A program made the translations under genes and the position numbers. From IMG/VR virus record IMGVR_UViG_3300020578_000146, positions 1 to 45,188 of that record: 45,188 nt of DNA. One strand, 5' to 3'. Numbering within the stretch: position 1 is the first letter of the stretch; each line of letters starts with the position of its first letter. This DNA comes from a virus. The notes under the pieces are model-generated. The model saw only the letters and a program-made list of their open reading frames with translations, did no database searches and had not been told where the DNA came from. Shown here one piece after another: positions 1 to 45,188 of this stretch.

Positions 1-19
1 CGCAAGGAGTTGATGAGTT

Positions 20-490
20 ATGTCGAAGACAAAGCAAGTATTGGCGCTATTGAAAGATGGCAGAACAGTCAAAGAAATAACCAAGATCGCAAAGGTAAAA
101 CCGTCATTCGTGTACACCGTGCGATGGACATCAAAGAAAAAGACTGCTAAGAAGCCTGAGAAGAAGGCTCAATTCAAAAGCCCCCGCTCTCGTTTGATCA
201 AAGATTTGTTTGAGATGAAGAAGGCGGTGGATGCGGTCGAGCGAAAGCCGAAGCCGGGTTTGTGGGATTTAATTCCTGCTGATGATCCCGTCAATCAGCC
301 GCTACACTACAAGTCTGGTGGTGTCGAGACGCTCGACTTCATCGAAGCGAAGGACTTGAACTATCGCTTGGGTAACGTCATCAAGTACGTGGTGCGTTGC
401 GGCAAGAAGGATGGCTCCGATCCGGTGCAGGATCTGGAGAAGGCTGCGTTTTATCTTAATCGTGAAATCGCCGCTCGTAAGAGCGCATAA
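20..490 (+). CDS. HTH-DUF3310 phage protein
   Basis: A 156-aa protein with two parts. Residues 1-36 look like a small helix-turn-helix (VLALLKDGRTVKEITKIAKV), followed by a Lys-rich linker. The C-terminal 65 residues match the phage DUF3310 pattern: DPVNQPLHYKSGG, then VETLDFIEA, then GNVIKYVVRCGKKDG and DLEKAAFYLNREI. DUF3310 proteins are common in early regions of tailed phages and are sometimes labelled nucleotide-kinase-like, but the role is not established. The start is supported by AAGGAG at 4-9. The HTH-DUF3310 combination suggests a DNA-binding version; that is inference. Confidence 0.85.
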   Translation: MSKTKQVLALLKDGRTVKEITKIAKVKPSFVYTVRWTSKKKTAKKPEKKAQFKSPRSRLIKDLFEMKKAVDAVERKPKPGLWDLIPADDPVNQPLHYKSGGVETLDFIEAKDLNYRLGNVIKYVVRCGKKDGSDPVQDLEKAAFYLNREIAARKSA

Positions 491-504
491 CAGAGGTAGC
501 AAAC

Positions 505-1077
505 ATGAAAACTATTGACGTTGAAATCCGTGGTAACACTCCGCTCTTGATTCACAAGTTTGCGGAACAGTCAGAACAAGGCAAGGCAACTCGCCGTGTC
601 ATGGTGGATAGTATGAATCCGCGTGACGAAGCGACGAAGAACGCTTACATCGCGCAAGATGGGACGTATTACTTTAATGCGTTTTCTGTTCCTGCAACGA
701 TGGCGAATGCCGGTGTGAACCATAAAATGCGTGGTTCACGTAAGACTCTAAAATTTGTTGTGCCGTCTGCGGTACGCATGGAGACTGACACCGTAACGAT
801 CTTGGACGAAGACGGTAAACCCGCGAAGAATTTTGAAGTAGACAGCCGTCCGGTGACTATCCCGGCAACGAAAGGGCGCGTGATGCGATATCGCCCCCGC
901 TTTGATCAGTGGGGCGCGAAGTTCCGTCTGTTGCTCAATGATCAGATGCTGTCTTCAGAGGACGCACATCGCTTGCTTAATGAAGCAGGTGAAAGCATGG
1001 GTATCGGTGACTTTAGGCCAGAGAAACGCGGTCCCTTTGGGACTTTTAGAGTGACGAAGTTTGAAGAGATAAAGTGA
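505..1077 (+). CDS. Phage protein, possible RAMP/Cas7-like fold
   Basis: A 190-aa protein of no certain family. It opens with a strand-like segment (KTIDVEIRGNTPLLIHKF) and ends with GIGDFRPEKRGPFGTFRV. A beta-rich start together with a Gly-rich loop of the form GxGxxRPxxxGPFGxF near the C terminus recalls RAMP-fold proteins (Cas7/Cas5 relatives, type IV Csf2-like), which bind RNA. This is resemblance by eye only, and no other CRISPR component is present. An RBS (AGAGGTAG) lies before the ATG. The stop codon runs directly into the first pentamer of the NNGGY array, so the gene and array are physically continuous. An ordinary phage early protein of unknown role is equally possible. Confidence 0.8.
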   Translation: MKTIDVEIRGNTPLLIHKFAEQSEQGKATRRVMVDSMNPRDEATKNAYIAQDGTYYFNAFSVPATMANAGVNHKMRGSRKTLKFVVPSAVRMETDTVTILDEDGKPAKNFEVDSRPVTIPATKGRVMRYRPRFDQWGAKFRLLLNDQMLSSEDAHRLLNEAGESMGIGDFRPEKRGPFGTFRVTKFEEIK

Positions 1078-1229
1078 GGCGAGGTCTGGTAGGGCTTGGT
1101 CAGGCGAGGTCTGGTCGGGTCGGGTGAGGCGCGGCATGGTTTGGCGGGGCAGGGTAGGGTCAGGCGTGGTGAGGTGAGGCAAGGCGGGGCCCGGTGCGGT
1201 GGGGTTGGGTTTGGTGAGGTAAGGTCTGG

Positions 1230-1250
1230 TTTCTCTGGCGAGAAATTTTT
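1230..1250 (+). terminator. Array hairpin copy 1, terminator-like
   Basis: The arms TTTCTC (1230-1235) and GAGAAA (1240-1245) pair perfectly around the loop TGGC. They are followed by TTTTT (1246-1250) and AT, after which the pentamers resume. The stem is short and AU-rich, so it would be a weak intrinsic terminator or pause site on the + strand. It is identical in stem and loop to the three copies downstream. Confidence 0.65.
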
Positions 1251-1381
1251 ATGCGGTGGGGTCGGGCGAGGTTTGGCATGGTGAGGTGGGGTTTGGTTTG
1301 GTGAGGTCTGGCGTGGTCCTGCGGGGTGGGGTCGGGCGCGGTAGGGCGGGGTTGGGTCCGGTGAGGTACGGTAAGGTATGG

Positions 1382-1402
1382 TTTCTCTGGCGAGAAATTT
1401 TT
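1382..1402 (+). terminator. Array hairpin copy 2, terminator-like
   Basis: Stem arms at 1382-1387 and 1392-1397, loop TGGC, and TTTTT at 1398-1402. As in copy 1, it is followed by AT and then GCGGT as the next pentamer. The distance from copy 1 is 152 bp. Confidence 0.65.
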
Positions 1403-1523
1403 ATGCGGTGCGGTGGGGCACGGTCCGGCAAGGTCTGGCTTGGTGGGGTGGGGTGTGGTCCGGTCCGGTGGGGTTGGGCGGGGTACGGTAGGGTGGGGTT
1501 CGGTGAGGTTCGGTATGGTTTGG

Positions 1524-1543
1524 TTTCTCTGGCGAGAAATTTT
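1524..1543 (+). terminator. Array hairpin copy 3, terminator-like
   Basis: Stem arms at 1524-1529 and 1534-1539 with loop TGGC. The T run is one base shorter than in the other copies (TTTT, 1540-1543). The pentamer right after it (GGAGT) is one of the two irregular units, so this copy has decayed slightly. It lies 142 bp after copy 2. Confidence 0.6.
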
Positions 1544-1614
1544 ATGGAGTGCGGTCTGGTAAGGCAAGGCTAGGTGTGGCATGGCTAGGCGCGGTCTGGT
1601 GAGGTGTGGTTTGG

Positions 1615-1635
1615 TTTCTCTGGCGAGAAATTTTT
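1615..1635 (+). terminator. Array hairpin copy 4, terminator-like
   Basis: Stem arms at 1615-1620 and 1625-1630, loop TGGC, TTTTT at 1631-1635, then AT and the pentamer AAGGT. It lies 91 bp after copy 3. The last 21 pentamers follow it, up to the RBS of the next gene. Confidence 0.65.
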
Positions 1636-1756
1636 ATAAGGTAGGGCAAGGTGGGGTTAGGTGAGGTTCGGCTAGGTTGGGTAGGGCGAGGTGGGGTAGG
1701 GTTAGGCAAGGTTGGGTTTGGTCCGGTATGGTTTGGTTTGGTTTTTGAGGTAGCAA

Positions 1757-1993
1757 ATGAGTGGTAAGCCAAAGAATGAATTTGCGTTCCCTCAATTAGA
1801 AGGAGAACGTCTTAAATGGTGGGGTCATGGCATGACTTTGCGGGATTACTTTGCAGCCAAGGCGATGCAAGGTTACATCATCTCGCACGGAGTTATCCTG
1901 CGCCCCGAAGAAGTAGCAAGAATGTCTTACGCGATGAGCGATGCTCTACTTAAAGAACGCGAAGATACAGCACTGAAGGGGTCATCTAAATGA
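1757..1993 (+). CDS. Small phage protein (TLRDYFAAKAMQG type)
   Basis: A 78-aa protein whose core (GMTLRDYFAAKAMQG, residues 25-39) is a motif I recognise from many small hypothetical proteins of tailed phages. The rest is helical, with a VARMSYAMSDALLKER segment near the end. No enzymatic motif is seen. The RBS (GAGGTAG, 1747-1753) follows directly after the last NNGGY pentamer. The stop overlaps the ATG of the methyltransferase gene (ATGA), so the two are translationally coupled. The function is unknown. Confidence 0.85.
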   Translation: MSGKPKNEFAFPQLEGERLKWWGHGMTLRDYFAAKAMQGYIISHGVILRPEEVARMSYAMSDALLKEREDTALKGSSK

Positions 1994-2628
1994 ATCCAAT
2001 TTTAATTGGTCGCAAGCGATTGAGTGATATTCTCTGGGGCATCATTGATGAGAAGGTGGGCGACTTCCCGTACGAAAAGATTGAGAAGATTGTTGAAGAT
2101 CAGCAAGCCCTGCGGTCGCAAGCCGAGTACAAAACTGGGTCTGTGCCGATTGACGATGCGTTTGAGTTGTACAAGGTCGTCAATTTCTTAAAGCCTAATA
2201 CCATTGCCGAGGTAGGAACGTTTATTGGCGTATCTACCCATGTGATGAACTTGGCGATGGAGCGTTTGGTGGACATTTACACCTGTGATCACTCCAACGA
2301 TATTGATCTAGATGCGCCGAACATTTTTCAGTATCGAAAGAAGCCTTCACACGAGATGTTTGCAGACATGGCTGAGAAGAAGGTAAGGGTCGATCTGGTT
2401 TATCTCGACGGGCGTCTAAGTGACAGGGACATCGAACCGTTGTCTAAGATCATTCACGATGACACCGTGTTTGTGTTTGACGACTTCGAGGGAATTGAGA
2501 AAGGTGTTGTCAATGCCATGATGGTGGAGTCTTTCAGTAGAGCGTTGATCTATCCACGTGAAGGCAGGAAGACCGCAATCTCTATTCCGTTTTCGCTCCT
2601 TCAGATTGTGCCGCAGGAGGCCACATGA
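1990..2628 (+). CDS. Class I SAM-dependent methyltransferase
   Basis: A 212-aa protein with a Rossmann methyltransferase layout. Motif I is AEVGTFIGVSTHVMNLA (about residues 73-89), an acidic strand end follows in YTCDHSNDIDL, and then VDLVYLDGRLSD and VFVFDDFEG. The EVGTFIGxST form is typical of the Methyltransf_24 group, whose members modify small molecules, sugars or macromolecules. The substrate cannot be read from the sequence. It is the first gene of the modification module (1,990-8,242), and the downstream glycosyltransferases make a sugar or glycan substrate plausible, which is inference. An ATGA overlap joins it to the gene before and also to the 38-aa ORF after it. Confidence 0.8.
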   Translation: MNPILIGRKRLSDILWGIIDEKVGDFPYEKIEKIVEDQQALRSQAEYKTGSVPIDDAFELYKVVNFLKPNTIAEVGTFIGVSTHVMNLAMERLVDIYTCDHSNDIDLDAPNIFQYRKKPSHEMFADMAEKKVRVDLVYLDGRLSDRDIEPLSKIIHDDTVFVFDDFEGIEKGVVNAMMVESFSRALIYPREGRKTAISIPFSLLQIVPQEAT

Positions 2629-2741
2629 TTACGTGGTTTAAAAGAGTCTTACGTGATTGGCGATGGCGCAGATTGAACGAATGGGCGCACGTGCCTAGTC
2701 CTGAATGGAAGGCCAAACGTGGTGGGAGTGTGTACTGGTGA
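2625..2741 (+). CDS. Small basic Trp-rich protein, 38 aa
   Basis: A 38-codon ORF starting MITWFKRVLRDWRWRR. It has a strong RBS (AGGAGG, 2615-2620) and an ATGA overlap with the methyltransferase stop. Its own stop overlaps a GTG (GTGA at 2738-2741) that is the likely start of the next gene. It is rich in Trp and Arg and has no recognisable domain. Its role may be mainly translational coupling, or it may be a small amphipathic peptide. The RBS and the overlaps at both ends are the evidence that it is real. Confidence 0.6.
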   Translation: MITWFKRVLRDWRWRRLNEWAHVPSPEWKAKRGGSVYW

Positions 2742-4675
2742 AAGTTCCAGAGATACCCAAACTCAATACCCCGGTGCATGACGGTATTGCTGCGAATGAG
2801 AAGACGTTGCCACAGATCGCGGAAGCGTTCTTCAAGCGTGGCCTAGATTTATCTAACAAGGAAAATAAATTTGATGAGGCGGCGAACGTTTTCAGCAACG
2901 TGATTGATTGCGTTGGGTTTGTTACGTCATCTGTGGTACAGCGAGGGCGGTGTCACTGGGAAATGCGACGGTGGCATCTCGCCAGAAAAGATTTTAATTT
3001 TGCCGCAACGATTGACCCCATGAGCGCAGACATCAAGTGGACTAAAGCACTACTTGATTTGCAGCAGCACGACTTTAAAAACGGGTGGCAAGGCTATGAA
3101 GCCCGATGGGGTAGTACTACTTTCAAATCAGCCCGATTGCATACCACGCGACCACAGTGGGAGCCGGGGATGGAGTGCGATCACTTAATCGTATGGCAGG
3201 AGCAAGGGGTGGGTGATCAGATCATATACTCTACGTTCATACCATTGATCAAGAAGTTAGTTAAAAGACTTACTGTGATGGTCGATTTCCGTCTTGTTGA
3301 GATGTATAAAAGGTCTTTTCCTGACGTTGAATTTATCGGCCCAACTGATCGATGTAAGTTGGGGAAGAAGTCTGCTCATTTACCTATGGGCAGCATATCG
3401 CAGCACTTCATTAAGCGGCTGTCTGATATACCCGAAAAAATATCGAAGTCTTATTTCAAACCTGACCTTGAGAAGCGTGACTTACTCCGCAAGGCGGCGG
3501 CCTTTACGGATGATGACTTCGTTATAGGCATTTCATGGATAAGTAAGGCCAACGTAATTGGTCCGCACAAAAGTATCTCTCTTGAAGAACTCTTACCATT
3601 CTTCGAGATCAAAGGTGTTAAGTTTGTCAATCTTCAATACTCAGATGTCTTGCCTGAGATCGATAAGTTTGAGAAAAAGTACAGCAAGAAGATCCATACG
3701 TTCAACGCCATAAATAACTTTATGGATTTGGATGGACTTGCTTCTGTCATAGCGGGCTGCGATGTTGTTGTATCTGTTAGTAACGCAACAGTTCATCTGG
3801 CAGCGGCAATGGGGAAGCCGGTGTTTTTACTTGATGCAAATAAGTTGTTCTTTTGGAACCACAGAGTAGGGCGAGAAAGTTTGTGGTATCCCTCAGTGCG
3901 TATTTACCCCAAGGCAAACGTTATCGCACCGTGGACTACTGCGGTAGAAGCCGCCGTTAAAGATCTTAAAGTGTATCGACAGCAGACAGCCGGATTACAT
4001 GTGGCTGAGCCTTCAGAAACATTCGTGTTCTTCCATGTTGGTGATGATGTTTCTTACCCACAAAAGTTGGTGAGTTCACTGCGAATCTCTAACCCTACGG
4101 CGAACATAGTAATGTGTACAGACAAGGATACGCCAGAGGTTTTGGGCGTGAATCGCCGGGTCGAAGATGATGTGGATAGAAGCAAGTTGATGACAGAGCG
4201 GTTACGCATGTACGCCGCTGCGAAGGTCGATCATCCTGCTATTTATCTTGATACCGACATGATCGTTACTCAGAAGGTCAGCCCTACTGAGATGATCGAC
4301 GCTAACGATATTGTGCTATGCCAAAGAAGTTTTGAACGAGATGTTGAGTTTAACCCGCATCAACGCGGACTAGACTTCTCGGAGTACAACGGAAAGACAT
4401 TGATGGAAGTCTATCCGTACCTTGCTTGTACGATAGTGACTAAGCACCACTCAGTATGGGGAAGGGCGTTAGAAATCTTGAATGCGATGGATGAGAAGTT
4501 CCACGTGTGGTACGGGGATCAGGAAGCATTGAAGGTACTTGCCTCAGAACTACGTGCTTCAACGGTGGACGAAAGCGACTACGGTTGTTTGCCAGAAGAA
4601 ATGCAAGCAGATAAGAACCCGAAAATCCTTCACTTCAAAGGCTTTGATCGCAAATACCTTTTGGATGATTTATGA
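2738..4675 (+). CDS. TPR + GT9-like + GT8-like glycosyltransferase fusion
   Basis: About 645 aa from the GTG at 2738, chosen because it has GGGAG at 2724-2728 and a GTGA overlap with the ORF before it. An ATG at 2705 in the same frame would add 11 residues. Domains run in order. Residues ~20-135 are TPR-like helices ending in NGWQGYEARW, a motif usual in TPR-GT9 proteins. Residues ~145-400 are a GT9/heptosyltransferase-like part with GVGDQIIYS (~155) and NATVHLAAAMGKPVFLL (~350). Residues ~425-645 are a second transferase with LDTDMIV (~504, a DxD metal/sugar-nucleotide site) and a final HFKGF. It probably moves sugars from nucleotide donors. The acceptor is unknown. Confidence 0.8.
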   Translation: MKVPEIPKLNTPVHDGIAANEKTLPQIAEAFFKRGLDLSNKENKFDEAANVFSNVIDCVGFVTSSVVQRGRCHWEMRRWHLARKDFNFAATIDPMSADIKWTKALLDLQQHDFKNGWQGYEARWGSTTFKSARLHTTRPQWEPGMECDHLIVWQEQGVGDQIIYSTFIPLIKKLVKRLTVMVDFRLVEMYKRSFPDVEFIGPTDRCKLGKKSAHLPMGSISQHFIKRLSDIPEKISKSYFKPDLEKRDLLRKAAAFTDDDFVIGISWISKANVIGPHKSISLEELLPFFEIKGVKFVNLQYSDVLPEIDKFEKKYSKKIHTFNAINNFMDLDGLASVIAGCDVVVSVSNATVHLAAAMGKPVFLLDANKLFFWNHRVGRESLWYPSVRIYPKANVIAPWTTAVEAAVKDLKVYRQQTAGLHVAEPSETFVFFHVGDDVSYPQKLVSSLRISNPTANIVMCTDKDTPEVLGVNRRVEDDVDRSKLMTERLRMYAAAKVDHPAIYLDTDMIVTQKVSPTEMIDANDIVLCQRSFERDVEFNPHQRGLDFSEYNGKTLMEVYPYLACTIVTKHHSVWGRALEILNAMDEKFHVWYGDQEALKVLASELRASTVDESDYGCLPEEMQADKNPKILHFKGFDRKYLLDDL

Positions 4676-5340
4676 AAGTATTTATTGGTTGGGACAGCCG
4701 CGAGGATGTGGCGTATCAAGTCTGCCGGGAGTCTTTGGCGCGGAACTCATCCGTGTTCTTGGACATCAAGCCGCTGAAGCAGACTGAACTGCGTGAGCGG
4801 AACTTGTACTGGCGGGAGCATGACCCGCTGTCGTCTACAGAGTTTTCCTTTACCCGTTTCCTTGTGCCGCATTTGTGCAATTACGAGGGGTGGGCGGTGT
4901 TCATGGACTGTGATTTTCTTTGGAGAGGTGATATCGCTGCGTTACAGAACTACATGGATCCATATTACGGGGTGCGTGTGGTCAAGCATGATTACAAGCC
5001 GAAAGAATTAACGAAGATGGACGGCAGGGTTCAGCACCAGTATCCACGCAAAAACTGGAGCAGCATGATCCTGTGGAACTGTGGGCATCCGCTACTCAAG
5101 ACACTGACCCCCGAGGTAGTGAATCGCGAGACTGGGATGCACCTGCATCAGTTACGGTTCCTGTGGGACGCGACCATCGGTGACTTGCCCATCACCTACA
5201 ACTATTTGGAAGGTTGGTACACGAAGGATGACTGCCTGAACCCACAAGCCGTTCACTTCACTCGCGGCGGGCCTTGGTTCAAAGACTGGGGCAACGTCGA
5301 GTATGCAGAAGAATGGATGGCGATAGCCAAGGAGATTTAA
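4672..5340 (+). CDS. GT8-like glycosyltransferase
   Basis: A 222-aa protein. The N terminus MKVFIGWDSRED is the first strand of a GT-A fold. SSTEFSFTRFLVPHLCNYEG leads to the DxD-type motif FMDCDFLWRGDI near residue 80. The C-terminal half has NWSSMILWNCGHP and AVHFTRGGPWF, as in GT8-like enzymes that bind a nucleotide sugar and Mn2+. It is shorter than GT8 family members with extra domains, but the catalytic core looks complete. The ATG overlaps the stop of the fusion gene (ATGA), so both transferases are likely made together. The donor sugar and target are not readable. Confidence 0.8.
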   Translation: MKVFIGWDSREDVAYQVCRESLARNSSVFLDIKPLKQTELRERNLYWREHDPLSSTEFSFTRFLVPHLCNYEGWAVFMDCDFLWRGDIAALQNYMDPYYGVRVVKHDYKPKELTKMDGRVQHQYPRKNWSSMILWNCGHPLLKTLTPEVVNRETGMHLHQLRFLWDATIGDLPITYNYLEGWYTKDDCLNPQAVHFTRGGPWFKDWGNVEYAEEWMAIAKEI

Positions 5341-5586
5341 ATGGATTACGAAGAAGAAGTTTATCTTGTGAATCCTGACGGATCATCTCCCGGTAAGAAA
5401 GAAATTACGTGGGTGAAGATTGGCGAGGACGGTAGTTTGGAATACATTAACTGGAAAACAATTGACGAGTATTCAAAAGAGTTTGATGAGTTTGGCCCGA
5501 GCGGACGACGTACGCAAACTCACATAATTTGCAAATTGCTAACGCTTATCCGTGACGAGACACGTAAAGAATTGGAGATCAAATGA
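5341..5586 (+). CDS. Small acidic hypothetical protein
   Basis: An 81-aa protein with no domain I recognise. It is acidic in its first half (MDYEEEVYLVNPDGSS) and has an EIxWVKIGEDGSLEYINW stretch that looks beta-stranded. Its end is helical (ICKLLTLIRDETRKELE). The RBS AAGGAG lies at the end of the preceding gene and the ATG follows that gene's stop directly. The stop overlaps the ATG of the oxygenase downstream. Because it sits between a glycosyltransferase and an oxygenase, it may be an accessory of the module, which is inference only. Confidence 0.75.
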   Translation: MDYEEEVYLVNPDGSSPGKKEITWVKIGEDGSLEYINWKTIDEYSKEFDEFGPSGRRTQTHIICKLLTLIRDETRKELEIK

Positions 5587-6224
5587 TGAAGAAAACGTTG
5601 CACAATGAACTTCTTGAGAAACACCCGTCTTTGAAGTACGAAATTGGAAACGATTTTGTTGGCGTATTTGACGGAATTTTCTCTGAGAATTTATGCAAGA
5701 CGGCTATTCATGAATTTGAAGTGAGGGACAAGATCGATAAAACTTACAACCGCATACAGGGATTTGATAGACAGCCCCACGTAGTTAGCGATTCGTCCAT
5801 AGATTTTAGAGGCCATGCATTCTACGAAGACTTAGGTTTTAGATATGTCTCCGATGAATTTTCTAATGTTTTCTGGTCTATTGCGTATCCGTTATACAGA
5901 GAAAAGTATTCAATTCTAAACACTTATGCTCGTCATGAAATTTTCACTGTCAAACTTCAAAGGACTAAACCCGGCGAGGGGTATCACGTTTGGCATTCTG
6001 AAGATATGGCCCGGCATGAGTGTACCCGAGTAGCGGTATTTATTCTTTACCTGAATGATATAGACGAAGGCGGCGAAACAGAATTTTTGTACTTAAATAA
6101 AAGGATTAAACCTGAAGCGGGCAGGTTGATCATTTGGCCTGCCGGGTTTACGCACACGCACAGGGGGAATCCTCCTATCGGTGATAAAGAGAAGTACATC
6201 CTTACGGGGTGGGTGGAACTTTAA
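5583..6224 (+). CDS. 2OG-Fe(II) oxygenase (prolyl hydroxylase type)
   Basis: A 213-aa protein with the double-stranded beta-helix pattern of 2-oxoglutarate/Fe(II) dioxygenases. The iron ligands are readable as YHVWHSED (near residues 134-141) and a distal His in FTHTHRGN (near 190). A Lys/Trp segment (KYILTGWVEL) at the end would bind 2-oxoglutarate. DEGGETEFLYLNKRIKPEAGRL is the typical strand pair between the ligands. Members hydroxylate proteins, nucleotides or small molecules, and phage copies are frequent in marine phages. The region looks more AT-rich than the glycosyltransferases before it, which hints at separate acquisition. Confidence 0.85.
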   Translation: MMKKTLHNELLEKHPSLKYEIGNDFVGVFDGIFSENLCKTAIHEFEVRDKIDKTYNRIQGFDRQPHVVSDSSIDFRGHAFYEDLGFRYVSDEFSNVFWSIAYPLYREKYSILNTYARHEIFTVKLQRTKPGEGYHVWHSEDMARHECTRVAVFILYLNDIDEGGETEFLYLNKRIKPEAGRLIIWPAGFTHTHRGNPPIGDKEKYILTGWVEL

Positions 6225-6928
6225 TGTTTTTATTTAAATCTAAAAAAGTGGTAGTGGATTGTTTTACTCGTGAGCCGGTAGTGGCTCAAAACTATCCTAT
6301 TAAAAAATCTTTTAGCTACGTGCCGGAGTGGTGGAGGAATTTAGAGCAATGCGTACATCACCGTACGCAGTATGCGATTGCCCGTCCTTCGCCTACCATG
6401 AAAACATGTACAGGGTTTATAAATCTATTCCAAAAAACTTGGACGATACCCCTATGGACTGACTTCATTTTACAAACTAGAAGCGACGGGAATTACGATT
6501 ACCTGTTTCCTAATCCTGTTGATCCTTCGCATATGGATAGCCACCCAAGCTATCAACACCAAGGCGGTATGCGCGATAGAATCCACGTAAAAATAACTCC
6601 TCCTTGGATTTTATGGGAAAAAACAGGAATTCATTTTTTATTTTTTGGGGCAGACTGGACGTTAATGGATGAACTGCCATCTGTCAGAGTAGTCCCCGGC
6701 ATAGTTAATTACAGAGACCAACATGGTGCTGCTGTAAACTTTTTTGTGGATAAAAAAGACGCGAGATTAGAATTCCGGGCTGGTACGCCAATGGTTTATT
6801 TGGCCCCAATGACCGATAAAAAAGTTGAATTTAAAGTCCAAGTAGTGAACGAGCAAGAATGGAGTAGGTTAGAGAAATACAAAGTCGTTTTCCTAAATAA
6901 ATTTATTATCCGAGGAAAGTGGAAGTGA
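6224..6928 (+). CDS. Unknown phage protein with PEWWRNL motif
   Basis: About 234 aa. The ATG at 6224 overlaps the stop of the oxygenase (TAATG); an upstream in-frame GTG at 6209 is less likely. Visible features are FSYVPEWWRNLEQ near the N terminus, a central MKTCTGFINLFQKTWTIPLW with a paired Cys/Trp pattern, and a beta-rich C terminus (MVYLAPMTDKKVEFKVQVV). I recall similar unnamed proteins in T4-like cyanophages and other marine phages but cannot name the family. There is no signal peptide, membrane segment or metal site. It lies between an oxygenase and a sulfotransferase, so it may act in the same modification. The local base composition is AT-rich. Confidence 0.75.
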   Translation: MFLFKSKKVVVDCFTREPVVAQNYPIKKSFSYVPEWWRNLEQCVHHRTQYAIARPSPTMKTCTGFINLFQKTWTIPLWTDFILQTRSDGNYDYLFPNPVDPSHMDSHPSYQHQGGMRDRIHVKITPPWILWEKTGIHFLFFGADWTLMDELPSVRVVPGIVNYRDQHGAAVNFFVDKKDARLEFRAGTPMVYLAPMTDKKVEFKVQVVNEQEWSRLEKYKVVFLNKFIIRGKWK

Positions 6929-7710
6929 ACAAATATCACTTCATTTCTGGATTGCCAAGATCTGGGTCAACACTACTTGTAAGTATTCTGAATCAAAACC
7001 CAAAGTTTTATGCTGAGATATCGAACCCGTTGGCTGATTTTGTCAGCGCCGTAGCAAGCGCCTATACCCACAGGACTGCAACGCATAAGATCATCTGTCC
7101 ACCAGACAGAGTTGCTGACACTGTGAAGGGTATGGTGGATGGTTACTACTCTTTTACGGACAAACCAGTGGTGTTCAACACAGATCGTTCGTGGACAAGA
7201 ACTCCAGAATACTTGGCTGCTGTTTATCCTGACTTCAAACTAATATGTACTGTCAGAGACTACGCTGATGTGTTGAATTCTTTTGAATACCTCTACAAAA
7301 AGCGAGGGATTCGCGAAGACTCGCTCTATGGCGAACGTGCTTTAAACGTCTACACAAGAACAGTGGCGCTAGATACTGGGTATGTTCGTAATTCGTATGA
7401 CTCTTTAAAAGAGTGTTACTACGGCCCTTACCGGAAGCATCTTCTTCTGGTGGAGTACCAAGACTTAGTTACTGCTCCGCATTCCACTATGAAGGAAGTC
7501 TATGACTTCATCGGTGAACCGTACTTTGAGCATGACTTCAACGATGTGGAGTACTCATTTCCTGAGTATGATCATGCGACTAATTTTCCAAACTTACACA
7601 CAGTAAGGAAGAAACTGGAAGCCCATGTAAACAACACGGTTCTTCCTCCCGATCTTTACTATCGATTTAAAGGTATGGAATTTTGGAGACAGCGTAATGA
7701 ACATACATAA
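6925..7710 (+). CDS. Sulfotransferase family protein
   Basis: About 261 aa from the GTG at 6925, which overlaps the preceding stop (GTGA) and has GAGGAAAG at 6912-6919. An in-frame GTG at 6919 is the alternative. The N-terminal ISGLPRSGSTLL (residues ~7-18) is the PAPS 5'-phosphosulfate loop of sulfotransferases. CTVRDYADVLNSFEYL (~110-125) is the 3'-phosphate site with its conserved Arg and Ser. LLLVEYQDLVTAPHSTMKEVYDFIGEPY is the usual late family motif. The enzyme would move sulfate from PAPS to a hydroxyl or amine, for example on a sugar. With glycosyltransferases in the same operon, a sulfated glycan is a reasonable guess. Confidence 0.85.
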   Translation: MNKYHFISGLPRSGSTLLVSILNQNPKFYAEISNPLADFVSAVASAYTHRTATHKIICPPDRVADTVKGMVDGYYSFTDKPVVFNTDRSWTRTPEYLAAVYPDFKLICTVRDYADVLNSFEYLYKKRGIREDSLYGERALNVYTRTVALDTGYVRNSYDSLKECYYGPYRKHLLLVEYQDLVTAPHSTMKEVYDFIGEPYFEHDFNDVEYSFPEYDHATNFPNLHTVRKKLEAHVNNTVLPPDLYYRFKGMEFWRQRNEHT

Positions 7711-8242
7711 ACTAATAAATCCTAAAACAGAATTGTATTTAAAATTCAAAGAATTTGTACTGTCCAATCAGTTTGTTTGGTACTGGATGCTCAGATCTAC
7801 GCCCGAATCCCACGATAAAGAAGGTCATTACGCCACACCGTTTCTATCACATAATCTTTTAAAGACCCCCGGTAGCCATACTAAAAATATTAGAATTTCT
7901 GAAAGTAATTCTCCACACTTAGAATTTGCAGCCAAGTTATTTCTTGAAGTACTAGAACACAATGACATAAAAATTAATGCGTTTCTCCGTATAAACGCTA
8001 ACTGTGTTCTGCCGCTAAATGAAGTAACTAATACGATTCCGCACATGGACCATCCTTTCCCTCATAAAAATATACTGGCGTATCTGACTGATGCGGGGGG
8101 TAAAATTATTGTGGGCGAAGATTCACACGATCCAAAAGAAGACGACGTAATTTTATTTGAAGGTTTGGAACACTATCATCAGATACCAAAAGCTAGTGAA
8201 ACCTGTGTTAGACGCGTCGCTTTAGTCGCGACGTTTTTTTAA
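7697..8242 (+). CDS. Second 2OG-Fe(II) oxygenase-like protein
   Basis: A 181-aa protein that overlaps the end of the sulfotransferase gene by 14 bp. The core resembles the 2-oxoglutarate/Fe(II) superfamily. IPHMDHPFPHKNILAYLTD carries the HxD iron ligands (near residue 117), GGKIIVGED is a strand, and LEHYHQIPKASETCVRRVALVATFF carries the distal His and the Arg that would bind 2-oxoglutarate. It is quite different from the oxygenase at 5583. The sequence is AT-rich compared with genes on either side of the module. It is the last gene of the module, followed by a short gap and a small membrane protein. Confidence 0.75.
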   Translation: MNIHKLINPKTELYLKFKEFVLSNQFVWYWMLRSTPESHDKEGHYATPFLSHNLLKTPGSHTKNIRISESNSPHLEFAAKLFLEVLEHNDIKINAFLRINANCVLPLNEVTNTIPHMDHPFPHKNILAYLTDAGGKIIVGEDSHDPKEDDVILFEGLEHYHQIPKASETCVRRVALVATFF

Positions 8243-8265
8243 AGGGATAGAATCTTGGAGATACC

Positions 8266-8436
8266 ATGAGCAGGCCAAATGAGTACATCGTTGATCGCTT
8301 AAACGAGCGAATCAATGACTTAGAGAAAGAACTCATGGATGAGAAGTCTATGAGAACAGACATGCTTGCGGCTGAGATTATGTTGGCCGTGGTGTGTTTT
8401 GGTGTCGGCTGCGTGGTGGGAGCAGTGTACCTATGA
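8266..8436 (+). CDS. Small coiled-coil/membrane protein, 56 aa
   Basis: A 56-codon ORF with GGAG at 8257-8260 before the ATG. The N-terminal ~35 residues are charged and helical (LNERINDLEKELMDEKSM). The last ~20 form one hydrophobic segment (MLAVVCFGVGCVVGAVYL), so it should be a tail-anchored single-span membrane protein with a cytoplasmic coiled coil. It could be a small spanin-like or early membrane-modifying protein, but the sequence does not decide. Its stop overlaps the ATG of the next gene (ATGA), which supports both. Confidence 0.7.
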   Translation: MSRPNEYIVDRLNERINDLEKELMDEKSMRTDMLAAEIMLAVVCFGVGCVVGAVYL

Positions 8437-8663
8437 CAAAACTAGAGGCGTGGAAGGCGTGGAATGAAACCGTGGGTGTTGGCGCAGAAGCGACAGAGTT
8501 TGCACTAGAGAAGTCGAGCCACGGCAAGGCGTTTAGTTATGCGTGGGATGCTGCGGTGAAAGTCGAGCGAGAGCGTTGTTGCCAAATCGTCTTTGGCATG
8601 GCGGGGTCAGATAACGCGGCGCAGCGTACGGTTGAAAAGATACGGGCGAGGGGTGAGACATGA
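8433..8663 (+). CDS. Small hypothetical phage protein
   Basis: A 76-aa protein starting at the ATG that overlaps the previous stop (MTKLEAWKAWNETVG). A longer in-frame reading from 8394 would run back through the membrane protein gene and is unlikely. It is helical and Ala/Glu-rich, with VKVERERCCQIVFGMAG in the second half. I associate this type with small phage proteins of unknown function. It is coupled by ATGA to the next gene. Confidence 0.7.
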   Translation: MTKLEAWKAWNETVGVGAEATEFALEKSSHGKAFSYAWDAAVKVERERCCQIVFGMAGSDNAAQRTVEKIRARGET

Positions 8664-8863
8664 TCATCGACAACAAGTCCCCGCCGGGATCGTGGAAGAC
8701 TGAAATGGAGCGGATGCCGTGGCGGTACTCGCAGCAAACCAAGATCGATGAGGCACTTGCTTCGATCCGCAAGAGCGGCATGGCGCTTGAGGCTAACTTA
8801 CTTGCCCAAGAGATTAACGTGCTGAAGGCTGAACTGGAACATCTTCGTGCAAATCGAACATGA
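8660..8863 (+). CDS. Small coiled-coil hypothetical protein
   Basis: A 67-aa protein with a polar N terminus (MIIDNKSPPGSWKTEMERMPW) and a C-terminal coiled coil (LLAQEINVLKAELEHLRANR). There is no enzymatic motif. The ATG overlaps the preceding stop and the C terminus overlaps the start of the next gene. It is probably an early accessory gene of unknown role. Confidence 0.65.
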   Translation: MIIDNKSPPGSWKTEMERMPWRYSQQTKIDEALASIRKSGMALEANLLAQEINVLKAELEHLRANRT

Positions 8864-9029
8864 CGTACTGGATCTGATTCGAGATCTTCCACGCGAGATC
8901 AATGACACATCAACCACAACGGAATTTAAATTTCTCACGGTAGGTAGCGTACTGTGGGAGTGCTATCATGAAATTCGTAGGCTGCGAGAAGAAGTCGCAG
9001 ATTTAAAAAGGGGTGGGAAAAAGAAATGA
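8847..9029 (+). CDS. Small coiled-coil hypothetical protein
   Basis: A 60-aa protein from a GTG at 8847 that overlaps the preceding gene by 17 bp; no better start was found. It ends in a basic coiled coil (YHEIRRLREEVADLKRGGKKK). Its stop overlaps the ATG of the 180-aa gene. The function is unknown. The coupling on the downstream side is the main support. Confidence 0.6.
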   Translation: MQIEHDVLDLIRDLPREINDTSTTTEFKFLTVGSVLWECYHEIRRLREEVADLKRGGKKK

Positions 9030-9568
9030 TCTATTCAGGCGCGGGGCCGTTGCCCCGTCATACATATTGTTACGTTGAACCTAAAACATTTGGCAACGAC
9101 AAGTGGGAACGAGTTGCGTGGTTTGGTCTGGTTAGTCATCCCGGCAGGACATGGGGATGCCATGTCATGTTGGAATGTGGTGCGGTGTATCGCAACGTGC
9201 CGCTGCATAAGTTAGCGCACGAACAAGTTGATTTTGATTGGGAACCCTGCGACTCACAAACTTGGGATTGTTACGGGCATCAATTCAGCGTGGTGGAGTA
9301 TCCGTTTCTTGAAGCCGTGCCTATGTTAGTAAAACTACGAAGCAAGGAAGAACTACGTGGTCGTTACATGTTCACGGCAATCCCTATGCTCGACGGGTTC
9401 AGCCTTGAGCCAGAACAATCCAAAGAGTTTTACTTCATCAAGTTGGACAACGGCAGGTTCACGGCACAGCCCACCAATCACATACTTGTGCAGGACAAAT
9501 CGTTTGTTACGAAGCTGGAGTGGCCGAAGTTGCAACGCCAGACCGAAACGTGGAGCGTTGACCCATGA
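9026..9568 (+). CDS. Conserved phage protein, upstream of DNA polymerase
   Basis: A 180-aa, probably beta-rich protein with many aromatic residues (HTYCYVEPKTFG, VAWFGLVSHPGRTWGCHVML, NVPLHKLAHEQVDFDW). It looks like a compact globular domain. I recall similar unnamed proteins next to phage replication genes but can give no function. It is coupled by ATGA overlaps at both ends, directly to the DNA polymerase gene, so a replication-related or regulatory role is an inference from position. Confidence 0.75.
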   Translation: MIYSGAGPLPRHTYCYVEPKTFGNDKWERVAWFGLVSHPGRTWGCHVMLECGAVYRNVPLHKLAHEQVDFDWEPCDSQTWDCYGHQFSVVEYPFLEAVPMLVKLRSKEELRGRYMFTAIPMLDGFSLEPEQSKEFYFIKLDNGRFTAQPTNHILVQDKSFVTKLEWPKLQRQTETWSVDP

Positions 9569-11424
9569 GTTTCGTCACGCTCGACTTTGAAACTTACTAT
9601 TCCCAACAATTTAGTCTTACCAAACTGACGACGGAGGAATACATCTGTAGTGAACAATTTGAAGTCATTGGCGTTGGGATTAAAATTGACGACGGCCAGC
9701 CGGAATGGTTTAGCGGCAACCATAAAGAAATCAAAGCGCGACTTGATCAGATTGACTGGTCTGAGTCTGCACTGCTCTGTCACAACACGATGTTTGACGG
9801 AGGCATCCTGTCTTTCATCTTTAACATCATCCCTGCTTACTACTTCGATACCCTGTGTATAGCCCGCGCCAAGCATGGCGTGGATGTGAGCGGGTCATTA
9901 GCAAACTTGGTAAAAATGTATGGGCTTGGACAGAAAGGTACCGAGGTGGTTGAGGCACTTGGCAAACGCCGTGAGGATTTTACTCTTGCCGATCTTCGTC
10001 GCTATGGCGATTATTGTATTAATGATGTCAGCCTTACTTTTGCTCTGTTTAATACTTTTATATCGGATCATTTTCCCCAATCGGAACTAGACCTGATCGA
10101 CATGACGCTGCGTATGTACACGCAGCCTGTGTTGGAAGTGAACGATGCGATGCTTGTTGAACGACTAGAGGAAGTGAAACAGGAGAAATCTTCTTTATTA
10201 CGTGGCCTGATGGACACGTTACAGGTGGGGCAAGAGGAAGAAGTCCGTGCGAAATTAGCCAGTAATCCGCAGTTCGCTGCCATCCTGAAAGATTTTAATA
10301 TACCTGTGCCGATGAAAATTAGTCCAACAACCGGCAAAGAAACTTTTGCACTTGCTAAAAACGACGAAGGGTTTATTGAGTTATTAGAACATGAAGACCC
10401 AGTTATTCAACAGTTGTGTGCCGTACGACTCGGCACTAAGTCCACTATAGAGGAGTCTCGCATTGAACGCTTTATCGGTATTGGTTCTCGGAATCGCGGT
10501 AGGTTACCTATCCCGCTCAAGTATTATGGCGCTCACACAGGCCGTTGGGCCGGGACTGACTCGGTTAATTTACAGAACCTCCCAAGCCGTGACAAGAAAA
10601 AGAAAACACTGAAGCGGTCGATCATGGCCCCGGCGGGTCATGTGGTGATTAACTGCGACTCATCGCAGATCGAAGCGCGGGTGCTTGCTTGGCTTGCAGG
10701 GCAGGATGATGTAACCCGGCAGTTCGCCAAGGGCGAGGATGTGTATTCAATCTTTGCCAGTAAGGTTTACAAGCGCCATATCTCTAAGACCGATCCTGTG
10801 GAACGCTTTGTAGGCAAGACCTGCATCCTTGGACTTGGTTACGGCACCGGGGCGAAGAAGTTACAGCACACGCTGAAGACCCAACCGCCGGGGGCTGACT
10901 TGCCCGAAGAAGAATGCAAGCGCATCGTTGACCTGTATCGGGAATCAAACCATAAGGTCACAGAGTTATGGCGGGAATGTGATAGTGCGCTCCAGCACCT
11001 TTCGTCATGGCCTCATAAATTACAATCTTATGCGATAGGAAGACATGGAGTTGCTCAGGCCACAGCTTCTGGCATTCGTCTCCCAAATGAATTATTTATA
11101 CGATATCCAGACCTACGGTTGAGCGATAAAAAGTACATCTACAAGTCACGACGGGGGGTAACTTCGATATGGGGAGGCGCGATGGTAGAAAACATCGTGC
11201 AAGCCTTGGCCCGCATCATTGTGGGGGAGCAGATGCTCAAGATCAGGGAACGCTACCGTCCCGTGCTGACCGTGCATGACGCGGCTGTAATCGTCAGTCC
11301 CAAGGAAGAATTAGACCAAGCCGTTGCGTTTATAACACAAGTGATGTCTACTCCCCCTAGTTGGGCTGAAGGACTACCCGTGGCTTGTGAGGCTAAATAC
11401 GGAGAGTCCTATGGGGATTGTTAG
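9565..11424 (+). CDS. Family A DNA polymerase with 3'-5' exonuclease
   Basis: A 619-aa replicative polymerase. The exonuclease domain (1-~190) shows Exo I (LDFETYY, 6-12), Exo II (CHNTMFDGG, ~74) and Exo III (YGDYCINDVSLT, ~147-158). The polymerase domain shows motif A (CDSSQIEARVLAWLAG, ~360), motif B (RFVGKTCILGLGYGTG, ~411-426, with the O-helix Arg/Lys and Tyr/Gly) and motif C (LTVHDAA, ~567). All catalytic residues appear present, so it should be active and proofreading. There is no N-terminal 5'-3' exonuclease, as usual for phage enzymes of this size. The stop overlaps the start of the nuclease gene. Confidence 0.95.
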   Translation: MSFVTLDFETYYSQQFSLTKLTTEEYICSEQFEVIGVGIKIDDGQPEWFSGNHKEIKARLDQIDWSESALLCHNTMFDGGILSFIFNIIPAYYFDTLCIARAKHGVDVSGSLANLVKMYGLGQKGTEVVEALGKRREDFTLADLRRYGDYCINDVSLTFALFNTFISDHFPQSELDLIDMTLRMYTQPVLEVNDAMLVERLEEVKQEKSSLLRGLMDTLQVGQEEEVRAKLASNPQFAAILKDFNIPVPMKISPTTGKETFALAKNDEGFIELLEHEDPVIQQLCAVRLGTKSTIEESRIERFIGIGSRNRGRLPIPLKYYGAHTGRWAGTDSVNLQNLPSRDKKKKTLKRSIMAPAGHVVINCDSSQIEARVLAWLAGQDDVTRQFAKGEDVYSIFASKVYKRHISKTDPVERFVGKTCILGLGYGTGAKKLQHTLKTQPPGADLPEEECKRIVDLYRESNHKVTELWRECDSALQHLSSWPHKLQSYAIGRHGVAQATASGIRLPNELFIRYPDLRLSDKKYIYKSRRGVTSIWGGAMVENIVQALARIIVGEQMLKIRERYRPVLTVHDAAVIVSPKEELDQAVAFITQVMSTPPSWAEGLPVACEAKYGESYGDC

Positions 11425-12077
11425 TGATTCAATGGTCGTTCAGCAGTTTAAAGGACTTTACAACCTGTCCGAAGCAGTACTATCACACCAAGGTAGCGAA
11501 GGACTTTACGAAGAAAACCACCGAGCAGATGCTGTATGGCACAGAAGTCCATAAAGCCTGCGAGGACTACGTTCGTGACGGAGTTCCCCTTGCCAAGAAT
11601 TATCAGCGTTTTAAGTCACAACTTGACGCGCTGCTGGAGATTGGCGGTACGAAGTATTGCGAACACGAGATGGCGCTTACCCCAGATCGGGAGCCATGCG
11701 CGTTTGATTCCGATACTAGGTGGGTGCGGGGCATCGTTGACTTACTTATCGTGGATGGAGCCGATGCTTACATCGTGGACTACAAGACCGGGAGTAGCCG
11801 CTACCCTGATCCGAAGCAGTTAAAGTTGATGGCGTTGATGACTTACGCACACTTCCCCGAGGTGGAGAATATCAGGGCGGGGCTGTTGTTCGTGATGCAC
11901 AACACGTTCGTGACGGAAGAGTACAACAGGAAAGACAGTAATAAACTATGGCAGAACTTTCTCCCCGAGCTGGATCGTCTTCAAATAGCATTTGAAAACA
12001 ATATGTGGTTCCCGAAGCCCGGTCCCTTGTGTGGATGGTGTCCTGTCAGTAACTGTAATTTTTATAAAGAGAGGTAG
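11424..12077 (+). CDS. PD-(D/E)XK nuclease (RecB/Cas4-like)
   Basis: About 217 aa from the GTG at 11424, which overlaps the TAG of the polymerase and has GGGGA at 11413-11417. An in-frame TTG at 11418 is the alternative. WSFSSLKDFTTCPKQYY is the typical start of PDDEXK_1 proteins. The catalytic part is VRGIVDLLIVDGADAYIVDYKTG, with the D...DYK signature. Four Cys (CPKQYY; CGWCPVSNC near the end) could hold an iron-sulfur cluster as in Cas4/AddB. The enzyme would trim or process DNA ends in replication or recombination. Confidence 0.88.
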   Translation: MIQWSFSSLKDFTTCPKQYYHTKVAKDFTKKTTEQMLYGTEVHKACEDYVRDGVPLAKNYQRFKSQLDALLEIGGTKYCEHEMALTPDREPCAFDSDTRWVRGIVDLLIVDGADAYIVDYKTGSSRYPDPKQLKLMALMTYAHFPEVENIRAGLLFVMHNTFVTEEYNRKDSNKLWQNFLPELDRLQIAFENNMWFPKPGPLCGWCPVSNCNFYKER

Positions 12078-12079
12078 GT

Positions 12080-12334
12080 ATGCCTTACGTAAACAAAACA
12101 AGGCCGTACAAGAAAGAATACAAGCAGCAAGTTAAGCGTGGCGAACACGACAACCGCATGGAGCGCCAGCGTGCGCGTCGGTCTTATGACAAGAAAGGTA
12201 TTAGCAGAAGGGGCAAGGACATCGCCCATGTCAAAGCGTTGTCCAAGGGCGGTAGTAACGCCACCGGAACGCGGTTAGAACCCCCGTCAAAAAACCGCTC
12301 ATTCCGTAGAAATGCAAGTGGATCAATGAAATAA
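12080..12334 (+). CDS. Small HNH-like phage protein
   Basis: An 84-aa, very basic protein. The N-terminal half is Arg/Lys-rich (KTRPYKKEYKQQVKRGEH). The second half reads GKDIAHVKALSKGGSN and then LEPPSKNRSFRRN, which follows the order His, GGSN, Asn of HNH endonucleases. It lacks the usual DH pair and the Cys knuckles, so it may be a reduced HNH fold that binds DNA without a full active site. Similar small proteins occur in many podophages. The RBS GAGAGGTAGG precedes it. The structured RNA follows directly. Confidence 0.75.
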   Translation: MPYVNKTRPYKKEYKQQVKRGEHDNRMERQRARRSYDKKGISRRGKDIAHVKALSKGGSNATGTRLEPPSKNRSFRRNASGSMK

Positions 12335-12473
12335 TGCACAGGACGCGAGTGTGCAGGGGGTTTCCCACCCACTTCCCCCGAATAACCGCGTCAGTTAGCG
12401 ATAGGTTGGGCTGCTACCGCCCATCACACTTCGCCTAGGCGCTAACCGTCTGGCCCACGTTACGGGCTTTTTT
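12335..12473 (+). ncRNA. Structured leader or small RNA with terminator
   Basis: A 155-bp gap between the HNH-like gene and the helicase contains nested inverted repeats. There is a hairpin TGCACA/TGTGCA (12335-12340/12350-12355) and GGGGG/CCCCC (12356-12360/12375-12379). A long stem GTTAGCG/CGCTAAC (12394-12400/12440-12446) continues inward as TAGG/CCTA (12402-12405/12434-12437) and encloses a hairpin TGGGC/GCCCA (12407-12411/12419-12423). GCCC/GGGC with TTTTTT (12453-12473) ends it like a weak terminator. An alternative pairing, CGAGTGTG (12346-12353) with CACACTTCG (12425-12433, one bulge), would compete with the first hairpin. It matches no RNA family I can name. Confidence 0.55.
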
Positions 12474-12489
12474 ATTCAGTAGGTACAGT

Positions 12490-14076
12490 ATGGAATTAGT
12501 TGAAAACGCAGCAGTCAAATTGACTGTATCAAACAACTTTGCCGCCGAAGTATCGGCAAGAATCCCGCGTAGCGAAATCATACGGGATAACAAGCACAGT
12601 AAGGACGTTTTGATCTATTGGAATCACAGCGAGATGAAGATTCTTGCTGAGTATTTAGATACTTTTCTCCCTAATCAAAACATTCCGAAGATCCCTTCTC
12701 CAATAGAACGCGACTATCAGTGGCCCGGTTTTTACAAACCGTTTGATCATCAACGCGATACAGCGTCATTTCTTTCTATCCGTCAACGCGCTTTCTGCTT
12801 CAACGAGGCAGGAACGGGCAAGACATCAGCAGCGGTATGGGCCGCTGACTACCTGATGAACAAAGGAGTTATTAAGAAAGTTCTTGTGATCTGCCCGCTG
12901 TCGATCATGTACTCAGCATGGCAAGCCGACATTATGAAGACGGCAATACATCGTACGTGCGGTGTCGCACACGGATCGTCTACAAAGCGTAAGAAAGTAT
13001 TAGATGAGAACTTTGACTTCACAATTATCAACTACGACGGCACGGGAGTAGTTCTTCAAGAACTGCAACAGGCGAAGTTTGATCTGGTGATCGTTGATGA
13101 GGCTAACGCTTATAAGAGTTCGACCACGAAACGATGGAAGATTCTTGCCAAACTGATTGAGCCAACAACGTGGCTGTGGATGATGACGGGTACTCCTGCC
13201 GCTCAGTCACCGATAGACGCATTCGGTCTTGCTAAGTTGGTCAGCCCTACAAGGGTGCCGAAGTTCTCTACGGCATGGCGTGATCGTGTCATGGTGCAGA
13301 TCAGTAAGTTCAAGTGGGTTCCGAAGAATGTTTCTACGGATGAAGTGCATCGTGCGCTACAGCCCGCTATTCGCTACACAAAGAAAGAATGCCTTGATCT
13401 GCCCAGTGTTGTTTATCAGACACGCGATGTACCACTGACACCACAGGTTCAGAAGTACTACCTTGAGTTAAAAAAGCAATTACTGATAGAAGCAGCGGGT
13501 GAACAGATCTCCGCCGTCAATGCAGCAGCATCGTTGAATAAACTTTTACAGATATCAGCAGGTGCGGTGTACACGGACAAGCATGACGTTGTGCAGTTCG
13601 ACATCTCCCCGCGACTTAGTGCGCTCAAAGAAGTACTTGAAGAAACTACAAACAAGGTTGTAGTATTTGTTCCGTTCCTTCATGCTATCGACATTGTTAA
13701 GGAATACCTGACGAAAGTTGGTATCACAAGTGAGGTCATCAAGGGTTCTGTAACCGCACGTGAAAGGTCTGAAATTATCAATCGGTTTCAAAACGCAGTA
13801 GATCCAAGAGTCTTGATTATTCAACCGCAATCGGCAGCACATGGGATTACTTTGACGGCTGCTGATACGGTGGTTTTCTGGTCTCCAGTGATGTCAGTTG
13901 AAACGTATTTACAGTGCATAGCGCGTATCGAACGAGTTGGACAAGTTAATAAAATGTCGGTGGTGCATTTACGTGGATCTGAAGTTGAAAAAAAGATTTA
14001 CGACATGCTCCAAGGCAAGGTAGACAGTCATCAAAAATTAGTTGACCTGTACAAACAGGAGTTGGAGGAAGTTTAA
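12490..14076 (+). CDS. SNF2-type DEAD/DEAH-box helicase
   Basis: A 528-aa superfamily 2 helicase. Motif I is NEAGTGKTSAA (~104-114). Motif II is VIVDEANAYKSS (~198-209, DEAN instead of DEAH). Motif III is MMTGTPAAQSP. In the second RecA domain QPQSAAHGITLTAADTVVFW and YLQCIARIERVGQVNKMSV (motif VI, ~475-490) are typical of SNF2-like phage helicases. It probably remodels or unwinds DNA during replication or recombination, powered by ATP. It starts 17 bp after the T run of the structured RNA, so read-through of that terminator may control it. Confidence 0.9.
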   Translation: MELVENAAVKLTVSNNFAAEVSARIPRSEIIRDNKHSKDVLIYWNHSEMKILAEYLDTFLPNQNIPKIPSPIERDYQWPGFYKPFDHQRDTASFLSIRQRAFCFNEAGTGKTSAAVWAADYLMNKGVIKKVLVICPLSIMYSAWQADIMKTAIHRTCGVAHGSSTKRKKVLDENFDFTIINYDGTGVVLQELQQAKFDLVIVDEANAYKSSTTKRWKILAKLIEPTTWLWMMTGTPAAQSPIDAFGLAKLVSPTRVPKFSTAWRDRVMVQISKFKWVPKNVSTDEVHRALQPAIRYTKKECLDLPSVVYQTRDVPLTPQVQKYYLELKKQLLIEAAGEQISAVNAAASLNKLLQISAGAVYTDKHDVVQFDISPRLSALKEVLEETTNKVVVFVPFLHAIDIVKEYLTKVGITSEVIKGSVTARERSEIINRFQNAVDPRVLIIQPQSAAHGITLTAADTVVFWSPVMSVETYLQCIARIERVGQVNKMSVVHLRGSEVEKKIYDMLQGKVDSHQKLVDLYKQELEEV

Positions 14077-14077
14077 T

Positions 14078-14428
14078 ATGAGTATTGAAGACGGCGAAGA
14101 CACTGAACTTGGACGTACTCTCAGAGATGAGGGCATGGCTCTAGTTTTGGAAAACTCTGGCGCTTGGAAGGATAGAGCCAAAGATAAAATTGATTTTTGG
14201 TTCAGATCACAACCGCTTGAAAAGTTGTTCGTAGGTGAAGACATTCGTTTGGAATTGGAGTCTTTGGGACTTGAGCAACCGCATCATCCAAATGCTTGGA
14301 GTGCAGTCATTGGCGGCAGGGTGCGCGGATGGCTTAAAGACAATCTCATAGAAATATACGGTTTGAAATCTGCCAAAGACCCGAAGGCTCATGCTAGACA
14401 AATGATTACGTATAGGAAGTTGAAATGA
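14078..14428 (+). CDS. Conserved phage replication-region protein
   Basis: About 116 aa from the ATG at 14078 (RBS GGAGGAAG just before the helicase stop). A reading from 14042 in the same frame overlaps the helicase and is less likely. The core GLEQPHHPNAWSAVIGGRVRGWLKDNLIE is a pattern I recognise in unnamed proteins beside phage helicases and VRR nucleases. The fold is probably helical. No catalytic site is visible. It is coupled to the next gene by ATGA. Confidence 0.75.
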   Translation: MSIEDGEDTELGRTLRDEGMALVLENSGAWKDRAKDKIDFWFRSQPLEKLFVGEDIRLELESLGLEQPHHPNAWSAVIGGRVRGWLKDNLIEIYGLKSAKDPKAHARQMITYRKLK

Positions 14429-14829
14429 ATAGCATGGGTAACACAGATGAATTAGTTGAAGCGTATTTATCAATACGCTCAGAACGTGAAAAGATACTTC
14501 GTGATTACGAAGTAGCAGATGGTAAGTTAAAAGAAGACATGGCGAAGTTGGAAGCCGTGATGCTTGAGATGTGCAACGCTGTGAATGCGGATAGTATCAA
14601 GACGCGCCACGGTACGGTGATGAGGAAGTTGAATGAACGCTTCTTCTGTCAAGACTGGGACAACTTCTATAAGTTTGTTTTAGATAATGAGGCGGTTCAG
14701 TTGCTTGAGAGGCGCATTCATCAAAGCAACTTCAGAGAGTTTTTGAAAGATAACGAGAACGACGGGCTACCACCCGGCGTGAACGTGATGCGCGAGTTTG
14801 GAATTTCAGTACGTAAAGCCAGTAAGTGA
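14425..14829 (+). CDS. Coiled-coil phage replication-region protein
   Basis: A 134-aa protein with an N-terminal coiled coil (residues ~8-55, LSIRSEREKILRDYEVADG onward). A globular part follows with TRHGTVMRKLNERFFCQDWD and LERRIHQSNFREFLKDN, ending PPGVNVMREFGISVRKASK. The layout is similar to siphophage Gp157/Gam-like proteins, but I cannot assign it. It lies between the helicase cluster and the candidate SSB, so a role in DNA handling is likely from context. Confidence 0.7.
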   Translation: MNSMGNTDELVEAYLSIRSEREKILRDYEVADGKLKEDMAKLEAVMLEMCNAVNADSIKTRHGTVMRKLNERFFCQDWDNFYKFVLDNEAVQLLERRIHQSNFREFLKDNENDGLPPGVNVMREFGISVRKASK

Positions 14830-14835
14830 GGACGT

Positions 14836-15681
14836 ATGAGTAACGATATTATTGCTAGTTTAAAGAGCGAACTCGCCCAGATTCCGGGCGGGGTCGATGA
14901 CGATACACGTGCCGTTGCCGGTGGCGGTGGCAATCTTTCCAAGCGTATCTCCATCAAGGGCGGCGTGTTCCGCAAGATGGCGGGCGGCAAAGAGATTGGC
15001 TCCATCGAAGATCGCCACATGAACGTGATCTTTGTGAAGATGGCCCACGCTCCGAGCCGTACCTACTACACGGGTGCGTACAAGGAAGGCGAGAAGGTCG
15101 CACCTGTATGTTGGTCATCTGACTCAAAGACTCCTGACCCCGAGGTTAAGAATCCGCAAGCCTCCAACTGCGATAAGTGCCAGTGGTCGGTCAAGGGTTC
15201 TGGTCAGGGCGGCAGCGGTGCTGCTTGTCGTCTGTCGTGGCGTACTGCGGTGGTTCTGCCGCAAGACCCCGGTGGCGATGTGATGCAGTTGGTTCTCCCG
15301 GCTACGTCTTGCTTCGGCAAGGAAGAATCGGGCAAGTGGCCTTTCCGTCCGTATATCCAGATGCTTGCTAATAACAACATCTCAGCAGGTCGGGTCGTAA
15401 CCAAGATGCAGTTTGACACGAAATCGCCTGTACCGAAGTTGCTGTTCTCGCCCGCCGCTGTTGTTCCTGAGAATGACTCTGACACCGTTCAGCGTCAGAA
15501 AGAGAGCAAGGCCGCAGAGAATGCCGTCAAGTTGACGGTGTATCAGCAGGATGAGGGCGAGGAGACAACGGTTGCCGCACCTGTTTCGGCAGAGCCTGTC
15601 GTACGTGAGACGAAGAAGACCGAGGCGGCACCTGCTGCTGATGTCTCTGATGTTATTAAGAAGTGGTCTAAGAAGAGTTAA
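14836..15681 (+). CDS. Zn-binding protein, candidate ssDNA-binding protein
   Basis: A 281-aa protein. Residues ~30-215 form a beta-rich domain with Cys at about 92 (VCWSSD), 112 and 115 (NCDKCQW) and 132 (AACRLSW), a plausible zinc site. The last ~70 residues are low-complexity (Glu/Ala/Pro/Lys) and end in DVSDVIKKWSKKS. Abundant proteins of this kind beside phage primases and polymerases are often thought to bind single-stranded DNA. The tail is not acidic as in classic SSBs, so the assignment is tentative. A good RBS (TGAGGAC) precedes the ATG. Confidence 0.75.
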   Translation: MSNDIIASLKSELAQIPGGVDDDTRAVAGGGGNLSKRISIKGGVFRKMAGGKEIGSIEDRHMNVIFVKMAHAPSRTYYTGAYKEGEKVAPVCWSSDSKTPDPEVKNPQASNCDKCQWSVKGSGQGGSGAACRLSWRTAVVLPQDPGGDVMQLVLPATSCFGKEESGKWPFRPYIQMLANNNISAGRVVTKMQFDTKSPVPKLLFSPAAVVPENDSDTVQRQKESKAAENAVKLTVYQQDEGEETTVAAPVSAEPVVRETKKTEAAPAADVSDVIKKWSKKS

Positions 15682-15684
15682 GAG

Positions 15685-15996
15685 ATGCCTCGCACATACA
15701 GTGACAAGTTCCTTATTCAGTTACAACAGGCAGACAACTCCCTGTTGGGGGTACAACTTGGTCGCTTATGTGTCGAGGCTAATCTTCCCGTGGCCTATGT
15801 CGCCCCGGCTATAGAAATATCTCGCAATACCTTGCATTTGTGGTTTAGAGGTCAAGTCATGCATGAGCATAAACGCAAGGTCGTTGAGGCTTTTATGTAT
15901 CTCGTAGAACAGGACATGAAGAACGGTGTCCTCCCCGCTGCTAACTTGAAGCAAGCCAAGACATACATAGAGGAAATGATCGGTCGTAAAGTTTAA
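15685..15996 (+). CDS. Small HTH regulator-like protein
   Basis: A 103-aa protein with a helix-turn-helix pattern: VQLGRLCVEANLPVAYVAPA then IEISRNTLHLWFRG (~residues 23-56). The second helix ends in TLHLWFRG as in Cro/C1-like recognition helices. A helical C terminus follows (VVEAFMYLVEQDMKNG, AKTYIEEMIGRKV). It may bind DNA as a regulator of the phage. A strong terminator begins 17 bp after its stop, so it closes the transcription unit. Confidence 0.75.
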   Translation: MPRTYSDKFLIQLQQADNSLLGVQLGRLCVEANLPVAYVAPAIEISRNTLHLWFRGQVMHEHKRKVVEAFMYLVEQDMKNGVLPAANLKQAKTYIEEMIGRKV

Positions 15997-16012
15997 GTAT
16001 GCTCTGTGATTT

Positions 16013-16041
16013 GGCGGGGCGACTGTCGCCCCGCCTTTTTT
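16013..16041 (+). terminator. Strong intrinsic terminator
   Basis: GGCGGGGCGA (16013-16022) pairs perfectly with TCGCCCCGCC (16026-16035) around the loop CTG, followed by TTTTTT (16036-16041). This is a 10-bp GC-rich stem, the clearest + strand terminator in the window. It lies between the HTH gene and the primase start and rules out the longer primase reading from 15999. Confidence 0.93.
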
Positions 16042-16061
16042 ATCTAAGTGGGTTGGTGTCC

Positions 16062-18878
16062 ATGCGAAAACAATTTTACGAGAAAGTACTACCTTCGCAG
16101 GGCGTCTACTGTGTAACCGAGATTTCCAAAGACAAACGGGTAGTCAATCGGTTTGCAGAAAGCCTTGATGAAGTTGATAGGTTAGTTAGAGAGATCAATG
16201 CTGAAGACAAGAACGTATTTATTGCTTTAAGCAGTTTTAGCGGTCACAGCCGCATGAGCGATTATGCTCTTTACTGTCGTTCCTTCTTTGTTGATTTAGA
16301 TGTCAAGCCTGACAAGCCGGGTCACTACAAGACCAAGGCCGAGGCAATTGAAGACCTAGATCACTTCTTGAAAGTTACGGAGTTACCGCCTCCGGTTGTT
16401 GTCGATTCGGGCAACGGCATTCATGCGTATTGGCCGTTTGAAGAAGCCGTGCCTATCGCGGAGTGGAAAGCCTACGCCGACAAGTTTAAGCAACTCTGCT
16501 TAGACCACATGAAGATTGACCCCGTTGTAACGGCAGACGTTACACGGATCATGCGGTGTCCTGAGACGCTGAACTTCAAAACAGACCCGCCGAACCCAAC
16601 TAAGTTCTTGACGGACGAGATCAACCAATATGACTTCGGTGCCTTTAAAGATTACTTAGGTGATGTTGTCATTCCAGTCGGATCAATTCTTGATCTTATC
16701 CCCAAGGGTCTGGATGAAGATACTAAACAGATAGCCAAGTTTGATAACTACGAAACTACGTTTCAGGATATTGCTGAGAAAAGCATTGATGGTAATGGCT
16801 GTAATCAGATCAAGAACGCCATCATCAACGCCAAGACTTTAACTGAACCTGTCTGGCATTCGGCTTTGTCCATAGCCCGTCACTGCTCTGACTGGGAAAC
16901 CGCTATCCACTTACTGTCTGAGGATTACGCCGGGTACAGCCCCGACGCTACGATTAGGAAAGCAAATGAAACTTTCGGCAAGCCTCACAGTTGCAACATC
17001 TTTGAACAGCGAAACCCCGGCGGTTGTGATGGATGTCCGTACAAAGGAAGGATCACAAACCCTCTCTCCATCGGACGAAAGTTCGTTGCCGCACCAACCC
17101 AAGAGGTTACTAAAGAGGACGCAATTCGGGTCGAAGCGAATCCCCAAGAAGTTCCGACTTTTCCTAAAGCGGTCTTACCCTATGTACGAGGACGAAGCGG
17201 AGGAATCTACTACGTACCCCCTGCCGAGATAGGCGAAGACGGTGACAAGATCCAGCCCGAACCGATGTTGATATCAACTAATGAATTTTTCCCGGTGAAG
17301 CGGATGTACGGCGAATCCGATGGAGAACTCTTCATGGTTCGGATCAAACTGCCTCACGAGGTTCGTGAAAAGTATATTTCAATGGGCGAAATGCAATCGG
17401 TGGACTGTATGAAAGAAATTATAGGTAAAGCGGGCATCGCCCCGACACATCAAAACTTATGGCCTAAACTGGTGGACTACATGACTAAATGGGCGCATTA
17501 CCTTCAGAGCCAAAACGCTGCTGATAAGATCTGTCGTCAGATGGGATGGACAGATGACGAGACGTTTTTGATTGGTGAGACGGAAGTCTTAGGCAAAGGT
17601 AAGACACGCAGGGCGGCATCTAGTCCCCTAATACGTGATGTGTCTAGGCTTCTGCAACCCAAAGGCGACTACCAAGTTTGGAAGGATGCCGTTAACAAAC
17701 TCAATAGACCTGAGTTGGAGATGCAAGCCTTCGGGCTTTTCATTGCGTTTGGTTCCCCTCTTATGCGGTACACATCGACTAACGGTATGACTTTCTGTTT
17801 TACCGGGCTTTCGGGTGTTGCCAAATCAGGATCACTTTACGCTGCGCTTTCTGTATGGGGCGCACCGAAGCCGCTAAGTGTGTATGACACGACTGACAAC
17901 GCCTTCAACCTGCGGGCTATGTCGTTAAAGAACATTCTAATGGGTATGGACGAGGTGCAAGAGAAGCCGCCCGAGCAGATATCGAAACTGATTCACTTCA
18001 TCTCCCAAGGCAAGGGCAAGATGCGTATGCAGAGTTCGATGAACGCGGAGCGTGAACAGCAAGAGGTTGCCTCAATGCTGTGCCTCATGTCATCTAACGT
18101 ATCGTTATACGATCTGATTTTCTCCAAGAAAGCCAACGCTAGTGGCGAGATTATGCGCTTGTTGGAATACGTTCTTACCCAACCGTCATACCTGACGCTT
18201 GAATACGGCAAGGAGATTTTTGACCCGTTACATCGTAATCACGGTCATGCAGGGGTTCAGTTTATGGACCGCATCATCAGCATGGGTGATACCGAAATTA
18301 GGGCACGTATTCAGAAATGGAGTAAGCGGTTCATAGCCAGTAAGTTGGGAAGCAACGCTGCATTCCGTTTTTACGAGACCGCCTTCAGCGCCATCTTTGC
18401 AGGTGCCGAGATTGCTAACGAAGCCGGAATTATCACGTTCGACATAGAAAGGATATACGACAAAGTTATGTTAGAAACAATCAAAGTACGAGACAACACT
18501 CAGAAGAATCAGCTCACGGATTACGAAAGTCTTATTTCTGAGTTCTTAAACCGACACTGGCGCAGCGGCACGTTGATTTTTGACGAAGGCCGTGTCGTCA
18601 ATGAGCCTCATGGCGAACTTGTAGCCCGTGTTGAGATTGGCAACTCGACTCAGTACGTCTCCAAGACTAAGTTCAAGGAGTACCTGACGAGCCGCAGCGT
18701 AGGCACCGCCGAGTTTGAGAAGGCTCTGGAGAAGTCTGCTGTTAAACTTGAGTCTAAGAAGATGCGACTTTCGACAGGGTGGAAGGCAGGTATGACAACC
18801 CCGCCAGTCCATGTGTATGCATTCCAGTATGAACTGCCAAAAGAGTTGTTAGATGACAATAAAGGTAGTAGAGCCTGA
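16062..18878 (+). CDS. Primase-helicase fusion
   Basis: About 938 aa from the ATG at 16062; the longer frame from 15999 would run through the terminator. Residues ~1-230 resemble the PrimPol/RepB-type primase domain: FFVDLDVKPDKPG (~76-88, acidic metal ligands), VVDSGNGIHAYWPF (~121-134) and DVTRIMRCPETLNFK. A Cys cluster (CNIFEQRNPGGCDGCPYKG, ~310-328) matches the zinc motif that follows such primases. The C-terminal half is a helicase with Walker A GLSGVAKSGS (~583) and Walker B ILMGMDEVQE (~625), DUF927-like. It should unwind DNA and make primers for the family A polymerase. There is no clear promoter between the terminator and the start. Confidence 0.88.
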   Translation: MRKQFYEKVLPSQGVYCVTEISKDKRVVNRFAESLDEVDRLVREINAEDKNVFIALSSFSGHSRMSDYALYCRSFFVDLDVKPDKPGHYKTKAEAIEDLDHFLKVTELPPPVVVDSGNGIHAYWPFEEAVPIAEWKAYADKFKQLCLDHMKIDPVVTADVTRIMRCPETLNFKTDPPNPTKFLTDEINQYDFGAFKDYLGDVVIPVGSILDLIPKGLDEDTKQIAKFDNYETTFQDIAEKSIDGNGCNQIKNAIINAKTLTEPVWHSALSIARHCSDWETAIHLLSEDYAGYSPDATIRKANETFGKPHSCNIFEQRNPGGCDGCPYKGRITNPLSIGRKFVAAPTQEVTKEDAIRVEANPQEVPTFPKAVLPYVRGRSGGIYYVPPAEIGEDGDKIQPEPMLISTNEFFPVKRMYGESDGELFMVRIKLPHEVREKYISMGEMQSVDCMKEIIGKAGIAPTHQNLWPKLVDYMTKWAHYLQSQNAADKICRQMGWTDDETFLIGETEVLGKGKTRRAASSPLIRDVSRLLQPKGDYQVWKDAVNKLNRPELEMQAFGLFIAFGSPLMRYTSTNGMTFCFTGLSGVAKSGSLYAALSVWGAPKPLSVYDTTDNAFNLRAMSLKNILMGMDEVQEKPPEQISKLIHFISQGKGKMRMQSSMNAEREQQEVASMLCLMSSNVSLYDLIFSKKANASGEIMRLLEYVLTQPSYLTLEYGKEIFDPLHRNHGHAGVQFMDRIISMGDTEIRARIQKWSKRFIASKLGSNAAFRFYETAFSAIFAGAEIANEAGIITFDIERIYDKVMLETIKVRDNTQKNQLTDYESLISEFLNRHWRSGTLIFDEGRVVNEPHGELVARVEIGNSTQYVSKTKFKEYLTSRSVGTAEFEKALEKSAVKLESKKMRLSTGWKAGMTTPPVHVYAFQYELPKELLDDNKGSRA

Positions 18879-19056
18879 GTGGATCTTTCCGTTTGAGGGT
18901 ATGGCGGTGGGGGACAGTTTCTTCATCCCTACCCTCAAGATTCCAGAAATGCTGTATGTTATAGACTGCCGCGCCAAGGCTGCTCAAGTACGAGTAAAGG
19001 CTTTTGCCTCGTCCAAGGATGGACACCTTGGCGTGCGCGTCTGGCGTACTGCCTAA
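18853..19056 (+). CDS. Small phage protein (MAVGDSFFIP type)
   Basis: A 67-aa protein overlapping the end of the primase gene by 26 bp. The core EGMAVGDSFFIPTLKIP and the C-terminal KDGHLGVRVWRTA are a pattern I know from small phage proteins of unknown function. It is the last + strand gene. Only two bases separate its stop from the stop of the convergent 1935-aa gene. Confidence 0.75.
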   Translation: MTIKVVEPEWIFPFEGMAVGDSFFIPTLKIPEMLYVIDCRAKAAQVRVKAFASSKDGHLGVRVWRTA

Positions 19057-19058
19057 CG

Positions 19059-22000
19059 CTATTCCTTTTTAGTAATTTCTTTTACACCCTTCTGCATAGT
19101 TTTTGGGGTGTAAACACCGTAAGTTGATTGTGCAGCACGACGACGGCGTTCCTCTAGCGATTTGCCTACGTCTTTAATTTGCCCGCCAAACTTTTTAACA
19201 GTTTCGTTTCTATTAAATTTACGGATGTCTTCTAAGGCTTCACGATATCCTTCTCTGTCCTTAGTAACGCTAGCCAAGTAGAGACGATCAAGCAGAGCGT
19301 CTTTTCTATTCTTTATGTTTACCTGCACTCGTGAGAGTGCTCCCGCTGTTTCGGTGCGTTCCGCTAACTTGGTGGGAGTAAACCCAAGCGTCTGCATAAA
19401 GAGTTCGTAATTAGAAAAGTCATCGTAGATAGTTTTCTTATCTCGTGTCAACGCGCCTTCCGTTAAGTAACGATACGTTTTGAGATTATTTCTAATGAAA
19501 GATGGCGTAAATGACTCGACAGCACGATAGGTATGTCCGTCTGACCAGTCTTCATATCCGCGATACATGCCCATCGCAGCGGCATAAGAAGGCCCGAAGA
19601 TCTGCTCCATAGCAAACAACACCGGCCCAATCTCCTCAACACGCTTTTCATCATCACGCCAAATCAAATTACCGAATCCGGTACGCGCAGCGACATCAGC
19701 CATTAGCAACTGATTGACCACGCCCTTGTACGGCAGTGCATCCATAGAGTTACGCACTTCGTCTTTTGGCATGAACATGTCGTCATCATCGCCAAATAAG
19801 TCTTCAAGGAGGTTGGCAAGAGTGATGCCTGCGCCGTAGAACGGCATACCCTGCACACCAGCAAAGATAAACGCCATCGTCGATATGCCAAGCAGTTGCT
19901 TGGCAGCAAGTTTCTTAACTTCTGGCGACTCTCCCTTGACTGCATCACGCAGCAACTTCGCCTGCAAATACACCATCGTTTGAGCAAAGTTCTTAAACGT
20001 AAACGCAACCTTGCCAAAACCCGTTTGGAACACACGTGGCGAGGTTTCAGTCAGCGTAACGCCGTGCGTCATGTTTACGGCATCAATTGCTGACTCAATT
20101 GACTTGTTTATATCCCCACCGCTTTTCTGCATTTCTAAATTAAACGCCGCAATCAACGTAATTTCGCGGTTGAACCGTTCTGAGTTCTGGAACACCCATC
20201 CGAGGATCTGTTCCGTCTTGGCCTTCAGGCCAACGTAATCCCCTGTTCCATAAGTTTTCTTTCTGCCTTGTACAACGTCATACCCGCTTGAGCGACGAAT
20301 GGCGCTTTGACGAACTGCTGCATCATATAATTTTTTAAGTGGCGAGTTTGGTGCTAGTCCTACGCCGAAAGACTTGTCTGCTGGAAACTTTTTCTCCCCG
20401 CCCGGAACATCATCGTTATCCCATCCGCCTTTATAGTATTGAGCCACGGCGTCTGTCATGGCTTTACTTGTTTCTACGTTACCGTACTTAAATGCAAGAA
20501 CCGGATACACGACCATCGGCAACTGCGTCATGTTGACCAAAGCAGTTGAAACGTTACCGATGATGTACCAGTAGTAACTAAACGAAGAGAGAAAATTAGT
20601 AAGCGGAGCATTACCGGGATCGCGCATGTAATCCATCTGCAATCCTAAATTAGTCATCAACTTATCTATCGCTAAATTTTCTGCTCCAGCGGCACTCTTA
20701 TTCGCTTCTTCTTTGATGTCTGCGTAAACCTTGTCGATCTCTGGGATGTACTCCAGATTAGTCAATTGGTTAGCCATGCGCGAAGCAACAGTCGCATAGA
20801 CGTTAATTAGGTCAGTCTCATAACCCTTATAACCTACCGACCCACTTTGTCTAACACGCTCTCGGTACTGCTGACGCACAGACTGTGCAGGAATCTGGTC
20901 AAGATACAGTTCATACAAAGCGCGTTTAGTTGCCGCAGGTGCGTTACGCTGATCTAGTTCTTCCATAACCTTATTAAAAAACGCTCCGGCCTGCGTGTCA
21001 CGATACGCATCTTCAGGTTTAGAGAACGGCTGCATACTGCTTTGTGCAGCACCTGCTTGAACGGCTTCTTGAATGGCTAAGTTACGCTCTCTGTTTGAAT
21101 TAAACGATCTAACAACAGTATCGTTGTTAGCGTCTTGATAACGTAGCCAATAGTTACCCTCACGGAACAAAGGCAGATAGATCTTTAGACGTTTCCTTGC
21201 CATCTGGCGTGCAAGTTTTTTAGCCGCACGCCTAGAAAGATTTTTGCTAAGTAATTGCAGATACTCGTCAGCCATACTTTTGTAACTAGCCAACATGTCG
21301 TAATAGATTGTCTTTAGGTCTGGATTAAGAGCATTAAACTCTTTAACAATCTTCGCTCTTTCCGGGTCAGACAAGTCTTGTTGAGTCGGGTTCTTAAAAT
21401 CAATCTGCAAACGAGTTGATTCGTGAGCCACTTCGTAAAACTTAGCCCGAGTGTCTGCGCTAACTTTTCTGAGGATCTTAGTCCACTTACGCATGTTGCG
21501 GTCTAGGACTTCTCTGCGATCTTTAAGCGCACTTGCCCTGACGTTAAGAACATTTAGCAATTGCTTCAAAGACGGAAGTTCTTTAGCAAACAATTGCACC
21601 TGCTGCGGCAGGGACAAGAAAGCGTAGATGCCCGAACGCAGGTTGTCGGCTATATTTTGGGAATTGAGGATATTACGTACAGATTCGTATACGTTTTTAG
21701 ACAAAGTAGGTAAGTTGTTAACGGTATTACCTACCGAGTTCATCATCGAATAGCCGCCGCTATTCGGCACTTCTATAGCCCGCAACCAAGCCTGAGCGTC
21801 TGACGGCCCCATCTTGTTGAGGAAGTCAGCAACCGCTTTGTTCGGTATGAACTTGTTGCCCCGAAGTTCTGCCACCAACCTACGGATACGTCTGGCGATA
21901 TCCGCAAAGAACTTCTGCACGACGGTCATGGGTTTCTTATCAGTTGTCACCCACTTTGATACGTTGTCGGCAAACCACTCGCTAAACGAAGTGTAATACT

Positions 22001-24866
22001 CTAAGTCTTTATCCGAGAGCATTTGACCCGGAGGCATTCTCAAAATTTCTGGATCGAACGCGGTCTCCCTGTTACGGGTTGCTTGTATGATGGCTTTACC
22101 GCCCTTGCCTTTAGTGGTCTTCAGCCACTCTTCATATTCTTTGCGAATCTCTCTTCGGGTTTCAGTAGAAGCATCGTTGAAAGCAACCTCTTGGATGATG
22201 TGTCCAAGTTCGTGAGCGATTGCCTCAATGTTTTGGTTGAGTGTACGTTTGTCGTCATAGACAATAATAAAGTCTTTACCACCAGTGCCAAACTGATGTA
22301 CGTAACCTTGCGTTTCTTTTTTACGAATCTTTGGCAGGGCATCGTTAATCCGATATTCTGCTGACAAGCCGTACCTTTCTCTAGCGTTATTGAGAGCCTC
22401 GGTAAACGTATACCCTTCAGGAAGAAGATCGCTTTTACTGGCAAGAAAGATACGGACATCTCCCAACCCAACTAACTTTGTCAGCCGAGATAGTAATTTC
22501 TGAAAACGCGGGTCTACGTTGTCCGCCGCAACTACATTGTCACGAGCGTTGGTAAACGGACCATCGGCTAAAGGATTAACCTCATACATCTGAGTGCTGT
22601 AAAGCACAGAGTTGTCATAGGCTTCTTCTTCTTTTTCTTTAGGTTTAGCGGATTTGCGTTGTTCAGACTCTAGTGGAGCCTGAGTAATAGGAGCGGCAGA
22701 CGGTCTTAACTGACGATCAATTCCACCGGCTTCTGTAACAAGCGGAAGTTCAGGGCCACCCCCTTGTCTTATGCGCGCATTCAACTTTTCGCGTTCACGG
22801 TTTGCTTCCCGTATGTCACCTTCTTCATCAATAATCTGAATGCCGTGAACGTAACCGCCATACTCATTGTCTCTACGATCTACAGCACGACGAGCACCAG
22901 CAAGAGTCGTCGCCTTTCCAACAACAGCGCCAGTTCTGCGATTGATAATGTTATAAACAGGTTTGCGCGATTCTGGTACGCGCTGTTCAAATTCAGTTTC
23001 CTCCTGCGCTTTTATATCTCTACGGCGCTTTGGCTTGCCTATGCCTAGTGCTTCATCTCGCGCCCGCATTGCCTCGTAGTACGCTTTGACTTCAGCATCA
23101 GTCGCATCTTCACGCAGCGTCGGAATTTCGGAGACAGCGGCGGCAACGGTTGGAGCAGGTGCAGTTTCTAATGCAGGTTGGACTCCCTCTTCTCTACGAA
23201 CAACATTATCAGCAACTCGTGCAGGAGGTTCCAATCCTGCCACGCCAGATTCCGCAGGTACGAGTCCTGCGGTGGCAGGTCCTGATGGAGGCAGAGGAGC
23301 GCCTCCTCCAACTGTTGCACTGACAGTTGGCTGAGTAATTGGCGGTGTTGCGGCTGCGGTTGCATCAGGGACACCTTGCGCTGTTGGGGTAGTAGGAGTG
23401 ACAGTTGGTTGAACATTAAGTGCTTTCGCAACGTCAGGAGAAACCCCCGCCGCTGCAATCTGTTCTGGCGTAATAGTTAATTTAACTGGCGGTAATTTGC
23501 CACTTAAATGCTTATCAAATATGTCTAACTGGGTTGCGTTCCTGTCAAATTGTTCAGTGACGTTTGCTTTATAGAGTTCAATCGGTATCTTTGCAAGTGC
23601 AGCCTGCGAAGCAAGACGCTCATCATCTACGAGCAAATCTGCCAAGTCTTCTTGCGTCTGCTCTATCTTATCGATCTCATCGTAAATTTGATCTTCAGTG
23701 AGAGTGCTAGGTTTATAGCGCATATCCTCTGGCGCATTCTCTGCCAAGACTTTAGGCGGCGCGTCCAAAAGATCATCAACGGTAAGTTCTGCGGGGGGCG
23801 GTGGCGTAACGGGCGGCGTTACTCCTGCGGTTGTAGTAGGTGCAGCCGGAGGCGGCGGGGCTTCCGTAGTAGGCTCTTCACCGCGTCTTGCAAATTCAGC
23901 GCCTGCGCCAAGGCCAGCACCGGCTACGGCTTCTAGTGTACCTGCACTAATCGCGCCTCTAAGTAAAGGAACGTCATACCCTTGTCTTTGCAGAGCAAGA
24001 TTTTGAGCAACTTGTTCTTGGAACGCTTGACCAAACTCAGTACCGGCTTCTGCGGCGGCTGTTTTAGCAATTGCCCTCTTACTAATTTCTGCGGCAATCT
24101 GTTTGGCTACAGCGGGTTCAACACCGAATCTACCGGCAGCGGCACCAATACCTGCGCCTATGACGATCTGATCTAAATTCTCTCCGTTATAAGCCTGTGC
24201 TTCAGCGGCACGTTTTTTAGCCTCTGCATCGCTAACGCCCTGTTCACGAAGCACTTGATACGTAGCATCGTAAATTGAACTTTTAATGGTGCCAGCACCC
24301 ATCATACCGCCAAGGGTGAGCAAAGTTCGAGCCGTAGTCATAGGAGCAAGCAAAAATCTAGCCCGCGTAGCAAGAATAATTGGCGCAACTGTACCCGCAG
24401 CCTTGGCTATTGTGTCTACAGGAGCCGTTGCAAACGCCTCAAGACCGGCTTTAATTTGTTCAAGAACGCCTTTATCTTCGGCTTCTTTTAATATACGAGC
24501 GATTTCTTGCTGATCTTTTTTGGCTTCAGCGCTTAATAAACTATCTAACCAACCTTCTACCTCACGTATATTTTGAGATACAGGATTATCCGCACCAAAA
24601 AAATCACTAATTAATCTAACACCTGTTGTAGCGCCGCTAGCAAACTGAACGGGAACGTCAGCCAGTTGTCTAAAAAATCCAGATTCTTCTTTAGGAGGAG
24701 TCGGCGCTGGTACTGAAACACCTGCGGTAAACCACTGACCGTTTACTAAAAAGGCTTTGTCCCCGGTTTTAGGATTGGTAGCCGACTGGGTATATGGAAC
24801 CCAACGTCCATTAATGAGCGCAACTCGCTCACCCGTTTGCGGATTGGTAGCGGTTTGAACTGCCAT
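19059..24866 (-). CDS. Giant internal virion/polyvalent protein (HELGH, LPD38-like)
   Basis: A 1935-aa protein, last gene of the virion block. The N terminus has two copies of a ~23-residue unit (ATNPQTGERVALINGRWVP and ATNPKTGDKAFLVNGQWF). A Pro/Ala/Thr-rich region follows (~330-620). Near residue 884 lies a zinc metalloprotease motif, IAHELGHII. Beyond it are long helices, then hydrophobic segments (~1427, YYWYIIGNVSTALVNM; ~1660, FIFAGVQGMPFYGAGITLANLL) like the LPD38 domain of large polyvalent proteins. Such proteins are packaged in the capsid and ejected into the host with the DNA. The protease may cut peptidoglycan-linked or host proteins. The RBS is weak. Confidence 0.8.
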   Translation of the reverse strand: MAVQTATNPQTGERVALINGRWVPYTQSATNPKTGDKAFLVNGQWFTAGVSVPAPTPPKEESGFFRQLADVPVQFASGATTGVRLISDFFGADNPVSQNIREVEGWLDSLLSAEAKKDQQEIARILKEAEDKGVLEQIKAGLEAFATAPVDTIAKAAGTVAPIILATRARFLLAPMTTARTLLTLGGMMGAGTIKSSIYDATYQVLREQGVSDAEAKKRAAEAQAYNGENLDQIVIGAGIGAAAGRFGVEPAVAKQIAAEISKRAIAKTAAAEAGTEFGQAFQEQVAQNLALQRQGYDVPLLRGAISAGTLEAVAGAGLGAGAEFARRGEEPTTEAPPPPAAPTTTAGVTPPVTPPPPAELTVDDLLDAPPKVLAENAPEDMRYKPSTLTEDQIYDEIDKIEQTQEDLADLLVDDERLASQAALAKIPIELYKANVTEQFDRNATQLDIFDKHLSGKLPPVKLTITPEQIAAAGVSPDVAKALNVQPTVTPTTPTAQGVPDATAAATPPITQPTVSATVGGGAPLPPSGPATAGLVPAESGVAGLEPPARVADNVVRREEGVQPALETAPAPTVAAAVSEIPTLREDATDAEVKAYYEAMRARDEALGIGKPKRRRDIKAQEETEFEQRVPESRKPVYNIINRRTGAVVGKATTLAGARRAVDRRDNEYGGYVHGIQIIDEEGDIREANREREKLNARIRQGGGPELPLVTEAGGIDRQLRPSAAPITQAPLESEQRKSAKPKEKEEEAYDNSVLYSTQMYEVNPLADGPFTNARDNVVAADNVDPRFQKLLSRLTKLVGLGDVRIFLASKSDLLPEGYTFTEALNNARERYGLSAEYRINDALPKIRKKETQGYVHQFGTGGKDFIIVYDDKRTLNQNIEAIAHELGHIIQEVAFNDASTETRREIRKEYEEWLKTTKGKGGKAIIQATRNRETAFDPEILRMPPGQMLSDKDLEYYTSFSEWFADNVSKWVTTDKKPMTVVQKFFADIARRIRRLVAELRGNKFIPNKAVADFLNKMGPSDAQAWLRAIEVPNSGGYSMMNSVGNTVNNLPTLSKNVYESVRNILNSQNIADNLRSGIYAFLSLPQQVQLFAKELPSLKQLLNVLNVRASALKDRREVLDRNMRKWTKILRKVSADTRAKFYEVAHESTRLQIDFKNPTQQDLSDPERAKIVKEFNALNPDLKTIYYDMLASYKSMADEYLQLLSKNLSRRAAKKLARQMARKRLKIYLPLFREGNYWLRYQDANNDTVVRSFNSNRERNLAIQEAVQAGAAQSSMQPFSKPEDAYRDTQAGAFFNKVMEELDQRNAPAATKRALYELYLDQIPAQSVRQQYRERVRQSGSVGYKGYETDLINVYATVASRMANQLTNLEYIPEIDKVYADIKEEANKSAAGAENLAIDKLMTNLGLQMDYMRDPGNAPLTNFLSSFSYYWYIIGNVSTALVNMTQLPMVVYPVLAFKYGNVETSKAMTDAVAQYYKGGWDNDDVPGGEKKFPADKSFGVGLAPNSPLKKLYDAAVRQSAIRRSSGYDVVQGRKKTYGTGDYVGLKAKTEQILGWVFQNSERFNREITLIAAFNLEMQKSGGDINKSIESAIDAVNMTHGVTLTETSPRVFQTGFGKVAFTFKNFAQTMVYLQAKLLRDAVKGESPEVKKLAAKQLLGISTMAFIFAGVQGMPFYGAGITLANLLEDLFGDDDDMFMPKDEVRNSMDALPYKGVVNQLLMADVAARTGFGNLIWRDDEKRVEEIGPVLFAMEQIFGPSYAAAMGMYRGYEDWSDGHTYRAVESFTPSFIRNNLKTYRYLTEGALTRDKKTIYDDFSNYELFMQTLGFTPTKLAERTETAGALSRVQVNIKNRKDALLDRLYLASVTKDREGYREALEDIRKFNRNETVKKFGGQIKDVGKSLEERRRRAAQSTYGVYTPKTMQKGVKEITKKE

Positions 24867-24877
24867 GTTAGAACTTA

Positions 24878-26260
24878 TTATTTATCGAGTTGAAAGCCAG
24901 CAGGTAATTCCGTAGAACCCCCAAATTCTGAAGGCATTCCTTCAACATTACCAAAGTCTAAAAACTGACGATTCCAATAATCGTACAAGGTCTGCGCTTC
25001 TTGTAAGGCGGCTCTGTTCTCTTCACTATCGTCGTAGTTATAATTTTCTTGAGCCGCTTTCAATGATTTGCCTGCTTGAATCCACTGCGACTTGACGGTT
25101 TGATAATCTCTTCCGCTAGTGCTTTTACCAGCACCTTTGGCAATATTGTAAAGCCGAGTTAGTCTGGCGAACTCTGGGTTGGGCTGACCGTTTATCGTTT
25201 CTGGCGTTCTTCTCAGTTGACCCAGAATGACATCGCTTTCGCCTTTATTAACCCTTGCCAATTCTTGTGCTCTTTGTGCGGCAAGTTTTGCATCCTTGTC
25301 CGCCTCAACTTCAGTGACGTAATCTTTAACAGAAGTCTTCTTGAGAGTTTCTGCCGCTTCTTTCTTGGCTTTGAAAGCCTCCACATCACCGCGAGCCAAT
25401 GCTTCGCGGGCTTCCTGACGCAAGGCTCTCTCTTCCGCTGCCTTATCTTTAGCAGCGTTGACTCTCTGAATACTGGCGCGTTTGCGTGCCGTCGTACCTG
25501 CCTTAGCCTTTGCCATAGCAGAGATAAGATCTGGCTGATCCGTAGCGGCAACAGCGTCCCAGTACTCCTGCTCGTTAAGTGCAGCCTCTTCACCGGGCAG
25601 CAAATCAGCACGCTTGGCTGCGTCTTCAGCCATCTTGTCGCGCAACTCAATAGATTTAGCGTATTTGCCAAGCCCTGCTTCTTTCATCTCGGCATCGCGT
25701 TGAGCCAAGAACGCCGCACGACCTTCTGGTGTTTTAAGTGCAGCCTCTTCTGCTGCGGCCTGCCGTGCTAAATCTTCAAGAGATTTAGGCAACGTATAAA
25801 GTTCAGGCGTAATGGATTTAGGTTTTTCAGGTTGCCCGCCTTCCGCAAATGTCACAATACCGCCCATGTTGAACCCTTGCGGGTCCTCCATCCTACCTGC
25901 ATTAATTCCCCCAAGACCACGATTCATCGGATCTTGCATTGGGTCTTGCATTTCGCCGGAGTAACTTGTTGGACCACCGTACCCAAGTGTTCCTCCGCGT
26001 CCACCACGCGCACCAACAATACCCGACTCAAGATTGTTTAATTGCTGCTTTAAATTGTCGCCCATCAAAGGTTGGACAGGGGGTTGCTTAAGTCTCTCAA
26101 ACTGTTTGAGTAGCGCGTACAGATCCACAAGCGGGGCTACACCGGTTGCAGCCTGACTTTTTACATATTGAATAGCCTGATCAACAGGCATACCTTTGGA
26201 CATCGCTCCTTGGAGCGAAGCGAGCATAGCTTGTCCTGTTTCGCTAACCGGGCCAATCAT
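24878..26260 (-). CDS. Virion protein, helical, Ala/Lys/Glu-rich
   Basis: A 460-aa protein. Residues ~1-80 are helical (MIGPVSETGQAMLASLQGAM, VDQAIQYVKSQAATG). A Gly-rich linker (ARGGRGGTLGYGGPTSYSG) precedes GGIVTFAEGG, a short motif that occurs in several virion proteins of this phage type. The rest is a long helical, Ala/Lys/Glu-rich region (~170-430). It is probably an internal virion or ejection protein, because it sits next to the giant protein and shares its helical build. GGGAG lies in the end of the upstream gene, 8 bp before the ATG. Confidence 0.7.
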   Translation of the reverse strand: MIGPVSETGQAMLASLQGAMSKGMPVDQAIQYVKSQAATGVAPLVDLYALLKQFERLKQPPVQPLMGDNLKQQLNNLESGIVGARGGRGGTLGYGGPTSYSGEMQDPMQDPMNRGLGGINAGRMEDPQGFNMGGIVTFAEGGQPEKPKSITPELYTLPKSLEDLARQAAAEEAALKTPEGRAAFLAQRDAEMKEAGLGKYAKSIELRDKMAEDAAKRADLLPGEEAALNEQEYWDAVAATDQPDLISAMAKAKAGTTARKRASIQRVNAAKDKAAEERALRQEAREALARGDVEAFKAKKEAAETLKKTSVKDYVTEVEADKDAKLAAQRAQELARVNKGESDVILGQLRRTPETINGQPNPEFARLTRLYNIAKGAGKSTSGRDYQTVKSQWIQAGKSLKAAQENYNYDDSEENRAALQEAQTLYDYWNRQFLDFGNVEGMPSEFGGSTELPAGFQLDK

Positions 26261-26263
26261 GGT

Positions 26264-27352
26264 TTAACTCCCGAAAGATCCAAACAAACCACCAACACCA
26301 CCGGTCAAACCAGAGATCTGGGCAAGTGTGCTAGGTGCCTGCGTATATATGTTTCTAGTTTCTGCCGACGAGGGCGTACCACGCAGCAAGTTGGACATGA
26401 ACTCCAACTGCTTGTACGGATAAGTCATCTCGTCAATGAAGCGTTGATAATTCGACTCCAACATCTTCTGCTTCAGTGCCTGCTGCTGCGCTCCCGCGCC
26501 TAGTTGAGCGCCGAGAATACCGGCTGACTGTTGATACTGCTGCTGACCAAGAGTGCCTAACTGACTCGCCGCAGCCAATTGCTGCTGAAGCCCCTGCAAC
26601 CCAAGGCCCGCACCAAACTGGCGAGACTGCTCGCCCAACTGAGCACCAGAGAACCCATACTGAGCGCGAAGTTGCGCGTCTTGTGCAGCCTGTTGTGCGG
26701 CTTGCTGATAGGCGTTCTGAAGCCCAGTTGCTTGGATTGTGCCAAGTTGTTCGCCTAGATTGCGTCTAGCCTCAGACTCCACCAAAGCCTGACGAGTACC
26801 GCCCAAGGCACCAGACCGGGCAGCGGTAGCCCGCATACCGGGAATCTGACGACTATAGTCCGCAATTGCCTGCCGCTTTTGCTCTTCAACTACATTCTGC
26901 ATGTAGGGCGACATGTACTGCTGCAAAGGAGCAGGAGCGCCCGGACGACGGCTAGGTTCAAACGGAGATCGGTAAAAATTTCTTTGCTGAAGTGGGTCGT
27001 ATTGCGCCAAGTTCTGTGCTTGAAGCGCAGCAAGTCCCGTAAATCCAGTAGCCTGAGCCGTCTGGGGAGAAACCTGCATACGTGAAAGATCTTTGTACGC
27101 CTGCGTTTGAAGCGGACTTTCCCCGGCAACAAGTTCACGACCGTATGGCTGGAAGCCGGATTCAAGAACGGGGACTTGTTTACCAGTGGTCGGATCGGTT
27201 GTGAACAGAGGCTGTCTAGTTTTAGGGTCAAGTTTCTGTTTTGGGAACGTTAACGACGCGCCAAATCCCAGTAAGTCAGTGGCGTACTGTTTAGCCCACT
27301 CTGGGATGTTGGATGTGACTGTTTCTGTTTTGGTGGGAGTTGGAGTAGACAT
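26264..27352 (-). CDS. Virion protein, Gln/Ala-rich
   Basis: A 362-aa protein. After a Thr-rich start (MSTPTPTKTETVTSNIPEWA), it is strongly rich in Gln, Ala and Leu (QNAYQQAAQQAAQDAQLRAQ, QSRQFGAGLGLQGLQQQL). It is likely a long helical protein. Such proteins near the ejected internal proteins of podophages are often internal core components. I cannot name a family. A good RBS (GGAGG, 9 bp before the ATG) is present. Confidence 0.7.
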   Translation of the reverse strand: MSTPTPTKTETVTSNIPEWAKQYATDLLGFGASLTFPKQKLDPKTRQPLFTTDPTTGKQVPVLESGFQPYGRELVAGESPLQTQAYKDLSRMQVSPQTAQATGFTGLAALQAQNLAQYDPLQQRNFYRSPFEPSRRPGAPAPLQQYMSPYMQNVVEEQKRQAIADYSRQIPGMRATAARSGALGGTRQALVESEARRNLGEQLGTIQATGLQNAYQQAAQQAAQDAQLRAQYGFSGAQLGEQSRQFGAGLGLQGLQQQLAAASQLGTLGQQQYQQSAGILGAQLGAGAQQQALKQKMLESNYQRFIDEMTYPYKQLEFMSNLLRGTPSSAETRNIYTQAPSTLAQISGLTGGVGGLFGSFGS

Positions 27353-27366
27353 TTAAATAGCCTCCA

Positions 27367-30300
27367 TTAACGGGGCAGGTATTTATCGGCATTAACGCGG
27401 GGAGCCTGCTTTTTCCTACCCGTCCGCGCTGCGCGAATCTGCGCCATCATCTTATACAACTTCTTTGCACCGGCTTCGGTCGAGCCATTACCAAGGTGCG
27501 ATACCACATCGGCAGGGATCACAAACTCCCCGTCTGCCAGAGCCGCCCTCTGGACACCTTTACCACGAATTACGGCAGGGATGTCATCAGACATACCGTC
27601 TCCTTCGCCTCGCAGGAGTTTACCACCTGCACGGTACTCAGGCATCGCGGCCATGCCGCCTCCGGCAAACCCGAAGTTATACCCGTCAGCCGGGTTCACA
27701 GCGGCACCCATACGTGGGTCACGGGTCAGAGAGGCAATACCGCCCGCCTGATACTTCTTCTTTTTAATCTTACCTTTTTTCACATAGCCTCCTGCTGCTG
27801 CGCCTTTTTCGTCATAGGCCCTTGGACATCGATCTGCGCTTGATGCGTAGATTGGGACTCCTCTATCTGTGTATCCACAGAATACCCGTCCTTCTCTGGG
27901 ACCCGGCGTGTCCTCCCACCATCCTACACAACGATCTTGGACCCAATCGTAGTAAGTACCAAAGCTACACTGCGGCATACCTCTAGTCCCACCGCCGCCA
28001 CCGCCCCCGCCCCCGCCGCCACCATCACCGTCACCGCCTTCGGGAATATTGATGCAATCTTCCGCGTAAATTGGAGTCACGCCATCGGCTTCATAACCTT
28101 TAAAGTCCGGCATGTACCCCGGAGGACACGACCCACTAGCAGTTTTAGGTGCACGAGACCTGCTCGGAGGTGGTGGGCTATCTTCGGGGCATGTGTTATT
28201 TGGATGATCAGTGGCTTTACTTCCGTCAACACACCTTTTTACTTGAATGTCGATAATTGGAACGCAGTAGAGAGGCCATTTAAGCCCCAACATTTTTAAG
28301 TAAACGTTCTCTCTTGTTCCTTGCGGACACAACGTAAAATCATCGCAACCAAAAATTGGATGTGGTTCAGTACCATCTGGACATTTAGGTTTTGGCGGTT
28401 TGCCAGTCGGATATCTGCACTTGCCCGTAATCGGGTCACGGATCATATCCTCGCCGTCAGGACCCATTTCCTGCGCGCAGGTGTTTGAACCTTCTGGTTT
28501 GTTACATCCGTAGGATTCAACTGGTTTAGAACCGTCCGCACATCTGCCATTTCCGCAGATGCCTTCTTCGTTAGGCTCCTTACCGTCAGGACATTTTTTA
28601 ACAACGTCGGTTATGTCTTCAAGACAGAACCCTGTCGGAGACTTGGTGTAGTCAGCAACATTACCGTCCGCACAGATTCTTGGCTTAGTGCAGCCGTAAT
28701 CAGGATCTGGGGTAGATCCGTCAGAACATTTTCTATTTTCTGGGCACTTACCGTTTTTATCTTTAGGCAAGCCATCTGGACATTTATCTTCAGGGCATTC
28801 CCCAAGCGCGTTAGGAGCAGAACCATCGTCGCAAGTTCTGGCTTTCATGCAGCCCCAAACAGGATCACGAGGCGACCCGTCTGGACACTTTTCTGGTTTT
28901 TTATCGCAACCATAGACAGGATCAGGATCTGATCCGTCTGGACACTTGTTGTCTTTCTTTTGACAGCCTAAATCAGGATCAGGTTTAGATCCGTCTGGGC
29001 ACTTGTCTCCGTCGCAAAATCCGTTTTTATCTGGAAGTTTTCCGTTAGAACAAAGTTTAAATTTGTTGCAACCAAAAACAGGATCAGGAAGAGATCCGTC
29101 TTCGCATCTTTCTCTTTTGTCACAACCATAGACAGGATCAGGATCTGATCCGTCTGGGCATTTACGGGTTGAGGGACAGTTCCCGTTAGCATCCGGTAGC
29201 GAACCATCGTCACATAGTTTTGGTCTGTCACAGCCGTAAACCGGATCTTTAGGCTTGCCATCAGCGCAAAGATTATCTTCAGGACATTCGCCGTTTGCGT
29301 TTGGCAGCGAGCCGTCATTACAACGTCTTGGTCTATCGCAACCTAAGACGGGATCTTTGGGTTTACCGTCTGGACATAAGTCTTCCGGACAGAATCCGTT
29401 TGCATCCGGGAGTGAACCGTCATTACACCGTTTCGGCCTATCACAGCCTAGGACAGGATCCTTGGGCTTACCGTCTGGGCACAAGTCTTCCGGACAGAAT
29501 CCGTTTGCATCCGGGAGTGAGCCATCGTCACAACGTCGCCCACGGTCACAACCGTACTCAGGATCAGGATCTGATCCGTCTGGGCATTTTCTAACAGGAC
29601 ACTTGCCCGTTACTGGATCTGGAAGCGATCCGTCTCCGCACAATACGGGTTTATCGCAGCCGTACCTAGCGTCTGGAATAGATCCGTCCGGGCATTTTTT
29701 AACGCAATTCCCGTTAGCATCGGGTAATGAACCATCCGCGCATTTTTTGATGCAATTGCCTGCGGAATCCGGTGCCGAACCATCTGGGCATTTAATTGCT
29801 CCGCACGGGTCTTGACCTGTTAAAAAATCTATTGGGTCATATTCCTCACCCGCACGAGCAGTACCTGCCGGACATCGTGGTTTAGGCGGTGGCGGGGGCG
29901 GCGGGGGAGGTGGAGGAGGCGGGACAACTTCTGGGTATTTAACTACGGGACCGTATTGAGTTTCTCCGCGAATCCCAGAAGTGTCGTAGTAATTCCCCAT
30001 ATCGACTGGCGATCTGCCAATCGGTGGGTTCAAAAGCGATCTATACCATTCAGCAAGGTTTTTATCGTAAGGTTTAAGAGAGGCAATACCTGTACCTACA
30101 CCGCGAGGCGTGGGTTGAGTAAGACCTGTGAGCGGATCGATTTCCCTTAAAGAAGAAGTGTCGCCCTGATCAGCGGTATTCTCCGTGGCGGGAAGGCCAC
30201 GGTACCAGTCAGTCAGGGCGGGAGCGAAAGGGCGCAGATCCTCGTAATACTTACGCCTCCTTTCTTCTTCGGTGTCTGTTACACCGCCTTCCGCAAAAGT

Positions 30301-31383
30301 TTCCTCGCCAGTATAAGTATCGACAGGAACTTCATAGCCGTTGTCTCGCACCCGCGACATCGGGAAATTAGGATTTGGACGCGGCACAATACCGCCCCCG
30401 GCCATCGAATAGCCCGATTCAGTTGGACGCGGACGATAAAACTCTAACGGTTCAGTTCTTCTTGGACTGGGTATGTTAGGTGGTGGCTGACCGGGTGGAG
30501 CCTGTCCCTGTTGGCCCTGCGGAGTAGCAGCAGGGTTCTGCGTATAGCCCGGATACTGCGTGGTGTAGCCCTGATCGGTATAACCCCCACCGATAAAGTA
30601 CGGCTGACCCGGTTCACCAAAGCGAGGGTTGACTTGCCCACGTGAAAACTGCACGTTTCGATACTGCGTTGGTTGCGGAGTCGGAATACCCGGTCGTTGA
30701 CCCGTTATTTTTTGTTCTGCTTTCTTAGCCGCATACATCATTATGGCGTCCATTATCGGGTCGCCTGACCGGAACAGTCCTCCTTGCCTTTGCTGCCCTT
30801 GCTGTGCAGTACCCGGCTGACCGCCGCCCAGTATGTTTCGTAAAGCATTTTCGATGCCGCTGGGTGAGCGCACAGTAGTTTGAGGTTTACCAATCGCAGC
30901 AGCAGGCAACCCCCCGTAGACGGTATTGGTTAAAACATCTTCGTCAGACATCCGCGCCAACTCATCAGGCGTTGGAGATTTAGTCGCCGTCGTTTTACCC
31001 ACCCCTTGACCCATAGCAGAAGTAATCCCGCCCAGAATTCTGGTTCCGGCGTAGGCTTTCATGCCCGCATCAAGACCCTTCTGCAAATCGCCCTTAATAG
31101 CGCCGTAGGCTGCGCCGGTTATTAGGGACGTAGTTAGGGGGTTTTGGAGGGCAGTGGTAGCAACAGTACTTATACCTCTGCCTATAGACCTCAAAAAATT
31201 AGAAAGAAAGTTTGCCTCGGGATAACCCGTTTCAGGATTGATCGGCAATTCCATTCCACGTGACCGTGCTAGTGCCTGAAGGCTTCGCACTTCGTCGGGC
31301 GTCATATGGACAAGAGTGCTATCTCCGCCGCGACCCTGCGCGGCTACAAGAGAAGCGACACCCTGCATCGGATACTGGTTCAT
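27367..31383 (-). CDS. Cys-repeat virion protein, 1338 aa
   Basis: Residues 1-~130 begin like internal proteins of marine podophages (LVHMTPDEVRSLQALARSRG, NPETGYPEANFLSNFLR, then hydrophobic helices). Gly/Pro/Gln-rich linkers and GGGIVPRPN follow, then a polyproline run (~490-503). Next come about 26 Cys units of the type CPDGSDPDPVYGC (~530-1065), then a Gly run. The C terminus (DGEFVIPADVVSHLGNGSTE, then KKLYKMMAQIRAARTG) is a motif I know from podovirus structural proteins. Its function is likely virion-internal or adhesive. The Cys array is an unusual insert. A GGGGGG RBS precedes the ATG. Confidence 0.75.
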   Translation of the reverse strand: MNQYPMQGVASLVAAQGRGGDSTLVHMTPDEVRSLQALARSRGMELPINPETGYPEANFLSNFLRSIGRGISTVATTALQNPLTTSLITGAAYGAIKGDLQKGLDAGMKAYAGTRILGGITSAMGQGVGKTTATKSPTPDELARMSDEDVLTNTVYGGLPAAAIGKPQTTVRSPSGIENALRNILGGGQPGTAQQGQQRQGGLFRSGDPIMDAIMMYAAKKAEQKITGQRPGIPTPQPTQYRNVQFSRGQVNPRFGEPGQPYFIGGGYTDQGYTTQYPGYTQNPAATPQGQQGQAPPGQPPPNIPSPRRTEPLEFYRPRPTESGYSMAGGGIVPRPNPNFPMSRVRDNGYEVPVDTYTGEETFAEGGVTDTEEERRRKYYEDLRPFAPALTDWYRGLPATENTADQGDTSSLREIDPLTGLTQPTPRGVGTGIASLKPYDKNLAEWYRSLLNPPIGRSPVDMGNYYDTSGIRGETQYGPVVKYPEVVPPPPPPPPPPPPPKPRCPAGTARAGEEYDPIDFLTGQDPCGAIKCPDGSAPDSAGNCIKKCADGSLPDANGNCVKKCPDGSIPDARYGCDKPVLCGDGSLPDPVTGKCPVRKCPDGSDPDPEYGCDRGRRCDDGSLPDANGFCPEDLCPDGKPKDPVLGCDRPKRCNDGSLPDANGFCPEDLCPDGKPKDPVLGCDRPRRCNDGSLPNANGECPEDNLCADGKPKDPVYGCDRPKLCDDGSLPDANGNCPSTRKCPDGSDPDPVYGCDKRERCEDGSLPDPVFGCNKFKLCSNGKLPDKNGFCDGDKCPDGSKPDPDLGCQKKDNKCPDGSDPDPVYGCDKKPEKCPDGSPRDPVWGCMKARTCDDGSAPNALGECPEDKCPDGLPKDKNGKCPENRKCSDGSTPDPDYGCTKPRICADGNVADYTKSPTGFCLEDITDVVKKCPDGKEPNEEGICGNGRCADGSKPVESYGCNKPEGSNTCAQEMGPDGEDMIRDPITGKCRYPTGKPPKPKCPDGTEPHPIFGCDDFTLCPQGTRENVYLKMLGLKWPLYCVPIIDIQVKRCVDGSKATDHPNNTCPEDSPPPPSRSRAPKTASGSCPPGYMPDFKGYEADGVTPIYAEDCINIPEGGDGDGGGGGGGGGGGGTRGMPQCSFGTYYDWVQDRCVGWWEDTPGPREGRVFCGYTDRGVPIYASSADRCPRAYDEKGAAAGGYVKKGKIKKKKYQAGGIASLTRDPRMGAAVNPADGYNFGFAGGGMAAMPEYRAGGKLLRGEGDGMSDDIPAVIRGKGVQRAALADGEFVIPADVVSHLGNGSTEAGAKKLYKMMAQIRAARTGRKKQAPRVNADKYLPR
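28190..29800 (-). repeat. Coding tandem repeat, about 26 Cys units
   Basis: Units of about 20 codons, each with two Cys framing DGS-type loops, for example KCPDGSDPDPVYGC, RCDDGSLPDANGFC and LCPDGKPKDPVLGC. Two unit types partly alternate (xCNDGSLPDANGFC with LCPDGKPKDPVLGC), which suggests growth by duplication of unit pairs. The Asp/Gly/Asn loops between Cys pairs recall the calcium-binding thrombospondin type 3 style, but homology is not shown. In the cytoplasm the Cys would be reduced; pairing would need an oxidising place. Confidence 0.9.
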
Positions 31384-31417
31384 AAACCCCCCACGGGGAA
31401 AAGATATTTAAATCGTA

Positions 31418-32011
31418 TCATGTGTTTGCCTCGTCATTCGACACCCACGTGGCTGTCAAAATGATGGACGGGATGCCGGGGTAATTGCTGGCTGCGCTCT
31501 GGGCTAAAATGACGAGATCTGTATCGTTAGATTGCCAAGCCAACTCAAAATAATCCCCGGCTTTTAATACCAACAAGAAGTTCCACGCGGCTACGACTTC
31601 ATCCGTAGAGCCTTGGATCACGACCTTGGTCGCGCTGTCTGGCACGTTGACCCCATTAATGCGGGGCCAGATAAAAATACTGTCCTTGCCACCACCCGTC
31701 TTGTCCAACTGCGCCGAAAACTGAATGTTATACAGCCCGGTGTTAGTAAAGAAAATCTTGGACGTAGGCACGCCGCGAGTAACTTGGTATTCAGACTCTA
31801 CTGAGTTATACGTAAAAAGATTGACCGTGTTGGCTACCGGGTTCGTCTGGGTGGTCGTGTCGTAATATGAAGCGTGGGGAATTGGCGCATTAACCTTGTT
31901 GGTTAAGCGTGTGAAGAACAAACGTAAAACGTTGGCAAACTGATCCTGAAACCGCTGGTCCCATGTAGCTGGGGATATGGGCAAGTTCGGTGAGGCGATA
32001 TTATCTGCCAT
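31418..32011 (-). CDS. Jelly-roll (C1q/TNF-like) candidate tail or fibre protein
   Basis: A 197-aa protein. The N-terminal ~55 residues (FQDQFANVLRLFFTRLTNKV) look like an attachment helix. The rest is beta-rich and resembles C1q/TNF-like jelly rolls in phage fibres: SKIFFTNTGLYNIQFSAQLDK, then SIFIWPRINGVNVPDSATKV, then FLLVLKAGDYFELAWQSND. It may sit at the virion surface and bind a receptor. The ATG overlaps the stop of the 763-aa gene (TAATG). Confidence 0.7.
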   Translation of the reverse strand: MADNIASPNLPISPATWDQRFQDQFANVLRLFFTRLTNKVNAPIPHASYYDTTTQTNPVANTVNLFTYNSVESEYQVTRGVPTSKIFFTNTGLYNIQFSAQLDKTGGGKDSIFIWPRINGVNVPDSATKVVIQGSTDEVVAAWNFLLVLKAGDYFELAWQSNDTDLVILAQSAASNYPGIPSIILTATWVSNDEANT

Positions 32012-34302
32012 TATCGACGCCCATCCGGTCGGACATCAATACGCATCATGCCCATTTGCCACGCAACACCCAGCGCGGTCGAGTCCACACGGAACGCCAT
32101 CTGACGGCCACGAACCCGCGTGTAGACCTGACCCGTGTATTGCTGAATCGGAATCACTGAGGTGCGCGTTACGGTCGGTTGGTCTGCCGTGGTGTAGTTA
32201 CTGCCTGAGTTCTGCCTTGGCTTGACTGTCAAAGTAACCGTTGGGCTGGATGCTGAAGATCCCGTAAAGTTAAGGTCAGGCAACATGCGCCAGACGTAGC
32301 CAAAACTTTGACCGTCTTGAATATCAAAGTCAGATGTTTCAATAAAAGCTTCAATAGGCAGCGACGGACTAACCGACGCATCATCGTTACCCACTTCATG
32401 CAGCATGGCTTGATTGGGGACATAGTACGAAGCAAAAGCGTACTGATCATGCGAAGCCGCAGTTGTACCGTCTACTCCACGGACGCAGCCCGTCAACGTA
32501 TTGTTGGTTTTAGCTGCATACGTAATTTTTTCCGAGTCAATCTGGATCGTGCCAGATGACGGATATGAGAGCGCATCCGTGAGTGCAATAGTAGTAATGG
32601 TCGAGTTGATTGCCGAAGCAAGGTAGCCTGTTTGAAGACTGAACGCTGCAATCGGATAGTTACGTTGTGAATGCTCTGACCAGAACGAACGGTTGATATT
32701 GCCGTAATACCAGATGCGCTCAAGATAGTTGTAGATCACATATCGGTCATTAACTGTACTATTAGCGGATGGGTAGAACCACCAAATTTCGTTGAAGCCT
32801 TCATTGGCTCCCGCCACGACTTGATCAAGCTGATCGTAATTAATATCGTTAAAAACAAACTGACGCAAGGTACAAGGCAGCGTTTCAACGCGACCGGAAT
32901 ACATAAAGAACTTATCACGGCCCATCCAATAGACCACATTGTTCACGGTCAGCATAGAGTTTGGAGACGCTATTGATACGTCTTGATCCAAAAGACTAAA
33001 CGACCACACAAATGGCGGACCAACGTACTGCATCGAAAAGATCGCGGTATCCGTCCAAATCAAGATTTCCTGACGAGTATTAACAGCCGTCACGATGTAA
33101 GAACCGTGCGATAAAGTTTGTTCGCCCGACTGATTTGTAACTTCCGGCACAAATTCGTAAATATTACTTTGATCCGACCAACGCACAAGAAGCGGATTAA
33201 ATGCCGTGGTAAAATTTGTTGGATCGTATGGCGTAGAACCGCACGTAATAACAAAATCATTAACAGGCGAATCAATAATGAAGTTGACTTCATTAGGTAC
33301 ATGCCGACCCGCATAGCTAAACGACACCGCCGTAGCAGTAAGGGAAGACGTAGTAGCCGCAGAAATTGTAATTGTCTGTCCACCTGTCCATGCAGTTGTT
33401 ACATATGAGCCGGAAATGATCCCGCTACCAGAAACAACTGAGCCTGTATTGATACCAGTTGCATCTGCTACAACAATTGAAACTGCCCCAGATGCTGCCG
33501 TAGCCGTTGTGATCGTCTTAATTTCAGTGTTGGTTTTTTCTTCCAGCGTCACAGCACGGGGCCACGTAGACGTATTTAACGTCCAGAAATAAATCTCGCC
33601 TTCGCGCTGTGCAAAAACAAGATCGTCCCCGTAATTGAACATAGACCAAAGTCGCATCGGTATACCGACGCCCGTGACAGAACCCCAACCCCCTGATCCC
33701 CACGGAGGCCCGCCCCAGCCCACGTACGGCGTGTATGTAGCAAGACCCGCATCGATATCAAACTTGGCTATTACAAGTGAACCACCACCCGTGGTCGTTG
33801 ATCCCGCATTGCTATCGGCATAAAACGTAAACGTGTTAGCGGTAGGTATAGATTGAATTTCGTAATCGCCGCTAATGGTCAGACTGGCTACCGCCGTTGC
33901 ACCAGAAAAGTTTACATAAGTGCCGATACTGGAAAGATGCCCTGTGGCAGTCACCGTGACAAGACGACTGCCGGAAGTAGTTGAAAAAGGATCTTGAGAA
34001 AGGGTAAGAGAATTTCCAAGTGGCGTGATGTCGTGGTAAGTACCGCCCAGTTCTACGTAAACCTTTTGATTGGTCGCAACGCCAAGAAGATTCTGGCCCA
34101 CGGTCGTGATCCAGTTCCACAGCATCCGGCACGCGCCTTTAAATGTGCTGCCTCCTACATTAATACTCTGCCAGCCGCCAATTTTCTCAGCGTACCCAGA
34201 TCGGAACCGAATTTTGTCGCCCGCGAAGAAGCCGCCCTCGTTAGCATACGAAGTAGACTCGCGGTTTACGCCGGGGCGCAGTTCCAGTTTCTGTAAGGGC
34301 AT
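32011..34302 (-). CDS. Tail nozzle/tubular protein B-like
   Basis: A 763-aa protein. The start (LQKLELRPGVNRESTSYANE, then GDKIRFRSGYAEKIGGW) is a pattern I know from large podovirus structural proteins often labelled tail tubular protein B or nozzle. The rest is beta-rich with aromatic-rich strands, probably a beta-propeller: EGEIYFWTLNTSTWPRA, ILIWTDTAIFSMQYVGPPFV, NNVVYWMGRDKFFMYSG. It ends with VRGRQMAFRVDSTALGVAWQ. It would form the distal tail tube. The family call is by recall, not search. Confidence 0.75.
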   Translation of the reverse strand: MPLQKLELRPGVNRESTSYANEGGFFAGDKIRFRSGYAEKIGGWQSINVGGSTFKGACRMLWNWITTVGQNLLGVATNQKVYVELGGTYHDITPLGNSLTLSQDPFSTTSGSRLVTVTATGHLSSIGTYVNFSGATAVASLTISGDYEIQSIPTANTFTFYADSNAGSTTTGGGSLVIAKFDIDAGLATYTPYVGWGGPPWGSGGWGSVTGVGIPMRLWSMFNYGDDLVFAQREGEIYFWTLNTSTWPRAVTLEEKTNTEIKTITTATAASGAVSIVVADATGINTGSVVSGSGIISGSYVTTAWTGGQTITISAATTSSLTATAVSFSYAGRHVPNEVNFIIDSPVNDFVITCGSTPYDPTNFTTAFNPLLVRWSDQSNIYEFVPEVTNQSGEQTLSHGSYIVTAVNTRQEILIWTDTAIFSMQYVGPPFVWSFSLLDQDVSIASPNSMLTVNNVVYWMGRDKFFMYSGRVETLPCTLRQFVFNDINYDQLDQVVAGANEGFNEIWWFYPSANSTVNDRYVIYNYLERIWYYGNINRSFWSEHSQRNYPIAAFSLQTGYLASAINSTITTIALTDALSYPSSGTIQIDSEKITYAAKTNNTLTGCVRGVDGTTAASHDQYAFASYYVPNQAMLHEVGNDDASVSPSLPIEAFIETSDFDIQDGQSFGYVWRMLPDLNFTGSSASSPTVTLTVKPRQNSGSNYTTADQPTVTRTSVIPIQQYTGQVYTRVRGRQMAFRVDSTALGVAWQMGMMRIDVRPDGRR

Positions 34303-34791
34303 CTAGGCAACTCCTGACAGATACAACGCACGTTCATCATTACGGCGTTTGACTAATCCCGGCAGTACTCTACCACCTGCCTTGGTCCATTTGAGAAACT
34401 CGTCCGCTGCGTCTTCCAGTTCGCCCCGGTTGGTCTTCATCCGCAGAGAGGATCTCTGGAGATTACCTAGTCCGACATTAAACGAAAAAGATACGAGAGC
34501 ATCGAAGATTCCTTGACGGCCAGTAGCAGCAGGGCAAAGTCGAAGAACACCACGCTCAAACCGGCCAAGGTCTTCAGCAAGAATAGTATCCACCTCTCCC
34601 ATCGTAAGGACGCGATCCCAGCCTTGGGGTATCGGTAGATTGCGACGCTCCTCATACTTCACCGTTGCATGAGTCGGATCGATAACATGGCCCACGCCCA
34701 CCGTCCAAAGCAGCGCCGGACAGCGGTAAGGCTTAGTCCTCACCCCTTCGTGGTGCTTGATCATTTGGATGGCGGCAGGGCTGACTTTCAC
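34303..34791 (-). CDS. Endolysin, GH24 lysozyme
   Basis: About 162 aa from the GTG at 34791, which overlaps the stop of the upstream holin gene (GTGA). The longer frame (start at 34821) lies inside the holin gene. The catalytic centre is readable: IKHHEGVRTKPYRC holds the Glu, and PALLWTVGVGHV holds the Thr and the GH motif. The Asp of the T4-type E/D/T triad is replaced by Cys, a variant common in phage endolysins. ALVSFSFNVGLGNLQRSSL is the second family motif. It cleaves peptidoglycan and needs a holin, because no signal or membrane anchor is present. Confidence 0.9.
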   Translation of the reverse strand: MKVSPAAIQMIKHHEGVRTKPYRCPALLWTVGVGHVIDPTHATVKYEERRNLPIPQGWDRVLTMGEVDTILAEDLGRFERGVLRLCPAATGRQGIFDALVSFSFNVGLGNLQRSSLRMKTNRGELEDAADEFLKWTKAGGRVLPGLVKRRNDERALYLSGVA

Positions 34792-35273
34792 TTCTTGCCA
34801 AAAGCCTGCGTCCCGAACCAAAAGGCGATAATTGAGGACAGAATTAACATCTCGTCATCCGAGAATACATTCTCCATCGCAATCGCAAACGGGATGCCCG
34901 TCGTGTAGGCGTACCAAACACCAGCCACATTCAGCGCGACCAACTCCAACACAAAGATGTAGGTCACCACCGGGCGCACCGAGGCGCGTAGGTTAATCAT
35001 CCACTGCGATGCGCCTTCGCCAATCTTGACATCGTGTTCGTAGAGCGCCTGACGTTCCTCGCCTGCGGTTTGGGTTTGGATCTGCTCCAGTTTGATTTCC
35101 TCTACCCGTGCTTGCGCGATAAAGCCTTTCTCGGCTAACGCCAACTCACGCTCCTTCTGGGCGGCAACAAGAGCCAACTCGTGCTTTTTATCCTGCCGGT
35201 CTTGGAAGATTGACAAGATCTTTGGCAGGCCACCCGCAAGGAAGGACAAGAAGGTGCTGATCATTGTCATCAT
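34788..35273 (-). CDS. Holin, GTA 3-TM type
   Basis: A 161-aa protein with three hydrophobic segments: ISTFLSFLAGGLPKILSIF at the N terminus, VVTYIFVLELVALNVAGVWY (~105-124) and MLILSSIIAFWFGTQAF (~141-157). A long charged helix lies between them (~25-90). This matches the 3-TM holin family found in gene-transfer agents and phages. It would form the hole in the inner membrane that releases the endolysin. It overlaps the endolysin start by four bases, so the pair is coupled. Confidence 0.82.
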   Translation of the reverse strand: MMTMISTFLSFLAGGLPKILSIFQDRQDKKHELALVAAQKERELALAEKGFIAQARVEEIKLEQIQTQTAGEERQALYEHDVKIGEGASQWMINLRASVRPVVTYIFVLELVALNVAGVWYAYTTGIPFAIAMENVFSDDEMLILSSIIAFWFGTQAFGKK

Positions 35274-35284
35274 GGCAGCACCTA

Positions 35285-35677
35285 TTAGTAAAATGGCGAT
35301 TCAGCGGGGGTTACATGCGTACTAAATACAATGTCGGCTCGCTCCGCAGTAAGTATGTTTGCTGCAATCGCTGCCGCTTTATCTTTGTCAGCAGGGGCGT
35401 TTCCAAAGACATACTTTACGTCAACGGTATCAAGTATCGTTAAAAGATTTTTAAGACATGTTTTTTGAGTCGCAGCAACGAAATTAGTCAGGGTAGTAAG
35501 TTCCGTTTCTGTAAACCGTTTTTTAAATTCCTGACTAACTATTACAGGGGGGATAGCATTATTTTCCCGAATAAAAACGTATCGCCCCGGATATTTAACA
35601 TTCACCACTTCTTCTGTGGCAACGATTACCCCGAGAGATACGCCACTAGTTGAAAAAACTTCGTATACGTTCTCCAT
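35285..35677 (-). CDS. Hypothetical tail-region protein
   Basis: About 130 aa from the ATG at 35677 (MENVYEVFSTSG), which overlaps the previous stop (TAATG). A longer reading from 35701 is unlikely. The N-terminal part is beta-rich (GVIVATEEVVNVKYPGRYVFI) and the second half helical (KRFTETELTTLTNFVAATQK). Its position between a glycine-rich fibre protein and the holin suggests a fibre chaperone or small tail protein. I do not recognise it. Confidence 0.65.
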   Translation of the reverse strand: MENVYEVFSTSGVSLGVIVATEEVVNVKYPGRYVFIRENNAIPPVIVSQEFKKRFTETELTTLTNFVAATQKTCLKNLLTILDTVDVKYVFGNAPADKDKAAAIAANILTAERADIVFSTHVTPAESPFY

Positions 35678-36624
35678 TAGAGGATCTCCACAATTACGCA
35701 TCCAGCGCCGCCGGCGCTACCTTCAGAAGACGGACCGGCGAAATAACTAGGATAATCTGTTTGGACATATGAATAAGGGCCGGCGCCGCCGGCTCCAGTA
35801 CCCGCAACACCGCCGCGTGCAACTGCAACGGCACCATAGACATAAAAATATCCCGCGGCATTAGCTTGAGATCCACCAGCGAATGCTCCAGAACCAGATG
35901 ATTGAGTAATAAAATAATTATTACTGGTTGCGGAGTTACCTACTCCTGCGCCGCCAGAATTTGCGGCGGATTGAGCGGCGGTACCAGCAGCCGGTACTAA
36001 TCCACCTTCGGAAGACACCGCAGGAATTTTAGGTGTAGCATTAGGTCCTAATGCAACCGGGAACCCGTAACCTAATGGACTCCCTGCGCCTGCACCCTGT
36101 GCACCATTAGAAGTGGCAAATACAGTATTTCCATAAATTGCTACAGCGCCTCCGCCATAACTATTTGCGCCACCACCTTGTGCATAAAAATCGTAAGTGG
36201 CGTTTGCTGTATTTACTACGGTGCCACCAACAGAGGCAACGTTTTTATTAGCTCCGGCCCCGCCAGTAACTGTCAGACTGATACCGGGACCCACTATGGT
36301 AGTAGCTCCACCAGTAGTAGCATTATTTCCGTTCGTCGCGCCAGCGCCACCAGCGCCTATGGTGATCGTATAAGACTGCCCTTTAGTTACATAAATCGAT
36401 TTGATAGCAAGCCCGCCAGCAGCGCCACCTCTACCGGCTGAACTACTGCTGTGCATTCCGGAATTGTCATATAGCTCGTACCCACCAGTACCGCCACCGC
36501 CAGCGCCTATGGCAACAAAATTGACCCAGCCTGATGCGGGAGGAGTCCAGTTTTGTGTAGAGGTAATAACTTGCACTGCACGAGGGTTAGTCGGCATCGT
36601 GTTGAATTGTGAATAAACGCTCAT
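35677..36624 (-). CDS. Glycine-rich tail fibre-like protein
   Basis: About 315 aa from the ATG at 36624 (ATGA overlap with the gene before it); an in-frame ATG at 36636 is the alternative. A beta-rich start (VITSTQNWTPPASGWVNFVA) leads into a long Gly/Ala-rich region with GAGGGG, GGAAGG and GGAGVG patches. This is the layout of glycine-rich fibre tips that present receptor-binding loops on a polyglycine-II-like lattice. It probably contacts the host surface. The DNA is repetitive in composition and could recombine with relatives. Confidence 0.8.
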   Translation of the reverse strand: MSVYSQFNTMPTNPRAVQVITSTQNWTPPASGWVNFVAIGAGGGGTGGYELYDNSGMHSSSSAGRGGAAGGLAIKSIYVTKGQSYTITIGAGGAGATNGNNATTGGATTIVGPGISLTVTGGAGANKNVASVGGTVVNTANATYDFYAQGGGANSYGGGAVAIYGNTVFATSNGAQGAGAGSPLGYGFPVALGPNATPKIPAVSSEGGLVPAAGTAAQSAANSGGAGVGNSATSNNYFITQSSGSGAFAGGSQANAAGYFYVYGAVAVARGGVAGTGAGGAGPYSYVQTDYPSYFAGPSSEGSAGGAGCVIVEIL

Positions 36625-37661
36625 GTTAAAACCCATCCTCTAGTTGCGTCAGAATAGCGAAGTTGTGCTGATGCGTAAGGGGCATCCAGAGTTAAATTTT
36701 CAGCGAGTCCCTGAATATTTTGCCCGTTACGTGCTACAACATTCGTAGTCAATCTATTTAATACCGTTATATAAACCGTATCTCCAGCAGCAGGTGAAGC
36801 AGGCAAAGTTACCGTAGTTGTCGCTGCGTTGGTTAATACATACTGGTTACTAGCTACCGCTGCTTGAGTAGTTCCCGTCACGACATTCATCGTCGGAAGA
36901 CCGCCGCCAGAAGCCGAAGCAGAGATTGAAATACTGCCCGTTGCGTTGGTGACAATGATTCCCGACCCTGCCGTAATCGTAGACAGGGTGTAGCCAGAGC
37001 CGTTGCCGATCAGGACCTGCCCGTTCGTCGGCGTGGTTGAAAGTCCCGTACCACCTTGCGCTCTAGTAAGCGCGTTCGTCAACGTCAAACTTGTGGCTGA
37101 CCAGTTGGTGCCTGTCAGCGTGCTGATATTGGCTGAAGTCGAACTGAGGTTTGAGACAGTAGCCGACGTATATGTAGCAGTCGTGCCAGACATTGTAGTG
37201 ATGTTGGCACTAGTCGCAGTCAAAGTAGACAGGTTCAGACTACCGCCAACCGCCGTCAGATAAGTCGTGGCTTCAACAACGTCTGTGCCGTTACTGACTA
37301 GAATTTTCTTCTCAGTCGCAGCAAGAGATACGCCTGTGCCCGCACCAACCTTTATGGTCACTGCACCAGTCGTGTTGTTAAAGACAAAGTAAAGTTTTTT
37401 GTTTGAGGGAACCGCAAGCACCGTGTTAGTGCCGCCCGTACCCGTCAATTCAAGATACATGTTACGAGCAACACCCGTGGCTCCATCTGGAATCGTGATG
37501 GAGGTTGTATTACCCGTCGTCATGGCCTGCGTGACGTAACCCGAAATCGCCTGTTCAATCAGGGTTCCAAGGTTAGTATTTGTGGTATTGCCCCACGATC
37601 CCGCCTGATCGCCTGTACCGATCAGTTCAAGGGCCAGATTAGTGCTGAATGTGCTTGCCAT
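36621..37661 (-). CDS. Tail fibre-like structural protein
   Basis: A 346-aa protein. The start (STNLALELIGTGDQAGSWGN) and following TNTNLGTLIEQAISGYV are a motif I know from tail fibre proteins of aquatic phages. The centre is Thr/Ser-rich with short beta repeats (NLSTLTATSANITTMSGTTA), likely a trimeric shaft. The end is AQLRYSDATRGWVLT. It likely forms a trimeric fibre with the glycine-rich protein coded next. Confidence 0.8.
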   Translation of the reverse strand: MASTFSTNLALELIGTGDQAGSWGNTTNTNLGTLIEQAISGYVTQAMTTGNTTSITIPDGATGVARNMYLELTGTGGTNTVLAVPSNKKLYFVFNNTTGAVTIKVGAGTGVSLAATEKKILVSNGTDVVEATTYLTAVGGSLNLSTLTATSANITTMSGTTATYTSATVSNLSSTSANISTLTGTNWSATSLTLTNALTRAQGGTGLSTTPTNGQVLIGNGSGYTLSTITAGSGIIVTNATGSISISASASGGGLPTMNVVTGTTQAAVASNQYVLTNAATTTVTLPASPAAGDTVYITVLNRLTTNVVARNGQNIQGLAENLTLDAPYASAQLRYSDATRGWVLT

Positions 37662-37670
37662 TTACGTACC

Positions 37671-38507
37671 TCACGCCGCGATTTGTGTCCAGTTCGCGTT
37701 CTGATTTGTGTTAATCAAACCCCAGACATTAACTGCGGGCGATTGGGAACCGATATTACCCGTTGCAGATACTCCTGTCACAAGATACGCGACCTCGGTT
37801 GTAACTGTACCAACCTGACCTGTTGCAGATACCCCTGTGACAAGATACTCAGATTTCTGCTCAACCGTACCAAGTTGTCCGGTGCCTGCAACGCCCGTAA
37901 CCGGAAATTTGCAATCAAGAATAAAAGAGACGGTACCGATTTCTCCAGTACCTTCGACCCCATCCTCAACAACCACTGCCGTGGCAACGATAATCTCGTC
38001 ACCAAGTTCCCCGGTGCCCGCTATACCTGTTACTGCAAACGAAGCATCTGCTGCAACGGATACCGTACCAATCTGACCTGTACCCGTTACGCTAGTAACC
38101 AGCGCACCAGCAGAAATGAATATAGTTACAGTGCCAAGCTGCCCAGTACCGGTAACGCTGTCTTCTATGACAACCGCCGTGGCAACGATCACTTCGTCGC
38201 CTAATTCTCCTATAGCCTCAACGCCCGTAACCGGTACGTACTGCGTGGTATCTACAGTTACATCACCAATCTGCCCCGTGCTTGCAACACCGATAACGGC
38301 AAGGATTTGATCCGTAACGACAAATACAGTCCCAATTTCCCCCGTCGCTGCCAGTCCGGTTACGACAATAACTTGATCAGTAGAAAGCGTGACAGTTCCT
38401 ACCGCACTTGTCGCAGTAAGGTTACCTACACCTTCGCCCCAACCTTGCTCGCCCCAGCCTACGCCAGAAGCGTTCCAACCGCTGAAGGCGACAATGACGC
38501 CTGCCAC
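37671..38507 (-). CDS. Repeat protein with TGEIGTV units
   Basis: A 278-aa protein that starts with a Trp/Gly-rich segment (FSGWNASGVGWGEQGWGEG). About 11 units of ~19-24 residues follow, each around V-TG-V-x-A-TG-x-I-G-TV (for example VVTGLAATGEIGTV and VTGVSATGQVGTV). It ends VWGLINTNQNANWTQIA. The regular beta pattern suggests a beta-solenoid or stacked fibre. One unit of the same type ends the Zn-ribbon protein at 40217. It is probably an exposed virion protein. Confidence 0.75.
   Translation of the reverse strand: MAGVIVAFSGWNASGVGWGEQGWGEGVGNLTATSAVGTVTLSTDQVIVVTGLAATGEIGTVFVVTDQILAVIGVASTGQIGDVTVDTTQYVPVTGVEAIGELGDEVIVATAVVIEDSVTGTGQLGTVTIFISAGALVTSVTGTGQIGTVSVAADASFAVTGIAGTGELGDEIIVATAVVVEDGVEGTGEIGTVSFILDCKFPVTGVAGTGQLGTVEQKSEYLVTGVSATGQVGTVTTEVAYLVTGVSATGNIGSQSPAVNVWGLINTNQNANWTQIAA
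37740..38420 (-). repeat. Coding tandem repeat, about 11 units
   Basis: DNA repeats behind the TGEIGTV units of the 278-aa protein. Two distant units are near copies at protein level (GELGDEVIVATAVVIED and GELGDEIIVATAVVVED), which points to duplication of a multi-unit block. The other units have drifted more. Confidence 0.8.
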
Positions 38508-38525
38508 GGTCCTTGCCTAACTAAA

Positions 38526-38981
38526 TTAGGCGATACGAAGGATCGCAGTCGATGCCGCAGCAGCCGGGAACTGGATGGTGAAGTTGCCCGCCGTCGAGGT
38601 CTTATCCCCACCAAACGCCAGCACCGCAACAGCCTTATTTCCCTGAGTTGAGTTATAGATCAAAGCACCGTTGGCCGTGATCGTTGCACTCGGGAAGGTC
38701 AGATCATCAAAGTCAATGAACGCCGTCGTGCTGCTGGAAGTCGGTACCTGCGCGATTGTCAGCGTCAACCCGCCAGCCGTGTAGTTCGTGCCAGACGACG
38801 AAACCTCATCAGTTGAAGAGTACGCCGTAGTCGTGGCGCTCAACGTAGCCGATGAAGTGTAGAGCGCAAGTTTGAACGTATCAGCCGTGGTTGCAGCACG
38901 AATCACGCCCGTACCGAAGTTGTGAATACCGTCAAGGATTTCCACCTTGAATGAAGTCGCCATTGCCTGAGTAATAGCCAT
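38526..38981 (-). CDS. Virion structural protein, beta-rich
   Basis: A 151-aa Thr/Ser/Ala-rich protein: FKVEILDGIHNFGTGVIRAA, FKLALYTSSATLSATTTAY, then TSSSTTAFIDFDDLTFPSAT. This start is a pattern I recall from small structural proteins of aquatic phages, perhaps head decoration or tail. The ATG overlaps the previous stop (TAATG). Confidence 0.75.
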   Translation of the reverse strand: MAITQAMATSFKVEILDGIHNFGTGVIRAATTADTFKLALYTSSATLSATTTAYSSTDEVSSSGTNYTAGGLTLTIAQVPTSSSTTAFIDFDDLTFPSATITANGALIYNSTQGNKAVAVLAFGGDKTSTAGNFTIQFPAAAASTAILRIA

Positions 38982-39226
38982 TAGAGGTCTCCAATTAATT
39001 GAGCAATTTCCAAATAGCCCTGTTGTGTCAACTTTTTGTCGATCATTTGACGTTCAGCTTCTTGGGCTTCACGTAAATATTTCACTAGCCAATGGTGCAG
39101 GGCTTCTTTTGAATCGACACGGAGAATGCGATTAGCTGCACGCTCCGCAATCTCTTCCACAGTATGTCCACGATGGTCAGTGGTCTGTACGAAAACTTGA
39201 CCGATTTCTGTAGTTGCATCAAACAT
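38981..39226 (-). CDS. Small helical structural-region protein
   Basis: About 81 aa from the ATG at 39226, which shares bases with the stop of the adaptor gene (TGATG). The in-frame TTG one codon upstream is less likely. It is helical: TVEEIAERAANRILRVDSKE, ALHHWLVKYLREAQEAERQM. Such small proteins sit between adaptor and structural genes in many phages. The function is unknown. Confidence 0.7.
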   Translation of the reverse strand: MFDATTEIGQVFVQTTDHRGHTVEEIAERAANRILRVDSKEALHHWLVKYLREAQEAERQMIDKKLTQQGYLEIAQLIGDL

Positions 39227-39864
39227 CAAGTCACCGGAACTCTAACCTGACCAGAACGATATGCATCCTGACGATCCAAACCATCGCCAAGACGTTTGAG
39301 GAGCGCCAACGCCTCCTGATACTTTGCTTCGTAGTTCTGCATCAAATCAGCTTCACCCTTCAAGTAGGTGTACGCCTCGCGCAACGAACCATAAAGCAAA
39401 ACCGATTCAAAATTATCACCAATCCATGACGTACCGTAATTAACGATAGACACGGGATAATAATAGTAATGCAACTCCATCGAATACGTATTATCAGGAG
39501 TTGGTCCCAAGATCATAGTAGTGTCGTCCCAAATAGCATAATAGGCAGGTTTACCTGTGCTATTCGGAGGCGGATAGGCTTGCCGAATGTAATTGACATC
39601 TTTATTGAGCAGATATTCGTAATCCCCAGTAGTCGGGTCGATCACTGCCAATGAGAACGTCGAAAGCCAATCAGACGGTAGTGCAAGGTACTGGAAGTTA
39701 ATCGTCGTCGTACCCGTCACATTTTTACGGATCGCCGGGATCTGAACTGAGTTATAAATCCGCTCTTCAGCTACCTGCACAAACGTAGGAATATTGGCTA
39801 CGAAGCTCTGCTCCGTAGACTCGCAATACTCCTGAATCAGTGTAGAAAGCTGACTGTAATTCAC
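39226..39864 (-). CDS. Head-to-tail adaptor protein
   Basis: A 212-aa protein. MNYSQLSTLIQEYCESTEQS and FVQVAEERIYNSVQIPAIRK form the helical start typical of phage adaptor proteins (the SU10/T7 gp11-like group). LALPSDWLSTFSLAVID, QAYPPPNSTGKPAYYAIWDD and LHYYYYPVSIV are the later motifs. It probably forms the ring below the portal that joins head and tail. Confidence 0.82.
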   Translation of the reverse strand: MNYSQLSTLIQEYCESTEQSFVANIPTFVQVAEERIYNSVQIPAIRKNVTGTTTINFQYLALPSDWLSTFSLAVIDPTTGDYEYLLNKDVNYIRQAYPPPNSTGKPAYYAIWDDTTMILGPTPDNTYSMELHYYYYPVSIVNYGTSWIGDNFESVLLYGSLREAYTYLKGEADLMQNYEAKYQEALALLKRLGDGLDRQDAYRSGQVRVPVT

Positions 39865-40058
39865 GGCGACCAGCCCGCCCTGTACTTGGCATTGTTCTCA
39901 AGGTTGATCTGCGACACGAACTTCTTGCCCTTGGTCGCAGCACCTGCACCCTTCATATCCATGTGGGTGACGCCCTTGTTCACATCCTTCTCAGGGTAGC
40001 CGTTGCGACCTGTTGATTCGGTGTTGGGCTTTGGCTGATTGTAAGAAGTGTTTTTCAT
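39861..40058 (-). CDS. Small basic virion-region protein
   Basis: A 65-aa polar, basic protein (KNTSYNQPKPNTESTGRNGY, then MDMKGAGAATKGKKFVSQIN). It is likely disordered. I know similar proteins next to adaptor genes in marine podophages, without assigned function. Its ATG overlaps the stop of the 49-aa gene upstream (TAATG). Confidence 0.7.
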   Translation of the reverse strand: MKNTSYNQPKPNTESTGRNGYPEKDVNKGVTHMDMKGAGAATKGKKFVSQINLENNAKYRAGWSP

Positions 40059-40207
40059 TACCGCCCCCTCTGGTTCATCACCTTCGCCATGCCGCGACCG
40101 TACTTCTTCATGTCGCTGTTGGTCTTGCCGCCAGCACGCATCTTATGCATGGACTTTTCGTGCCTACGCACTTCTTCCTTTGCAACCTTACGTATTCCGT
40201 CTTTCAT
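40058..40207 (-). CDS. Small basic phage protein, 49 aa
   Basis: A 49-codon ORF on the - strand: MKDGIRKVAKEEVRRHEKSM, then HKMRAGGKTNSDMKKYGRGM. It has AGGAG 7-8 bp before the ATG and a TAATG overlap with the next gene. The Lys/Arg/Met-rich composition matches the other small basic proteins in this block. It may be a packaged DNA-binding or scaffold-like peptide. Confidence 0.72.
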   Translation of the reverse strand: MKDGIRKVAKEEVRRHEKSMHKMRAGGKTNSDMKKYGRGMAKVMNQRGR

Positions 40208-40216
40208 CTCAATCTC

Positions 40217-40594
40217 CTAGGTCGTGACGACCGTAACCGTTCCAATTTCTCCAACCGGGGCAAGATCGTTTGGGGTTAATCCTGCATCATCTGCTCTGGC
40301 CCCGCCTACGGGTGCCCAGCCCCATTGTATCTCACGACTACCGGTAGCACCGTCGTTACCCACCTCGAAATAACTCAAATCGGGACGGGGATTTCGCAAT
40401 GCCTGCGGGTCGTCTACCGGGTACAAGCCAAGAGACAACTGAGGTTGATCTGGCTCCCAACACTCGGGACAAACCAGAATATTCACGTTCTTGGTCTTGA
40501 TCACCAAAGACTTTAACTGGCGAAGCTTGAACCGGAATCCACACCGGTCGCACTCCGCGATGGCGTGTTTGCCACTTGCAAACCTGTTTGGCAT
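40217..40594 (-). CDS. Zinc-ribbon phage protein
   Basis: A 125-aa protein. ECDRCGFRFKLRQLKSLVIK and NILVCPECWEPDQPQLSLGL give two CxxC knuckles (about residues 15-18 and 42-45), a zinc ribbon. PVDDPQALRNPRPD follows. I recognise this set from structural regions of aquatic podophages. The last ~16 residues (DLAPVGEIGTVTVVTT) match one unit of the 278-aa repeat protein. It may be a small virion or assembly protein. Confidence 0.8.
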   Translation of the reverse strand: MPNRFASGKHAIAECDRCGFRFKLRQLKSLVIKTKNVNILVCPECWEPDQPQLSLGLYPVDDPQALRNPRPDLSYFEVGNDGATGSREIQWGWAPVGGARADDAGLTPNDLAPVGEIGTVTVVTT

Positions 40595-41319
40595 TAGTAA
40601 CCACCCAAGAAGCTCTCACGTGGGACAAACCGCACTGCCGCCTTCTCTCGATCTTCCCCTGCCGCGAGATCCCACGCCTCGTTATATTCAGCCTTGAGCA
40701 TCGGCATCCGAGCGTCTGCGCCGGGGATCTTCATCGACATCATATAGGCCAAACCCGCCACCATGCAGGGCAAGAAACGGAACGGAATATCTTGTCCATT
40801 CACGCCCGTACCGGGGTCGAACATCCGTACAAGTCTGGTGTAGACCAACGTCCAAGTCGTAGTGTTATCCGGCTTCGGCCATACCGTGTACTGCGGATAG
40901 ACGATTACGTTGTCCGCGCCCGTCGCGCCCGTACGACGATTAATCCAGATCTGAATCGGACGACCCGTCGCATTCTTGTTGGGAATGGAGAGGTAGGTCG
41001 AAGAGGAGATACGTGAGATATTAATGTCTTGCTGGTTTGTACCCGTACCGGTGCGGATCACATGGTCAAGTAAATCTACTGTATCCACCGGAAGGTCATA
41101 CGTGCCTTGGTTGTAAGTCAGAGTATCGGTATCAGTCTGCAACGTCCAGAGGTTAATACCCCGATTCGCCCAGTCCATGAGCAATAGACCAAGACTGCGC
41201 TTGGCAGTGCGAAAGTCGTAACCCGTACGCAACTCAGCACCACACCGCTCGAAAGCCTCTTCGATAATCGTATTTAGGTCGAGGTTAAAGTCCGTCGTTG
41301 CTGTAGTCTTGTCTACCAT
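40594..41319 (-). CDS. Tail tubular protein A/adaptor-like
   Basis: A 241-aa protein. FNLDLNTIIEEAFERCGAEL, then RTAKRSLGLLLMDWANRGIN and LWTLQTDTDTLTYNQGTYDL match structural proteins of aquatic podophages annotated as tail tube or adaptor. A beta-rich middle (STYLSIPNKNATGRPIQIWI) is followed by helices (CMVAGLAYMMSMKIPGAD). It likely forms the ring between adaptor and nozzle. Confidence 0.75.
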   Translation of the reverse strand: MVDKTTATTDFNLDLNTIIEEAFERCGAELRTGYDFRTAKRSLGLLLMDWANRGINLWTLQTDTDTLTYNQGTYDLPVDTVDLLDHVIRTGTGTNQQDINISRISSSTYLSIPNKNATGRPIQIWINRRTGATGADNVIVYPQYTVWPKPDNTTTWTLVYTRLVRMFDPGTGVNGQDIPFRFLPCMVAGLAYMMSMKIPGADARMPMLKAEYNEAWDLAAGEDREKAAVRFVPRESFLGGY

Positions 41320-41565
41320 TTACATTCCCTGCTTACGATGCGGTCTCACTTTTTCTTTAATGCCTTTAGGCTGCGAAACAAATTGTTTGCCTTGAGCTTT
41401 GCCACGGCGCTTTGCAGCCGTTGTGCGAGCATATTCCGCAGGGCTGAGAGCCTTAATCGCAGCTTCCGGTAGATATCTTTCACCCGTTTTGCTAGAGGGT
41501 TTGCCACTTTTGGTTCTCCATTTCTGATCACCCCACGCTTTAAGAGACTGCTGTGGGGCTTTCAT
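41320..41565 (-). CDS. DUF5872-like protein
   Basis: An 81-aa basic protein. SLKAWGDQKWRTKSGKPSSK and GERYLPEAAIKALSPAEYAR follow the DUF5872 pattern as I remember it. It ends with many Lys/Arg residues (KRRGKAQGKQFVSQPKGIKE). Such proteins accompany structural genes in aquatic phages and may be packaged or act in host takeover. The function is unknown. Confidence 0.8.
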   Translation of the reverse strand: MKAPQQSLKAWGDQKWRTKSGKPSSKTGERYLPEAAIKALSPAEYARTTAAKRRGKAQGKQFVSQPKGIKEKVRPHRKQGM

Positions 41566-42038
41566 TTGTACCCGCCGCCCCGTGCTTTATAAGTCTTTGC
41601 CAGTAACTGTGCCTTTCTTGCACTCCACTGGCCTGCCCCAGTGCCTTGAACAGCACGAGCCTTAATAGACTCAAACAAACTCTTCCGCATACCGGGTTTG
41701 GTGTAATTGCCAGATTGATTGACCTTGCTCTTCACCTTGCCGCCTTCGGCATAGCCTTTCTTGGCTTCTTCCTCTCGCATAATCTTTAAAAGTTCGCCGC
41801 CATCCGTGACCCGCATCACTTCACGAGCCTTGGCATCGCTGCCATAACGCTTTATCAAAGCCTTCAAAACCCGTGCATTAAGCCGTGCATAATCCACACG
41901 ATCATCATCTGCTACGCCACCTTCCTTAAAGGTTTTAATCGGCTCTCCAGTGCCCTCAACGGGTTTATTGTCCCCACGGCGTACAGCACGGGGGACTTTG
42001 TTTTTAGCAATCGCACCCATGCCGCGAGATGCCATCAT
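41562..42038 (-). CDS. Basic virion-associated protein
   Basis: A 158-aa, Lys/Arg-rich protein with short Gly patches (FKEGG, YAEGGK). The end (LFESIKARAVQGTGAGQWSA then RKAQLLAKTYKARGGGYK) is a motif I know from small proteins of marine podophages. The start overlaps the previous stop (ATGATG). It is probably a DNA-binding or packaged protein. Confidence 0.72.
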   Translation of the reverse strand: MMASRGMGAIAKNKVPRAVRRGDNKPVEGTGEPIKTFKEGGVADDDRVDYARLNARVLKALIKRYGSDAKAREVMRVTDGGELLKIMREEEAKKGYAEGGKVKSKVNQSGNYTKPGMRKSLFESIKARAVQGTGAGQWSARKAQLLAKTYKARGGGYK

Positions 42039-42496
42039 ACAAACTTGCCTCGGGTTTTACCTTTTTTAGCGATGCCGTCACCACGAACTTTACCGCCTTT
42101 AGCCATGTAGGTCTCCCGTTCTTTCTGTTTTTCCAGTTTGAACGTGCCTAACTTTCGCCCCATGTTCTTATATGGCGGATTAGCCATAAATTCCCTTGTA
42201 GCGTCATCAAGCATCTTTTTTCGTTCTTCTTTAGTCTGAGAGTCGTAAAGTTTTCCTTTCCACTCAAAGATTTCTTTGCCTTCCTGCCTAGCCTGCGTAA
42301 AAGCCTGCTTAAAAGTCTTATTAGGCGCTTCAAACCTAGGCGGGGCTTCTTCATACCCCGTAGGCCCGCCGTCCGCAAACTTCTTCACTCGCGGCTTGGG
42401 AGGCTTAGGCATACGCGGCATACGGATCGAAGACGCCCCAAACCGGGGCATCTTTCTTTTAAACATCCCTGCGGTGTACTTAGGGATGCGATCCAT
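42035..42496 (-). CDS. Basic protein with DGIAKKGKTRGK tail
   Basis: A 153-aa Lys/Arg/Pro-rich protein. Its middle (GYEEAPPRFEAPNKTFKQAF, then WKGKLYDSQ) and C terminus (GDGIAKKGKTRGKFV) are shared in order with the 216-aa protein coded next, so the two are paralogues. It is probably a packaged or DNA-associated protein. There is no known family. Confidence 0.72.
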   Translation of the reverse strand: MDRIPKYTAGMFKRKMPRFGASSIRMPRMPKPPKPRVKKFADGGPTGYEEAPPRFEAPNKTFKQAFTQARQEGKEIFEWKGKLYDSQTKEERKKMLDDATREFMANPPYKNMGRKLGTFKLEKQKERETYMAKGGKVRGDGIAKKGKTRGKFV

Positions 42497-42498
42497 AA

Positions 42499-43149
42499 TT
42501 AGACGATCCGACCTCGGGTCTTACCTTTCTTGGCGATACCGTCAGCACGACGCGAAGCAGAAGAGTGAGCCGAGCCACCGCCCGCATACTTCTTTACGCG
42601 ACCGCCGCCGCTCATACCAGCCTCGCGCAACCTGCGACGAGCTTCTTCCGTGCCTACGCCCGCGCCTTTCATTACCCGCTCAACTTTACGCTGACCGAAC
42701 AAATCACCGCCAGTTAAACGCTTAAAAGGCGAAAGCAAACGATCCTTGTAACTAGAAGTTGGGTCATCGTAACGCCCTGTACCAACTTTCGCAGAACCCG
42801 GCTTGCTGCCACGACCGCCAGAACGCGGAGTTGACGGTTTGTACTCTACTTCTTCCTTAAATTTATAAGGAAGTTTAATGTCATCCGGTTCTTTTTTGGA
42901 ATTTGAACTAACAGAAGGAGACGGTTTGTAGGGGGCTTCGGATTTTTTAGAGCCTGCTACTTCAGTCGTGTACTTTTTACCCTGCCAAGTAAAGGTAGCA
43001 TCACCAGTCTTACGCGCTTCACGAAAAGCCTCCGAAAAAGACTTCTTCTTTGGCGCTTCAAAATCTGGCGGAGACTCTTCGTATCCGGCCTTGTTGCCCA
43101 TTTCGTCGGTACTACCACCGAGCCTGAATTTCCGCATTTTGCGTTTCAT
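42499..43149 (-). CDS. Basic protein, paralogue of the 153-aa protein
   Basis: About 216 aa from the ATG at 43149 (TAATG overlap); a GTG two codons upstream is less likely. GYEESPPDFEAPKKKSFSEA and FREARKTGDATFTWQGKKYT match the neighbour's middle. ADGIAKKGKTRGRIV at the end matches its tail. Between them is a Ser/Pro/Lys-rich insert (~70-150). A gene duplication followed by divergence is likely. Confidence 0.72.
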   Translation of the reverse strand: MKRKMRKFRLGGSTDEMGNKAGYEESPPDFEAPKKKSFSEAFREARKTGDATFTWQGKKYTTEVAGSKKSEAPYKPSPSVSSNSKKEPDDIKLPYKFKEEVEYKPSTPRSGGRGSKPGSAKVGTGRYDDPTSSYKDRLLSPFKRLTGGDLFGQRKVERVMKGAGVGTEEARRRLREAGMSGGGRVKKYAGGGSAHSSASRRADGIAKKGKTRGRIV

Positions 43150-43370
43150 TAGCACATCCCGCCCATACGCATCTTGATCTGCTTGCCTTTGGTCTTGCCC
43201 TTGCTGGCAACGCCATCAGCCGCCTTGCGGTAGGAACCGCCGGTTTTGCCGCCCTTAGAATAGGTCATGCCACCCATATTCATTTTCTTGGTCATGCCAC
43301 CATCAGAATAGGACATGCCGCCCATATTCATTTTCTTGGTCATTTTCATCATTTTAGGTTTCATTCTCAT
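43149..43370 (-). CDS. Met/Gly/Lys repeat peptide with KGKTKGK tail
   Basis: A 73-aa protein with two copies of MTKKMNMGGM(S/T)YS and then GGKTGGSYRKAADGVASKGK, TKGKQIKMRMGGMC. The ADGVASKGKTKGK part is the same tail motif as in the two larger paralogues, so it belongs to that small family. It is very rich in Met (about one in five residues). The function is unknown. Confidence 0.7.
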   Translation of the reverse strand: MRMKPKMMKMTKKMNMGGMSYSDGGMTKKMNMGGMTYSKGGKTGGSYRKAADGVASKGKTKGKQIKMRMGGMC

Positions 43371-43516
43371 TTCGATTTACTCCTAAATTTACGGCCCTTA
43401 TCGGCCTTCATGAATTCTTTCCCCACTTTCGAGGAAATACCTAATCGCTTGGCTGCTTTCGGATTATTAGCGACCAAGGCCATTAATCGATGTTGTTTAG
43501 CGGATTTACTAGGCAC
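43367..43516 (-). CDS. Small basic protein (PSKSAKQHRLM type)
   Basis: About 49 aa from the GTG at 43516, inside the end of the holin gene. The longer frame (43603) has no phage-like sequence upstream of this point. (V)PSKSAKQHRLMALVANNPKA and then GKEFMKADKGRKF is a frequent phage motif. It is probably a small DNA- or virion-associated protein. Confidence 0.7.
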   Translation of the reverse strand: MPSKSAKQHRLMALVANNPKAAKRLGISSKVGKEFMKADKGRKFRSKSK

Positions 43517-43712
43517 GGTTTTTCCACTTCTTAATCCAGCCTTGCACGGTTTTGGTTTCGTAAATACGAATCCCCGTCCACAAGATAGTAAATATCGCTG
43601 CAACTGAAGGAAGCATTTCGACTAGAGTCCCTATTACCGTGAAGACAGATAATGCGTCACCCACGTTTTTCAGGGTTTCAACATTTTCATTTTTCATTTT
43701 TAACAATTCCAT
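43509..43712 (-). CDS. Class II holin-like membrane protein
   Basis: A 67-aa protein with two hydrophobic stretches (ALSVFTVIGTLVEMLPSVA and AIFTILWTGIRIY) and a basic end (QGWIKKWKNRA). This is the size and layout of T7-type class II holins. SVAAIFTILWTGIRIYETKT is the part that resembles them. The start could be the ATG at 43712 or at 43697. The gene lies far from the endolysin, which is next to a second holin-like gene. Confidence 0.7.
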   Translation of the reverse strand: MELLKMKNENVETLKNVGDALSVFTVIGTLVEMLPSVAAIFTILWTGIRIYETKTVQGWIKKWKNRA

Positions 43713-43954
43713 GCGCGAAGCGACTTGTTGATACGGGAGTTGGGGTCGTTGGCGGTCTTGGCACTCGTAAGCTTTTTCTTCATCCCCGACATTCGCGCAC
43801 AGAATGATTTCTTACGAGGCCCGCCTTGCGGCTGTGGTGCTTTCAGCCCCGGCTTACCGGGATTGGCACGGTTATAGGAAGCCCTGCCTTTGGCATTTAA
43901 GCCGCCAGCAGGATTTTTGCCTTCTTTCCGCTGCCATGCGGGGGTTTTAGCCAT
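43700..43954 (-). CDS. DUF6321-like basic protein
   Basis: An 84-aa protein. AWQRKEGKNPAGGLNAKGRA, then SYNRANPGKPGLKAPQPQGG and KSFCARMSGMKKKLTSAKTA and NDPNSRINKSLRAWNC are strongly conserved in aquatic phages, as I recall under DUF6321. It is basic and likely DNA- or virion-associated. It is separated from capsid genes by two short genes. Confidence 0.78.
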   Translation of the reverse strand: MAKTPAWQRKEGKNPAGGLNAKGRASYNRANPGKPGLKAPQPQGGPRKKSFCARMSGMKKKLTSAKTANDPNSRINKSLRAWNC

Positions 43955-44246
43955 ATATCACCATTAACGAAGTAACAGTGGTAAGCGTGGCGTGTATATC
44001 CGTTTGAAATAGCAACCCCTCTCCCGGCATAAGAACATAGTTCTCGCTGGTGGACGAAGCCATCGTATTGACCGTAATTTTTACAGAGCCAGAAGCACCG
44101 CCGTCTCTTAGAACGACACTCCCTGCACCACCAGCCGGAACGATATAAATAGCCTTTACGCGGTTCCGACCTAGATTATTACTGGCCTGATCCTGCATCT
44201 GCCCTGTCGTCGTTCGGACGGCACTGGCTAAGACATCTGTTTGCAT
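43947..44246 (-). CDS. Small beta-rich structural protein
   Basis: A 99-aa protein, beta-rich (VKAIYIVPAGGAGSVVLRDG, VKITVNTMASSTSENYVLMP, then GEGLLFQTDIHATLTTVTSL). It looks like a small decoration or tail-tip protein. A very good RBS (AGGAGGG) precedes the ATG. Confidence 0.72.
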   Translation of the reverse strand: MQTDVLASAVRTTTGQMQDQASNNLGRNRVKAIYIVPAGGAGSVVLRDGGASGSVKITVNTMASSTSENYVLMPGEGLLFQTDIHATLTTVTSLMVIYG

Positions 44247-44274
44247 TGTCGTACCCTCCTAGGGTTAGGGGGTA

Positions 44275-44466
44275 TTAGCTAGCAGAAATAGCAGCCAGAG
44301 TGTCTACACGCAGCCAGTTGGTACCGTTGTAAAACGCAAGAACCGGGCTACCCGCAGCGCCATTTGAGAAATAGGCGACAGAACCGGCTGACACATTGGA
44401 CGTAGGAGCCGTAGCAACCGTGAAAACGCCCAGATTGACTGGACCGCTGAACGTAGTTTGAGCCAT
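44275..44466 (-). CDS. Small capsid/fibre decoration-like protein
   Basis: A 63-aa protein: AQTTFSGPVNLGVFTVATAP, then AGSVAYFSNGAAGSPVLAFY and NGTNWLRVDTLAAIS. The VLAFYNGTNWLRVD segment is common in phage head-fibre or decoration proteins. The RBS GAGGT precedes it. It is the first complete gene after the capsid terminator. Confidence 0.75.
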   Translation of the reverse strand: MAQTTFSGPVNLGVFTVATAPTSNVSAGSVAYFSNGAAGSPVLAFYNGTNWLRVDTLAAISAS

Positions 44467-44491
44467 TTTAATTACCTCACATGCGAGTTGT

Positions 44492-44542
44492 GCTTACCAG
44501 TCTGCATGTCGTCAGTCGGGCCTGTCTGGTAAGCAATTTTTT
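44492..44542. other. Inverted repeat between capsid and decoration genes
   Basis: GCTTACCAG (44492-44500) and CTGGTAAGC (44526-44534) pair perfectly over 9 bp with a 25-nt loop; TTTTTT follows on the + strand (44537-44542). On the + strand it resembles a terminator, although no + gene is near. On the - strand it would be a structured leader for the decoration gene or a processing site. Confidence 0.5.
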
Positions 44543-44564
44543 CCCGATGATCTTGTATAACATC

Positions 44565-44605
44565 AAAAAAGAGGGGCCACAAGCCTCTAGGTAACTTGTG
44601 GCCCC
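44565..44605 (-). terminator. Strong intrinsic terminator after the capsid gene
   Basis: On the - strand, GGGGCCACAAG pairs with CTTGTGGCCCC (arms 44595-44605 and 44573-44583) around an 11-nt loop, followed by TC and TTTTTT (44565-44570). The 11-bp perfect stem lies 30 bp after the capsid stop. Termination here would give the capsid its own high-level transcript. Confidence 0.92.
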
Positions 44606-44634
44606 CCAATTCCAGCTAGCTCACCAAAGAACTA

Positions 44635-45188
44635 TCAGGACGAACCCGGCGAACCGAACATGCCGAGCGGATCCGACCAGCCGAAGCTATAACGCTCGCG
44701 GCTCTTGTACCGGACGTTGCCGGTGTCGAAATCGCCGTCCATGCTGTTTTGCAGCGGGGTACGAACGAAGTGCTTCATGCCGTTCGGAACGTCCGTGGTC
44801 AGGAACCACGCATTCGTGTCGGTCAAGAAGTGGTTCACCGTGTAACCGCCCGGAATCGACCCCATCGCCTTGAGAGCGTTGATGTCGTTATCAGCAGTCG
44901 AAACACGGAGTTCCGTGTCGAGGAGACGCTTGGCAGTGAACATCAATGCCGGGGGCACGATGAGCTTGCCGGGCTTCGCCGCGATGAGGAGACTACGTTC
45001 GTCAACCCAACCAGCAATCTGAATCACCGCTGCCTCAAGCGAAGTTTCGTTGAGGTCAGAAGCCGTCAAACGGTTGCTGTTGACACCGCCCGAGACCAGC
45101 GGATGCGAAGCCGAGAACAGGGCCACACCGTCACCACCGGGGTAGGACGCTGAAAAGCCGTTGTTCAGGACCGAAGCCGCTTTGACCT
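44635..45188 (-). CDS. Major capsid protein, C-terminal part (cut by window edge)
   Basis: The reading frame continues to the edge, so the true start lies to the right of the window; about 183 residues are visible. SASYPGGDGVALFSASHPLV then NETSLEAAVIQIAGWVDERS, KLIVPPALMFTAKRLLDTEL, NAWFLTTDVPNGMKHFVRTP and DPLGMFGSPGSS follow the C-terminal layout of phage major capsid proteins of the Mu gpT/HK97-like type. The gene is followed by a strong terminator, as expected for an abundant protein. Reading from the GTG at 45126 gives only a truncated protein and should not be used. Confidence 0.88.
   Translation of the reverse strand, partial: VKAASVLNNGFSASYPGGDGVALFSASHPLVSGGVNSNRLTASDLNETSLEAAVIQIAGWVDERSLLIAAKPGKLIVPPALMFTAKRLLDTELRVSTADNDINALKAMGSIPGGYTVNHFLTDTNAWFLTTDVPNGMKHFVRTPLQNSMDGDFDTGNVRYKSRERYSFGWSDPLGMFGSPGSS

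Follow-up and report, generated by a model that had tools for sequence, protein, structure and literature searches.

Positions 505-1742 of the window (the whole stretch of 45,188 nucleotides analysed here, IMG/VR virus record IMGVR_UViG_3300020578_000146) almost certainly constitute a phage-encoded VIPR (Viral Interference Programmable Repeat) locus, consisting of a vipr gene and a downstream array of up to five vrRNAs. This identification is made because the 190-aa product of the gene is homologous to the Vipr protein of Escherichia phage SUSP1 (PDB 36pp_D) and has a predicted RAMP fold. VIPR is a CRISPR-like system of RNA-guided DNA binding, described in a preprint of April 2026 (bioRxiv 2026.04.26.720920, PMC13142463); an earlier sequence-only reading of this DNA had not recognised the array as a described element, and on that point it is out of date. 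According to the preprint, VIPR pairs Vipr, which is a small RAMP protein, with vrRNAs made of alternating GGY and NN units followed by a tail; the vrRNAs load on Vipr, the NN bases read double-stranded DNA with one base skipped per unit, and the effect is repression of competing phages (PMC13142463). The kind of system is thus known; what is new here is the phage lineage, together with the unusual length of its guides. The virus record encodes DNA polymerase, helicase and virion genes, in keeping with the occurrence of VIPR mainly in phages and proviruses. VIPR is of wider interest as a proposed ancestor of CRISPR effectors that uses a different guide code.

The vipr gene (505-1077, + strand) encodes a protein of 190 aa, matching the RAMP homologue of about 20 kD that characterises VIPR, and its homology and predicted fold make it a predicted GGY/NN RNA binder. 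The protein matches phrog_4652 (E 1.7e-22) and, by blastp, SUSP1 Vipr (E 3e-13, about 24% identity); the entry 36pp_D, "SUSP1 Vipr protein", is matched at E 5.3e-8 by the single sequence and at E 4.5e-37 by a 50-member profile. No Pfam family is assigned to it, and NCBIfam and PADLOC gave no matches. A glycine-rich stretch, GxGDxRP...G, is conserved across 50 Viprs. The AlphaFold2 model (pLDDT 91.6) assigns the protein with high confidence to the CRISPR Csm3/Cas7 RAMP fold: the best 50 PDB chains listed by Foldseek all belong to CRISPR effectors, in most cases Csm but also type VII, Cmr and Cas7-11, with a best E of 1e-6 and a TM of about 0.5-0.6, a moderate value such as distant RAMPs would be expected to give. 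A genome scan also found remoter relatives in MAGs of Opitutaceae and Phycisphaerae, at 48-60% identity; three such MAG contigs (L177, L178 and L180) carry Vipr together with GGY tracts, and it may be that they come from phages and were placed in the bin of their host.

GGY recurs at 5-base spacing throughout 1076-1742, with exactly 5 bases in 108 of 117 successive spacings. The sequence-only reading had described a single array with two exceptions; the period holds, but the region is divided into five tracts by four phase-shifting hairpins, and both these separators and the adjoining RAMP gene had been overlooked. Tract 1 (1076-1230, + strand like all the others, 31 strict NNGGY units) begins within the vipr stop codon (TGA, 1075-1077), so that array and vipr adjoin as in other VIPR systems. 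Tract 2 (1253-1382) has 26 units, of which 25 are strict, the deviant CCTGC at 1318-1322 standing between runs of 13 and 12 units and keeping both in phase; it is followed by tract 3 (1405-1524, 24 strict units), tract 4 (1551-1615, 13 strict units) and tract 5 (1638-1742, 21 strict units, without a hairpin tail). Strict units thus number 114 of 115 across tracts of 31, 26, 24, 13 and 21 units, and the strict runs are, in order, 31, 13, 12, 24, 13 and 21 units long. The period-5 pattern is genuine and far above chance: in 1000 dinucleotide-preserving shuffles the longest strict run averaged 2.6 units and never exceeded 6 (31 observed), and GGY pairs at +5 averaged 7.1 with a maximum of 18 (108 observed).

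The bases between the GGY triplets are as variable as had been claimed, with all 16 NN dinucleotides in use and an entropy of 3.79 of 4 bits. NN identity between units at lags 1-12 is 0.03-0.13 where 0.08 is expected, indicating no copying from neighbours, which bears out the earlier statement that this is not a microsatellite and likewise excludes tandem duplication, because the variable bases are not common to the copies. Tandem Repeats Finder does report weak overlapping arrays of period 5-25, as an expanded simple repeat or a sequencing or assembly artefact might produce, but such an origin is refuted, its probability being negligible, since NN identity is at chance level, sister phages carry different arrays built by the same rule, and identical arrays are found in two other contigs with different sample numbers (L140 and L141). 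A coding repeat is excluded by the period of 5 and by the hairpins inside the array, no known RNA family matches (in Rfam, nothing in the window reached gathering score, hammerhead included), and a tRNA was considered and rejected. A TRAP-like pattern consists of GAG/UAG at 5-nt spacing; a TRAP-like reading was dropped after the adjoining RAMP gene had been identified.

No sigma-70 promoter was found in a search of the + strand inside the array. Between them, vipr and tract 1 leave no space where a promoter could lie, and therefore vrRNA 1 is probably either processed out of the vipr transcript or transcribed from a start inside the gene. Tract 5 is followed by TTTTT and then by the ribosome-binding site of the next gene, the same end as in the array of a sister phage (L146).

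Between the five tracts lie exact copies of TTTCTCTGGCGAGAAATTTT(T), four in all, at 1230, 1382, 1524 and 1615; each of them shifts the GGY phase and is part of the element. Tail 1 (1230-1250, + strand, as are the others) is predicted to fold as the hairpin TTTCTCTGGCGAGAAATTTTT, and the same hairpin is expected of the exact copies in tail 2 (1382-1402), tail 3 (1524-1543, with four T) and tail 4 (1615-1635); the predicted fold of TTTCTCTGGCGAGAAATTTT has an energy of -6.1 kcal/mol (z -2.65). The structured, invariable 3' tail of VIPR is therefore represented after tracts 1-4 by identical hairpins and is absent after tract 5; a pseudoknot of the SUSP1 type was not seen, the tail being a short hairpin. 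Arrays of sister phages have a second type of tail, TTTTTAGGGGGCAAAGAATTTTT, with a weak predicted fold (-0.7 kcal/mol). In the arrays of the window clade, the second base of the last unit before the tail is T in 21 of 24 tracts, so that this unit is probably part of the tail. Elsewhere, a VIPR array with at least 10 short tracts (L086, 2245-3394) has as its separator a repeated AAGGAATGGTTTAATGAATTTAAT-type element, unlike the hairpin of the window.

The association of such arrays with Vipr extends well beyond this phage. Viral contigs were scanned for the pattern (GGYNN)x12 with no use of protein information, giving at least 120 stretches in at least 116 array loci, and a Vipr HMM was built from the window clade and SUSP1. 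Among the matches listed, 84 of 116 array loci encode Vipr, nearly all on the strand of the array and most less than 150 bp away; several of the listed loci with no Vipr are true simple repeats of low NN entropy or are cut near the array. A plain regular expression applied to raw phage DNA thus reaches the Vipr family independently, which supports the connection of GGY/NN arrays with Vipr made in the preprint. At least one of the loci with no Vipr (L060, 3144-4261) has 74 GGY/NN units around a short gene that the HMM does not recognise as Vipr, and no Vipr match was found within the 5.3 kb examined of its 73-kb contig; its Vipr may be elsewhere on the contig, may act in trans, or may be too divergent. 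Long strict runs are not peculiar to the window clade: of 86 VIPR loci outside it, 25 have a run of more than 16 units, the longest having 42.

This association also bears on the proposal that the element acts as DNA, the G-rich strand favouring R-loops or G-quadruplexes and possibly a replication origin, or the GGY triplets marking sites on alternate DNA faces. Local GC skew is strong (0.49 at positions 1001-2000), but it is a direct product of the GGY units; RNA-style hairpins interrupt the period, and an origin would not predict a same-strand RAMP gene beside 84 of the 116 listed arrays. A DNA-level function is thus highly improbable, and neither the origin nor the alternate faces suggested at the outset found any support.

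Eighteen loci encode a Vipr whose matched part is 90-100% identical. L140 and L141 have the array of the window, whereas six others have further distinct arrays (L142, L144, L146, L149, L150 and L151) that differ in tract number, tract length and NN content while following the same rule. Where Vipr is 90-94% identical, sister phages have kept the GGY triplets, their phase and the tails and have changed the NN content. The selection on GGY spacing proposed from the sequence is upheld, and the comparison with related phages that had been recommended shows the phase rule intact. Modules of 8-11 units are common to several arrays in differing surroundings. In 34% of the units of these modules Y is not the same, as against 12% for N1 and 5% for N2, the Y difference expected of unrelated units being about 38% from the T:C ratio; the modules had been picked by NN similarity, and therefore the comparison was repeated with modules picked on N1 alone, in which N2 differs in 15% and Y in 28%. 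The direction is clear though the samples are small: NN content is preserved, whereas any pyrimidine will do at Y.

An RNA-binding platform or sponge, in which Vipr or a host protein would bind the GGY triplets of a transcript for regulation or storage and NN would hold no target information, would account for GGY and its spacing being the most constant feature and for the RNA-binding RAMP gene beside the array. It would leave unexplained the strong conservation of NN, with Y close to free, in the shared modules, which fits information in NN, and in SUSP1 a change of NN pairing is reported to abolish silencing (PMC13142463); such a platform is accordingly considered improbable. The platform put forward in the sequence-only reading nonetheless came close, in that GGY is most likely a scaffold for Vipr; where it departs from the VIPR interpretation is in treating as free the NN bases, which would carry information because NN is the guide.

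In the VIPR interpretation, the gene at 505-1077 would supply Vipr and the downstream array up to five vrRNAs with one NNGGY tract each, four of them closed by a short hairpin. On the model of SUSP1, Vipr subunits would oligomerise on the RNA, with the GGY positions most likely serving as the protein-binding scaffold; the NN pairs would base-pair with double-stranded DNA, one target base being skipped per unit; and binding would block transcription in genes of competing phages or satellites. What these genomes themselves show is the anatomy of the locus, the homology of Vipr and its predicted fold, the association of arrays with Vipr, the conservation of GGY and tails and the turnover of NN. 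The published work on SUSP1 makes it likely that the RNAs load on Vipr, that DNA is bound and read with a skip of 1 nt, and that the system acts against competitors.

The 21-31-unit tracts of this clade might tentatively be regarded as long compound guides, each being either a single guide that reads a target of as much as about 93 bp, or a fusion of two guides that share a tail and are assembled from swapped modules of 8-11 units; either version would extend the described vrRNA of 9-16 units. Possible signs of such swapping are the shared modules in different surroundings and the deviant units that stand close to some of the module joints. With its seven distinct arrays (that of the window and six from sister phages), its NN turnover, its longer tracts and its minimal tail, the lineage should help to show how guides are acquired, exchanged and terminated.

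Natural targets were sought in viral contigs by five scans for exact patterns with a 1-nt skip, one query being a module common to two sister arrays. Four of the five scans had no match, and the sole match (L176) was ascribed to chance, as only the 9 units of the query matched, with 26 of 62 bases overall. The absence of a target is weak evidence, because an exact scan needs a perfect match of 9-11 units and the presence of the enemy in the collection. All guides compared with the window and sister contigs at skips 0-2 gave nothing exceeding shuffled controls, so that targeting of the phage's own genome or of sister contigs is not detectable; one high score at skip 3 was an unmasked array edge. 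Against the collected array loci at skips 0-2 there were only isolated single matches of 17 of 18. The NN composition of 514 units fits codon positions 1-2 as the best phase of six, weakly (+8.9 bits over background), and if the skipped base is put at the codon wobble position, tract 1 translates into a protein-like peptide free of stops; peptides read from NN as codons, sense and antisense, had no tblastn matches in 50,697 phage records.

Upstream of vipr, and ending about 15 bp before it, is a gene (20-490, + strand) for a 156-aa protein with an HTH-like N-terminus (HTH_29, E 0.073, weak) and a DUF3310 domain (PF11753, E 1e-17). Its relatives are found in 10 of the compared Vipr loci, the window included, and are kept in sister phages, making it a possible candidate for a vap (accessory) gene. 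Directly 3' of the array (1743-1760 in the window) the genes vary among sister phages (L140-L151), and this end of the array looks like a variable junction. Accessory genes for a methyltransferase, a glycosyltransferase 9 with TPR, a 2OG-Fe(II) oxygenase and a sulfotransferase follow at 1990-7710, and 105-bp direct repeats (29291-29565, about 2.4 copies) lie within a 1338-aa ORF on the minus strand (27367-31383).

Class 1 CRISPR-Cas systems with Csm3/Cas7 RAMPs share with this locus the RAMP fold (predicted here) and variable segments between constant elements, but the window has one small RAMP, non-contiguous period-5 guides and 20-nt hairpin separators in place of direct repeats and contiguous spacers, and no cas genes were found among the window proteins searched; a class 1 CRISPR array was therefore rejected. 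The VIPR of SUSP1, assigned to type II (PMC13142463, KT454805), is similar in its homologous Vipr, its same-strand GGY/NN tracts beside vipr, its structured element after the tract and its phage origin. All tracts here are downstream of vipr, whereas in the SUSP1 genome (KT454805) two genes have one tract on their upstream side and three on their downstream side, in agreement with the preprint. The tail here is a hairpin of roughly 20 nt with a T-run, in contrast to the longer pseudoknotted tail of SUSP1, and the HTH-DUF3310 gene is upstream of vipr, whereas SUSP1 has an apparently different gene downstream of vipr. The tracts here have 13-31 units; the preprint reports 9-16 repeats per vrRNA for the SUSP1 and P. 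fulva clades, with no stated limit for all seven types (PMC13142463), and four of the five tracts (21-31 units) exceed that range, tract 4 having 13. Arrays with hammerhead ribozymes, or staggered with overlapping vrRNAs, are also mentioned there (PMC13142463) and are likewise multi-guide GGY/NN arrays, though the array here is without a hammerhead or other Rfam family at gathering score. Relative to the main text of the preprint, the 21-31-unit tracts, the two interchangeable short tails, the last tract without a hairpin and the HTH-DUF3310 neighbour are additional features of this lineage, of which the long tracts could be a staggered form and may in that case already be covered by the staggered arrays of the preprint.
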